DNA from: Orbilia blumenaviensis
Taxonomy: Eukaryota; Ascomycota; Orbiliomycetes; Orbiliales; Orbiliaceae
Reading direction: 5' to 3'
Length of the DNA: 64,000 nt
Assembly (NCBI GenBank): GCA_036872755.1
Contig: JAVHNS010000007.1
Span: forward strand, 1,116,001-1,180,000
Position numbers and translations under genes: made by a program
Shown: piece by piece, positions 1-64,000 of the stretch
Layout: every line of letters begins with the position of its first letter
How positions within the stretch are numbered: position 1 is the stretch's first letter
Notes under the pieces: model-generated
The model's input: only the letters and a program-made list of their open reading frames with translations
Database searches by the model: none
What the model was told of the DNA's origin: nothing

Positions 1-1273
1 TTCCACCCTCCTTCTTCTACGCGTACATCATCGTGCTGTCAGTCTCTTTCGATGTGCACCTGCCAGGTTCTCAAATTGGTTTCGCCTAAAATTGATTCCG
101 ACGTCAGCTTCTACATTGGATTTCGCTTCAACCCTCAACTCTTACAAAAGATTGGGTGCGCCAACATATCATGTTCTTATTCTCATATATATCTTTACTT
201 AATACTTCTTACCTGGATCAGCGACTCACTACGCTACGCAGATTACGCTCGCGGCTTTGGGGCTATCTTCTCTGTTTCCCTTTCGGTTCTGCTGCCTGTC
301 CTCCTTCACTTCAAGTTTTCACTAGGATTTCCCCTTTCTATTCTTCATTTATTTCATTCATCTCTAAGGCTTCTCGGGAATATTTTACTATAGTATGAAT
401 CCTATCGCATATCCTTTTCAGTTTCAGATAGTTGGAAGAATTTATGAACAAGTGTTTTGCCTATTTATCTTTTAATCGATTAGCTTACATTAAAGCTTAA
501 CATTTATTTATTTACCTACTTATATCAATGCAAGATAGTTATGCAATGAAGTTGTATTAACCTTTAAGGTTTCGCACTAGTGTACCTGACTACCTGTTAC
601 CACGGAATCAATATTATATTTTCTCTACATGTCTGCAGGCAAGCACATGTAGAGGTACCTACATCACAGCTGCCAACCAGGACCAGGATCAACCCCGGTC
701 CACAATGTAGCTGCAATGAGGTTTGCATTACATATATTAGGCCATCCTTTATCCTTAAATCCGATACAGACCATCAAGTACAAGTAGTCGCCAAGCTCGA
801 GCACCCACAGGAATAATTAGAGCAAACCTATCATATGGGTTGCAATTGGCTTAACCCACCAAGGAGCTACAGGTGGTGCCATGGCAAGCTTTTCAGCATA
901 ACAGGTGTCTCACTCGTTGTCACCAGCGCTCAGATTCATTGTAAAAATCTCGAGGACTGACGATACGTATGTAGGTAGACATTTCTCCCTCCATATACGT
1001 TTGAACCCTGTTTGAAAAAAATATATATGCATTTGCGCATAAGCTTGCCAGAAATGAAGAAGAAATTTTGTATGCACTTTGAGCCCTTGATACATGCGCC
1101 AACCGCTTAGAAGCGGCTCTTCGGATCCCAGAGCAGAACAAAACACCAAACCCGCTCATAGATATTTCTTTCAGTTGAGAAACTGGTAATATGTACATTA
1201 TAGGCTTAGGCATACCTTCTGTAGTGTTAGCACGCTCTAGTAGGCACTGCGTGGAAATTTGCTCCCGTCAAAC
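1..1273. other. Gene-poor left edge
   Basis: No supported gene. The first 400 bases are pyrimidine-rich, like the 5' leaders of other genes in this window, and could belong to a gene outside it. The two short overlapping ORFs there have no recognisable domain. The last 400 bases are the downstream region of the vWA gene that ends at 1274. Confidence 0.5.
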
Positions 1274-3375
1274 TTATTTAGTCTGTTGCCCAAGAGCTGC
1301 TAAAAAGATTTCAAGCAGCTGTATTTCGAAAAATCATTAGTTAACTCACTAATCGACTCGCTAAATGTCTTCAAAGTTTCCATTAAACTAAAATTCGGGG
1401 CGGAACTTACCTTTTTGACGTATTCTTTATTTCCATGGGCTTCGGCAGCCATCCGAGCCCTCGCCATAACGGCTGCGTTATCATCCGGTAGTTTTTCCAT
1501 AGAACAGTATACCCATTCACTCAATTCTTTACACCGTTTAAGTTGCCTCAAAAAACTTTCGGCACAACCATCATTCCCAATCTTTGAAATGATAAAAATA
1601 ACAGCTGCTTCGCCGTAGCCCATTACCTCTTTCGACCCCTTGCAGTTTATAACAGCATCTTTAAAGGCATCTTCACCCTCTCCGGTAGGCTAGATCATCC
1701 ATGTTGGTTAGTAAATAGTGAAGCCCCTGGTGAATATTAAAGTATAAAAAAATCTCATGGTTTCAACTTCAGTACTTACTGCCCCATCTGTAATTACCAC
1801 TACAATCAAAGGTTTGGTAAATCTTCCTTCCCGCATCTTTTGTATTACCATTGGCTGAATGATTTTTTCATTGACCTTTTTCCCCAGTTCCGTAATACCA
1901 CCCCAATCTTCCTCCACAGCGCTCCATTGGTTCTCAATGAATTCTCTACCCACCATATTATCCCAACGACCATTCGCGTCATTTTCGTAATTCAAAAAAC
2001 GAATGGATATCCCAGTAGGCTCGATAATAGTTGCAATCTCAGAGATCCTCCCTAGTGTTGCTTTCAAGGGAGTTATACGGTCCTCCCCTTCCTCATTTTC
2101 GTCCGCCATCATCGAATAGCTGTCGTCTATTTTCTCGAAAATCATTTTAGAGTCCGATAGATTAAATTAGTATAGGGCTTACGTACCACATAGAATGACG
2201 AAATCGTAGAGGGCAAGTTTAGTAAGCTGCTTCGCATCTCCTGGAGTTAGATCATATTTCTTCATAATTTCCTTTGCTTTTCGCGCCGCATCTCGCATAG
2301 TTTCTTTAAATTCTGGGCTATTAGGGTCCAGGAGCCCAGTAAAATTTCGCCGAATGAATGCTTCAGCGTATGCAATATACTCCTGCTCCAGGTCTTCAAT
2401 AGGGGGCAGGGCGGGTTGCGTGAAGCCACCCCCGTGGAACCGTTCATCACCATTTATTGATGGTACAACGCTCGATGCGGAGCCCGTCGATGATTTATCA
2501 TCACGAGAAAATATAGAATCGGGATCAGTAGTCACCGTTTCTTGACGCACGACACCGGGTTGGCTCGGCTCGTCATCCACAGCACGGATGGGCACCGGGG
2601 AATTCCCAGTAGCTGTGGAACCCTGCTGATTTGCAGGAACCGAAGGAGTATTCGGTCCCACAGGAACGGCAGGCACTTGAGGGGCCCCTGCGGCTGGGGA
2701 TTCTGGTTGGTTGGTGGGAATTGAACGGCTGGTTTGACTTGTACCGCCCGCAGACCCCTGTTCTCCAGTATTTGATGTCACAGGCGTGCTATCAACACTA
2801 ATAGGTGATACAGTTTTATTTCCGGAAGTTGGGTCTAGCTCTAGGGGAACTCGGTCAGCATTATTTTTAGGAATAAAAAAGGTAGGCCCATGTCACGCAG
2901 AGAGGTAGGGATGTCTTCAATATAAACCAGACCCAGATCATCGAAATCTCATCGTTTCTCATGGGCTAGAATGCTTCTAGTTTACGAGACACCTCATAAA
3001 GCAAAGATATTTTATCTTACCGGTTTGGGGGGTATTAACACCTTGGCCATTTTGACGCTCCCGCTCCTGCTTCCGGTTTTGTTCAATATGTTCCCGCTCT
3101 TCCTTTTCCACAATATCGATTGTTTCCGAGAAGGACTTTGGAAATTTTCCCTCGATTTTCGTTTTTAGTTTTTCCGCCAACCTTCTAATTAGTCCCTTAT
3201 ATTCTGAATCGGAGCGATCCTTACACGCTTTTCTCAGACGCAGAAGGTCTTTACGTTTAACGTATTTTTTAATAGATTCATGAAAATTTAGACTCTTGAG
3301 GGCCTTTAGGAGGTCCTCGTATAGCTGTTCTGTTTTTCTTTCAGCCGGTGGGGCTGGATTTGAGTCGTTGGTCAT
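1274..3375 (-). CDS. von Willebrand factor A (vWA) domain protein, 559 aa, five exons
   Basis: Exons on the minus strand: 3375-3021, 2840-2187, 2126-1780, 1689-1411 and 1318-1274. All phases agree and the donors are GTAAGA, GTACGT, GTAAGT and GTAAGT. Residues 1 to about 120 are charged and helical. Residues 120 to about 300 are rich in Pro, Ser, Thr and Gly and look disordered. A vWA domain follows from about 330. The second intron splits its metal-ion-dependent adhesion motif: splicing creates FVILCDDSYSM, with the D-x-S-x-S residues at about 337-341. A second metal-site strand reads VVVITDGA. vWA domains fold like Rossmann domains and usually bind protein ligands through a metal ion; the ligand here is unknown. 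There is no signal peptide, so it is probably cytoplasmic. The last exon is only 45 nt and is the least certain part. Before the retrotransposon inserted, this gene was the divergent neighbour of the SERAC1-ankyrin gene. Confidence 0.8.
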
Positions 3376-4447
3376 CGTATCGTAATAATTATCAAGCCGA
3401 AATCAATTAACAAGAAAGGCCGAAGGTCAGGGTTAAGAAAATAAACACAAACTTAAATATCTCAATGCGACGAATATTCGAATATACTGCTGCTTTACAC
3501 TGCGAGTAGGCACGGTAAGGTACAATATATGATTTCAGAAACACGGGGAGAAGGCATATATATATAGATGCAGAGAGGGTTGTAAAAGAGTATCCACCAG
3601 CTGCCCCTAAATTAGGGCCTTAACTTTCGCCTTATTTGGGCCGCCATATCAATTTACTTTCGATATATTCCTCAATGGCCATACAATAGCGGAAAAACCA
3701 TAGGGAAAACGCAATGGACCCTCAACATCCAGAAATGCAACAAAACTTGACTGCCAAATCCAACACGTGAACACACCGCTAAGCTTCCTCAAAACGGCGG
3801 GGTATACTTTCGACTTCATCACCAGGATGCACTAAATCTCTGTTCAAAAATGACGTGGACGGTTGGATAGACCCGCAAGAGGCACGAAAGCCCTTGACGT
3901 GGTCGAACATTGCATATATGCATGCACATACCCAAGTACATGCGCTAGCAAGGGTTCAAAAAGTTTGTCAGGTATCCTCGAGAAGGTAGAAAATCAGATG
4001 CAAGCCCCGCGCTGAGAGAGTGCCGCCCCGCTATTGAGATCCTTATCCCGTCGAGGATACTCGAAGGATCATGAAAATGAACACAGAGTGCACTCCAACT
4101 AGAAACATCCTGCATGGACAACGAATCTACACCAGAGATTCAGGAAATACTTCCGTTCGGTGTTTCCCCGATGTTAATTGGGGAAGGTTTAGCACTCAAA
4201 TGCACTACAAAGCTTATGTAGGCAAGCGAAACAGCTGAGATTCCAAGAAACTAGGAAGCATTCATGTATACCAGCAGAATATTTTCTATACCTGACACAA
4301 TGAAAAATATTGATTGTAATCCATAAACGTATAGGCTCTCGCAAAAACTGCTTATAAGTAGGGGCAAAAACTTCTAGGGAGTCTTCTGATGAATTGCAAT
4401 TGACCGCATACAACAAACCGGATCCAGTTCACTGTATTATTGTCATA
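3376..4447. other. Intergenic region between the vWA gene and the retrotransposon
   Basis: About 1.07 kb with no supported gene. It contains a short TA-repeat stretch near 3557-3570 and is AT-rich close to the vWA start. It was presumably part of a shared divergent promoter for the vWA gene and the SERAC1-ankyrin gene before the LTR element inserted. Confidence 0.5.
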
Positions 4448-4452
4448 CAACT
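4448..4452. repeat. Target site duplication, left copy (CAACT)
   Basis: The five bases CAACT directly precede the left LTR and recur directly after the right LTR at 11064-11068. A 5-bp duplication is typical of Ty3/Gypsy integrases. Confidence 0.85.
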
Positions 4453-4555
4453 TGTAGGGGGAGTGTGAGTGAAGTGAAGTGGGGATGATCTTCCATTGGT
4501 GTGTGTGCGCTAGCTGCATCTAATGTACATGTGCGTTGTGCGCGGGACTCCCACA
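4453..4555 (-). repeat. 3' LTR of the Ty3/Gypsy element (103 bp)
   Basis: It is identical to 10961-11063. On the plus strand it runs from TGTAGGGGGAG to GGGACTCCCACA. At 103 bp it is very short for a Ty3/Gypsy LTR, which is usually a few hundred bases. Confidence 0.92.
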
Positions 4556-4753
4556 GGCGGCCCACCTGAGTGAACCGTAGGGTCCGGAGAAAAGAAAAGA
4601 GATGGTCGAAGGACCCGAAGGAAACGGAAAAAAGAAAAAAAGGGGGAGCGCATCTAGTATACATGTATGAAGCAGCTAGCACAATGAAAAAACTTAACAT
4701 GAAAGAGCATAAAATAAAATAAAACCACTAGGCAGAGCCTAATCCTCCATAAG

Positions 4754-7700
4754 TTAATCCATAGGTTGGTCCATCTGTTCTGCATACTTCTGACTCTCCA
4801 GGCCTGTTTGTAGCTGGTTTTCGATACAATATTTCAATCTCGATCCGTTGATCGGATGTTTCAGCGTAATTGGTCGCTTTCCGGTAACTTCTTGGATCGT
4901 CTTTATTTTGTATGCGTTCTTGTCCAAGGTCTCCGCAATTTGAAAGGGGCCTTTCCATCTGCTGACGAAAATTGGACCAAACCCTTTGTCCATTCTAGAA
5001 TCTCGTAACCAAACTCTATCTCCGACAGCGTATTTATTCTGCTGTTCTTCCTCCATTGGCTTGGGCTTGTGTATTTCCTTCTGTATGTCCCTAAGTCCTG
5101 GTAGATAATCGTGTAACAGCTGTACACGCTTACTAATCAGTTCTTTGTATTTTTCTTCCGTTTCAACCCTTGGCATCTCGACGATTACGTCTCCTGGGAG
5201 TCGAATCTCCTGTCCGTATGCGAGGAAAGCTGGGCTGACACCTGTGCTGGTATGTGGGGTAGCTCTGTATGCCCAAAGAACGGCGTTTAGCGAATTAGCC
5301 CATTCGATACCGGCGCCAGAGGCTTTTCCAGTTGGGGCATCATTTTCTTCCATATCTATCTCCATGTCATCTACTGCGTTGATGTCTGCCATATGTTTGG
5401 AAAGCATAGACTTAATCGTCTGTATCGCTCTTTCCGCAGCTCCATTCGATTGTGGGTAATATGGTGTCGACATGTGGTGCTTCGTTTTCATCAACTCTGC
5501 GAAGGCTTCGATAACCTCGTTCACAAAATGGACACCACGGTCGCTTGTGATTGTGTCTGGGGCTCCGAACCGGCAACTAAGGTCGTAAAGACACTGTGCA
5601 GCTGTAATCTGGTCGTTTGTTTCCGTAGGTACCGCCTCTACCCACTTTGTGAGTCTATCGACCGCTAGGAATACATACTTATGACCGGTTAGACGGTCTG
5701 CTGGAAAGGGGCCGGCGAAGTCTATGTTCCAATGCTTCAGGACGTCCCCTGGGGTTGGTTTGTATCCGGGTATACTCAGTTTATCTTTTCTGGAGAACCG
5801 TTGGCAGACCTTGCATTGCTTTATGTATCTCTTGATAACTGTGGGCAATGCTGGGAACCAGTATGACCTTCCCATAAGCTTATAACATGTATTCGCAGCT
5901 CTGTGTGACACACCGTCGTGGAATTCTCTGATACGGTCAAATAATTCTTTTCCGTCCTGGATGACTTTGAGCCTTTGACCTTTATATGTCATCCATAGCG
6001 CCTCATCGTTGTCTATAAAACATGACTTGGCCAAAAGTTTGACCATTCGTTTTATTGGGCTTTCGAGCGTCTCTGGGATGGTTTTATCTTTGAGATACTT
6101 GTACACATGCTCCACTGCCTGTATCTTACGCTTCTGAGTCATTGTGTATCTTGGCATTTTTGCCGCTTCTGGGTAGTCGTGATCTATGTCTGGGATGATC
6201 ACATTCATCGCATATGACCCGTTCATTTGTAGATCAATCAAATCGGTTGAAGGGAACTCGGTGATGGTGTATAGTCTCGACTCCTCCATTCCCTCTTCAG
6301 CCTGAAACCGAAAGTCAACGGTTCCTGTCAGGGTATTGTTGTACCTGGTTTTTGCGATCGACCATGGCTCAATAAAACTCGAAGGCTTGCCTTCCTTATA
6401 TTCATTTATTGGCCCTCCAAGATCCGGACCAAACACCAGTTCTGCCGTTGTCATACATTCTTGTCCGTAATCGATATATAGCCTTGTGTATTGATCGGCT
6501 ATCATTCTGGATCCGCTTATCCACTCTATTTGAAATTCGTATTCCGCCAGCGCTACCGCATATCTTGCCACTGCTGGGTTGGTCGAAAACTTTGCGTCTA
6601 GGAGGAATTTATTGGCCCTTGAATCTGTTCGCCAAACAAACGGTACTGATGACAGCCATGCGTGAAATTTACCACAGGTGTATACCAAAGCTAGCGCCTC
6701 CAGTCTTGCGACATCATAATTGTATTGTGCCGGTGTTAAGCCCGTGGAGGCAAATGCTGTTACATACTCTAGGCCGTTCTCTCCGATTTGTGTGATTACT
6801 GCGCCTAATCCGCCTGGTATGGATCTGTCGTGCGAGCCTGGGGCTGCGTCCGTGTATACATAGGTCTTTCTGCCGTAGTCAAATGTGACCAAGACTGCCG
6901 GGCTTCGTAGGTATTCTTTGATATTGTCGTGCTCTACGATAGCTTCCGGTGTGAGTCGCAATTTTGTCTTTCCTTTGCCTTTTCGGCTCAATGCTATCAT
7001 GTTTTGGATTCTCAGGGCGTATCCCGGGACTCTGTCCCTGAATTGGTTCACCAATCCCAGGTTGCTTAGCAGGTCCGTGTATGTCTCTGGGTATTTCATT
7101 TTCCCGACTGCGTCGATGATATGTGGGGCGACCCTGATCATTCCGCCTCCTATGATACATCCTAGAGCTGTGAGCTCTCTCATGCCTATGACTGCCTTGC
7201 GCAGCTTCCATTTCCATCCATATTGCCTAGCCAATTCGTATAGCTCACGTCCTTGGCGCAAAAGTTCTTCGTATTCCTTATCTCCAGTACTTTGTTTGGT
7301 GACTTTACTTATAAAATCGTCGTAGTAGTTCATCAGCTTACCGTTCCTCTTGAGGCTGCTGTATGCGACGTCTGCATTCCTTGCAAGAGTGGCGGGGCCG
7401 TTTTTGTCACCGAACTGAAGTCTGGTTGCTATCATCAACTTGCCGAAAATCTCGAAAGCCGTATAGGCCTGATCTTCTTTCTGGATCTCAATTTGTTGGT
7501 ACCCCCTATCTGCGTCATGGGCCATGAAGAGGACCCCGTTCGCCATATACTCGTACATCTCCGTCATCGAGTGCACTGGGTATGGATCTGTCCTCATGAC
7601 TTCGTTTATAAGACGATAGTCTATGGCGACTCTTGCGTATTTAGGGTTTTCCGGTTCTTCCTTATTCTTTCTTACGACGACCAGTTGGGCCCTATAGTGT

Positions 7701-10594
7701 CCAGATGGGTATGGGGCTGGCTCGTAGATTTGCAACTCCAGAAGTGGGTCCATTTTGATGTGTATCATTCTGTCGTTTTTTGGAGATTTTAAATGCGGTC
7801 TGGGCTTCATGACGCATTCCTTATCACTCGTAAGTTCAATTCTATGCTTTATGGCGTCGATGTGGCCAAGATCTAGGGCACACCAACTAAAGACATCAGC
7901 GAACTCTAAGATTAGGTCCGCATAATTGTCTTTGAACCACTCCGGGGCTTCCTTGCCGAAAGTAACTTGGTTCTTCACGAATTCTTTAGATACAACAGGC
8001 ATTCCGTCCGCTTCTTCTGGCCAGGGGCCGTCGATCTCCGCAACAATATTCCTTTGTCCTATCGAAATCGCGTTTCCGTCGTTGACGTAGTAGAGTGGGC
8101 TGTCTGGTCCATATGGGAACCTGACGTTGGTCGTATTCGCAGTAGTAATAGCAGCCAGCGGCTGCACGTCGTCCTTTCTTGGTGGTCTTTTATTAGTGGT
8201 GGTTCGCAACTGTATAAATTTTGGCAGGCTTATGATCGCCGTGTTCCATCTCGGGAACAACGCCATCGCCGTTTTGCAAATAAACTTAGTTCCCAGTAGT
8301 AGTTCGAAATCCGCCTGTTCGACTACGTAGACTCTAATTCTGTAAATCACATCCTCCCAGCCAAACTTATAGTCATCATACATGCCGGTCGCAAGCAAAG
8401 TCTTTCTGTCGACTGTAGTGAACGTTATATCCGCTGGTATAGTATCGATATTCAACCGGACAACTTCTCTGCGTGGAATGACAGCATCTACGGCACCGGT
8501 ATCAAGAACAACCTTGATTTTCTCACCGTTAGCGTCTTCAGCATCGCAAGATAGGTTGGAATTGGGTATGAAGTGATCGATATGTTCCAGGCTGTCCACT
8601 TCGAAGACTTCTCTGAACCTATATTCACTGCCCAGAACTTGACAAAGAGGCAAAGATGTCACCTCTCCGTTCAGCTCCGTGGTAGATAGGTCGTCTATCT
8701 TTTCTTCCCTGGACAGACTTTCTGCCTCGTTCGTGGGGGTGTGTGGCAAATTGTGGGATTCAAAAAGGCCTTGTCTACCTTCGTTTGTTCCATTGTCGTG
8801 CGCATCAAAAAACATCTTTCCGCGCCCTTGGTCTACAACATTCTGAGGTCTTTGTTCGTTCTGAGATTGTCGTCTGGCTCTTGCCTGGTCTCGTTTTTGT
8901 TGATTTCGCGGTGATGGGCAATTGGGTGCATAATGTCCAGTCCCGTCGCAGTTATCGCATACAATGCTGGCTGGATCGAGATTGGAATTTCCTTGATACG
9001 CGCCTCGATTTTGATTTCCTTGATACGCGCCTCGATTTTGATAACCACCGCGTCCGCCTCTGTTGCTCTGATTGGGTTGATAGTCTTGCTGTTGTTGGTA
9101 TTGTTGGTAACCCTGGTAGCCTTGGTAGCCTCCGCGGGATCCACCTCTTCCACCTCTTCCTCTTCCACCATAGTACCCAGGTTGGTACGGTGGATTCTGA
9201 GGTGGGGGAGACGTTTGTCTTTGCATTTCCTTTAGTTTTTCGCACTCGTCTGTGGAATGGTTGCCTTTCGGGTGTAGGACACACTTGTCCTTGGGCTTTT
9301 CCTTTTCCTTATCCTTATCTCTATCCTTTTCTTTCCTTTTTTCTTTAGTTAAGTTCAGCTTCGCATCTTGGACCCAATTCTTGACTTGGTTCCAGAATTC
9401 CGCTTCGTTATCGTTGTATGGCACTTTATTCTTCAACCAATCTGGCCAGGATGCTTTGATTTTGGTTATCTTCATACTCCAAGTTGTGATATTTGCTCGT
9501 CGGCACAGGCGCTCGACATGTGACTTGAAGTTTGCGACACCCATATCTTCCTCTTTGAGGGGGTCCCATTTTAATGCATCAAGTTCTGCCAGCGCCAATG
9601 CTTCTTCCCTAGCTGGGTCGAATTCAGCAGCCAACAGCGCATACAAGCTTGACTCGACGGTACCAGCCGGCACCTGATTTGCGTTTTGGGCTACTTTCCA
9701 GCAATTTGGCTTAGTATGGGTAGGATCAGCTTTCCTGTTGTCCCACCACTCTCTTGCAGTTCCAGTGAACTTCTCAGCCAGATTAGCACAGAACTTCTTC
9801 CCTATTTCATAAACCTGAATTGAGGAAGGCGTTCCATCTGGGACATATGTATATCCTGTGTCTGGGGAACCAGTGACTGTCCCTCCATAGAAACATGGGA
9901 TATCTCTCGCATCACAATGGTCCTCGACTGCGGAGTCGAATTTACGCAATTCGTCTGCAAGTCCGGCAAATGACATGAATCCATCTGAGACCAGAATCTC
10001 CTTAGTCTTTGGCAAGACCGTACGGGGTGGAGGTTGTTGTGCCATCTGAGGTTGATTGACAGCTTGCGGCTGGTTAACTTGAGGTTGGTTAACAGCTTGC
10101 GGTTGGTTAACTTGAGGTTGATTTCCTTGAGGTTGATTTCCTTGAGGTTGATTGACTCGAGGTTGATTTACCTGAGGTTGTTGAGGTTGATTTGGATTGA
10201 TGTGTAAGTTCTGGATGTTCTGAAGTAAATTGTTGTCGTTATTATTATTATTATTATTTGCGACGATCGCCCTGTGCGTTGATATTGCTCCTGGGGTGAT
10301 CGTGAAGGTTGTCCGCAGTGGACCTTGATCGTCTTGGAAATTGAACCTGTTGGCAAATTCCTGTACAACTGCAATGTAGTCTTGATCAGACAAGGTCACG
10401 TCTAATCTTCTACCCGCGTGGCTTATGTATTGTGCTCTCGACTGTGAAGACAGCTGGTTGAGGTGGTTGTTCGCACAGACAAGGTATGCAGGTTCGTCCC
10501 ACGTTAAACCGTGACCATGTAGAACAACAATTGTTGCGCAATACCTATTGATCTCTCTGTCGGTTATGTCCCTTCCGTCGTATGTTACTACCAT
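4754..10594 (-). CDS. Gag-Pol polyprotein of the Ty3/Gypsy retrotransposon, 1946 aa
   Basis: A single uninterrupted ORF encodes both Gag and Pol with no frameshift. The first 110 residues form a domain I do not recognise. A low-complexity stretch with repeated NQPQ units follows (plus-strand 10055-10200), then the Gag core, an RGG/YQG-rich part, and a CCHC zinc knuckle (CDNCDGTGHYAPNC, near residue 545). The aspartic protease motif DTGA lies near residue 700. Reverse transcriptase carries YYDD near 1090, where YVDD or YIDD is more usual. RNase H has a TDAAPGS motif near 1250. Integrase has an H-H-C-C zinc-binding region (about 1560-1600) and the D-D-E core: IDFAGPF, TSDRGVHF and PQSNGAAERA. 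The C-terminus has a GPY/F-like module (RWKGPF) and no chromodomain. All catalytic motifs are intact. Confidence 0.95.
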   Translation of the reverse strand: MVVTYDGRDITDREINRYCATIVVLHGHGLTWDEPAYLVCANNHLNQLSSQSRAQYISHAGRRLDVTLSDQDYIAVVQEFANRFNFQDDQGPLRTTFTITPGAISTHRAIVANNNNNNNDNNLLQNIQNLHINPNQPQQPQVNQPRVNQPQGNQPQGNQPQVNQPQAVNQPQVNQPQAVNQPQMAQQPPPRTVLPKTKEILVSDGFMSFAGLADELRKFDSAVEDHCDARDIPCFYGGTVTGSPDTGYTYVPDGTPSSIQVYEIGKKFCANLAEKFTGTAREWWDNRKADPTHTKPNCWKVAQNANQVPAGTVESSLYALLAAEFDPAREEALALAELDALKWDPLKEEDMGVANFKSHVERLCRRANITTWSMKITKIKASWPDWLKNKVPYNDNEAEFWNQVKNWVQDAKLNLTKEKRKEKDRDKDKEKEKPKDKCVLHPKGNHSTDECEKLKEMQRQTSPPPQNPPYQPGYYGGRGRGGRGGSRGGYQGYQGYQQYQQQQDYQPNQSNRGGRGGYQNRGAYQGNQNRGAYQGNSNLDPASIVCDNCDGTGHYAPNCPSPRNQQKRDQARARRQSQNEQRPQNVVDQGRGKMFFDAHDNGTNEGRQGLFESHNLPHTPTNEAESLSREEKIDDLSTTELNGEVTSLPLCQVLGSEYRFREVFEVDSLEHIDHFIPNSNLSCDAEDANGEKIKVVLDTGAVDAVIPRREVVRLNIDTIPADITFTTVDRKTLLATGMYDDYKFGWEDVIYRIRVYVVEQADFELLLGTKFICKTAMALFPRWNTAIISLPKFIQLRTTTNKRPPRKDDVQPLAAITTANTTNVRFPYGPDSPLYYVNDGNAISIGQRNIVAEIDGPWPEEADGMPVVSKEFVKNQVTFGKEAPEWFKDNYADLILEFADVFSWCALDLGHIDAIKHRIELTSDKECVMKPRPHLKSPKNDRMIHIKMDPLLELQIYEPAPYPSGHYRAQLVVVRKNKEEPENPKYARVAIDYRLINEVMRTDPYPVHSMTEMYEYMANGVLFMAHDADRGYQQIEIQKEDQAYTAFEIFGKLMIATRLQFGDKNGPATLARNADVAYSSLKRNGKLMNYYDDFISKVTKQSTGDKEYEELLRQGRELYELARQYGWKWKLRKAVIGMRELTALGCIIGGGMIRVAPHIIDAVGKMKYPETYTDLLSNLGLVNQFRDRVPGYALRIQNMIALSRKGKGKTKLRLTPEAIVEHDNIKEYLRSPAVLVTFDYGRKTYVYTDAAPGSHDRSIPGGLGAVITQIGENGLEYVTAFASTGLTPAQYNYDVARLEALALVYTCGKFHAWLSSVPFVWRTDSRANKFLLDAKFSTNPAVARYAVALAEYEFQIEWISGSRMIADQYTRLYIDYGQECMTTAELVFGPDLGGPINEYKEGKPSSFIEPWSIAKTRYNNTLTGTVDFRFQAEEGMEESRLYTITEFPSTDLIDLQMNGSYAMNVIIPDIDHDYPEAAKMPRYTMTQKRKIQAVEHVYKYLKDKTIPETLESPIKRMVKLLAKSCFIDNDEALWMTYKGQRLKVIQDGKELFDRIREFHDGVSHRAANTCYKLMGRSYWFPALPTVIKRYIKQCKVCQRFSRKDKLSIPGYKPTPGDVLKHWNIDFAGPFPADRLTGHKYVFLAVDRLTKWVEAVPTETNDQITAAQCLYDLSCRFGAPDTITSDRGVHFVNEVIEAFAELMKTKHHMSTPYYPQSNGAAERAIQTIKSMLSKHMADINAVDDMEIDMEENDAPTGKASGAGIEWANSLNAVLWAYRATPHTSTGVSPAFLAYGQEIRLPGDVIVEMPRVETEEKYKELISKRVQLLHDYLPGLRDIQKEIHKPKPMEEEQQNKYAVGDRVWLRDSRMDKGFGPIFVSRWKGPFQIAETLDKNAYKIKTIQEVTGKRPITLKHPINGSRLKYCIENQLQTGLESQKYAEQMDQPMD

Positions 10595-10942
10595 CTGTCA
10601 CGTGATTCGTAGATATCTACGCGACTTCAATGGTGAATGGTTTGTGTTGTGTTGTTGACGTTGTGTTGTTGTTTGTTTGCGCTGAAGTCCTTTTGTGGGA
10701 AAAGTCACGTGATGACCCTAGCCCTAATTCGGACGTACGCGTCGCAATACACAAACTTCAATTCAATTGATTACCTAATCTAAAAGCTATTGGGATCACC
10801 AAGCAATTGGTGGTCTTCCTCCCTGTTAATTTACACGAATAATCTCTGGTAATACTTATCTATGTAAGAAGTTCTCAATAACAATTGATTCAATGAAAAG
10901 ATGTCGATGAAAAAAGTGGCGATGAACAAAATGTGGTGGTGT

Positions 10943-10960
10943 TCGCGGCGGTCGCACCAC
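10943..10960 (-). promoter_or_regulatory. Primer-binding site of the retrotransposon
   Basis: On the minus strand, one base after the 5' LTR, the sequence reads TGGTGCGACCGCC. The leading TGG complements the universal CCA end of a tRNA, as expected for the primer of minus-strand DNA synthesis. Which tRNA is used cannot be settled from this window. Confidence 0.7.
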
Positions 10961-11063
10961 TGTAGGGGGAGTGTGAGTGAAGTGAAGTGGGGATGATCTT
11001 CCATTGGTGTGTGTGCGCTAGCTGCATCTAATGTACATGTGCGTTGTGCGCGGGACTCCCACA
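10961..11063 (-). repeat. 5' LTR of the Ty3/Gypsy element (103 bp)
   Basis: It is identical to the left LTR and is followed by the second copy of the CAACT duplication (11064-11068). Its outer edge is 33 bases from the ATG of the SERAC1-ankyrin gene, and it points away from that gene. Confidence 0.92.
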
Positions 11064-11068
11064 CAACT
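11064..11068. repeat. Target site duplication, right copy (CAACT)
   Basis: This is the second copy of the 5-bp target sequence, directly after the right LTR. Confidence 0.85.
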
Positions 11069-11096
11069 CTCTCAAATACTATATAATTGTAGTGTT

Positions 11097-13802
11097 ATGG
11101 CATCAAAGAAGAACCGTGGTGTTTACCGGGCCCGTGGCCTCCACCCAGATACAACCGAGGACGAGTTCAGAGATGTTTTGATGGGAGCTCTAACACCCGA
11201 CGAAAAGGGCACGATGAGCATTCGCAAATTGAGTCTTGCACCGTCCCCAATTAACAATGGCCGGACCCAAGTGGCGATATTTAGATTCCAGGGCGGTACT
11301 CCCGCTTTTCTCGATCTTGACAAAAAGGATGAGACACATATACAAGATAAAAGGGGTGCCCATGTGCAAATAGACGCAAACTTCTGGGGACTCACCCAGC
11401 TGTATCCTGCAGGCGACCGGATTTTAGTTGAGTAAGACCGCAACAAACTACAGCCTTTGACTTTAAGACTCTAGTTGGGTGATAGCTCATGCTAAAATAT
11501 ATGATATGGATAGCGTGGTAGCCCTCACCGGACTAAATGCCCACGCATACGGGTCATGGAGTGGCGCAACCAATGATGAGACAAACCCGATGTGGCTCCA
11601 GGACTATCTAGCGACAGAGCCCGGCTTGGGGTCACACTGTAGAAGTATGGTCTATGGCTATAACGCTAAAACTGAAGCCAATGCTTCGCATGACACCAAT
11701 GACTACGTCAAAGGATTCCTCGCCGAGCTCCTAAAAGCTCGCAGCAGACCAGAGGTATTTCTCCCTCTTGGGAAACCAATTCGTCGACTTGCAATTTTGC
11801 AGTCCTAAACAATCCAGACTAGTTATCCGTCATCTACCTGTGCTATTCGTCCGAGTATAGCATATGAGAGTAGATGAGATATTCAGTTTGACACGAGTAT
11901 ACACGCTAATGCCCCCTGATTCCTAATTTATAATAGGAAGAAAATAGGCCACTTGTTCTACTAGGTCACAGCTATGGTGGTCTCATCATAGCCTACGTCA
12001 GGAGCCTATCCCTTCGTGATGATTGTTCCACCTTCCTAACTCACATTTTTTAGGCCTTCACAAGAGCTTACTGGGATAGCCGCTATGAATCAATATACAA
12101 TTCTACCATTCGAATACTTTGTTTTGGGGTCCCGTATCGAGGTATAAAACTCGAAGATGTCGAGAAACAGGTCAACTCCGACAAAAAAAGGTTCCACCAG
12201 GGTGTCGAGCTACTGAAGGGTATATTCTACGAGGCGGCTACCATAACTCCAAACACAGAGTTATTTTCCCACCTCTTACACAAAACCAATACCCGATTAA
12301 TAACTTTCTATGAAACGCTCCACACCCGGGAAGTGAAAGAGGTACTATCTTGATGGAACAACTGTCTTCATCACAAGACTAGAATATTTCTTTTTGAAAA
12401 TCTATTGACTTTCCGATAGGTTGAGGGCAAATTTAGTCGCAGCGGAGAATATATAGTAGTGGTATCCAAAGACTCGGCTATACTTGGACTTGGCGGTGGA
12501 CTCGAAGAGCACTACGACACTGACGGCGACCACTCCACCATTGTAAAATTTACAAGTCAAGAGAACAGGACTTACACCACAATCGTTTCATTACTAAAGA
12601 AGCTCCTTCCGCATCTCGGTGAAGATGAAGTTAAAATAAGAACGGGTAACGCTCCCGAACTCTCAGAGGCACACGGCGAAAAAAAAACTAACGAAAAGCC
12701 ACTTAGCTAAACACAGAAGAGAAAGGGGCGAGGAACGACAAGCTGAATTCGCAAAGGCGGTTTCGTCTATAGAAAATCCTCAAGTAGCGAAATACGTTAG
12801 TAGTCAGATGCTGCGCCTAGCCGCTGACACCGGACAAGATAAACTCGCGAAGGAGCTTCTGGAAAAGGGGGCAGATCCGAATATGCAAGCACACAAACCT
12901 GAATATAAACGGTGGATCGATAGAAACTGGTTAGTTCCCTACATTTTCTACTTGATATGACGAATTGGTCCTATGGCTCAAACCCCAGGCTATCTTGCTC
13001 TTAATTTACTAACACCAGTCCTTCCAGGTTTTTTGATTGTGGTAGAGCTCCAGACGGCGAGGAGGATACTGATAAATACCAAATTGATGTTGCTCAGCTT
13101 CTACAAAGCGATGTGACAGCTCTCGCTCTCGCTACTAAACGGGGTCATGCGGGAATCGTAAAAATACTTCTCGATGCTCACGCCGACCCTAATATCCCTT
13201 GCTCGTCCTATCTTGAAGGTAGAACACCACTTCATGAAGCTTGCAAGCAAGGCCGCTCCGAAATCGTCCAGCATCTTCTCATGGCCAATGCAAACGTAAA
13301 CGCGAAGGCCGGAGAATACGGAACAACCCCCCTTCATGAGATAGCCTATTATGGAAGCGGTGCTGCTGCTCCAAAACTTCTCACCTGGAGAACGAAACCC
13401 GACATCAATGCAAAGAAATTACATACTGGGGATACCGCTTTACATATCGCCGCCCAACGGAATAATATTGGTCTAGTATACGATCTTATACAAAGTGGAG
13501 CAAATGCTACTGTTCAAAACAATTTTGGAAACACTGCCCTCCATATTGCCGCCGAAGAAGGTCACAATTTAGTCGTTTCTGTCTTGCTGACGAAAGACAA
13601 GGGGAGAATTATCGATATTCAAAATAGCGAAGGTGAAACGGCTCTACATAAGGCCGTCGATTACGGAAATATAGACATCGTTGAGAGGTTGTTGGAAGAG
13701 AAGGCAAACAAAGATCTTAGATCAAATAAGGGCCTCACGGCCGCTAGGCTTGCTGAGGTACTTAAAGAATCCAAGATGGTCGCTTTACTAACAAAGAGTT
13801 GA
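11097..13802 (+). CDS. NLR-like protein: SERAC1-type alpha/beta hydrolase with ankyrin repeats, 728 aa
   Basis: Exons: 11097-11431, 11475-11754, 11937-11996, 12054-12341, 12420-12645, 12707-12929 and 13028-13802; all phases agree. Residues 1-115 form an N-terminal region (VYRARGLHPDTTEDEF) that I believe recurs in fungal SERAC1-type proteins. An alpha/beta hydrolase follows: VVALTGLNAHAYGSW, then the nucleophile elbow GHSYGG (Ser about 217), FGVPYRG, and the probable catalytic His in GDHSTIVKF (about 359). In fungal NLR-type proteins such lipase-like domains are often N-terminal effector domains. From about 425 to the end there are roughly eight ankyrin repeats (for example GNTALHIAAEEGHN). 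No NACHT or NB-ARC NTPase is visible between them, which is unusual for this architecture. The third intron starts GTCAGG, a weak donor. The LTR element sits just upstream, so the native promoter has been displaced by 6.6 kb. Confidence 0.85.
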
Positions 13803-16731
13803 TTTTCATTCGCAAAAAAAAGCACTCTTTCTTCAACTGTATAATCCCATGCTTTTTCATATCTCTGCAGGAGCGTATCCCAAATCCATCCTTAGCCCAG
13901 CTCGCAATTTCTTGCAGTTATTCTTGCAGTTATTCTAGCAGTTATTCTCGCAGTCACGGTTCCGCGCACCCTTGCCTCTCGAGATAATAAGTTAAATTTG
14001 AAGGCCAGGGTAACATCGAGACACCAGCTGACATGCGCGAAATTCCCCTAATGGTCAAGAGCTAGAGTATCCGTCGCCGTTTTAAATTACCGACTGTTAT
14101 TCAGGTACCCCACATTCTTACACACCTGTAGTATGTAGTCCGGCCCAATGTCAGTATACTATTCGGTGAAGTGGGTTTGCCCCAGCACACGGCTGAAACC
14201 ATGCATATTTCTGACTAGTGTCGATGCATTATCACATAAAAGATATATCGGGCCGAATTGGTCTCTTAAACAGGCCGAATACCACTTTACTCGCACCCAT
14301 GTCAATAACCAGGTCTCGGTTTTGCGCGATTGGATGTTGCCCTGCGGCACAGGAGACAGAAAAAATGGACTTCCGGAAATTCCGGAATAATTGACTCATA
14401 TTTACTGCATACGGATACTCAAATCTAAGGCACATTCTGTCCTAGAATGCCTCCTAACTAAGTGTGTATGTGCGCAACATAGTCAAACTAGACCAGCCAA
14501 ACCTTCATCAGTGCTTAGCTAGGTAGTACAAGGTAGGTATAAGCCTTGTTGAAGAACAACTAGTTTGGAGACATGTGTCGTAAGCCTAGGGTAGGGCAAC
14601 TAGCATTTTGGAGGTAAGGCTTAAATCAAACCCTTACAGAAGTTTCAAAACACTACCCAAAAACCTGTAGCACACCTAGACGCCTATGATGCTAAAGCAT
14701 CTTCAATTCAATCTCATTTCCAGGCGGATTGTAAATGGTATGAGTTGCGATCAAGGCTATATCATTAGGAATTGATTCGGGTCTGGGTTAAAATACACCA
14801 TGTATATGCAAAGGAATTCTATAGATTAGAGACACAACCAATAACAGTAGCCAATACCCTAGTATTTCATGTTCAAACTGCAAACACCATGCATTTAGAA
14901 ACACGGGTTGAAGGTCTCTACCCCGAGAATGTTACATCGAAGCTTCAAGGCATGTTCGTCCGATTGTAATATATCAAACCAGGCAGCTAGCTAGCTGTAG
15001 CTTTGCGGCACGATTAATTGATCTGTGCCTTTTCCTGGAACCCTAGTCAGCTCCAGAAACTTAAACCTTTTCCATAGACTGAAAGCTAACGGCAAAGGTT
15101 TACCTTCCCCTAGTCACACAAAACCTTGAAAATAGCCGATGTCTAAACCTGGAAATTTTAGCTGGTTGGCTACTTATGCACGGCTGGGACCCGTCAACCG
15201 GCCAAAATGTGTTGCGTACATACATATTACCACATGCCGCATGCCGCTGCACTTTTGGTCCCTTAATTTCCGGCTATCAACCAGAGACATTCAAATATAT
15301 GCAGATTAATATCACGAGCTCTTCATCTGCATACCCCCTCTTTACATCAACTGTTCATGTTGACTGCGCCCCAGCGAGAGCGGGTAATCGGAACTTAAAG
15401 TTATCTGCTAGCACCGGCCGAAAGACCGGCTCTGTAAAAAGTGGCTCCACTGTGACGAAAAGCGTGGTTCTATTGAAGTTTTATGAACGCCACAAGACTG
15501 GAGTCATTCTGAAACCACGAATTGCTGAGTAATAACCATACAAGTGGGAACCTGCATATATGCAGATATGTATATCTATCACATATTAAGAAAGAAAAAA
15601 CTTGTTAACCTGGTTTCCATGGCTCTTAGAAAGCCTTGGTCTAAGTAAAGAAAGCCCCAGCATCGCAGCTTCTTCAACGGGCGAGAGTCGAACCCTAGCC
15701 GGGACACCGACTTCCGCTTATAATCACCGATGCTACGGACGTGCCGATAGATAACAAACGCAGGAACATTCAGGACGGAGCGCTTGATCTTAGTTATTGC
15801 GGTTCGTATGTTCCCTGACCTTCCAAAAACTATCACATTGCGCCACCCCAGTCAATGGCATAACTCGATCTTGTCGACATTCTTAACTGCCGGATTTAAA
15901 CAAAACCACACACAAAATGTATGTCACAGCCTCGTATTCACGACGCGACCTTAGAGCTCTACTACTGATTTTTGACAGGTGAGAGATACTTTTGATCAAT
16001 CGACTGCAAAGAAACAATTTCTCCGGACGTGTGCAAATACGAGGTTTCAACAAGGAACCACCCAGACGCGCAAACATCCAGTTCTTCAATTGGGGGCAAA
16101 GTGCGCATCCAAAGGTTCTGATTGGTCTGACATAAGCCTAAAACAGCCAGTGGAGCCTCACCTTCCCTCGCCAATGCAAGGCACCAAGAACCTGGGCCTG
16201 CTATGGGAAATTGACTGTTTCCACCACACCATATCGTGGTCTATCGTGGCGGCTCCTTTTTTACCCAAATTGCCTGCAGCGACTAGTGAATACACAGTAA
16301 TGACTCCGCGGTCCACCTGCGATATATCGCTTACATGGCAGGTGGCAGAAAGGGGAGCCATAGCTCAATATTTTAAAATGCCATGGTGCCTTATTTAACG
16401 GCGCCTCCCTTCCAAGCTACCGCGATTCTTTTCCTAAATTGAAGCTTCGATAATTCGGTTTCGACATTCCTTTACCTTTTTCTTCTTTGGCGATTTCTAG
16501 AAGTGGAATCCTTTTGATCTGATCGCAGAGGGGTAATTTCGCTCCTCTATCAGTCAAATAGCCCACTTCGTCCATTCCTTACCAAATCCAGGCTCTTCAG
16601 CCATATCGCGACTACGATCATTTCCAACCACAGTCACTCCTTACTTCGTGTTTTTTGTGTAGCAAGATAGCTTGAACAACGATACCTAAACGTCATATAA
16701 AAATATACATATAAAGAAAAATCTCCAGAAA
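13803..16731. other. 2.9-kb region without a supported gene
   Basis: There are several short ORFs (14148-14390, 14772-14969, 15176-15532, 15979-16398), but none shows a domain, a convincing start context or an exon partner. Base composition drifts between AT-rich and mixed, and repeated phrases are few. This is compatible with decayed genes or old transposon remnants, but I cannot identify a parent. The final 300 bases are the likely promoter and leader of the chitinase gene. Confidence 0.5.
13909..13956 (+). repeat. Tandem repeat, four copies of a 12-bp unit
   Basis: Four head-to-tail units of the form TTCTTGCAGTTA, with single changes in the third (TTCTAG) and fourth (TTCTCG, GTCA). It lies about 110 bp after the stop codon of the SERAC1-ankyrin gene. 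Confidence 0.8.
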
Positions 16732-18165
16732 ATGTTGTTGAAATACATTGCCCCTCTCGCCGTCCTGGCAACTTCCGCCGTCGCACAGACCAACTACACT
16801 GGCGGATATAATGCAGCCTTCAAGAACATGACCGCTGTATACTGGGGTCAAAATGCTGCTTATGAGGTTAACAAAGATGGAAACCTCCAATCCGACCTGC
16901 TCACAACCTGCAGTGATCCCAATGTTGACGTTGTTGTCGTTGGCTTTGTGACCAAGTTCAAGGGAAAGGCGGGACTCCCAGTTGTAAGACATTTCTCTAA
17001 TCCGCATCCTTGTTTTTTCCCCGTGGTTATGCTATGCAACAGTGACAGCAGTTTGGTTCGGGGATTGATCTGCTTGCTTCCGTTCCATATCGCTGGGTGC
17101 GAAGTCGCTAACTCACATGGGAAATGTTCCTGTAGCTCAACCTGTCAAACCAATGCGGAAACCTCTTCGATTACGCGGAAAACCCAAAGAACAAGACGGA
17201 CATCTTGACTTGTCCTGACATCGGAGAAATGATCACTGAATGCCAGGCTCTTGGGAAAAAAATCATTTTGTCGTTGGGTGGATCAACTTATAAAGATGCA
17301 GCATGGAACAGTGTTGCTGCTGCCCGCGATACTGGAAATACTCTCTGGGCTATGTTTGGTCCCCCTGGTGCCAACCCATACAAATATCGACCTTTCGGTA
17401 ACGCAACTGTTGATGGATTCGATCTTGTGAGTTCAAACCTGCCGAGTTCATGATATTATATTTCATCTCTTAGGGGATAAAAACTGATACGTTTATCTCT
17501 AGGACTTCGAATACGCTGCCAACAGCCCTTACACCGACACATTCGCTGCCCATATGAAGGCCAAGTACGCCCTTGACAAGAAGCGCCAGTATCTCCTCAC
17601 CGCTGCCCCACAGTGCCCCAGCCCCGATGCTGCTCTTGACGTCGCTCTTAGCAAGGTCCCCTTCGATGCTATCTTCGTCCAGTTTTACAACAACCAATGC
17701 CAAACTTCCACCTGGGCCAAGGCAAAATCTCAAATGAAGAACACCTCTTTCAACTTCCAGCTCTGGGAGAATTGGGCACGAACTGTCAGCGCCAACAAGA
17801 ACATCAAGATCTTCATCGGCATGCTCGCTGGCGGTATCCCAGGCACGACTGGATACGTTAGCAAGAACATCGCACAGCAGATTGTTGCCGACTCCTTTAG
17901 GTTCAAGAGCTTCGCCGGTGTCATGTTCTGGGACGCATCTGTCCTCAATATCAACAAGAGCATTCTGCCAGCCGTTCGGGATGTTCTAACAGGCAAGGTT
18001 GTTATTGCTAAGCGCGACATGGAAGAGCGTGAGATCAAAATCCCTGTTGGTGGTGCTTCTACCCTCGCCGCCGAGGACTATGTGGAAGTCAAAGTTCCAG
18101 CTGAGGCTGTCCGCAAGTTCAAGAGACGACATATCCACCACCGCCGTGGAGGTTTGTCCAACTAA
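16732..18165 (+). CDS. GH18 class III (plant/fungal-type) chitinase, secreted, 401 aa
   Basis: Exons: 16732-16983, 17136-17426 and 17503-18165; both introns are phase 0 (donors GTAAGA and GTGAGT). It hydrolyses beta-1,4 links in chitin, so it acts in cell-wall remodelling, hyphal separation or nutrition. Residues 1-19 are a signal peptide ending SAVAQ. The conserved GH18 strands are present: KIILSLGGS at about 126-134 and the catalytic DGFDLDFE at 177-184, where E184 is the proton donor; the second intron falls inside this motif. The fold continues to about residue 340. A short basic C-terminal tail (KRRHIHHRR) follows. There is no chitin-binding module, no Ser/Thr-rich region and no hydrophobic GPI tail, so the protein is probably released. 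Confidence 0.93.
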
Positions 18166-18247
18166 AAACACAAAAGACTAAAGAGACTTTATAAACTTTT
18201 TTGTATATAGTGTATATTTGGGCAAGGCTATCTTAGCTGTATTTTTT

Positions 18248-18253
18248 AATAAA
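18248..18253 (+). terminator. Polyadenylation signal AATAAA after the chitinase gene
   Basis: An exact AATAAA lies 83 bases after the chitinase stop codon in an AT-rich stretch. Fungal poly(A) signals are loose, so this is only a likely site. Confidence 0.45.
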
Positions 18254-18351
18254 ATATTAATACAATGTAGTTACCTCAGAAAGAGTGTCCTGTAGGCACG
18301 CACCTAAAATACGCTAATATCAATTCGCCTCGTTAATCCCTAAGTATCTTA

Positions 18352-19575
18352 TTATAACGTTGACCGAGGTCGAGACACGTCTACCTTGCCCTTCGCAAGC
18401 GAGATAGCCGGCGTTACCCAGATACCACAGCTACATTTCATCCCATGCCAAGCATAAGAACCAACCTTAGCACTGCACTTTGGGCATTCGAGCTTGCCCT
18501 CCATCTCTCCTTTCTCGAGCTCTGCTTTCATCCATACGACAGGATCAAGGAAATGATGCTGGCACTTCGATTTATTTAGACCAACGGCCTCAAGCATACG
18601 ATCTCGGGAGCTCGAAGCAACTGGTGGGCTGGCGGCATAATGATCGACAAATGATTTAGATAGAGCGAGCGTTCGCCTGTAGCATATCAGTTACGTAGAT
18701 CTCAGGGAAGGCCTATCATTAGCCACGCACCTGCATTTCCGACACTTTAATTCCACCTCAGACCCTTCGTTGGATTCATCTTCTGCGTAATGATTGATAG
18801 TTGGAGCTTTGTGCGCTAAACGACTCATTTCTACCTCTTTCCTATAAAGGTATCGCTGGTACGCTGGTACATCGTCAAGATTCTTCAGAGCCTGTTCGAG
18901 GTTCTCAGAATAAATCTCGAGCTGCCTTCTAAATGCTAAGTTCGGGCAGATTATCGGCCGTGATTGCCTAATTATTTCCATAGCCACCTCGGATGGGATT
19001 TGACGTTTGTAGATAAGATATGCTGTACAGATTGTTGCAGATCTGGATATGCCCATGGCACTACGTTTCCGTTGATCATTAGAGAAGCTTTGAATGGAGC
19101 TGTTTCGCGTGTCCATACCAATGCACCAGAACACTCCCACCTCCCTGCGTGGCTTTATCGATAAAGTCATTTGTAGTTTGGAAATGCTCAATCAGGTTCT
19201 CGTCGTCATCGTCGTCGACCTCAATGTGCAAATGTCTTCCCGTTGTCGCATACGGTTCGATTAGCTTGTGGTCGACCCGGCCTCTGAGGACAGATATGAT
19301 ATGGGTGATGTTTGCGGCTTCTAGCAGGTCAGTCCGTCGCAAAACGAACATGCTACCATTCGTTAGCCAGCATGTTAGCGACGGTATATACACAATTCAT
19401 CATAACGACGGCGGCTAGCGCTAGTTACGAACCCGCTGATGTACACCTGCGTATCAGCTATCCTATCCATGCCTGAATTCTTTTCACGAAAACTACGGAT
19501 CTTTTCAAGGACGTCGCCGGCTGATGCTCCTGTTTTGAGTTCGAGGTTTTTGAGAGAGTCGGGTTGGAGTGACAT
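18352..19575 (-). CDS. YVH1: Dual-specificity phosphatase Yvh1 (DUSP12 family), 343 aa
   Basis: Exons: 19575-19433, 19352-19119, 19060-18731 and 18676-18352; phases agree. The N-terminal half is a dual-specificity phosphatase. The active-site loop is completed by splicing the second intron: VHCAMGISRSA, with nucleophile C126 and R132 (HCX5R). The C-terminus is the zinc-binding domain specific to Yvh1: CQHHFLDP, then GKLECPKCSAKVGSY, then KCSCGIWVTPA. In yeast, Yvh1 releases Mrt4 from pre-60S ribosomes, and it is the zinc domain rather than phosphatase activity that is needed. The first intron begins GTTCGT, a weak donor, but phase and the conserved reading YISGMFVLRRTDLLE support it. Its 3' end faces that of the chitinase gene, 186 bp away. 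Confidence 0.93.
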
Positions 19576-20170
19576 CGTGGAATCGAAAAATGGTTGACTG
19601 GTCTGGGGTTGATATTGAGATTTTGTGTGACTCGATGCGGTGTAGCTGTCGCCAGCCGAGGTTTAGCCGGCCCAATCCTTGACTAGCGTCGTGTCTGCTG
19701 TTAGAGCCATTGAATAAAGTCGGCCCGCGGGCTTCTTCTGGCCTCAACGGTGAACTTCAATGCAATGCAGTTGAGTTTGGGTTTTAGAGTTACAGGCTCA
19801 CCGGTCGACTACCACAACAGAGGCACATCAACACCAAAATCAACCGAACTAAACCAGCCACTTTTATGGTTAGCGGTCAGGAATTAGCTTCGGCCCAATG
19901 CAGTGGTGAGTTAACTTCAAGGATTTTGGAGTCTCGCGCCTGAACTACATCCCAAATGCCAAGACATCGAAATATGGTTATCGGGTCACGGCAGAAGACC
20001 CTGCAGACGTGGATATGCCACTATCCTCATTCCAATCGCTTCCGTTAAACTACCGATAAGACTCTGCGGTGCGCGTTCTGGTATGTGAAAACTTCGGTCA
20101 TCGCGAGGAATGTAGCATATCATTCACCTTGGCGAGCCTAGTTAAAAGCACGAATACGCGCCCCGGCGCA
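19576..20170. other. Divergent promoter region between YVH1 and FEX
   Basis: About 600 bases separate the two start codons. No gene or clear control element was recognised. Confidence 0.5.
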
Positions 20171-21604
20171 ATGGCATCTACGGGAACTACAATTCCTGAT
20201 CCCGAACTGTCGACTTCCGTGCTTCCCGCCTCAAGGCCTGGAACCGGTACATCAGCAGCTCCAAAAGTCTCGTCCCAGGGATCTAGGGTATCACATCAAT
20301 ATTCTGGCGTTGCAGAAGTTGATGCACCAGCTCCTGTTCAAGATGAGACTGAAGACAACCTCCCACATAGACGTTCTTTTCTTGAGGACGAACGTTTAGA
20401 AGAGCGTGTAGAAGCTACAGCACACGCACCAGAGCCTTTTACAAGAAAGGAAAGACTCGACCTTTTTACAACGATCTGCTGGCTCATTTTCTTCTCGATA
20501 TGGGGTGCGCTTGCACGTATTGGCTTATCGGCTCTAACGACTTACCCAGGCTCTCCAATCGCGGGTGTGATCTGGGCCAACTTCGCTGGCTGCTTTGTTA
20601 TGGGATTTATGGCTGAGGAGATCCAGTTCTTTGCTGGTGTTCCAGTGCAGAATATTCACCCGAATGGCAATGGAGGAGACGTCAAGAAAACCACAGATGG
20701 GGGGCACTGGAGCATCGATAAAAAGGCTATTCCTTTGTATATTGGTATCACAACTGGTTTTTGCGGTTCCCTTACGAGCTTCTCCACCTGGATGCGAGAT
20801 TCTTTCTGGGCAATGTCGAATACCCACCTAGTGCACCCAAGATACCGAGGATACAACGTCGAGGCCCTCCTGGCGCAGATAATTGGGACAATCGCTTTGT
20901 CTGTTGGTGGACTAAAAGCGGGGGCTCATTTCGCATTATTCCTTCGACCGTTCATACCGACGATGCCAACCGGTTTTAGGCCGCACCTGGATATTTTTGG
21001 AATGATTCTTGGCCCTGCGTGCTGGATCGGTGTCGTTATGATGGCAATCTTTATTCCAAAGTGGAGAGGTCTCGTGCTTTTCTCGGGTGTATTTGCACCT
21101 CTGGGCACGATGCTGAGATTCTTAGCATCGAAAAAGCTCAATCCTATGTTACCATGGTTTCCTTTGGGAACGTTTAGCGTAAACGTTGGCGGATCAATGA
21201 TTGACGCTGCTTTTATATTACTGCAAGGCTATAGTGGGGTTAGTTTTGCTGGCTGCGAAATATTGCAGGGTTTGGAGGATGGGCTCTGCGGGTGTCTAAC
21301 AACTGTTAGCACATGGGTTGTGGAGATTACAACTTTGAGGCGTATGTAGACAGTTCCTCGTTTATGTTGTTATTGTTGGTTTGGTGTGATATTGGTTTTG
21401 CTAACCGCGATGGTGTCCCGACAGGTAGCCATGCATACAGGTATGGCGTGGCTAGTATCCTATGCGGATTTGTTTCCTTCGTCATAGTCCTGGGAACATA
21501 TGTAAGTGCTCCTTCATAAGCATTATGCAAGAAACATCAAAGGCTCGACTAACCAGAACCCCTCCTAGACATGGGATCATGGGTTAGATCCGAGAAAATG
21601 CTAA
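20171..21604 (+). CDS. FEX1: Fluoride export protein FEX (fused double CrcB), 427 aa
   Basis: Exons: 20171-21341, 21425-21501 and 21569-21604; phases agree. It exports fluoride across the plasma membrane. Eukaryotic FEX is two CrcB/Fluc domains joined by a linking helix, and both halves are visible: the first from about residue 100 (GALARIGLSAL, WANFAGCFVMGF, GFCGSLTSFSTW) and the second after about 270 (PLGTFSVNVGGSM, GLCGCLTTVSTW). The repeated [FL]CG-x-LT-x2-STW motif lines the pore and sodium site in this family. The first 100 residues are a polar, probably disordered N-terminus. I chose the ATG at 20171; the reading frame is open further upstream but has no earlier ATG. The last exon is only 36 nt (ends WDHGLDPRKC) and follows a strong GTAAGT intron; without splicing the protein would end in APS. 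Confidence 0.92.
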
Positions 21605-23929
21605 ATTCTGGAATGTGCATGGGAAATATGCTATGTATGGAGAAATATTTTTTTTAGATAATAAGACATCCCAAGTATAGATTTAGAGTATCGCCACTCG
21701 GAATTGCCTAAAGGTTGAGGCTCAAATAAGCTGTTGATAATAGCCATGATAATGTCCACGATCTCGCGGAAAACCAAAAAAATTGAGTAAAATAGAGTTT
21801 GCAGGGCTCGATGATGTCACAATGTAGGGTATTTCTCCGGGGAGAAGTTCTAGAAATAACTGATCTTGCGGGATCGGTCGCTTGGGCATGCAACCTCAGA
21901 TTTCCTTGGGTTCACTGGCGAGCATACTGATTGAACAGCGCAGCTAGCATGAAGGTTCAAGTTATTTTTGGTTCAACGGCGTCGACGTCGGCGTTGGCTC
22001 AATTGGGCGCCCGCTAAAAATTTTGACTGCGGCTGTGCACGCCCTGGCCCAGCCCATTGTTGTACGGCACGGGCATAACCCACCTTTCTTGGGTCGTTAC
22101 ATCGACATCTCGCTTGGCCGGCATGGCATTTCGCACGAACAGCTTAGCTTGCCATGTTGGCGACTCCTATTCGAGGCAATTTGTCCTCCGAATTAACCGA
22201 TTAATGAGCAAGCAAATCCATAGAGGGGGCGGGGAGATTGTGATTTCCCAGGGAACTCATGATCAGTTCACGTAAAAATTTCTTTGCGTAATTGTCTTGG
22301 ATTGATCTGTAATCTTGGGTTTCTGGGGCCAGTGTCTCACGCCATTGGGGTTTTGCCCGTCCGTTTGGAAAAGTAACGAGAAGAAAGAAAGAAGGCCCTG
22401 GGGAGATCGAGAATTTCTAGAATGGCAGTGATTTTTCGATATCAGACATGCTCACACAGAGGTGGCTCGTAGCTCACGTAAAAGGGCCAGAACTGTGAAC
22501 CAGCGAATCACCTTCCTGGACGAAGACAGCTGGGTCATGCGGGCGGTCAGACTTTTTGGAGCACACGAAAAGGCAGTTTCAGTTGCCCGTTTCCTGCGCG
22601 CTGATCCGATTCCTGGGATTTCCAACCAAACCCTTTTTTCCTTGCGAGTTTGTGACATCTGTGTTCTGGGCGGATGCAGCCTTAGGCTTTCTCGCAGCAA
22701 GGGTTGCTTTTGGCCCATAGTTTGGTTGCATCTGTGTCGAAAGAGGCAGGGGCTGTGAAAGGAACACCGTTGGAAGACAGCATTAAGGGGGTGCAGCTAG
22801 TACTTGCCAACACCTCCAAGGCCACTTGGGTCGGCCAAAAACGAAGACTTTGGGCGAATCAAGACAGGCTCTCAAAGGGAACTCTCATAGCCGTTTGGGG
22901 AGAAGGGGATTCAGGGGGCGTCTATGAGAGGTGAAATGTGAGAGCCTTAGCCTTTTGGATGAATCCGTCGATGTTGTTGCACAATTAATACAACCGTTCA
23001 AATTTTGATGTCGAGTGCTCGACAGTGCCAGTGGCGTCCAGAACAGTACTTGGGGCCCCGGAGATCGTGAACTCGACCCCGTCAGTGTCAGCCATTCTGA
23101 CAGCACTAGTAAGCCGTCAGTAAATTGAGAAGCAGATCAAGAGGAATTCCATACCTAAGCAGAGTACAGATAGCAGATACGACATAGAATGCTCCGTACA
23201 CGGTATATCTCGTGGATCGATACCTGCATGTGTGAACCCCCCCAAGAGAAACTAACATTGCCAGGGACCAAACTAGCGCGGGAAAAAGCAACTATAAGGT
23301 TGCGACGGCCATTGTCGTCAAGCCGCCCAGTTGGGTAGCTGCGCAGTTTCGACACTTGCACTCTGACAGGGCCCGGGTCGGGGACTCCACTCGGCCATGT
23401 CCTCTCATTCATCCCTTTTCCCGTAGACCGCTTAAACCTATATTAAAAGAGTATCGCCAGTTTTCTCTGTTGTCTTTTCTGGTCCAGCCTTCGTTCAGCC
23501 CTTACTTACATACCAGTAAACGTCACAAGCGTGTGCTGTTTATACACCTTCTTTCTCCAAACCAGCCATCTTTTCTAGTCTCTCGTTAACTTACGGACAT
23601 TTCCATCCACTAACTAACTTCACACTTTTCTTTTTCTTCGTCTTTAAGAGTATATTTGTTTACTCGTTACTCATTTAGCTACTCAGCTCCTGTTCATTGG
23701 TGATATTTTTATATACTGCGAGATATCTGTCGGTCCTTTCGTTCCGAAAAACTGCAACAACTTCAACCACAGCAACAAAATAGCGTTAATATCGAACGTC
23801 TCTGGATTAGATATTCGACCACAGAAAGCATCTTAATTAATTCACCTTGACATCCTCTCGTTATACGCAAAATAAAAAGAAACAACCAGTTCAACCGATT
23901 TCGATCAGCTACGATCAAAAATAATAATC
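21605..23929. other. 2.3-kb intergenic region upstream of the Crh gene
   Basis: No supported gene. ORFs at 22452-22767 overlap on both strands without domains. From about 23430 to the ATG at 23930 the plus strand is rich in C and T (TTTTCTTTTTCTTCG and similar), as in the long leaders of highly expressed fungal wall genes. A TATA-like TTTATATACT lies at 23708-23717. Confidence 0.5.
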
Positions 23930-25150
23930 ATGAAGTTCACATCTACTCTCCTCCTCGCCTCTGCGGCCCTTCCTGCCGCTCTCGCTCAGACCTGGACCGA
24001 TTGTAATCCTCTCAAGAAGGAGTGCCCATGCAATCCAGGTCTCGGAAAGACCTATTCCTTCGACTTCACCAAGGGTGAGGGTTCTGAGCTCTTCCCCCCA
24101 GACCAGTACTTCCCAGTCCGATATGAGAAGGATGGTATCCATCTTCCCGTCAGGAAGAAGGGAGACGCACCAACTATCATCTCCACCAAGTACATCCTTG
24201 GAGGCCGTCTCGACTGCACCTTGAAGATTGCTCCAGGAAAGGGTATTGTCAGCTCCTTGGTCTTCCAATCTGCTGATTTGGACGAAATCGACTACGAATG
24301 GATCGGTAGCAAGCCCCTCGAGGCCCAGTCCAACTACTTCGGCAAGGGTAACACCGAGACCTACAACCGTGGTGCCATCCACCCAGTTAAGAACTCCGTT
24401 GAGAACTTTATCAAGTTCTCTATCGACTGGACAAAGGAGAAGACCAGCTGGTACATCGACGATGTCCTTGTTAGGACCTTGACCCCTGCCGACTCTGCCG
24501 CCCTCTACAACAGCGACAACTACTACCCACAAACCCCAATGCAGATCAAGATTGGTGCCTGGGCTGCTGGTGACCCGTCTAACGCTGACGGTGTCATTGA
24601 ATGGTCCGATGGTCCAATTGACTACTCCCAGGCTCCTTTCGACATGGTTATCCAGTCCCTTAGCATCACTGACTACACCAAGGGCGCGACCGAATACTGC
24701 TACGGTGACCGAAGCGGTTCTTGGGATTCCATCACTATCTCCACTGACCCCTCCAAGGGAAAGACCCCTGAGAAGTCTTCCTCCGTCAAGCCAACCAAGA
24801 CTTCTGAGCCAGAGGAGAAGACTACCAGTGCTGCTCCTAAGACCACTCTCGCTACATCCTCTTCTAAGGCTGATAAGGAAACCACCACCGAAAAGGAGGA
24901 GAAGAGCACTACCACCAGCAAGCCACGAAACACCTCTACCGGTGATATCGCCCCAGCCATCACCCAGGGTCTTCCAGACTCCATTGGCGGTTTCGACGGA
25001 CCACAGAACAAGGGTGTTTCCTCCACTGGCACCGCTGAAGCCCAGGCTGCTGAGACCAGCACTAACAACGTTCCAAGCTCTGCTTCGAGCATCAAGAACG
25101 CTGGTTTGAGCCTCGTCGTTGCTGCCGTCTTCGCTGCGCTTGTATTATAA
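23930..25150 (+). CDS. GH16 Crh-type chitin-glucan transglycosylase, GPI-anchored, 406 aa
   Basis: One exon. Crh enzymes cut chitin and join it to beta-1,6- or beta-1,3-glucan, cross-linking the cell wall. Residues 1-20 are a signal peptide ending ALAQ. A Cys-containing start (CNPLKKECPCNPG) leads into the GH16 fold. The catalytic motif DEIDYE lies at 118-123, with nucleophile E119 and acid/base E123. YDRSG-like and Cys-containing segments close the domain near 260. A Ser/Thr/Lys-rich stem (about 275-385) follows, then a hydrophobic C-terminal tail (GLSLVVAAVFAALVL) typical of a GPI signal. It carries no CBM18 chitin-binding domain, unlike yeast Crh1. The codons are C-rich at third positions and the leader is pyrimidine-rich, both consistent with high expression. 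Confidence 0.95.
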   Translation: MKFTSTLLLASAALPAALAQTWTDCNPLKKECPCNPGLGKTYSFDFTKGEGSELFPPDQYFPVRYEKDGIHLPVRKKGDAPTIISTKYILGGRLDCTLKIAPGKGIVSSLVFQSADLDEIDYEWIGSKPLEAQSNYFGKGNTETYNRGAIHPVKNSVENFIKFSIDWTKEKTSWYIDDVLVRTLTPADSAALYNSDNYYPQTPMQIKIGAWAAGDPSNADGVIEWSDGPIDYSQAPFDMVIQSLSITDYTKGATEYCYGDRSGSWDSITISTDPSKGKTPEKSSSVKPTKTSEPEEKTTSAAPKTTLATSSSKADKETTTEKEEKSTTTSKPRNTSTGDIAPAITQGLPDSIGGFDGPQNKGVSSTGTAEAQAAETSTNNVPSSASSIKNAGLSLVVAAVFAALVL

Positions 25151-26440
25151 ATGTAACGATACCAAACAAAAAAAAAGAGAAAATCATGTACAGGAGCGTC
25201 TGGGGATTATCTTTCTCTTGTATGTAGAATCTAGTTTCATTTTGTAATAACGGTGCATGTGGGGCATTCATTGCATAGCATGGCTGGCATTTTTTTTTTT
25301 CTTTCTTGAGGGGCGGTAGAGACGGTGTTCTTTTTTATTCAATGCTTCATGTTTCTTGAGCGTTCCTGTCTGGTTTTTTTCTTCTGCTTTTTTCTTCTCG
25401 ATATCCCATTTGTTTCCTTACTCATTAGAGATAATATAATACCTATCGTATTCTCTCACAATCAGTGCCTTAAGTATCCTTGTGATGAACTCGTTGCAAT
25501 TGATACATATCAAATTCGAAGTTAAACTGAACTGTATCTTATCAAATCTAAACGTTTGTCCCATTCTCGAACCTCGACTTCGCATACGTTAAATGTGTTA
25601 TCTTACCAAATTGGCAGTTACCACTCCACAGCCAGCACCCGGGTACGTATCGGTGTTCCTGCAGGATCGCAGCGCTATTCATCTGGTACTCTCGTTTTCG
25701 CTGTCTTTGATTCGTCATGCATGCACACACCAAGGCGCCTTCCAGCCCGTGCTTTACATACACGCCCACCAAACCCGTTCAGCCGCTCCTAAGGCTTCTC
25801 AACTTCGATACATTTGTGCTCTAGGTCTTGGCTACAATGCTGTTTTTTTTTTTTTTTTTTTTGACTGCTGTATACTTAAGGAAGCTAGGTAGGTATCTAT
25901 GCTATAATACTAACCAGGTAGGCCTGCACTGTGGTACTATGAGAGTTCGTTGCGCAGGCAACAACGAAGGGCCTTGGTGTAGTAGGCAGGTGGTGCAGGA
26001 TGATTGAAACAAAGAGACAAACATAGCTCATTTAATGGCTGAAGGCTGGGGTACGGTCAATTCATGAAGTGCAGTCACAATAGCACAAAAATAAAAACAA
26101 TAAAATAAAAAAAAAGGCTAAAAGGGAAACCGAGCATATAACTTCAGAGATCTTGCTGGAAATTAGAGACCTGGTATCTGGGAGGTACTACCATTGCATC
26201 ATGTGCGCTTGGGATAGCGTAGTTATATCTACTTAATTATGTAGCTGAAGGGGATTTCGAAAATTGCTAGTGCTTCAATATCTATATATGGGAAAGCGCA
26301 AATCCTCCTAACCCGGGGCGCTGTTCTGGATCCTAGGCATACGTATATATACATGTATACAACTGGTACCATGATCTCGTTGTATACAACCTATTTTTGG
26401 TATATAACCGAGCCTTGGGACATTGGAAGCAGAGATCGAT
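25151..26440. other. Convergent intergenic region, 1.3 kb
   Basis: This is the space between the 3' ends of the Crh gene and the Asp-rich gene. It contains a T-rich run at 25287-25302 and a T tract at about 25843-25862. No coding region is supported. Confidence 0.5.
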
Positions 26441-27962
26441 TCAAGACTTGATAGTCTTTGTCGGGGTCTCCAACTCATTTGCTTGAGTGGAACGTCCTTC
26501 ATCGGTCTTTGAGGTCTGATCTTTCGATGCATCTCGCAAAACCCTACTCCCATCCCATACAGAAACTCCATCGTTCAACTCCCTGTTCGAAATATCACGT
26601 TTTGGATTCCTTCCCATTCGCGTTCCATATCCCATGTAACTTCGGAGCATCGCAGGAGGGGGATTATATCGCGGTCCACGACTCTGTATGCTGGCATCTG
26701 TTTCTGGGCCTTGTAGGTAATATGGCTCCTCCGTATCGGGAACTAGATACTCGGGAATTCCATGAGGCGATATCTTAGAAAGAGGGTATTCTCCAGAAGT
26801 TTTCGAATCACCATCTTTGTTGTGTGCAGCAATCGGGTCCATATCGCCGTTCAGCGCCTTTCGGTCAGGAAACAGGTCATTCTCCATTTTGTCTGGTGAG
26901 AATCCGTATGTTTCTCCATTACCGGCGTGCGTGTATCTATAACCTTGGTTTGCGAGCCTGATCCCGATTGGAATTAGATCAAGAGTATCCTGTATCATTT
27001 TGCCTGGAACTGATAGGGGGATGCTGGTCGGTGTTATGAGCTTTGCGGTACAATAGCATCCTTAGGGGTAGATAATTCTTATGTTAGTTTAAATAGGAAG
27101 AAGAAGAAGAAGAAAAAAAAAAATAGATTGTTGTATTCCCATGGAGGCTGGAAATACGCCATCGGCGTAGATGCTATGAATATAAATAATAGAAAAACTC
27201 TTTTACCCTAGGGACTAGCTGCATATGTAAATTGAAATTTAATAACTTACCCGCGGCAATAGCACACGTCACAGCAGTGACGCGCCTTTGACAGTAGTTC
27301 CACCCGGGCGAACCCTCTTTTGCCCCTTCGGGGTTTGGAGCGGGATTTGGCACGATCTCGCCATCAGGTGAACAGCGACAGGTCCTGCATTTTTCCTGAT
27401 AGCTTAAAATCGCAGCAACTCGAGCGTAGGTATTATGCCCTTCGAAATTCGGCCATAAATATGGGGGCAGTTTTGTTCGGCCAGCATTTCGTCTGAGAGT
27501 CATGACATGGCGTGCATGCGTGCATGCGATGTAAAGTCCGGCGTCGGTAAAGAAATCAAATATGATAGGTGGGTAGCGGTCGTGGTCTTCCCAGGGGATG
27601 TCTGAATAGTGGTCGTCATCGTCTGAAATGTCGTCGTCGTCTGTATCGTCATCATCATCGTCATCATCATCATCCTCATTGCCATCATAGGGAATAAAAT
27701 TACTAGGCGAATCTGTCCGTGGGCCGAGTCTGGCTATTACTGGCGTTCTGGTGATACTTGTTTTGTTCGGGGTTAATTGAGGATCTGGAACAAAGCTTGT
27801 GTTACTGAATAGGTTTAATCCCGGTTTATCCTTGTTTAGGTTCGGAGAAAAGCTATCAATGGGCGACCCTAAGGTGAACGTAGTGGATAATAGACCTATT
27901 GAGAGTATTGTTGAAAGAGATATTGACCGAGCTCGAATTGGTATTTTATGCGTGGACTGCAT
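26441..27962 (-). CDS. Secreted Asp-rich protein of unknown function, 424 aa, two exons
   Basis: I do not recognise the family. Exons: 27962-27251 and 27003-26441, joined in phase by a 247-bp intron (donor GTAAGT, acceptor TTCCAG) that is long for this genome. The N-terminus has basic residues, then a hydrophobic stretch (ILSIGLLSTTFTLG), so it looks secreted or anchored. Residues about 95-120 are almost all Asp (10 Asp in a row, then more D/S). The middle part has Cys pairs (KCRTCRCSP, YCQRR, VTCAIAAG), and the rest is polar and Pro/Asp-rich. Disulfide bonds are possible. The Asp run is encoded by an ATC/GTC trinucleotide repeat and may vary in length between strains. The second exon is less certain than the first. 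Confidence 0.6.
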
Positions 27963-29187
27963 TTTCACGGATACACAGAATATATGGATTTCGATTGAAA
28001 TGCTCGATCGGATCCATGAAAATTGGAGCCTATGGATCGATGGCGAAGTCTATCCAAATATACATCTACTGAGCGTGTGAGCGTTACTACAGGGGTTGGT
28101 TTTAGCATATATGCGCATATTAGACGTTGGTATTGTATATATTCTATGCTAAACATAACGATACGTGGCAGTCTCGACGCTGATACATGGGGGTATGGAT
28201 CGCTGTCTATCTCCTTTTATCCGTTCCCTTCGATAATTTTGTTCTTCATGTATGGAGGCACGGAAAGTGTAAATCTAAAAGCTACAGGTTGCTGATGTTC
28301 ATCTCTCGATCTTGCTATGCATTGGTCATAGTTTTACAATGCCACGGATAATGAGGCTAATTTTACCCAAAAATGTATTCTTTCCTTGTGTTGCTTCCAC
28401 TTATGGCGAGACTAGGTGGCCATTCTGGCTTAGTTGGATGGTATTCTGTTTCCAATTGCTTCACTTTAATTCAGATGATTCTATCACTTAACACAACGTT
28501 TCAAGGCTGTAAACCTGTCCGGGCTGGTTCTAAAAGGATAACAGGTTAGTTGGCAGCTAAGACTGGTATTCGGTATTTGGTAGATTTATGGTATTGAAAT
28601 TAGAATTTTTGTATTTTTGTATTAGAAAATGCGTGGGCACTTGAGTGTTCATCAAACAAGAGTACACCAGTAACTACCTACTGGGCTGGCCGGTTAGTCT
28701 GCTATGCGCGCGCGTGACATGACGGCTCATGAGCTCAGCTACTCACAAATGGCTCCTGCCTATGCGCTGAACTTTAGCTAGTTTTTGTGCCTTTGGATAT
28801 CAAAACCGAGGCGTGATGATCATGATACCATTTAGGTTTTATATATGTCCCTATCCGCACTCTAGTCTTAGAGACCTATCCAACAACCGAATCAAGGGTG
28901 GTCTCGTTGGATCGAAGGTCATTGTTTGGGGCAAAGTGTGTTGTTATTGTTGGATTCTGGGTGTTGAGGGACGGGATGGCTGCGCCCGGTTCCCGAATTT
29001 AGACTGTCCATCCCGCCCAGCCATCTGACGACGGCCTCATCGTCATCACCACCAACCCGCTTCATATTTCGACTTGGCCTTCATCCTCACCTCCATCTCA
29101 CAACCAGTGCAATACTCGGCACCGATCACAATATAAAAACTCGGAGAACGTCTAACTTCCTGGAGAAGGGACTAAAATCTATTCATC
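27963..29187. other. Divergent intergenic region, 1.2 kb
   Basis: This lies between the starts of the Asp-rich gene and TMS1. No supported gene. The bases before TMS1 carry a TATA-like sequence (see 29132). Confidence 0.5.
29132..29138 (+). promoter_or_regulatory. TATA-like element before TMS1
   Basis: TATAAAA lies 50 bases before the TMS1 ATG, which would place transcription start very close to the coding region. This is a sequence match only. Confidence 0.35.
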
Positions 29188-30736
29188 ATGGGGGCCCTTC
29201 TGTCGCTACCCTTGATGGCGATCCCCAGCATGAGCTCCGTATGTCTCCGCCGATGGCTCAACTATCAGGCCCAACGGCTTGCTAACCCTGTGCTTTGGAT
29301 GCCCCTAGATTATTACCGTTGGAGCCTCTTGCTGCGGCGCAGCGACCTGTTCCGCCATCTTCAACTCATGCGGTAAATGCCACAACTCGACGGCGACCCG
29401 CATAGTCTACGCCTTGATTCTCGCCATAAACTCGATTTTCAGTTGGATAATGCTCACGCCTTGGATAATTAAGAAACTTCAAAAGTTAACACTGGACTAT
29501 ATGACTATAAAATGCCTCGGGGAGGACTGTTTTGGTTTCGTGGCTGTGCACCGGTTCAACTTCGCGTTGGGGTTGTTCCATTTCGCCCTTGGTTTAATGC
29601 TACTCGGTGTTAGGTCTACTAAGAATGGCAGAGCGTCGATACAAAACGGATTCTGGGGACCTAAAATTCTGGCTTGGATCGGACTCATCGTCCTCACCTT
29701 CTTTATTCCAGAGGAGTTTTTCATCTTCTGGGGTAACAAAGTCGCATTCATCGGAGCGGCATTGTTCCTTTTCCTCGGGCTTATTCTCCTCGTCGACCTT
29801 GCGCATACATGGGCTGAGACTTGTCTTAGGAAGGTCGACGAGACGGACAGTAATGTCTGGAGGTTTATACTTGTTGGATCTACGTTGGGGATGTTCATTG
29901 TTTCGTTGGTACTCACGATCATAATGTACGTCTTCTTCGGAAAGGGCGATTGTAGCATGAACATCTCGGCTATTACAATCAACATGTTACTGGCAATTGT
30001 CGTCAGTGCCATGTCGATTCATCCGGCCGTCCAGGAAGCAAACTCGCAGGCTGGTCTTGCACAGAGTGCCATGGTAGCGGTTTACTGCACATATCTTACA
30101 ATGTCCGCCGTGGCCATGGAACCCGATGACAAACACTGTAATCCATGGATTCGGGCCAGGGGTACTAGGACAGCCAGTATCGTTATCGGCGCTCTCCTCA
30201 CACTTCTAACAATCGCGTACACCACTACAAGGGCTGCAACGCAAGGTTTCGCCATGGGTAGCTCGGGACCCAGTGGTTATGCCGCTCTTGGCGATGATGA
30301 GCATGGACTTGTCACTCAAGAGCCATCAAGGCACGCCATGAGACAGGAAGTTTTGAGGAGAGCGGTCGCAGAGGGAGCGTTACCAGCCAGTGCCTTGGAT
30401 GAAGATAGCGATGATGACGAGGCTGAAGATGGAGTAGATGATGAGAAGGGACGAGTTCAGTACAACTATACACTGTTCCACTTCATCTTCATGCTAGCAA
30501 CAGCATGGGTTGCGACTCTGTTGACGATGAGTTTGGAGGACAAGGAGGGTGATTTCACGCCTGTTGGTCGAACATACGGGGCCAGTTGGACTAAGATCAT
30601 CAGCGCTTGGGTCTGTTATGCGTTGTATGCATGGAGTTTGATTGCTCCAGTAGTGTGAGTTCTTGATATCGTGCTATCTCGTTCCTTGAGAACGCGCTAA
30701 CAATGTGAACATAGGCTTCCTGATCGATTCGGTTAA
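29188..30736 (+). CDS. TMS1: TMS1/Serinc multi-pass membrane protein, 472 aa
   Basis: Exons: 29188-29238 (51 nt), 29309-30654 and 30715-30736 (22 nt); phases agree. The family (yeast Tms1, animal SERINC) spans the vacuole or plasma membrane and has about ten helices; a role in serine incorporation into lipids was proposed for animal members and is debated. The N-terminal small-residue and Cys-rich segment (CCGAATCSAIFNSCGKC) and the ending APVVLPDRFG are family hallmarks, and both depend on splicing of the small terminal exons. Hydrophobic segments run through the whole chain, with an acidic loop (EDSDDDEAEDGVDDEK) near residue 395-410 before the last membrane segments. Confidence 0.93.
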
Positions 30737-31871
30737 ACTGTAGCGTAGATTCTTTCTTTCGTGGCATAATTTTCGGAGCTAGCGGTGGCTTTACTTTGTA
30801 GATGGGTTTGGGGGATGCCGTTTTTGAGTTCTGTTTTTCCTACTTGTTTTTGTATCCATTCCTTTTCTTTTTATCATACTCGGGGTTTGATCTCAATATG
30901 CATTTATCGGTTATACTGTTTGGTTAGTCTGGCAGAAGATAATAAAATTTTACTCGCTGCGTGCATGTAGCTTTGCTCTATCCCCCTTTTTACAATCAGT
31001 TCTATCCTTCTTGATTTCTCTTCCAGCCTGCATCATGATATCGTCTTATCTCAAGCTCAAACCCAAGTCTTAATATTAACAATTCGGAGTATGTTGGAGG
31101 TTTATTTCTAATATACCCATGTAGTACGTGAAATTCCAACACTTGAAGACGAGCATTCAAGCCTAGCTCACATAGCACCTCGGATAGCCAGCTGACGAGA
31201 TGGAAAAGCTAAGGCGCCACACACGGCGAACTCTCAGCAGGCCTATGACATATTCATAGTCAACGGCGATATAATCATGTACTTTATATGGGAGTTCTAG
31301 CTTTGCGAATACAACGGAAAGAGGTCATTACGCGTTTGGGTGTGGCTTGTACGGGCAAAAACGACAGGCCTCACCCGGCTGCCGACTGGACTAGCGCTGC
31401 TATGAAAATAGCCACAGATGGAGTATTAAAACGGATGGACTCTCCGGGCACCAAAACTAAAATTATCCGTTCTGACCGCTGCAGAAAGAAAAAAAGGTTC
31501 CTTTCAAGAAGAAACGCTCTTGCTCCAGAAGCTCGTGTAGTCTGGAGGCATCCCATACGTAATCCTACTTTCTAGCCTCTTAGCCTTCGAATCCAGCAGT
31601 GCAGTCATTTTTGGGAGCGACAAACAAGGTCAGGAAGGCAAACAACCCCGCCATTCTTCCTGCCACACCTTCACACCACACAGCTGCCATCCTATATCAG
31701 CCATCGGCCATTCCATCATAGTATCATCTCCTACAGACCTTGCAGAGCCGCCTTGACCAGACATATTAGCCCTATCATTTCGGTTTACTTCGTCTAAACC
31801 CTCTGAGCTCGTTAAGGCATATTACTGCCTCTCATTAAACAAGCTAGATAACCAGCTCCCCTCCTATCGCC
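30737..31871. other. Intergenic region between TMS1 and HSE1
   Basis: 1.1 kb without a supported gene. The TMS1 3' flank has an AATAAA at 30941-30946, about 200 bases after the stop. The region before HSE1 (31600-31870) is C/T-rich, as in other leaders here. Confidence 0.5.
30941..30946 (+). terminator. Possible polyadenylation signal for TMS1
   Basis: Exact AATAAA in an AT-rich stretch about 200 bases after the TMS1 stop codon. Confidence 0.4.
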
Positions 31872-34323
31872 ATGTTCCGCGGCACCAACGCCAACCCTTT
31901 CGACGATGTCGTCGGTACGTTTGATCCGCTGTCTCTGCCGGCGAAAGGCTCCCTATGGCGCTTACGTTGTACTATATGAACCCAAAGCTAACCTGATGAT
32001 TTCTGGTATCATGTAGCCAAGGCGACCGACGAGAACCTCACTTCGGAGAATTGGGAGTACATTATGGAAGCTGTGGATAAAGTCGAGGGCGGTGGTGCAG
32101 ATGCGTATGTGCTACACTGTCGGATTCCTTATTGCAGCCTTGTTTCAAGAGTCTCGGTGGGGGCCCGTAGAAGTAACTAACTAACTCTGTGAATAACCAT
32201 AGTCCCCGAGAAATCGTCGGTGCCCTTATCAAACGATTAGCACATCGGAATGCTCAGGTTCAAATCTATACGCTCGAGGTACGGACTTGCGGTATTTTAG
32301 CCTGGAAATAAGGTACAATACTAACGGCTTCTTGTTAGACTGCAAACGCATTATCACAAAATTGCGGGCTTAAAGTACACCAGGAGTTGTCGTCGAGGGC
32401 TTTCACCGATGCTTTGCTTCGGCTGGCCGGGGACAGGGTACGGACACTTTCCCACAGGCTCTTCATAGTTTCGACATACTAATGTGTCCGTTTCATAGAA
32501 TACACATCAAACAGTGAAGTCGAAGATTCTGGAGCGTATGGAAGACTGGGCCGAAATGTTCAGCAAGGATCCAAATCTGTTTGTCATGGAACAAGCTTAC
32601 ACAAGACTAAAGTCTCAGAGTGCGACACCTCTTTCCATATGCATGATTTACCCCAAATACTAATGGTGGTATCTTAGACCCGAGTATACCGGCTCCATCG
32701 AAGCCCACTAAAAATGCTATCACTGATGCCGACAGACTGAAGGAAGAGGAGGATCTCGCTAGGGCTCTCGAAATATCGCTACAGGATACCCGGAAACAAA
32801 CATTTGGTACATCATCCTCAAATTCGAACGCTGTCCAGAAGCAACCTGAACCAAAACCCGAGCAACCCGCCGCCAATTCCACGGCTGCAACGGTATCCAG
32901 AGTGAGAGCTCTCTACGACTTCGTGCCTACAGAATCTGGGGAATTGGCGTTTAGGAAAGGCGACATTATCGCCGTCCTCGAATCGGTGTACAAAGATTGG
33001 TGGAAGGGATCTTTAAGAGGACAGACGGGTATTTTCCCGTTAAACTACGTTGAGAAGCTCGCAGATCCTACTGTCGAGGAGTTACAGAGAGAAGCGCAGA
33101 CAGAGGCCGAAGTCTTTGCGCAGATAAAGAATGTGGAGAAATTACTATCACTATTAAGCACTTCTAGTGCAGACCAACATGTTCAAGACAATGACGAGAT
33201 AACGGTAAGACCAGTGCGAACCTTAGCAGACATGCGGAATCTAATCATAATCTTTTGCAGGCCCTATATCACCAAACACTCTCCATCCGACCAAAGTTGA
33301 TTGATCTCATTAGCAAGTACCAACAGAAGCGAGGTATTAATGTCCGAACACAATAACTTTGAGGTCTATGCTAACGGGACTTTGTTACTAGACGATTTCC
33401 AGGCCCTTAACGAGAAATTTGTTAAGGCTCGCCGTGACTATGAAGCATTGTTAGATACATCCATGTCCAACCCCGCAGCGCACGCGTACTCACGACCGCC
33501 ATATAGCCAAGGATATGGTCCCGGTCCAGAATACGGCGCACTTCCCGGACCTACTGGAGGACCCATCGGAGGACCCATCGGAGGGCCAATTGGGGGACCA
33601 CCCGGCGGACCTCAAGGATTCTACCCACCTCAACCACAACACCAAATGCACCACTCCCCTCCACCACCGCTTAACACAAGTGGCCCTTACGGTCCTCCTG
33701 ATGTTCAACAAGGCGGTGTACCATATCCTATCTCGACAAGTCCTATTCCGCCCGCTGGTTCGAATCCAGCAAACTTCTACGGCGGTCCAGCTGGCCCAAT
33801 CGGGGGACCAGATGGTCGCAAACCGTCATCTCCGCAGGCTAACCATCCTCCCACTGGTCGTGATAGACATCCTTCGATAAGTGGTTACCATGACACAGGT
33901 GCACCGCCTCAAGAGCTTGCTACAACTTCCTACGAATCTCCCCAAGACCCTAGCGGCCGTCCTATCTCCCCCTCCCACCCCCCTCAACAAGCCTATAAGA
34001 GCTATTACACATACAATCCTCCCACTACTGCAGCCACATCTCAAAGTGGCGGCCCGAGTGGCCCAAGTGGCCCAAGTGGGAACTTTCCCCCCAGCAGTGG
34101 CCAGCAGCAGCAGCCCAGCTATCCTCCTGTAATTACTAGAACTTCCCCTACTACTGTTAGGGATTCGACTGATACATATCAACAGTACCTAAATAACCGG
34201 CCGCAGAGTTGGGTTGATCCAAACACAGGAGGGCCGCAAGCAAACCCTGCAGATTACTATAGAAACAACGAACTGTTTTTGCCGCAAGGTGGCGGCAGTA
34301 CAGCTAGGCCGAGGGAAGCTTGA
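31872..34323 (+). CDS. HSE1: Hse1 (STAM homologue), ESCRT-0 subunit, 652 aa
   Basis: Exons: 31872-31914, 32017-32104, 32203-32278, 32339-32437, 32499-32619, 32678-33204, 33261-33333 and 33392-34323; all phases agree. With Vps27 it forms ESCRT-0, which gathers ubiquitinated cargo on endosomes for vacuolar degradation. Domains in order: VHS (about 1-140), a ubiquitin-interacting motif (EEEDLARALEISLQ, about 165-178), an SH3 domain from about 217 (ALYDFVPTESGELAF, WWKGSLRGQTGIFP), a helical region that binds Vps27 (about 290-365), and a long Pro/Gly/Gln-rich tail with tandem GGPIGGP units. The seven short introns crowd into the VHS and core region, while the low-complexity tail is one exon. The family's usual length and domain order are kept. 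Confidence 0.95.
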
Positions 34324-37300
34324 GACATATGGTTTGTTGGGACGATGGAACGTCAGTAGCGTGTGAGCATCTCGCTGCTACGTTTGTCTCGAGGTGGCTA
34401 ACAATCGTTTTTTATACCATTTTTTCCCTGTCAGTTTCCGTCGTTTTATTTCCTGTGTTGGATATGGAACTTGTACTTTGGGTAGTCTTACTTGGGGCGG
34501 ATTAACTAGCCTATTAGCTATTAGGGGGGATTGTAATGTTTTTTTTGTTTTTTTTAATTGTTTTCTATTTCATATAGCGCATTACTGCTGGCTGTCTTGC
34601 CGAAAGCAACATGGAGACTTTCCTCCCCTTCCTCTGAGATCATGTTAAGTTTAAATTAAATATATGCTGCATCGGTGATGGTCTATCCTCGTTTCAAGGG
34701 CTTCGGAAATATGGTAGAGAGCCGGTTAGCCCTGGTAATAGTAGCTGCTGTGGGACAGGTGATGACCAGAGAATATCCTATTTTTCGACATTTAGACGCA
34801 AAGCACATACGCCCAGTCTAGACCTGAAGATTGTGAACAACCTTTTGGGTCTCTAAAACCCCGCCAGGTCAGTCGATGTCGGTAGAGGGGTCAAGTGAAA
34901 CCTGTACACTAATTGAAACCGGCATATCCTGGATGTTGCAAGCTCCTGGGCGGCTTAGCTCCGCATCATATATTAGTACTACACATGCACAGCGATATAT
35001 GATAATCCATTGTCACGAGCCGCAACCTACATGGATTCTCATATTTTAATCCACTACCCCACATTCGGCTTTAAGTACCCAGATTAGTAATGACTACTAT
35101 GAATTTAAAGCGAAATCGAATTCTGCTAAATTCCATTATATATGCGATTGTATGTAATATCATCCGTTTAGTTGAGTCGATGTCCAACCCAATAAACTTT
35201 GTAAGTTAAGACTGGAACCAAGAATTCCCGCTATAGCCCCGTTACCCAAACCCGGGTTTGTGCCTTAACTTTCCAAAATATGATTTTCTGTCAATTAATC
35301 TATGAATGCAAGCCCCCCCCCTTAAAAAAAAAACTGTCCACTGCCTGGCAGGACCTTCGCAACGAAAGACTTGGTTTTGCTTGAATTGTTGCTTTTTAGA
35401 GCAGTTTTGCGTTGTTTAACAAGCTTTGGTTTCATTGTTTCGAACACTCCTGTGTCTTTTTTCGAACTTTTCGCAAGGAACCTCTTTAAAAAGTAACGAC
35501 TGACGTTACTGATATCATGATGGACTTCCTAGAGATTTAAAGATGAACTTCGTGAAAAGTTACTGATGCGCTATGGGATGGTACCCTGTAAGTACCTCGA
35601 CTCATGATATTGGGAAGCTCGATGCAACCGCTTATACATAGTTGGCGACTTGGCGACTTGGCGGGGCCAATGCATCGACGCTTGTCGAAACGTCTTTATC
35701 TAGTTAGAAGTTGCGAACAGGGACAGATAACCTTAAAGTACATGGAAAGGTTTCGAAAATCGCTTCTTTGTGCGTATAAACTGACTCGTTTTCTTCAAAA
35801 TCGTTGTTTCTGATTGGGGAAACAAAGCAAGGATATATGTTTTAAGGTTAAGAGTTAACAGTCCTGAAAAAAGAAACTTGAAAGTGAACAGCCTTTTTCT
35901 GGAATATTTTAAGAAAGATAGGTTATTCGCAGCCGTTCAACTGACAACGCTGTCATTTTCTGCTCCTGCCCCCGAATAACCTGGATATCTGCCATGCCAC
36001 CTCAAGTAACTAGCCCCCTCTAAAGGCACGACTCAGTACCAGTATGTTGAGGATAAAGGCTTCTCTTTGCCCTTGCTGTTCAATGTTGCAATGCAAATTT
36101 GAAGAAATGGAAACACATTTTAGCCCAGATATTAATATTAATACAGCAGCAAGGCCCCGCGTAATTACGGGTGGGTCCCAAGTCGTGAAATAGCTCCATA
36201 CCAATAACTAACTTCTAGCTATGGTATACCGAATTTAATGATAAAGCGCCCTTGTCCTACAGTCGGATTTATGTATAAAAAAAATCATGAATATCAATGC
36301 TTCTAGCGAATGCTTGCTGCCGATTTTCCGTTCTTGTCCTTTGACTAGTGTGGCAGAAACATTCTGACCACCGATTATGTGCTGACGACGTCTGGCCATG
36401 CATGCAAGGTGTTCCGGTTCGCCTTTCTTCCCAAGATGCACTCGAAGCGAATGCATGAAATGCTATGCGATTTGGGTCTCAATTGGTCGCTTCGAACCTT
36501 AGACTAGGAACCAGAACCCTTCCATGGTCATTAATTAAGCTTATTTTGTTTTTCCGAAGCCACGGGATTAGACGAGCAACAGGCTTTTTGACTAGCAGGC
36601 AGTGGAGCTCAGTGTTACACGCGACTCTCGTCTGATATCAAGACTCCCATGGGTTTTATTACCATTTGCACAATGGTATATGGTGGATTAGGTAAGAATA
36701 AGAACCCAGCGACTATATCCTAGCTCACAAAAGTCCTGTCGACGATAGGAATATATTGCGGCTTTCAGAGATGGAAACAGTCCTATGTATCTCTACATGC
36801 TATCAAATAGAAAATAATGATCCGAATTGCGAGAAAAATATCATTAACCACCAACTCAAAGGGCGATGAAAATTCAATATTTAAATGCGAATAAACACTT
36901 ATGCACACCTTAAAAGAATTAAAGCTAGCGCTAGTCTCGTTAAGCTGGAGGCTGAGCAGTTAACTTGTGAGTTCATGCAGTCGGTCGCACGAATCTAGAG
37001 GTGTGCGTCTTAACGTCTTTTACTCGGAGTAGGATCGAGAAAAAGAATATATGCCGCAACAGAGAAAACGGTTATAACACCCAGGTGTACCAGTTTATAG
37101 AATTCGCCAATCATTTCTGGGCTGCCACGATACGGCGTACTGCATGCGGCAGCACAAGGATACACAGACCACGATCTCTTCTTCCAACCATATTAGGGCA
37201 TATTGCATTTGATCTGCTAACTTGGTGGACGTTTTACGGGCAGAAACTATTTAGTTTTTGATCCGCAAAAGTACTAATGGGGAACGAGGGGGGCAGCCTT

Positions 37301-37643
37301 CGGCATGGCGCTATGCTCGTACGGTATATCAGTTGCACATGAAGCTTATATTGCGGGCCTACACCGAGGTGTATATAAGAGATATGTCAGGTCCCTATCA
37401 CCTCCGCCCCCCCTCCTTTCTTCATCACCGACCACGGCTCGGATTTCACAGCCGGGTAAAGTTGGGGCTTGTCTTTCATTTTTTTTTTTGGTTTTTGTTC
37501 AGTCATTCCTTGGCTTCAAGCCGTACCTTCATTTTTCTTTGACGACTTTCGACTCGTTTTACGATCTTTCCATTTAACGACATCCAGTTCCATCTAACGG
37601 TTGTTACTTTCTATTGTTAAATAAGCTCAACTTACCCGTGAAT
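34324..37643. other. 3.3-kb intergenic region, no gene found
   Basis: This is the longest empty stretch in the window. It is AT-rich with no supported ORF. It contains a C9 run followed by an A run near 35310-35330. The last 250 bases before the WSC gene are T-rich with a TATA box, and the rest is unexplained. A non-coding RNA or a distal promoter is possible but not supported. Confidence 0.5.
37372..37379 (+). promoter_or_regulatory. TATA box candidate for the WSC gene
   Basis: TATATAAG lies about 265 bases before the ATG at 37644 and is followed by a long pyrimidine-rich leader (37400-37575). Confidence 0.4.
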
Positions 37644-39800
37644 ATGCGATTTCTTGTGGAAGGCGCTGCTGCAGCGTTGGCTTTAGCCACGACTGTCACG
37701 GCGGGCCCTATGGTGAACGAGCCACAAATTACCCATCGTAGAGGCCTCCAGATCCAAAAGAGACTCTACAATGGTTGGAATGATCCTTATAGCTGTTGGT
37801 GCAACCAGACCTGCCGGTCCCCCTTCCGTGACTGGAAGACTGTTGGGTGCTTCGAGCAGATGGGTGGTGGTGCTCAGCTTATGCATTACAAATCTTTCGA
37901 CGTGGCTCCGGACAGGATGACCAAGAAAGCTTGCTGGGCCATCTGCAAGGGCCAAGGCACACGTTATGCAGCCATTGGCGGAAATGGTAAAGGGGTTCGT
38001 GAAAACGTCTTTGATAATGAAAGTTGGGTGAAGGATTGTGTAACTACCTACTAACTGATATCTTAGTGCGCTTGCGGTAACGTCGTCAATGCCCGTGGAG
38101 CTCAGGCAGATAAATGCAAGGCTACCTGCACTGGCGACAAGTCTACCAAGGACTGTGGCGGCGATGGTGCCTTCTACACTGTTTTCAAGGATCCTAGCTA
38201 CAAGGACCACGGCTCCAATATCAACTCTTATAACAACGGGTGGGCCCACAAGGGCTGCTTCTGGGATGATAGGGACCGTATTATTAGATATGAAAGTCTC
38301 GTCTCTGATAAAATGACTCTCGAAAGGTGCAAGAGTGTCTGCACTTCTCAAGGTTATCCTTACTTGGCTCTTCACGCTGATGCTAAAGAGCCACGAGGAA
38401 AGCGCTGTAAGTACTTCGAGCAGGAATTTTGTCCACACAACCGGTCATAAGGCCATTTATATATATACTGCTGTAATGTGTGGTTGCTGATATACGGGAT
38501 TTTAGGTTTATGCGGTGGTACTATGAGAAATGGTGCCAGGATTGCTGACCCGAGCGACTGCAATATTCCTTGTGCTGGTAATTCCAAGGAATCTTGCGGC
38601 GGTAGGTGGGCTGTCAATGTCTACTACAACGAAGCTCTCGATAACAAGGAACGCTGCGGTATTCCAATTAGCAAGGACGGTGCTCATGAGGTTGTTAAGA
38701 ACAACGGTAAAACTACGCTGGTAAAGCGTGGCAAGCCTGCGGGCGATGATGATGATGAAGAGGAGAAAAAGGAAGAAAAGGAGGATGAGGAAGGTAAGGA
38801 GGAGAAGGATGACGAGAAGGATGACGAGAAGAAAGAAGAAGAGGATGATGGGGAGGAAGAAGAGGAGAAAGAGGAGCCGAAGAAAACCACCGCCACACTC
38901 ACTGTTACCGTCACCAGGGTCGTCGATAAGAACAAACAGCAAATCACTAAGATCGGCCCAAGATATCCAGCTTATGAAGACAACAGTCTAACCACTGTGG
39001 TATTCAAGACTAAGACCGTCACTAGCGTCTCCCAACCACCTAAAAGGACTACTGCCGTCACTCTTACCCGCGTAATCATCATCAAGACCGAAGGAGGCAG
39101 GCCAATTAAGACCACTTTGATCGTACCTAAGACTGGCAGACCCAATCCCGCAATTGCTACAGTCACCAAGACTATCGTTTCCACTTCCACTCAGGCCCCT
39201 GGCGGTAAGCCTGCTAAACCAACCAAGAAGGAGGAAGAGCCAGAAGAGAAGCCCGAAGAGAAGTCTGAAGAGAAGCCTGAAGAGAAAAAAGATGAGGATA
39301 AGCCGGAAGAGGAGGAACCTAAGCTCCCCGACACTCTTTGCGTCATGCCAGGCGTTCCTCAACCGGTTGCTAAGCAATACAAGGGTGCCAAATACCCACT
39401 TGGTGGCATCAAGGCCCCAGCTGTCTCTTGTCATAATGATAAGGCTAAGCACAAAGCTGGATATCACTTCAAGCTTTTCGTCGGAAAGGGCACTGATTGG
39501 CCAGATGCTGTTTGCCGTATAGATTATGCCCATAGGGCAAGTGAAGTCACTGCTGCCTGTTGGAACGCTTGTATTGAACAGAGGAAGAGCTGTTACACAG
39601 GATACGCCCAGGATGAGCCGGCAAAGAAGAAGGAGTGTGACTTCCAGCAACTGGCCTGCCTGGATGTCAACGACTACAAGAAGAACCTTGCAGATATCGG
39701 CGCCATTGATGCGAAGTACTGTTTTAAGCCTGGTCCACCTTACCCGGTTATCACGAAGCCACTAACTGAGGACCCACCACACAATGAGGGATACCAGTAA
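37644..39800 (+). CDS. Secreted protein with two WSC domains and a charged repeat region, 661 aa
   Basis: Exons: 37644-37994, 38067-38406 and 38506-39800; phases agree. The first donor is GTTCGT, but it alone joins GNGKG to CACGN in frame, as in WSC domains. Residues 1-20 are a signal peptide. WSC domains, Cys-rich modules that bind wall carbohydrate, run from about 66-160 (VGCFEQMGGG) and about 172-275 (KGCFWDD, CLCGGTMRNGARI, CAGNSKESCGG). A highly charged Lys/Glu/Asp region follows (about 310-350), then Thr/Val-rich segments (TVTRVVDK, TLTRVIIIK), a second KPEE-repeat region, and a Cys-containing C-terminal part (about 530-661) that I do not recognise. There is no membrane helix after the signal peptide, so unlike yeast Wsc stress sensors it is probably extracellular. 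It might bind wall glucan or act in adhesion; this is inference. Confidence 0.87.
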
Positions 39801-42216
39801 ATCTACATAACTAGCGATGAGAGAATTTCTGATGAGTAGTAAAAGAGTTATATGGGATACATGTTTATTCAATACCATCTCATCTTGGCGATCAATTGTT
39901 TTATTTGGTTTAGAGAATGTTTTTTTACATTTTACTTTGGGCTTCTATAGGAGCAAAATTCTGTGATATATCGCCACAACTGGGCATTTTGCGAAGATAT
40001 TATAAATACATACCTTTTTCCCGTCCCTATAAGCCCACCCCTATGGAGGCTTGGTTATTTTATCGAGTATACATATAGATATGACTAACTAAAATTTATG
40101 TGATTCAAATCCTTTTGAGTTGGAGTGGCCTAAGGGTTGAAGTTGCGATAGATGGAAGGCCTAGAGCAGTCTGTGGCTATGGATAGCGCCTAGTTAGTTC
40201 GGAAATTTATTTGTTGCATGAGCGGGAATCGAAACGTCTTTACTAGTACTACTAACCTCATATATCTTAATCTTAAGGCCCCACCCCTATGGAAACTCCT
40301 GTTGATTGAAGTAAATCTTTATCGGGTACTAGTGTGGCAAGAGACGACTCCTCAAAATTTAAAAGGGTTGGAACTACTGACGAAATAGCATTGCCATTCG
40401 AATATATTTCTCATCAACAGATTGTCATTAGACAAAGTTTTGTCCTGTTGCCGTGTTGTTGTTGCAAGAATGTTGTGCCACGAGCCTGACCCATGTTTCC
40501 TGTGGGCCATGTGCATGCATGGGTCAAGCTCAAGAGCATGCTACCCAGCAAAGATCTCCTTGCTTCAAAACTACATCTAGCGTAGCCTACACGTTTAACT
40601 AAGTCCTTAGTTGACATAAAAGTCCTCAAACGAATGGCCGGTCGACGGAACGGTATCGGGAACGCAGTTCGGCGGATCAGGCATGTGCAGGGCGCAGGAG
40701 GGAGGCATCCAACCGTCAGTTCGAGTCCCCATCGCTCATTTTCGAATCGTGGTCCTAATCAATATTCTAATATATTAATCGCTTGGATATTATGTCACGC
40801 AGCATCCCAATCCCTTGCGATAACTATATAGGAAATCCCTAATGTATTGAATCAGCATTGTTAGCAATATTAAGGTGTGGCTATTGCATCACCACGCTAC
40901 TGGTCTCAAGCCGGGATCCGGCACGCATTTGCAGTGTTGACGATGGTCAAGCCATCGCCAATTTTTTGGTGTGCCGGCCTCTACGTCATGTTCTTTCTTC
41001 GATGGTGTCGGTTTCGGACAGGGGTTCATGGTGATTCCCAGCAACGATGTTCTGTCAGTGCCTGCGCGGCCCCATGTGGATTGCTGCTTGGTGGCTAAAG
41101 CCAAGTTTTCTGTTGGTCTGATTTTGGGAAAGTGGCAGGGGTCGAATCGTGAGCAGCGGGAATATCGACGATGTCACCTCAGCGGTAGGAGGAAATTGAG
41201 CAATCTTTTTTCACCCCCAATATGGTATGATTTCGCCTGGTTCATGCGATATATGAAATTCCGTACCAGTATCTGTGAAAACTTTCCGCCGATGATCCAA
41301 CTACCATGTTGCTATTGATAGTTTGAACGGTCTAACGTTATGGGAATCACCTTCGATTCGCCGGTAAGACGGCCAAGATCTTACGAAGGAGCGAAGACAC
41401 CCAAGATGCTCTTCGCAGCCTCGCCAATTCACGGCTCCATCGCGGTGGTGCTAGTGATCGAGGAATTTATTGGCTGCATTTCGAGCATGGTAGATTGGGA
41501 GAATTATATGCATGCGACATGGGATGGGATACGGACTAGTAACAAGGGTGGCAGCCAGGCTTGCAGCAATATTTCCGCTCGCATTCGCAAAGGAGTTCGA
41601 CTATTCTGGATCCCAATTCTTCCTCCTCCTCCTCCTCCTCCTTCTTCTTCTCGTATTCCTTTACTATCTCGACTTTTCATCTTTCCGTCGATGTCGGTTC
41701 AGCAACTGTTTTCGCCATAGATACCCATCTCAGTCGCTCGTTACGCTACTTTTAATATCTAATAGAGGTATTTGCTTACCTTATACGCCTAATATAGCTT
41801 CGCATATTTTGAGGCAGCTTCACGTGGAACGAGAGGAATACATACCTGTTTTGGTGTTGCCAACAGCGCAGATTGCCCGAGTAACAGCGCCAACACTGTC
41901 TGTTTACAGCAACACATCGTCCCGCAGAGTCGCTCAGCTGGTCGAATCGCTGTTAGCATCCAGAAACATATCAGATTGACGCCCATTCTATATTTAACAT
42001 TTACTGCCAGCTCGGGGGGAGTTTGCGGCTCCAAAGACGAGTCCTTTCTCATCAACCCCCCAATCGCTATTTTTTCGGCTTTATAGACTGGTCGATTAAT
42101 TTATCCACGCCATTTCGCTCTTACCAGGCTGCGCTGTAAGCTGTCGACAACAAGGCTGAACTGGTCCAAAGATATAATTATAATTCAGCCTGGAAATACA
42201 ATAAAATTTTAGAACT
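39801..42216. other. 2.4-kb intergenic region with a CCT/TCT microsatellite
   Basis: No supported gene. Several ORFs cross 40877-41979 on both strands, without domains. A pyrimidine microsatellite (TCC then TTC units) lies at about 41620-41650. The last 200 bases are the probable promoter of the GH5 gene. Confidence 0.5.
41620..41650 (+). repeat. Trinucleotide pyrimidine microsatellite
   Basis: Runs of TCC/CCT followed by TTC units, giving artificial Ser or Pro runs in the overlapping ORFs. Confidence 0.75.
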
Positions 42217-44455
42217 ATGGCCGGCAGACACTCACGGGAGCACTCCCGTGAGCACTCTCGCTCTCAGAACCGCCGTGGCTCTACCCGTCGAGAGTCTCGC
42301 GACAGATACGTCGATACGGATGATTCAGGTGCAGGGGTTTATCCTAGCCGCCGTGACTCTCGATCTCACGGTCGTCATAACTCTTCCCATCGACACTCCC
42401 GATCCGGTGGGGGCGGGGCAGGGGCAGGAGGGGACGTAAGACGGTCGAGAACCTTGGAGAAGACGCAAAGGAAATCCAGGCCCCCTACTGATGGTGTAAT
42501 CCCGTTAAGTGAGGAGAGTCTCGCGGCCTTTAATAAGGAGGAGGAATATAGACGCAATCGCCATCTTAGCCGTGAGGAGAGGAGGGAGAGGAAGGCGATG
42601 GGACAAACTCGCGAACAGAGAAAGAAGAGACGTTGCTGCATTTGTAAGTTTTTAATAAGATCCGAGAAACTTGGTGCTGGTTATGAGAGAGACTTACATA
42701 TCCGGTTTAGTGTGCATCGTCGCCTTTATTATCCTTTTGATTATCATTCTCGTTCCTGTCGGTGTGTTGGTGATCGGTAAGAACGACGGCTCGCCCGCTA
42801 ACGGAGGCAATAAGAGCGGTGGGTCGAGTGGCGGGACTGGTGGTGGGACGGGCGATGGTTTAGGAGGAAAACCGGATGTCAATCCGAATACAATCCCGGT
42901 GAGTATTTCAAGTTCGGTATTCTGTTAGGATATCACTAATATCAATTTTTTTATTAGACTGCTGCTAAGGGATCCTATTTGGACCCATTCACCTGGTATG
43001 ATACGCGCGACTTCAACACCACATACACCGACGAAACAGTTGGAGGACTATCCGTCATGGGTCTCTTCTCGGAGTGGGACGACAGTGCTCGACCAAATTC
43101 CAACGTTCCACCTCTTGATGAAGAGTTCAAATACGGCGAGGTACCAATGCGTGGTGTGAACGTTGGAGGATGGCTTCTCCTGGAACCTTTCATCACACCA
43201 TCGTTTTTCAGGAAATACGATCTCAACTTGGGCGTCGTTGATGAGTATACCCTCTCAGCGCACCTCGGCGCAAAGGCTACGGCGCAAACCCTCGAAAAAC
43301 ATTACGCTACCTTCGTGACCGAACAAACCTTCAAGGATATCGCGGCAGCCGGACTAGATCATGTTAGAATTCCATATCCATACTGGATTGCCACACCTGA
43401 ACCAAACGACCCATACCTTCCAAGGGTTGGGTGGAGGTACCTTCTTCGAGGTATCGAATGGGCTCGGAAATATGGTTTGAGAGTTAAGCTTGATCTCCAT
43501 AGTATCCAAGGCGGACAGAATGGTTGGAATCATAGTGGTCGCCAGGGTATCCTCGGGTGGATTAATGGGACAGCCGGGGCATCAAATGCTCAAAAGAGTT
43601 TAGATATGCACGATCAGCTCTCGAAATTCTTTGCACAACCACGATATAAAAACGTTGTTACACTATACGGTCTTGTCAACGAACCTAGGATGACAGCATT
43701 GCCACTCAACGAGGTTCTCAATTGGACTACAAATGCGTACGAGATTGTTCGTGGAAACGGCCTGAATGCGAAGATTGTCTTTGGCGATGGTTTCTTGGGC
43801 CTTGAAAATTGGAAGGGACGTTTGGCCGGCCTCGAAGGACTCGTGCTTGATGTGCATCAATATGTGATCTTTAATATTGGTCAGATCGCGCAAACCCACA
43901 CCGGAAAGATCCAGTTCGCCTGTTCGGGCTGGGGCGCCGCGATGTCACAGAGCAATGATCCAACGACTGGCTTTGGCCCTAGCATGGTGGGAGAGTTTGG
44001 GCAAGCAGATACTGACTGTGTGCCATATTTGAACAATGTTGGCGCGGGTTCCAGATGGGAGGGAGACCTCATTTTCCCAGACCCTAGCTCAAGTGTGACG
44101 ACACCAAGTTGTCATAATGGTGTCAACTGCTCGTGTACTATTCCTAACTCCGATCCGAGTAAATGGACAGACCTCTATAAGCAATTTTTGCTCATGTTCG
44201 CTTCTGGTGAGTCTAGTATCTCTCTTCTAGCCTAAGCTTCTATACTAACTATCGGACGTGATAGCCCAAATGGAATCCTTCGAACTGGCTTGGGGTTGGA
44301 TGTACTGGACTTGGGATACTGAAGATGCCTACCAATGGTCATACAAGAAGGGTATCGCGGCAGGGATATTGCCTAAGATTGCCTACGAAAGAAACTTTAC
44401 GTGTGCCGACGCCATCCCAGATTTCGATATCCTAGGATTACCTGAAGGTTACTGA
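42217..44455 (+). CDS. exgD: Membrane-anchored GH5 exo-beta-1,3-glucanase (ExgD type), 684 aa
   Basis: Exons: 42217-42643, 42711-42898, 42958-44206 and 44265-44455; phases agree. The first 140 residues are cytoplasmic, basic and Ser/Arg/His-rich (REHSREHSR repeats). A single transmembrane helix lies at about 144-165 (IVAFIILLIIILVPVGVLVI), and a Gly/Ser linker leads to the GH5_9 catalytic domain outside the cell, so this is a type II membrane protein like Aspergillus ExgD. The domain starts with RGVNVGGWLLLEPFI. The acid/base is E447 in GLVNEPR and the nucleophile is E551 in MVGEFGQAD. It releases glucose from beta-1,3-glucan during wall remodelling. The intron before the helix creates the CCILCIVAF junction. 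All catalytic residues are present. Confidence 0.94.
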
Positions 44456-45241
44456 TGAATTCATGCTGAACCACGCTTTTTCTTTTCCTTTCGCTTTGAC
44501 TTGAACGCCTCATGATGGTTTGTAATACGTATATCCTTCACTTTTTCTTAGTTCTTTCAAGTCTCTTTGCATCGGGGAAGCTGTTTGTGTTACGTCCTGG
44601 GGCACCAGTGCATATACACCCCAAATCCCCTTATTTCTGTAGCTTTTACCCTGTCACCATTGGAGCATATGATAGAATTTTTTTTTTTTTTTTTCTTTAC
44701 CTCTCATTTGGACGTTAAGAGTTCGAACCTTCATGTCTGCTTGTTACCTTTGAGGCGCCCGGGAGTTCCGCTTTTTGCCAACCTTTAAACGCATATGATT
44801 CATCCACTTTCATATCTTTATATATCTTTTCATACATTAAGATATTATATACGAAAAATACACCCAGAGCTGTTATCATATTTCGTTGCCATACATGTCA
44901 TTACATACATGTATACAATTGCCTGTAATCAAATCGATATCCACAAGTCTGTGAATCCAACGTGCCAAGACTCTCGGTTGTGAATAGTCTGTGTTGGGTG
45001 ACACAAGGGATCTGCAAGTTGCTGTGCCAACCCAATCGGGAGGCCACAAGACCTTCGATATCGGCCTAATCTCCGGGTTGTCAAGGGGCATGTGCCTGGC
45101 TTCATCTGATAAAGTCCCAGCCCCCTTACCAAAAATGATATCACTGTCCCAAGCTTAGCTTCTCCCCTTAGTCTCGTTCCTTCTTTCTTCTTTCCTAGTC
45201 TTTCTATCGTCAGCTTCTTCTTCTTGCTAATAACTTTCAAG
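44456..45241. other. Intergenic region with a T tract
   Basis: Nearly 800 bases without a gene. A run of about 18 T lies at 44678-44694. The last 80 bases before the aminopeptidase are CTT-rich. Confidence 0.5.
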
Positions 45242-46801
45242 ATGTACGTCAAGTTCAATCCTTCCGCTCTCCTTCCTTTAGGACTTCTAGTGGGTTCGGC
45301 ATTCTCTTCGCCAGCATTCCCTCAGCAACAGCCACTCGGCCAGGATGACATTTCCGCTGCCATTCGTATCCATTCCAAGAAACCACCAGTAGATGCAGAA
45401 TCGCTTGCCGCTACTATCAAGACTAAAAATCTTCTCGATCGGGCCAAGGACCTTTATACCATTGCTCATATCTCAGAACACGAATACGGACACCCAACCC
45501 GTGTGATAGGATCACTCGGGCATCTCGGAACCGTTAAATATGTTCAGCAAGTTCTGAGCAGCCTCGGCGGGTATTACACCCTCGGGGAACAGGTCTTCCC
45601 GGCTGTTTCCGGCTCCGTATACGAATGGAAGCTTGTACTTGGGCACTCAGACGCTCATGCAAGACCCATGAGCCTTACACCGCCTACAAAAAATAAAGAC
45701 ACTGTATTTGGCAACGTTGTAGCAGTTGCTAACGACGGTTGCTCCGAAAGCGATTTTGGGGCAGACGTTAAGGGTGCTATTGCTCTTATCGAGCGTGGAA
45801 ACTGTTCCTTTGGCCAGAAGTCGGAGAACGCTGGAAAGGCTGGAGCTATAGCTGCCGTCGTCTACAACAACGAACCTGGAAGTCTAAGCGGGACTCTGGG
45901 TACACCACAGGAGCACCACATCGCCACTTTTGGAATTGATAGGGATCATGCCCTACCGGTTTTGGAGAAGTTGAAGGCTGGCAAGGAGGTCGATGGGTCT
46001 GCGTATATCGATTCCGTAGTCAACGTTATCCGGACGAAGAATGTGATCGCTCAGACTGTCCTCGGTGACCAGGATAACTGTGTTATGCTGGGTGGACACA
46101 GCGACTCGGTTGAGGAAGGACCAGGTGTCAATGATGATGGATCTGGGTCGATGACTCTCCTTGAAGTTGCAGTGCAGCTTACAAAATTCTCAGTGAATAA
46201 CTGTGTCAGGTTTGCATGGTGGAGTGGAGAAGAAGAAGGTCTACTCGGAAGCACCTGGTACGCGGAGCACCTGAGCCCCGAGGAGAACAAGAAGATCAGA
46301 CTATTTATGGATTATGATATGTTGGCAAGTGTGAACTTCGCATATCAAATCTATAACGCTACAGACGCTGAAGGTGATCCAAAGGGAAGCGAAGATCTCA
46401 GAAACTTTTATATCGAAGGGTATAAGGGACTAGGAGTGAACTATACTTTTATTCCATTTGATGGACGAAGTGATTATGTTGGATTCATCGAGGCAGGTAT
46501 TCCGGCTGGTGGAGTTGCGACTGGCGCTGAGGGAATCAAGACACCCGAAGAAGTTGAAATGTTTGGAGGAAAGGCTGGAGAGTGGTATGATCCATGTTAT
46601 CACCAGTTGTGTGATGACCTGACAAATTTGGATGAGACCGCATGGACTGTTAATGCGAGGTTGGTATCAAAGAGCGTAGGAAAGTACGCAGAGAGCTTTG
46701 AGGGTTTCCCCGAGAGGACCTTGGACACTGATGAAATCAGGGCAGCCAGAGAGGAGAGTAAGAAGAAGTGGAAGTATAGAGGTAAAAAGTTGATTATGTA
46801 A
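45242..46801 (+). CDS. M28 aminopeptidase with PA domain (aminopeptidase Y type), 519 aa
   Basis: One exon; I chose the ATG at 45242 (MYVKFNPSALL), since the codon upstream in the open frame is not ATG. It removes N-terminal amino acids from peptides, in the vacuole as yeast Ape3 or outside the cell. A signal peptide covers about residues 1-23. A protease-associated (PA) domain lies at about 125-250 (IALIERGNCSFGQK). The M28 catalytic domain follows and keeps the two-zinc ligands: LGGHSDSV, GVNDDGSG, SGEEEGLLG, the Asp region MDYDM, and a final His in CYHQLCDD. The C-terminus ends with a basic stretch (KKKWKYRGKKLIM). Whether it is vacuolar or secreted cannot be told from sequence. Confidence 0.94.
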   Translation: MYVKFNPSALLPLGLLVGSAFSSPAFPQQQPLGQDDISAAIRIHSKKPPVDAESLAATIKTKNLLDRAKDLYTIAHISEHEYGHPTRVIGSLGHLGTVKYVQQVLSSLGGYYTLGEQVFPAVSGSVYEWKLVLGHSDAHARPMSLTPPTKNKDTVFGNVVAVANDGCSESDFGADVKGAIALIERGNCSFGQKSENAGKAGAIAAVVYNNEPGSLSGTLGTPQEHHIATFGIDRDHALPVLEKLKAGKEVDGSAYIDSVVNVIRTKNVIAQTVLGDQDNCVMLGGHSDSVEEGPGVNDDGSGSMTLLEVAVQLTKFSVNNCVRFAWWSGEEEGLLGSTWYAEHLSPEENKKIRLFMDYDMLASVNFAYQIYNATDAEGDPKGSEDLRNFYIEGYKGLGVNYTFIPFDGRSDYVGFIEAGIPAGGVATGAEGIKTPEEVEMFGGKAGEWYDPCYHQLCDDLTNLDETAWTVNARLVSKSVGKYAESFEGFPERTLDTDEIRAAREESKKKWKYRGKKLIM

Positions 46802-47771
46802 GATACGGTTGCCAGTACTATAGTTTTTAGACTACCATGTTGGAGTAGAGGAGATCAGGATACCATGGGCTTTGGGTAGAATACATATACATCGCGTTTG
46901 AACACTTATAACGGTTCCGATCGCTACGTCTGCACGGCAGTCATGGGCAACCAGCCCCTGAGCCGAGACTACCTCGCGTACAACTCTCAATTTACTTAGG
47001 CTTAATGAAGTCGTTCGGGCACCGGTGAAGAGTCCATTCAGAGCAATATGCAGATACCAAATTCTCGTCGAGTATTCGGAATAAATGATTCGCATATCGA
47101 GGGGGACACTTATGGCCGCTGGCCTCTGGTATCAATCGGCTAGCTGAATCCGTCCTATAATTTTTTGTTGATAACATATTAACACTGCATTAGTCTGCCG
47201 AACTATAACACGGAAAGCTGCAGCTCGAATCGACACGAACACGAGCTTACTCGTATTCACAATCCCAAAGCCGAGCGCGTGTCCACATGATATCGTAGTC
47301 ATACCCCGGCTGCTGACTCACAAATTGTTCCACCACCTATAAGGATGACTCCAATCTCAGAATTTCGAGAAATTCCAATCTAAAACGGAAAGCTTTCAGG
47401 TGTTTTATTGGCTGGAACGGATTTACACCGGGCCGACCCTAGTCATGCCGCTTTGTGGCATGCGAGAGAAAGGGCTTTGTGCAACGCCTATTCCGGTCGC
47501 AAAATATTTAAACTATTGCAAAAGACATGTCGAGCCTAGCAAAGATACACCTAGGGCCATTGGCATATTGCTTTAGAAAATCATGGGAATTTGATATTAC
47601 AAACCGGGAAGGCAAAGCCTATTGATCATATATACCTGCTACTCAGACGGGTTCTTCCACTTCTACCTCTCTTCTTTCGAAGCCTCTACGTTCATTACTG
47701 TGTCAGGATAAATTGGTATCCTAACTTTAACACCTCGAGATATCAATTTAACGCTCGCAACCGAAGGGACC
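46802..47771. other. Intergenic region, 970 bp
   Basis: No supported gene. It serves as the 3' flank of the aminopeptidase and the promoter of the F-box gene. Confidence 0.5.
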
Positions 47772-49073
47772 ATGGCGTCTTTGGCGTCCCTCCCACAAGA
47801 ACTTGTGGATATGATCCTTGATGACCTTAAGCCGGCAGACCTCGGCAAGGTCAGACAATTATCCAGAGATCACAATGCAAGATTCCAAGGCCTCTTTTGG
47901 CATCTCGTTTTTCATCCGCTCAAGATTAATCTTAGCACAGCATGCATCGAACGCCTTATTCGACTAGAAGGCTGCCCTGTCACCTCTCAAATCCAAAGTC
48001 TAGCCGTTTTTCCACACTTTTCTGAAGATCTTAAGATTTCCAGAACTACGTCTTTGCTCACAAAAGCCTTTGCGAGTCTGTCCAACCTAAAGTTCGTTAT
48101 GATCAATGTACACAGGCATGCGTCTGGGTTCGATTTTTGGAAACCAGTGATGGATGCTATCATTAAAAGCAAGAGGACAACAGTCGAGTACATACAGGGA
48201 CCAGGATGTGGGATCCAGATGTCGAAATTCAAATTCTCACCCAATCAGATAAAGGGATATACAACCACTTTCACCAATCTGAAATCGTTGGACATCAAAG
48301 CATCCGTCCAAGTCGAACGTGCCCATATTTCAGAGGAGTTCTGGTCGTTTATAGAAAAGATCGGGACGAACCTGGAAAACCTCACAGTCTCTACCGGTCG
48401 GACTGCTGAAACAATCTCGACACCGAACTCTCACGGTGGATACCTACCCCAGAATTTCAACTTGCCAAAGTTGAAAGAATTAAAGTTGTGCGATGTTTCT
48501 GTCACGCCGATGGACTTAAAGAAGCTTCTAAGGAACGCTGATCTAGAAGCCATCGATATTTCGCGTTGTCGGATGGCTGACCCAAAGAAAAACTGGTTCG
48601 AAGTGGTAAAATTTCTCAGGGACAACCGACTAGAAAAGGTAAAGAAGCTGGAACTCATGCTAAGCGCATACTATGTATGTCATGGGGGCGATTCTTATGA
48701 CTTGCCGAACTTGACAATCAATGGAGAGTGCAGCTGGACAAGTGAGGGTAATAATTGCAGAGTTATGTTACGTTCCGGACTGTTAAACCACTACGTAGCT
48801 CATAAAAATCTCTGGGATGAGCTGGGAAAACATGACGGCATAGATAATTTTTGGGCATCCTTGACAAATAATAAGTGGACGTCAAAACGGGCAACTCGGT
48901 GGAAGAGGCTCGAGACAGCAAATATTATATACAGATCCGAAGTCGAGGAACACAGGTACGCTGGCCATGGCGACTATGGCGACGATACGCACCAGGAGAT
49001 AGAGGATGAGTATGAAAGGAAGGTAATGGATATCAATGCGGAAGTGGACTCGGAGTGCGAAGGGATTGAATAG
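47772..49073 (+). CDS. F-box protein, 433 aa
   Basis: One exon. An F-box covers about residues 4-45 (LASLPQELVDMILDDLKPADLGKV), which would bind Skp1 in an SCF ubiquitin ligase. The rest resembles the degenerate leucine-rich or solenoid C-termini of the large fungal F-box family (for example NLENLTVSTG, LPKLKELKLCDVS, LEAIDISRC), which would choose the substrate. The last 50 residues are acidic. Such genes are numerous and fast-evolving in filamentous fungi, so the target is unknown. The ATG context is good (GGGACCATGG). Confidence 0.88.
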   Translation: MASLASLPQELVDMILDDLKPADLGKVRQLSRDHNARFQGLFWHLVFHPLKINLSTACIERLIRLEGCPVTSQIQSLAVFPHFSEDLKISRTTSLLTKAFASLSNLKFVMINVHRHASGFDFWKPVMDAIIKSKRTTVEYIQGPGCGIQMSKFKFSPNQIKGYTTTFTNLKSLDIKASVQVERAHISEEFWSFIEKIGTNLENLTVSTGRTAETISTPNSHGGYLPQNFNLPKLKELKLCDVSVTPMDLKKLLRNADLEAIDISRCRMADPKKNWFEVVKFLRDNRLEKVKKLELMLSAYYVCHGGDSYDLPNLTINGECSWTSEGNNCRVMLRSGLLNHYVAHKNLWDELGKHDGIDNFWASLTNNKWTSKRATRWKRLETANIIYRSEVEEHRYAGHGDYGDDTHQEIEDEYERKVMDINAEVDSECEGIE

Positions 49074-49746
49074 GCAGTATTTGTATAAACATAAACTTAA
49101 CCCTGCCCGCCTACTATAGGGCAGGCTTTGGGGATACAATAGTACCTAGCACTAAAAGAGGTACACTATATTTTCAATTTCTAGACATAGAGGTTGACTA
49201 CTAAAGTGTCATATCCTACGAAACGAAATTTGGTTCAACCTAGTCCTACGATGCTTTAGAGTTAACTCACTCATATATGTATAATTAAACAATGTCGCCC
49301 CTGAGAAGCAACTGTACTTCATATATTAGATCTGCTCACCTAAGTATCCAGAGACAGCTTTTAGGATATATCAATAGCAGTCAATGCCACTTAGTCAACG
49401 AACAGCACTTGCGGTTTGACTTGTTCTCGTAAAACAACCTCCACAAAGCGACCTGGTTTAACAGGTCCACAGCATTAGGACCGATCCAAGTTTGCATGGT
49501 TGAGTATATAGACTTGATTATTTCCGTAACGCCCCTAAAAATAAAAACAGTAGCGAACCCTCTTAACGCCTTTATTCCCCGAATTGATACATTCCCTTAG
49601 GAAGATACGTTTATCCGGATGGGTGATCCACAGGACCGCCCTGTATGAATCAAAAGAAACCTAATATAAAACGCAATTATGAAAAAATGTGTAATAAAAC
49701 AGTAGAAGGAGGAAGGAAAATAGAGTTAGTCAGAAAGAGCAGCGAA
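49074..49746. other. Convergent intergenic region
   Basis: 673 bases between the stop codons of the F-box gene and the MYND gene. AT-rich; nothing recognised. Confidence 0.5.
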
Positions 49747-51264
49747 TCAGAAGTCAGAATCAAGTTCGTAGTATACGGAATCCATAAATGAATTGCTTCC
49801 CCCATCTATGATCCAGCCCATATCCTCGACGAAGGAGTCAAAGTCTTCTTCATCAGGATAGTCCGAATCAAACGATGTATCAGTTTCTTCGCCGCTTTCG
49901 TCAGCTGCGAAGGATGTATTTCGGTTACCTTTGCTGCGATATTTAATTATCTTTTTGACGCTTCTGCGTGCCCTCCTTTTATTTTTCTTTTTTGCCTCGG
50001 CCCGAGTGACCGTTTCTGTATCCGAGGAAGTACCAGTGTTATCCAAAGTCGGACAGGCAGGATTCTGCAATGCATTAACTTGAGCAGCTGCCTTCTTGCG
50101 GTTCTGCTCCCTTTGACAAACAATAGCTAGCTTCTTCAAAATCCACTCGTAAGCTCCGGGAGTCTCCATCCAAGCGTCGCAGCTGTAGTTGTAGATGGTT
50201 TTAACTTCCTTGGGATACTTTTGGGCCTGTTGTTCCAGATCTTGTTCGAAAAAGCATCTCCAGACGATATATTTACCACCAAATGCCTTCCCACAAGTTT
50301 CGAATAGGAAATCAAGGTCGTTTTCCAAGCCATCGATAACCTTTTCGTATCCGTGAAAAGTATCGATGCGGTCAATATCATGTCTTTTATCCATGATGTC
50401 GGTGGAGTGAAAGTATTGCTTGATCATGTGGACAATATCAAATGGCAAATTTCCTCTAAGAATCTGTAGTTTGTGCATGTTTTTGATGTCAATGAGAAGC
50501 TTGAGCTTCACAAGGGCAAGAGGGATGAGGAATGAGACCGGGGGGCTGACTGAAACCATTTCGAAAGCCTTAAGGAGGCCCTGGGGTGGTTCGAAGGCAT
50601 CTGAATTCCGTATGGTGAGAAATGGCACTGGTTGTTTAGCGTGACAATCGTATTGATCACCGTTAACAAGCCAAAACTTGATAAAGTCGTAAGCGTTCTG
50701 TTTGCTACCAACACGAAGCATCAAGTTGGTAGTGACACAACGGATACTCATGGGGTCACATCTGCCAAGGAACTGAGTAGCGATAGCTACGTTGCAGGCA
50801 TTGACGACGCCACGGTGAGTGTTGATATTGTGATAGGCTGAGATGAGACTGAATCGTGCCATCATGATTCGTGCGCAGAAAGTGGTGCAGAAGCACTTGT
50901 GTTCGAGGCCTGGTGCTTTGCCATTTTCGATGCCAGCAAGCATACCTTTGAGATCCCTATATTCCGGGCAATCTTCTTGATGAACGAATGCGCATTCAGC
51001 TTCTTCCAGGTTCGCCTTGGCAGCTTGAATCTCGAGGCAACCTTCGTTATGATCTTGGAAATGCCATTGTCGGTGCCTTTCGCAGCAGTAGAACACCGAC
51101 TTGCATCCCTTACAGCACATTTCAGTTTTGCTCCCGCACACTTGACATTCGTTCTCCGGAAGTCTAGTATGCAAATCCATAGCTCTTCTTTGAGGAGATA
51201 AAACAAAGGGTGTCGCAAGTCGTCTGTTTTCAGGTAAGATATATCCTGTTGGATATACGCACAT
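49747..51264 (-). CDS. MYND zinc-finger protein, 505 aa
   Basis: One exon. A MYND finger lies at about residues 40-76 (CQVCGSKTEMCCKGC, VFYCCERHRQWHFQDH), a zinc-binding, protein-contact module. The middle 300 residues are typical of a fungal-specific MYND family without catalytic motifs; there is no SET domain. A basic stretch (KKKNKRRARRSVKK, about 425-440) could be a nuclear signal. The C-terminus is strongly acidic. The start is uncertain between the ATG at 51264 and the ATG 28 codons later (MDLHTRLPENE), which sits 12 residues before the finger. The function is unknown; transcriptional or protein-interaction roles are usual for MYND proteins. Confidence 0.85.
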   Translation of the reverse strand: MCVYPTGYILPENRRLATPFVLSPQRRAMDLHTRLPENECQVCGSKTEMCCKGCKSVFYCCERHRQWHFQDHNEGCLEIQAAKANLEEAECAFVHQEDCPEYRDLKGMLAGIENGKAPGLEHKCFCTTFCARIMMARFSLISAYHNINTHRGVVNACNVAIATQFLGRCDPMSIRCVTTNLMLRVGSKQNAYDFIKFWLVNGDQYDCHAKQPVPFLTIRNSDAFEPPQGLLKAFEMVSVSPPVSFLIPLALVKLKLLIDIKNMHKLQILRGNLPFDIVHMIKQYFHSTDIMDKRHDIDRIDTFHGYEKVIDGLENDLDFLFETCGKAFGGKYIVWRCFFEQDLEQQAQKYPKEVKTIYNYSCDAWMETPGAYEWILKKLAIVCQREQNRKKAAAQVNALQNPACPTLDNTGTSSDTETVTRAEAKKKNKRRARRSVKKIIKYRSKGNRNTSFAADESGEETDTSFDSDYPDEEDFDSFVEDMGWIIDGGSNSFMDSVYYELDSDF

Positions 51265-52690
51265 TTAACGTGTGGGATTTATATATAGGCGTATTAGCTA
51301 TTATATGGGTGGGACCTAAAGAAGTTAGTTTAAAAGTTTAGGATACAGCTTGACCAAGAGGATTGCTCTTACGGTTAGGCGGAGGCAAGAGAGATAGGAT
51401 GATCCCTATTTCGGGGGGGACAAGAGTAGAACGTGAAGCGGGAACAAGAGGAGGACGGGAGGAAGAGGACGGGAGGCAGGGAAGAACGGGAGGACGAGAA
51501 GCGGGAGGATCTAGGAAGGCCACTGAAAGATTCCCAATACTATTGGAACCCTAACAGGACCTTCTTTTATTGAGGGATGAGAGTTGAGATTAGAGAGGAG
51601 GAAGATGATTAGGTGGTTAGTGGGAAGGTTATAAGTGGTTGAAGGGGATCGAAGCAGAATCCTTAGGGTAGAACGTTGAAAACTTGCCCTGAATGCCCAT
51701 TAGCAGCCATGATCACGTGAACATTTCATACCCACCTTGAGTTTGGCATACTTAGGCTTACTGTGAAGACACAACAATTTTGGAGGCTCACATTAACATT
51801 ACACCTTGCACTATATTACCGTCTACAAAGCTATGTTGTAACAACAGGACTACTTAAGTATTTGGCTACTGCGATATGTACAACAATGTGGCACCAGTTC
51901 TTCTGAACCGAAGTTCGATACCAATGCAAAGCTGGCTGCAAAAGCAGTCAGATAGTTCAGCTTGTTATAGCAAACATTATAATGAGGTAAGACGCATTCC
52001 TAGCTGGTTTACTACCGAGATGATTGGCTCATCATTTTGATACATGCTAATGTTCAATTCTCATGGTATGAAATGCCTAGAATACTGAATTGCATACAAC
52101 TATCTACTTCATATATTGCATTGGCAACCTTTCAGGCATGCATGGAATTCAAACAGCAAGCTATACTAGAGGATGTTCCGGAATACCACACAGAGCTGCG
52201 TTGCAGTCCTCATCTGCCCAGCCAATCAAAACCCTGGATCTCAAACAATCGATGCCCACCCGCAAAAGGCAGGTGCATCTATCGATCTCTCACTGCATAC
52301 CCGCCGAACTCCGATTCCCTCATTTCTTCCAAGTGACTCAAACATCAAGTTTCCAAGATCTCGCGGTCGCATGTTCTTCCCCATCAAGCCCAATGTTGTT
52401 AGATGCCTAGCAAGCTCGGAGCCTGTATTACATAATCACAAGGGTAGGAGTTCTAATTATTTCGATTTCAGGGGATCCTTTTCGAGCTTTCTGGCAGTTA
52501 GATATCACTGCACTTACGTATTGGGCACAAGGCGTGGGATATATATAACCTTTTTCCAAACTTCACTAAAGATTTTAGTTCTTTTCCTTTTCTTTGTTCT
52601 TCATTCCTACTTCGACTTCTCCAAAGTTTGTTCAGGGAATTATTTCATAGGGTTCGGAATACAACAGAGTCAACGCAATCGGGTTTTCCA
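51265..52690. other. Divergent intergenic region, 1.4 kb
   Basis: No supported gene. It includes a purine-rich imperfect repeat at about 51420-51515 made of GGGAGGA/GGACGGGAGG units. Three overlapping ORFs around 52037-52757 show no domain. Confidence 0.5.
51420..51515 (+). repeat. Purine-rich imperfect repeat
   Basis: Nearly all A/G on the plus strand, with recurring GGACGGGAGG and GGGAGGA phrases. It is a low-complexity minisatellite upstream of the MYND gene. Confidence 0.6.
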
Positions 52691-54434
52691 ATGGCCGTGG
52701 CTACACAATCAATTGATGCGCTCGTTCGCGAACATAAAGCGAATCGAGAAGTCTTAATTGCGAAAGAAAAGGAGAGACGTCATGGTAGGTATCATAGAAA
52801 AAGCCCTGTGCTAAGTAGTACGATACATACTTACTCTGGTAGACTTTGGTTTCCGCCAACGAATGTCCCCCTTGGCTGTCGAGGCCGCAGCTGTCGTCCG
52901 CGAGATCCGCGAGATCGAAAAAGTAAAAGTATGGTCCAAAGTAGCTGAAAGTCAGGAGGAAGTGTATTCTGGTATGGCTTTTACGCTCGCGAAGGAACGG
53001 ATGGAAAAGACGCTGTTGTGGAAGGTTGTGAAGCGCATGCCCAAGGGTGCGCTTTTGCATTCGCATTTTGATGCTATGTGCGATAGTATGTACTTCCTAA
53101 TTTATACGATTCTCACCTGCATATATTAACCAATTTTTTATACAGTGAGGTGGATGTGCGAGGCTGCTATCGAAATGCCTGACGTTCTTGTCAGCGTTCC
53201 CAGGCCTCTTTTGACATCGGACGATTATGCAAATGCTGCAGCTCCTACTTTCAAGATTGGCGAGGTTACCACAGACTCTACTCCGTTCACCTCTGCCTCC
53301 TATGAGCCTGGTACATTTGTACCACTCGCTTCACAGATCACACCTTCAAACCGCGAGGATTTCATAAACTACTTTATCCGTCACACTACAATCTCTATCC
53401 CTGAGTCACTCAGCCAACACCATGGCCTCCATAACATCTGGCGCCGCTTCCAAGCCGTCTTTGGTGTAATTCTAGGAATTAGCCAGTATACTCCTTTCTT
53501 CCGTAAGATGGTAACTCGTGTTATGTCCCAGCTTGCGGCCGACGGCGTCCGCTATGTCGATATCCGGACCGTCTTCTTCGTACCCGAAAACCCAGAAGAC
53601 AGACATAAGGGTGCCTTCCAGCAAATTGCAGCTTTTAAGGAAGAACTAGAAGCTTTCAAGGCTACCCCAGAGGGAAAGAACTTCTGGGGCGCTCGAATCA
53701 TCTGGACAACTCTTCGAATTCACTCCCGCGAATATATTGAGGAGAATATGCGTTATTGCGTCGAAGTATACAAGAAGTTCCCAGATATCATTGCTGGATT
53801 CGATCTTGTGGGTCAAGAAGACCTCGGTCGCCCTTTAGTGGACCTCATTCCAGAGCTCAAGTACTTTGAAACTCTCTGTGCCCAAGAAGGTGTTACTATT
53901 CCATTTTTCTTCCATGCCGGAGAAGTCAACTCTGACGGCGACGTTCACGACGAAAATTTGTTTGATGCCATTCTTTTGGGAACCAAGAGAATTGGTCATG
54001 GATTTTCTATGTACAAACACCCACTACTCCTCGAAGAAGTTAGAGAACGAAATATCTGCCTCGAAGTCTGCCCGATTTCAAACGAAGTTCTGAGGTTAGC
54101 CAGTTCAATTTTATCTCACCCACTGCCATCTTTCATGGCAAACGGAGTTGCAGTCGCACTTGCCAATGACGATCCAGGTATCTTGGGGCAAGGGGCTACA
54201 GGAATGAGCCACGACTTCTTCCAAGTGCTTCAAGCGTTTGATAATGTTGGGTTGGAGGGAGTCGGAGATTTGGTGGAAACAAGTGTAATGTTTGCCGCTT
54301 TCGAAGGCGAAGAAGTCGGAGTCGTTAAACCCGGTGGGCTCAGAGAGAAATACCTAAAAGAGCTGAGGGAGGAATGGGAAGAGTTTTACAAGTGGATTGT
54401 GGAGGAAATTAAGCCATCAGTTGCCACCTTGTAG
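52691..54434 (+). CDS. ADA2/ADGF-like adenosine deaminase family protein, 541 aa
   Basis: Exons: 52691-52784, 52843-53085 and 53146-54434; phases agree. Adenosine deaminases hydrolyse adenosine to inosine with one zinc ion. The zinc and catalytic residues of the superfamily are present: HSHFDA (H104 and H106), HAGE (H369, catalytic E372), the His of RIGHG, and the Asp pair in NDDPG. The extra N-terminal region before the barrel (PLAVEAAAVVREIREIEK) is characteristic of the ADGF/ADA2 subgroup rather than classical ADA. Unlike secreted animal ADA2 it has no signal peptide, so it is probably cytoplasmic; fungal members are often annotated CECR1. The exact substrate is inferred, not shown. Confidence 0.92.
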
Positions 54435-54847
54435 GGTGGCAAGCTGCCTGCAAGACACGATATTTATATTTTCGCAGATTCTTTTTAACATAACTGGTCA
54501 TTTCGGAGTTTATTCAACATGATGGGGTTGGGAATGGCGTCTACGAATATTCAACAATTGCATGGGATTAGGCAGTCTCAGTGGGCAAAAGTCTAGTTTA
54601 ACAGTTACAGCCCATGTACTATATTCAACAAAGTTTATTAATATGGTGGGGCATGGAGGGTATTCAACAATAGCTAGATTGTAACAATCGCCGTTTGCAG
54701 TGGCCATTCAACTAGGCCCTGACTTATGTCTAATGTCTATAAGGTTTATAAAATTCTACACGATATGAAAAGACTTCGGAGGGTACTAGGCTGTTCAATA
54801 TTCTTCTAGTGCATAAACCCACGCCGTCGATTATGTAGAAATCACGA
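54435..54847. other. Convergent intergenic region between the deaminase gene and RAD9
   Basis: 413 bases with no gene. It contains three similar phrases (TATTCAACAT, TATTCAACAA) spread over 54510-54670, perhaps a small degenerate repeat. Confidence 0.45.
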
Positions 54848-56803
54848 TCAGTCGTCGAATAGGCCTTTAACCTAGAATAGACATGAGTATCGATTCCACG
54901 AATATCATAGCAATGTTCAGGGCGTAGGATACTTACCACATTCTTCCGCTGGGTTGCTTCAACATAGCTCCCTGATTCCTCTACTCGTTCTTCTCTCTGT
55001 TCTCCCTGTTTCCTAGCAACTGCCTTTCCTTTATCCGCATTAACCGCCCGTTCCTGCAATTCCACGAATGAAACCCTCTCGGATCCTAGAGATGCATCCC
55101 ACCCAAGCACGTCCTCCTCGTCAAGATCGTCTAGTAATGCTTCAAACTGCTCATCACCAGCGGGAACCGGTGACGAACCAAATACGTCGTCATCATCGTC
55201 CATAATAAATAGGCTCTGGCTTTGCCTGGGCGGTAATGATCCTCGGAGGCCTGTCGAAAGAGAAGGCTGTCGGCTAACCGGTACTAATGGTGAATCCTTA
55301 CTATTCGGAACCGCGGATACAGACCCATCACGAGGAGTAACTCGCGATGGCGGTGGCGGCATCTCCGTAGATATAGACCCGAGCCTTGAAGTTTCCCTTA
55401 CAGCAGCCTCTGGCTGTACTGACGCACTCGGTAGCATAGTAGGTATAGCCGACTTCAAAGCAACCGACGTCTCCCTAATCCTCGCCGCACTCCCCGGAAC
55501 ACTCCCAGGGGCAGCACTCCTATGACTCATAATCTTCGCAACAGGCTCCGCTTTCCCTGCTGGTCCTGTGGCGCCCTTCTTCCGCGTCATAAGCGTGAAT
55601 TCGCAAAACATACCGTTCTGATCATAGGTTATCTGCATCGGTTGCCCTGGCTCACCATATGCAGCTTGTATTTGTATATGTTCGAATGTCCCTGCATGGG
55701 TGACTATGGACTTGAAGTCTTTGACTGAGACGGCAATTGCAGTGTCCCGGGTTACTTGGAATTCGTTAAATTCTATGAGATCGAGTTCAATGGAGGTTTG
55801 TAGGGGTGTTCTTAGGATATCTACGAACATTAAGGTTAATAAACTTTGAGGTGAAGTTTTTGACTATAAACAGGGAATACATACGGGCACCATCAATAAT
55901 TTTAAGGGTGTAACTGGTGAAATTAACTCGTTCTTCTTCAGGTGCGATTTCCAGATGCTCCGTCTTAGGACCAAAATGTTCCATCCATTTCTTCAGTTCA
56001 CCAGCTCTGATAGCCCACTTATTCACACCCCACTCTTTTAAGAAAGTAGCATGTATGATATCTGCTTCTTCGTACTGCAGGCGAAATGTTTTCATGATCC
56101 CTGAATTACATCAAGGATTAGTAGAGATCTTACAAGGTTCTAATAGATTAGATCAACTTACCATGTCGGCAAAATAACTTGACAACAAGTCTGCATTGTC
56201 CTTTGTTTGGCTTTTCCTGAAGCACAATCTCGCACTTATCAATTCCTCCAACTGAATTCTCATCCCTCTCTCTATTGATAGACTCCTGTACGTATCTTCC
56301 GCGAAAAACGGGTAACAGCGCCTATCCGAAAAAAGTTCAGATGTTAGCGTCTAGAATCCCGATATTGTACCCCACAAAAATATTTTCACGGCTTGCGGTT
56401 GAAGGACTTGAAACATACCTTAACATTCATCTTGCACTTAAACGACCCTTCCTCCCCCCTCTGTGAGACCTGGCTACCACCATTACTTCCAAAAGACAAC
56501 CGAGTCGGGTCTGGCACGAAGTTGTAAGAATCACAAAACATATCGCCTGCAAGGCATATCAAAATGTGAGCTGAATGCGTCGGATTCAGGGTTCGTAGGT
56601 TTAACTGTAAGGATGCAAGTCCAATGACGGTTAATTTTGGGGTTAATTCCTAAAACTTCACTAGGCTGTTATAGGTATTCGAACTCTACCTTGTTTCTTC
56701 TAGCTTCCAATGTAACCGAATCCCCGAATTTAGATAAACAGGTAAGTGCCTCGTATAACCTGTCGACAGCGAGGGGATTGAGTATTATCTGAAGCGTTGC
56801 CAT
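54848..56803 (-). CDS. RAD9: Rad9 DNA-damage checkpoint clamp subunit, 527 aa, six exons
   Basis: Exons: 56803-56690, 56604-56419, 56321-56162, 56100-55885, 55820-54937 and 54871-54848; all phases agree. Rad9 forms the 9-1-1 clamp with Rad1 and Hus1, which is loaded at damaged DNA to activate the ATR kinase. The PCNA-like part spans about residues 1-255 (MATLQIILNPLAVDRL, LRTLNPTHSA, IMKTFRLQYEEAD, FNEFQVTRDTAIAV). The Ser/Pro-rich tail (about 255-500) would be phosphorylated and bind TopBP1-type proteins, and ends with an acidic stretch. The last exon is only 24 nt and gives the conserved ending VKGLFDD after TQRKN; reading through the GTAAGT intron instead would give a longer unconserved tail. 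A run of about 20 A directly precedes the ATG in the mRNA sense. Confidence 0.94.
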
Positions 56804-58058
56804 GTTTTTTTTTTTTTTTTTTTTTAATAATGCACCTTCAGTGTGTGGTTCTGCGTTGTGGAACGTTGGAATGTGGCAAACGGTGTAAACAACGCGAGTC
56901 TTCAGGATCTGGTTATAATCATGCGTCTGGTGACAGTTGTATATGGGATGGTGATAAGTGTTATATATTAAGCTGGGGAGGGGTTTCCGATTCTGCCATG
57001 ATCATGGTTCAAGCCCAATGGCATTGTCGTGGAGATGGTGCATGGTGTTTAATACATATTGTTGCAGACGTGATGGGACAGGCATGCGAAGGTTTAGGAA
57101 CAAAAGTCAGGTTGACCAGCCCATAAAGTTAAGCTAGGCCGGCATGCCCGATAAGTATGCGCGAATGGCTCGGAAACATAGCCATACATGCCAACGGTAG
57201 TTCAATTCCGTATACATATTACTTGGGTACTCAGATATACTACGAGAATATCACTCGGAGAGCTTGAGTGATTATTTTAAGTATAACCAGATCTATGAAG
57301 TCGGTTGCAGGAGACAAGTTGCAGTATCATATCTAAAGTTTATCCCTAGAGGTACAGGTAACCATCGATTCACTTGGCTAGCTTCTCTTCTTCTCCTCCA
57401 GGGCCTACACGGTGCCAATGTTACAGCAGCGTTGCTATTAACCACTTCAACGAAAGGACCAGGGCACTGGTCCCCTGCCATAGTTTAATTATTTTGCATT
57501 TCCAACCTGCCAAGTTTTTGGCATGGCGTCTTTGCATGATAGTTATAAGGATGATAATATCATAGCAGAAATGAGTAGAGAAAGCCAGCTATTGGTACCA
57601 ATAAGAACGCCTTGAAATATTTGATAATACCAAAAAGACTAGGGGGGAAAAAAAAAGGAAAGGAGGCTTTGGGGGAGCTTCAGGGTAAAAATCGCAGGCA
57701 CGGTCGACGAGATTGATTCAATCGTCTTAACCTTGGTGTGCACCGCTCATTTTTTTTGAAGCCCCTTGGGTATCCCGCTCGAAAAAAAAAAAAAAAAAAA
57801 AAAGGGAAATAAGAAAGGGGGAAGTATAAGACGTAGGAGAGGAGTACTGATGTCTCTGAAGTAAAAAGCGAGGGAACCCCAGTCCTAGTCTCAACCTCCT
57901 TATCCCACCAAATGTGAAATTTGAAGCCGCATGCGCTGCCATCTCTTCTTCCGTACCGTTTAAAACAAAAAAGAGAGAGAGAGATCAAAACGAGCGACGA
58001 GCGAAAGACGAAGAAGCGACGAGCGAGCTAACAGGATCACGCTCGGAATGCTAACAAC
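56804..58058. other. Intergenic region between RAD9 and UBC8
   Basis: 1.25 kb without a supported gene. A poly-T tract at 56804-56825 adjoins the RAD9 start, and a poly-A tract lies at about 57782-57803. ORFs here on both strands have no domain. Confidence 0.5.
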
Positions 58059-59251
58059 CTAGACTTCCATAGTGCCTGCGGGGTCCTCGTCAGCAGAGTC
58101 GTAGGAGCCTACGGAACTCATCTCCTCGTCACTATCGCTGACCTCGCTCGTTGCCTCCATCGCCTCTTTCGTTGCGTACTTACCAACGTATTCTATTATC
58201 TCAAAACGGAGAAACAGTTATCAGCCACTGATATACAGATTGGTAAGTCTCATGCGGCGGATTTGCATACCCTTGACTCGGCTGGCGTAGGCTTCTTTAC
58301 TCCTCATTATCAGAGCAGCGGCCTCGCCATTGAGTGGATCGTTGGCATTTGGATAACCCAGTAACTGGGGTAGAAAGACTTCAAAGATGTTGATCATATC
58401 AAACATGGGCGACCAAGTTTGATTGATCACATCAAGACAAACGGAACCACTTCTAACCTCGCGAATTAGGTTGTTATAGTTGACGCCAAGAAGATAATAT
58501 GGACAGGATGTACGTACAGCTCATCGATATTTGGGTGAAATATCTTGTTGACGAAACCGATCGATGGAGATTTATAGGGGTACTGGTCAGGTAATTCAAC
58601 GTGTACTTTCCAAATTCCGCCTTCGAAGGGAGCTATATATATAGGTACATCACGTGAGCAAAGGGATCTGGTGTGTCCGAGATTGGGTAGAAGGTCTAGC
58701 ATACTATCTTTTGGTCCATTGAACCGAACATAAAACTCTTGCCTAGAGATGGTCGAGCTATGAGTTATCGGGATTTTTAAGGTTGGTTATTGGAGCTTGG
58801 ACATACACTATATCGTATTGGTCAGCGGGTTCGGTTATCGATCGAGACGAACGGGCGAATTGGAATGCAGTGTAAGGGTGGGGGACATACTGTTATCATT
58901 GACCAATGTGACTTCATAATCACTCATCAGCCTATGGAAGTATCAAGAGAGTCAATGGTGGTGCCCCGGGCGCTCGATGGAAGGACCGTTTTCGGAGTAG
59001 TGGCAAATTCCATGAGAATCCTGCCGGCAAGTACGTACAGCCTACAAGTGGCATGTTAGCAATCTGTCTTGAGAATTACCGACACAGCCGGGACATTTGA
59101 GTATTTCCGTACTTCATAACCTATAGACCATGAGAAAGAGAGTATATTAGCATATTCGTAATCGCTCAGGTCGATATCCCCAAATTCGATATAATCGAAG
59201 GAAATTTTGTGTACATACATCTGTCTCGATTCTTCGCCTCGGGGAACTCAT
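58059..59251 (-). CDS. UBC8: Ubiquitin-conjugating enzyme E2 Ubc8 (UBE2H), 184 aa, with 8-, 3- and 1-nt exons
   Basis: Exons: 59251-59219, 59120-59113 (8 nt), 59041-59039 (3 nt), 58931-58891, 58807 (1 nt), 58742-58705, 58632-58518, 58452-58271 and 58192-58059. The product follows the Ubc8/UBE2H family along its whole length: [46 protein letters not shown], the catalytic Cys85 in [13 protein letters not shown], and an acidic C-terminal tail. In yeast, Ubc8 serves the GID ligase in degrading gluconeogenic enzymes. The 3-nt exon GCT supplies the second Leu of KLLM. The 1-nt exon T supplies the Met of NDNMQEF and is required for frame, because exons 4 and 6 do not otherwise join. Each tiny exon has an AG before and GTACGT or GTATGT after, with branch-like TGCTAAC or GCTGACC upstream. 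A sequence error is the main alternative for the 1-nt exon. Confidence 0.88.
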
Positions 59252-59993
59252 GTTGATATCGTTTTTGGAGTCCCAGCCTCAGTTCGCGAATGGTCAGGGA
59301 AGCGAAGAGTGTAAGGACAAAATTGGTATTCTCGTATAGCCCTCTTGAAAACTTTCCAGGTTCTAGCAGTCGTCGAGGTTTCCGCTGTATTTATCAGTCC
59401 CGGAGAGTTGATTAACCAAAACGTGGTGGTCGATCTGCAACAGGGTTGAGCTTGAGCGTGGATACTATTGATAGGAAGTGGAATGCCGGTGTGAAGAAAC
59501 ACCAAAAGGTGAGTATGTTGAAGTATTGTCGATGGTACAAAGAGCTATCGCTACTGCTGCTGCTGTTGTTGGGAGAGGAATAAAGAATTGAAGCGGTGAT
59601 AGTGGTAGTAGTGGTGGTGGTGGAGTGATGTTGGTGGAGGAGAAGAGCTCGGAGCTGGTAACGTATAGTTAGCAGACAGAACAGACTGGTTGCTTGCTGG
59701 TTCAGTGTGCTGGGCGGGGTTTGCCGCCTCCAACAAAGCGCCGCATGACCAAACCCATCCACCAAACACTAAACTTCATTCCAGACGGAGTTCCCTGGTC
59801 CAGCCCACATTTCTGCCCGATTCCAGGCCCAGCATGCCTTGAGCGGTCCAATCAACCCTGGTTGGTGGGCCGCCTTCCGATTCGTGTCGATTGTTTCCGG
59901 TCCCTTGCCGTCTTTGTCATCACCTCCATCGACATCCATTACCAATAGCTCGCGAAGCTGGACGGGCATCAACAACTGCAGGAACAATCGAAA
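59252..59993. other. Divergent promoter region between UBC8 and the next gene
   Basis: 742 bases. It contains CTG/TTG and GGT/AGT trinucleotide stretches around 59550-59640 (triplets such as CTGCTGCTG and GTGGTGGTGG). No gene is supported. Confidence 0.5.
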
Positions 59994-61316
59994 ATGGGCC
60001 GTTACCTCCCCTGGAGGGACGGCCCAGGAGATGGAAGCAGGCCGAGGAAGAGAGTGAAGGCTAGCATGAGCATCGATGGTTTTGGAGCGGGTGAGAAGAA
60101 GACGAAAGACGACCACGAAGTAGTCTCTCGCGAAGACGAGTCAGTCAAGCCCCATATGACATATTACAACCCAAGATTTTGCAGACTAATTAACTAATGA
60201 CCAAGTTTTTTTTACCTTTATTTATTTCTTAGATATATGCGTGATGGTATCAAAAATGACGACCGCTATATCATGGTCGAAGACGAGCTCCTTCAGATAG
60301 CGAAGTCGTATACTGCAAAGCTTCACTCTGCCGAGTTGGAACGTCTTCAAGCCCAAATTGCACTTCGAAAAAATCTAAAAGTTGCCGCTTCCCAACACTC
60401 GCAACCAAGAATCGCAGGCTCCATGTCAAAGCAACGACAGGTTGTCCTTCATAGACGTGCGCACGATGCTGCCGTCAGAAGAGCTGCCGGTATCACAGGA
60501 GATGAAGCAGAACCATATAATCATAAATTCTCATCCCAGTCACTCAGCCGCCTAATGACCACATCTGCTACTCGAATCGACTCTTCACTTCCACTACCAT
60601 TGACTCCGGGAAAGACAATCAAGCCAGCAACACGTGCAGCGGCGGGTTTTACAAAAGCGAGTTTCAATAAGGCTCTTTCGTCGCAGATCTTGCCGTCGCA
60701 GGTAAGGAGCAGCCAGGTTGCCATGCAAGATTATAACGACATCGATAGAGAATCGGATGAGGAGGATGACGAAGATTTGGATCTGGTGTCAAGAAGACCT
60801 GGTTCAACCCGTGTCCCACAGAAAATGACACCGATTGAAAGTCCAACAAGCTCATCTGCCTCCGAGAAAAGGGTATCGGTGTCAAAGCACCCTCACCCAT
60901 CTACCAACTACGAACCTAAACTACTCAGCAGTAGTCCCCAAAGTTTCAAAAAGCCGCCCCTGCTGTCATCATCTCCTCCTCCACCTTCTAGAGCTTTAAG
61001 CTCCTCGAAATCCTCTCAAAGAAAACCCATATTTGTTCCAGACCCTGGCCCACCTGTGGCAGATTCAGACTCGGACAACGACTATGCGGACGCTGAACAG
61101 GCAGCCCGCTGGCGTCGAAGGAGAATGCATAAGCCCCCAATAGCACCTGCTTCGGGAGCATTGCCAACTTCGAGGTTACCTGCGTCAACTCCTAAACCCA
61201 CTCCCGCGATGGTGGATTCTTCAGATGAAAATGACTATGCAGACGCTGAACAAGCAGCTCGTTTCCGGAGAAGGCAACAGCTTTTAGAAGCTCAGAAATC
61301 CAGCGCAAGGAGCTAA
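59994..61316 (+). CDS. Conserved fungal protein of unknown function with a duplicated DYADAEQAAR motif, 409 aa
   Basis: Exons: 59994-60139 and 60233-61316, joined in phase to give EDEYMRDGIKNDDRYIMVEDEL. The donor GTCAGT is weak, but the intron has a clear TTAACTAATG branch region. I do not know its function. The N-terminus (MGRYLPWRDGPGDG) is followed by a basic stretch (RPRKRVKAS) that could be a nuclear signal. The segment around residues 50-85 looks helical and is the most conserved-looking part. The rest is Ser/Pro-rich with an acidic patch (ESDEEDDEDLDL). Near the C-terminus two copies of NDYADAEQAAR followed by RRR occur about 60 residues apart, which suggests a repeated binding motif. 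No enzyme domain is visible. Confidence 0.82.
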
Positions 61317-61834
61317 ACTTTGAGACCAGATTCATCCAACAACGGACAGAAGAAACCCCGAAATTGTAGATATCCCTTTATACCCCCACACGCTGCCAAT
61401 GAAGTCACGAGTATCTAGTAGATAAGCCAGCGCGCGCAAATATGGCACCTCTTAAGATTAATCCCCTCTAATTTCAAGACCCCAAGCCTACCCTCAGTTA
61501 CATCCTCCTGCAGGTGCACAGAGCTTTCCCGGAGTTAAGCATATTTCAAGCCCATGTCTTTTGTCTCACAACGCCATTTCCTTATTTTCCGCCTATAAAA
61601 TCGATCTGTAGTTTTCTAACAAGATATAAAATCACATCCATAGGGTCCTAGTTGTGGCTGTTTTATAAAGGAACAGACGCACAAGGTGCCCTTGAATCTT
61701 CCGCCGTTCGACGGATATCCCTTGCATGTCATCCGTATGAACAGGCGAGAGTGGCTTGGTAGCAAAACGTCACAATGCCATTGTCTTAAAAAAAACGGAG
61801 GGGCCTATCGGGGGAGCGAGGGTGCAATATCCAC

Positions 61835-61867
<33 letters not shown>

Positions 61868-63376
61868 GATTTACTGGTTAAAGTATACCTTATACATCAC
61901 AGGAAAAAAGGGCTTCCGGGGGGTTGGATCGAAATTATGTTTCAAACCCTTATACGATTGTGAAGGGAAGCAGGCTGGTCTCGAACCAGAAGTAATCAGG
62001 AGAAGAAAAAAGCTAAAGGGGCTAGAAATATCTGAAGCTCTGAAAGCTCACCCGCGCCACATACGTATAAGGACAGGCCGTCCATGTGTTCACACGGCAA
62101 GCTAGGATCCGATGATACCCTACCATGGCACCGAGGCGTTTTGTCCGCTTCCAGATACCCGATCCGATATCTTGCATCTTTACAACTATACTACTAGTAA
62201 AAAATTATTAATGTAGGTAAAAGACCACCTAATGGCCCATCAGCGCTTGGTGAGCGGGATTCCGACTACGAGCTACCTAGTTCTGTGCTAAATTAGAGTG
62301 GTTTTCCAATACCCTCATCGCACAGAAGCCTTGTGTGTCTAGCTTCCCGAAGCCGATGCCTCACGACCGAGTTAGCGTAAATCCATATTTGCTTGAACGT
62401 TTCATCTGTGCATGTATACACTGGAGCGTTATAACATTATACGCTTAACTATAAAGATATAAACGTATCAACTCTGGTTACGAGACTGTGTATCAATAAT
62501 AGTATAGTATTGAACAATAGTGTAACAATGCCCCTCTGTCCCCCGTGTCCATAAAAAGAGGGAAAGAAAGAAAGAAAAGAAAAGAAAGTTTGGTTCTCAC
62601 CAAATCTAGAGAGGCAGTGATGGAGAATAGGACAAGAAAACCAAAAGGCCGCTCTGCTGATTAAATTACACATAACAAAGGGAACAACGAGTGAGAAAGA
62701 AGAGCAAAGTGGCAGTAGAATAGTTGTAAGTATTTAGTGTCAGCACCTGGAATTACAAGTCCCACATACTGGTGAGGAAGCTATAGCGTTTGAATACAAA
62801 GGGTGAGGAGGCATCAACCAGCACTAAGAAAAAGGAAAAAAAAAAATCAAAAAAAGGTATTCCAACTCCTTTAATAATGTTAACAATGAACCTGTGAAAG
62901 AGCAGAGATAAAGCAAAGCAATTTAATGTAGTACACAATCAAGCACAGAGCTCGCGGCTTTGTTGAAGGGGTGTGGATAAGCACCGATTTTGTCGATACT
63001 TGCGGAAGTTCGAAGCGGTCAGGAGTATGGACAAGCGCGTGAGCCCCAAGAAGGTAAAAAGGTCTGTCGGAATTGAGAGCAAGAGAGTTGTCGGAGTTGT
63101 AGAGGGGAAGAAAGAGGGGAGCGGGGTCTTTCTTCTTTTCGCATGATTACAATGATGCATTTCAAATCGTAAAGCCGTGCCAAATAGGAAACCGAAAGAT
63201 GAAACAACGACAACAAAACGAGGCAAAGTAAAAAAGATAGAAAAGCGGTAACCAAAGCAAAAAAAATATATATCAGGATCGTGAGCATCTTAACGTCGGC
63301 GTGAACGGCCCGTTGTGGAAACTTGCAGGTAACGACCAGACTGGCAGCGGGGACACATTTGCACAGAACATGGCAT
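61317..63376. other. 2-kb intergenic region with a long poly-A tract
   Basis: Between the convergent ends of the unknown gene and the partial gene at the right edge. It contains an A tract of about 30 bases at 61832-61863 and GAAA repeats at about 62565-62590. The purine-rich plus strand from 62560 to 63260 gives pyrimidine-rich RNA on the minus strand. No supported gene. Confidence 0.5.
61832..61863 (+). repeat. Poly-A tract, about 30 bases
   Basis: The longest homopolymer in the window. It could be a retroposed poly-A tail, but no adjacent retroposon body or target duplication was recognised. Confidence 0.8.
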
Positions 63377-64000
63377 CTAACCTATGATCTGGCGGGCACC
63401 CTCCCGTCCCAACACGCCGCGCTCCTGAGGTTTGGGACTAGCACCTCTGCCTTTCCTCTTCGACAGAAAGCCAAGCATACCAGATGGTTTCTTATCTTTG
63501 CTCATCGAAGATTGTACTGCTTCTTGGTTGTTGATGTTGCTCCATGATCCCGTCTGGTTAAGGACTACTTGGACGCCACCCGTTGACGACTGCATCCTGC
63601 CGTTGCTTGGGACAGGGTGCCCGGGCAACGGCGGTACAGGCGGTACAGAATTCGGGGTCGTATGCGACCTGTGCAAATCGTGCATTGAATTGCTGGTCGG
63701 TGGCCGACTTAACTCGTCCTTCGCATTCACAGTCGTTGGTATCGGTGGCGAGCCGCTTGGAGACGGTGAAACGACTCTTGACTTATCGTTCTGACAGTTT
63801 TCACCAGATGTCGCCGTTCCGATTGCAACCGGGCGAGGTTGGTCTTCGGAGGCTGGTTTTACCCAATCAGGAACAGGACCGACCGATTTCGTGACCGGGT
63901 CTACTGTTCCAGGATATCTTCTGAACAGGTTAGCATTAGAGATAATCTTAAACCTATTGGATTTGGAGAGCAATTCTTACTTATCATATTGTGCCAAAGT
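63377..64000 (-). CDS. 3' end of a gene continuing beyond the window; Pro/Ser-rich C-terminus
   Basis: Two exons are visible on the minus strand: 64000-63981 (partial) and 63921-63377, separated by a 59-bp intron with a GTAAGA donor. Splicing gives AQYDKRYPGTVDPVTKSVGPVPDW, so the frame crosses the junction cleanly. The visible 188 residues are Ser/Pro/Asn-rich and look disordered, with a short basic patch (GFLSKRKGRG) near the end. The family cannot be named from this fragment. The start lies outside the window. Confidence 0.72.

Follow-up and report, generated by a model that had tools for sequence, protein, structure and literature searches.

Predicted exons of 8, 3 and 1 nucleotides in the UBC8 gene of Orbilia blumenaviensis, a run probably ancestral to Pezizomycotina

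Introduction

The Arabidopsis gene APC11 contains a documented 1-nt exon (PMC4674806), and conserved 1-nt exons that are absent from annotations have been described in plant APC11 and VPS55 (PMC8831610). Among fungi, a 1-nt exon has been described in CYP621A of Fusarium, where the authors present it as the first for a fungal gene (PMC12940212). The short introns of filamentous fungi are intron-defined, as set out in the sections consulted of the work on stwintrons (PMC5639578). Here, we analysed a stretch of 64,000 nucleotides from the genome of Orbilia blumenaviensis (the window), in which an earlier, sequence-only reading had proposed that the UBC8 gene needs three microexons of 8, 3 and 1 nt. 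That reading took exons of 1–3 nt to be very rare but documented in plants and animals.

Results

The UBC8 gene in nine exons

Reconstructed from the letters of the window, the UBC8 gene occupies positions 59251–58059 of the minus strand and consists of nine exons and eight introns. The joined exons (33, 8, 3, 41, 1, 38, 115, 182 and 134 nt) give a 555-nt coding sequence, the sole stop of which is terminal. The introns are 64–107 nt long, with the donors GTATGT, GTACGG, GTACGT or GTATGC and a TAG acceptor in all eight. The features, with what each is based on, are as follows.

59219–59251, minus strand: exon 1, 33 nt, 11 residues (reconstruction and unique splice path)
59121–59218, minus strand: intron 1, 98 nt, GTATGT..TAG (reconstruction)
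59113–59120, minus strand: microexon 2, 8 nt, GTTATGAA (V M K) (reconstruction, unique path, IETDVMKY read-throughs)
59042–59112, minus strand: intron 2, 71 nt, GTACGG..CTAAC..TAG (reconstruction, branch-motif scan)
59039–59041, minus strand: microexon 3, 3 nt, GCT, completing K14 and starting L15 (reconstruction, unique path, shuffles, MK[ML]Y read-throughs)
58932–59038, minus strand: intron 3, 107 nt, GTACGT..TTGAC..TAG (reconstruction, branch-motif scan)
58891–58931, minus strand: exon 4, 41 nt, ending in phase 1 (..NDN A) (reconstruction)
58808–58890, minus strand: intron 4, 83 nt, GTATGT..CTGAC..TAG (reconstruction, branch-motif scan)
58807–58807, minus strand: microexon 5, 1 nt, T (reconstruction, unique path, shuffles, NDNM[YF] read-throughs)
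58743–58806, minus strand: intron 5, 64 nt, GTATGT..TAG (reconstruction; homologous stretch translated in two O. oligospora models)
58705–58742, minus strand: exon 6, 38 nt, starting in phase 2 (G CAA GAG) (reconstruction)
58633–58704, minus strand: intron 6, 72 nt (reconstruction)
58518–58632, minus strand: exon 7, 115 nt (reconstruction)
58453–58517, minus strand: intron 7, 65 nt (reconstruction)
58271–58452, minus strand: exon 8, 182 nt, bearing Cys85 (reconstruction)
58193–58270, minus strand: intron 8, 78 nt (reconstruction)
58059–58192, minus strand: exon 9, 134 nt, including the stop codon (reconstruction)

The product of 184 amino acids matches the Pfam family UQ_con with 134.5 bits. 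The closest solved structures are 8pmq_E (residues 1–177, 243.9 bits), followed by 8pjn and 2z5d (UBE2H); its best structural relatives are yeast Ubc8 and human UBE2H, aligned over nearly the full length. Cys85 lies in the VCLDVI context of the active site and is unchanged across 20 aligned proteins. The product is a UBC8/UBE2H-type E2 enzyme. A protein search of the whole genome (42.5 Mb, 23 contigs) revealed no further or intronless copy of UBC8 and hence one locus; the matches at 95–96% identity are the window's own UBC8 exons, and all others lie at 25–48%.

Two other reading frames were observed on the minus strand of the window. An ORF of 1,946 amino acids (4754–10594) has protease, reverse transcriptase, RNase H and integrase domains, resembling the gag-pol frame of an LTR retroelement. 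A 366-amino-acid ORF (54730–55830) aligns over residues 7–77 with the C-terminal portion of the Rad9 model (41.4 bits) and could be the final exon of a Rad9 gene.

A single splice path through three microexons

Could one base, the T at 58807, be an exon of its own? It is flanked by a complete acceptor upstream and a complete donor downstream (..GATATAG-T-GTATGT..), where exon 4 ends in phase 1 and exon 6 starts in phase 2, and its insertion restores the frame, as the sequence-only reading had claimed. The positions given there for GTTATGAA (59120–59113), GCT (59041–59039) and T proved exact, each of the three having TAG immediately before it and a GTAYGN donor immediately after it. The expected NDNMQEF was likewise recovered: T is the middle base of the Met29 codon in the open 184-residue frame, so that this ATG is assembled across three exons. 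The proposed need for the microexons, on the other hand, stands only in part, since T (or a shifted donor) is required for the frame, whereas GCT is required for the conserved length only.

Omission of T leads to a stop after 79 residues, ahead of Cys85; therefore, T must be included for function. Omission of GCT keeps the frame and costs one Leu, giving KLM in place of the KLLM spelled by the full path, again as had been proposed. We also observed that the GCT microexon duplicates the first three bases of exon 4 (58931–58929), both reading TAG|GCTG, and therefore skipping GCT alters only that one Leu.

We enumerated all GT..AG chains with introns of 40–250 nt against residues 1–50 of P0002, a homologue from another source, allowing at most one mismatch. 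Exactly one chain spells these residues, with internal exons of 8, 3, 41, 1 and 38 nt, and a Phe/Tyr difference at residue 33 accounts for the permitted mismatch. The same exhaustive enumeration yielded no path in which Met29 is deleted altogether. In 100,000 dinucleotide shuffles of the two inter-exon stretches, with the six end bases fixed and a minimum of 45 nt on either side, no instance of YAG-T-GTATGT was produced; YAG-T-GTRNGT arose at a rate of 3e-5 and any YAG-N-GTRNG at 1.1e-3. For 3-nt sites, the rates were 1.05e-3 (YAG-NNN-GTRNGT) and 8e-5 (YAG-(GCT/GTT)-GTRNGT). GCT is followed by the donor GTACGT and T by GTATGT, and a CTAAC motif precedes GCT in intron 2. The YTRAY branch motif was absent from introns 5 and 6 in the range scanned and is thus uninformative as a discriminator.

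Homologues and the errors of their gene models

Three ranked protein lists, each the best 120 of 5,564, 4,945 and 5,146 matches, together held 311 distinct proteins: 210 from named Pezizomycotina, 44 from other named fungi, 3 labelled as plants and 54 unnamed assembly proteins. The 44 comprise 15 chytrid-like, 15 Mucoro-/Zoopago-/Mortierellomycota-like, 11 Saccharomycotina and 3 Taphrinomycotina proteins; no Basidiomycota were noticed among them in the matches listed. The 54 unnamed proteins are probably transcripts, as their contigs do not exceed 7,280 nt and their frames run without a break; the source tags of the unbroken ones do not name RNA. Fungal classes were looked up in the taxonomy for nine species (Orbiliomycetes, Pezizomycetes, Eurotiomycetes, Dothideomycetes, Sordariomycetes, Leotiomycetes, Geoglossomycetes, Lichinomycetes and Coniocybomycetes, the last being that of Sclerophora). 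All counts refer to clusters at 90% identity, of which one species sometimes contributes several, and do not represent independent events.

Among the matches listed, the T junction is intact in all 44 other named fungi, in 52 of the 54 unnamed proteins (P0138 and P0283, the two exceptions, are without that stretch) and in 12 of the 210 named Pezizomycotina; annotation thus succeeds in some cases, and introns may have been lost in certain lineages. Of the 210 listed, 7 have both junctions intact. The first list, ranked on the whole protein and so favouring intact models, has the T junction intact in 7 of 30 named Pezizomycotina (best 120 of 5,564), whereas the other two were ranked on the part behind the junctions. 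The third consists mostly of Sordariomycetes and Leotiomycetes and was drawn up after the idea had been recorded; there, the junction is intact in 3 of 103 of the matches listed, or 4 when P0226 (RDSMQEF) is counted.

The errors fall into recurrent patterns, which were checked in the same form on the 101 remaining proteins (44 + 3 + 54) as controls. The following counts are of the 210 named Pezizomycotina in the matches listed, and each pattern occurs in 0 of the 101 others.

NDNM[YF], 20: A|T, then GTAY or GTTY; 4 of the 20 keep the entire intron 5 (57–75 nt implied)
MK[ML]Y, 20: GCT or GAT read on into the donor; 3 of the 20 keep the entire intron 3 (54–96 nt implied)
IETDVMKY, 10: the 8-nt exon read on into the donor
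NDNS and one or two residues before QEF, 20: like a donor shifted by 4 nt
NDNR-QEF, 5: one base substituting for T
Cys continuing the upstream exon, 17: fits TGT
NDNTPF, 19: T and exon 6 skipped
One residue short before MSD, 48

In P0150 (Penicillium riverlandense), introns 3 and 5 are both retained whole. Among the species looked up, read-through signatures of T or of the 3-nt exon occur in Orbilia, Sclerophora, Penicillium, Aureobasidium, Xylaria and Lachnellula, and the models of Kalaharituber (NDNSKQEF), Geoglossum (KLMSDY, NDNS..) and Lichina are broken only in ways that fit. Most of the wrong models mark a difficult junction, not which base is hidden. The sequence-only reading had suggested a comparison with UBC8 gene structures in related fungi as a check; here, conservation is read from faulty protein models.

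Several individual entries deserve mention. The unnamed proteins P0005, P0083, P0111, P0146, P0161, P0170 and P0288, and P0122, P0123, P0125, P0236 and P0248, start exactly at Met13, encoded in the 8-nt exon, or at Met17, encoded in exon 4, as would be expected of transcripts that retain intron 1 or 3, or of cut contigs. The chytrid protein P0120 (Fimicolochytrium jonesii) reads VMKLNSLMSDY, two residues too long at the position of the 3-nt exon, and going by it, an intron near this position may be older than Pezizomycotina. P0062, labelled Anthurium amnicola, resembles the UBC8 of an early-diverging fungus and may stem from contamination, and P0001 and P0003 (Quercus, Pyrus) have an internally repeated segment.

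The closest relatives and the Orbiliales models

P0002 (184 amino acids, 97% identical, from seven contigs of at most 3,566 nt) carries KLLM and NDNMQEF unbroken, and so does P0005, which starts at Met13. Their source tags are 'lgn' and 'jgi', neither of which states RNA; the 'lgn' tag of unbroken homologues presumably stands for assembled read archives. We infer that P0002 and P0005 are transcripts, and their unbroken frames imply that T would be present in the mature RNA. A search for the DNA of relatives with P0002 as the query gave 2 matches in viral contigs and 45 in genome contigs, with no relative among them.

All five named Orbiliales models listed (P0004, P0008, P0087, P0093 and P0121) are wrong in the microexon region. 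In P0004 and P0008, both from Orbilia oligospora, the upstream exon is followed by Cys-Thr-Pro.., that is, T and GTAC.. translated from AG|T on. Back-translated, the two peptides align to intron 5 of the window with a score of 26 each, compared with maxima of 13 and 14 in 500 shuffles, and the alignment implies a 67-nt intron 5 in O. oligospora. Furthermore, P0004 reads VMK-L-Y, which we decoded as GCT and the first four bases of the following donor. The acceptors ahead of GCT and T appear to exist in O. oligospora too, because these peptides decode as read-throughs. The microexon model is supported by the unique splice path, by a near-identical unbroken homologue and by the error pattern of public annotation.

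Other readings of the locus

Two simpler paths are open, both giving altered proteins: one omits GCT by means of a single 181-nt intron (KLM), and the other omits T by means of a shifted donor, GTCCCC at 58886 (NDNSM). In the first, GCT would be no exon, and a single intron would join AA to GCTGATG, giving KLMSDY in frame and one residue shorter, like the 48 of 210 short models in the matches listed. This we regard as very improbable, since the full length is found in all 47 of the 54 unnamed proteins that cover the site and is kept in 43 of the 44 other named fungi (matches listed), as well as in yeast Ubc8 and human UBE2H according to the PDB alignments. The CTAAC motif before GCT and the GTACGT donor after it also argue against this path. 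Skipping of GCT as a minor isoform is conceivable beside its regular inclusion.

In the second path, there is no 1-nt exon, and a single 144-nt intron begins at a donor lying 4 nt further downstream (AACAGTAT|GTCCCC), giving NDNSMQEF with one extra residue. The path is open and in frame, and the 20 of 210 listed Pezizomycotina models with NDNS and one or two residues before QEF resemble it. However, GTCCCC looks weak and would be used by passing over GTATGT 4 nt upstream, NDNS is found in none of the other 101 listed proteins, and NDNM or an equivalent is found in 52 of the 54 unnamed ones. The residue after S also varies (K 7, M 6, E 3, T 1, L 1, Q 1, ML 1); K, M, E and T would correspond to misread GTAA, GTAT, GTGA and GTAC donors, and L, Q and ML fit less well. 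We therefore give this reading very little credence.

Equally hard to sustain is the view that the paired introns are nested twin introns (stwintrons), in which an internal intron splits a splice element of an external one, although stwintrons do occur in filamentous fungi and require consecutive splicing, as described in the sections consulted (PMC5639578). The [D1,2] type, on which our comparison was centred and in which the internal intron divides the external donor between G and T, requires a G before the internal donor, whereas introns 2 and 4 are preceded by A (ATGAA, AACA). Each pair consists of two complete GT-AG introns, and by reasoning, nested excision would leave only the outer prefix and suffix and could not keep T. 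Of the two routes that the sequence-only reading had offered, consecutive removal of two complete introns fits, whereas nested twin introns do not.

A reading frame that is off by one base typically points to an indel, and the missing base could have been lost in sequencing at the start of exon 6. Such an assembly error is extremely improbable, because the independent models of O. oligospora and Dactylellina cionopaga break at the same junction, as do those of other classes, and exon 6 of D. cionopaga P0093 appears to be translated in a shifted frame.

Discussion

We consider it very likely that the first third of UBC8 is encoded in exons of 33, 8, 3, 41, 1 and 38 nt, the introns being removed consecutively with GCT and T kept, and that this run is ancestral to Pezizomycotina. 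Each short GT-AG intron (64–107 nt) would be recognised through its own splice sites, that is, by intron definition, and the introns flanking a microexon would leave one after another, because an acceptor and a following donor separated by only 1 or 3 nt are unlikely to be bound at the same time. Such successive removal is the most likely course on present evidence. GCT and T would then remain as spacers between two consecutive introns. Loss of T would destroy the UBC8 protein, and loss of GCT would shorten its N-terminal region by one residue.

How old is the run? By decoding faulty protein models, we infer that it is ancestral, because the Orbiliomycetes share it with other classes. It is quite probable that the last common ancestor of Pezizomycotina already had all three exons of 8, 3 and 1 nt and that most classes retain them, where they cause systematically wrong public UBC8 models. 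Gene-model errors suggest that Aspergillus and Penicillium have GAT where O. blumenaviensis has GCT. At the T junction, human UBE2H has one residue fewer than the fungal proteins, so the length of this junction is not universal, and therefore the exact length there rests on the fungal comparison.

Most public UBC8 models of the filamentous ascomycetes sampled (matches listed) are wrong at the microexons. The errors suggest a rule for detecting hidden microexons, namely that 4-nt donor shifts which restore the frame accumulate, together with donor read-throughs, at a single alignment column. UBC8 would also be a tractable test bed, in Aspergillus nidulans, Neurospora and Trichoderma, for splicing with an acceptor and a donor one base apart. 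If the reading is true, the T of UBC8 is an ancient, clade-wide fungal 1-nt exon. A literature search found no paper on UBC8 microexons among those covered, the one match that linked microexons with a ubiquitin-conjugating enzyme being a study on soybean.

The nearest parallels are plant APC11 and VPS55, which share with UBC8 a single-nucleotide exon, conservation over a large clade and absence from reference annotations (PMC4674806, PMC8831610). APC11 is, like UBC8, part of the ubiquitin system. On the other hand, these are different genes in plants, and the accounts consulted, as far as they go, do not mention neighbouring 3-nt or 8-nt exons. The Fusarium CYP621A exon is likewise a fungal 1-nt exon revealed by phase 1 and phase 2 exon ends that do not join (PMC12940212); it is backed by SRA reads, whereas the UBC8 exon is predicted from sequence. 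It is a G in AG-G-GT within one P450 subfamily of Fusarium, according to the sections consulted (PMC12940212), compared with a T in a conserved E2 gene that shows signs across several classes and has two further microexons.

Consecutive, intron-defined splicing of adjoining introns would be a feature shared with fungal stwintrons, but those are nested, whereas UBC8 has two complete introns in series with 1 or 3 bases kept between them (PMC5639578). Trichoderma Xlr2 also has a microexon in a filamentous ascomycete, described as an alternative inclusion that depends on glucose (PMC11121469), unlike the T of UBC8, which is required for an intact enzyme. The P450 genes of Phanerochaete resemble UBC8 in having short exons in fungal genes; these belong to another phylum, and the shortest in the part consulted is 6 bp, in contrast to 1 nt in UBC8 (PMC1184071). 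Exons of 1 nt were thus known before, and what is new in UBC8 is apparently the age and breadth of its predicted run and the company of 3-nt and 8-nt exons.
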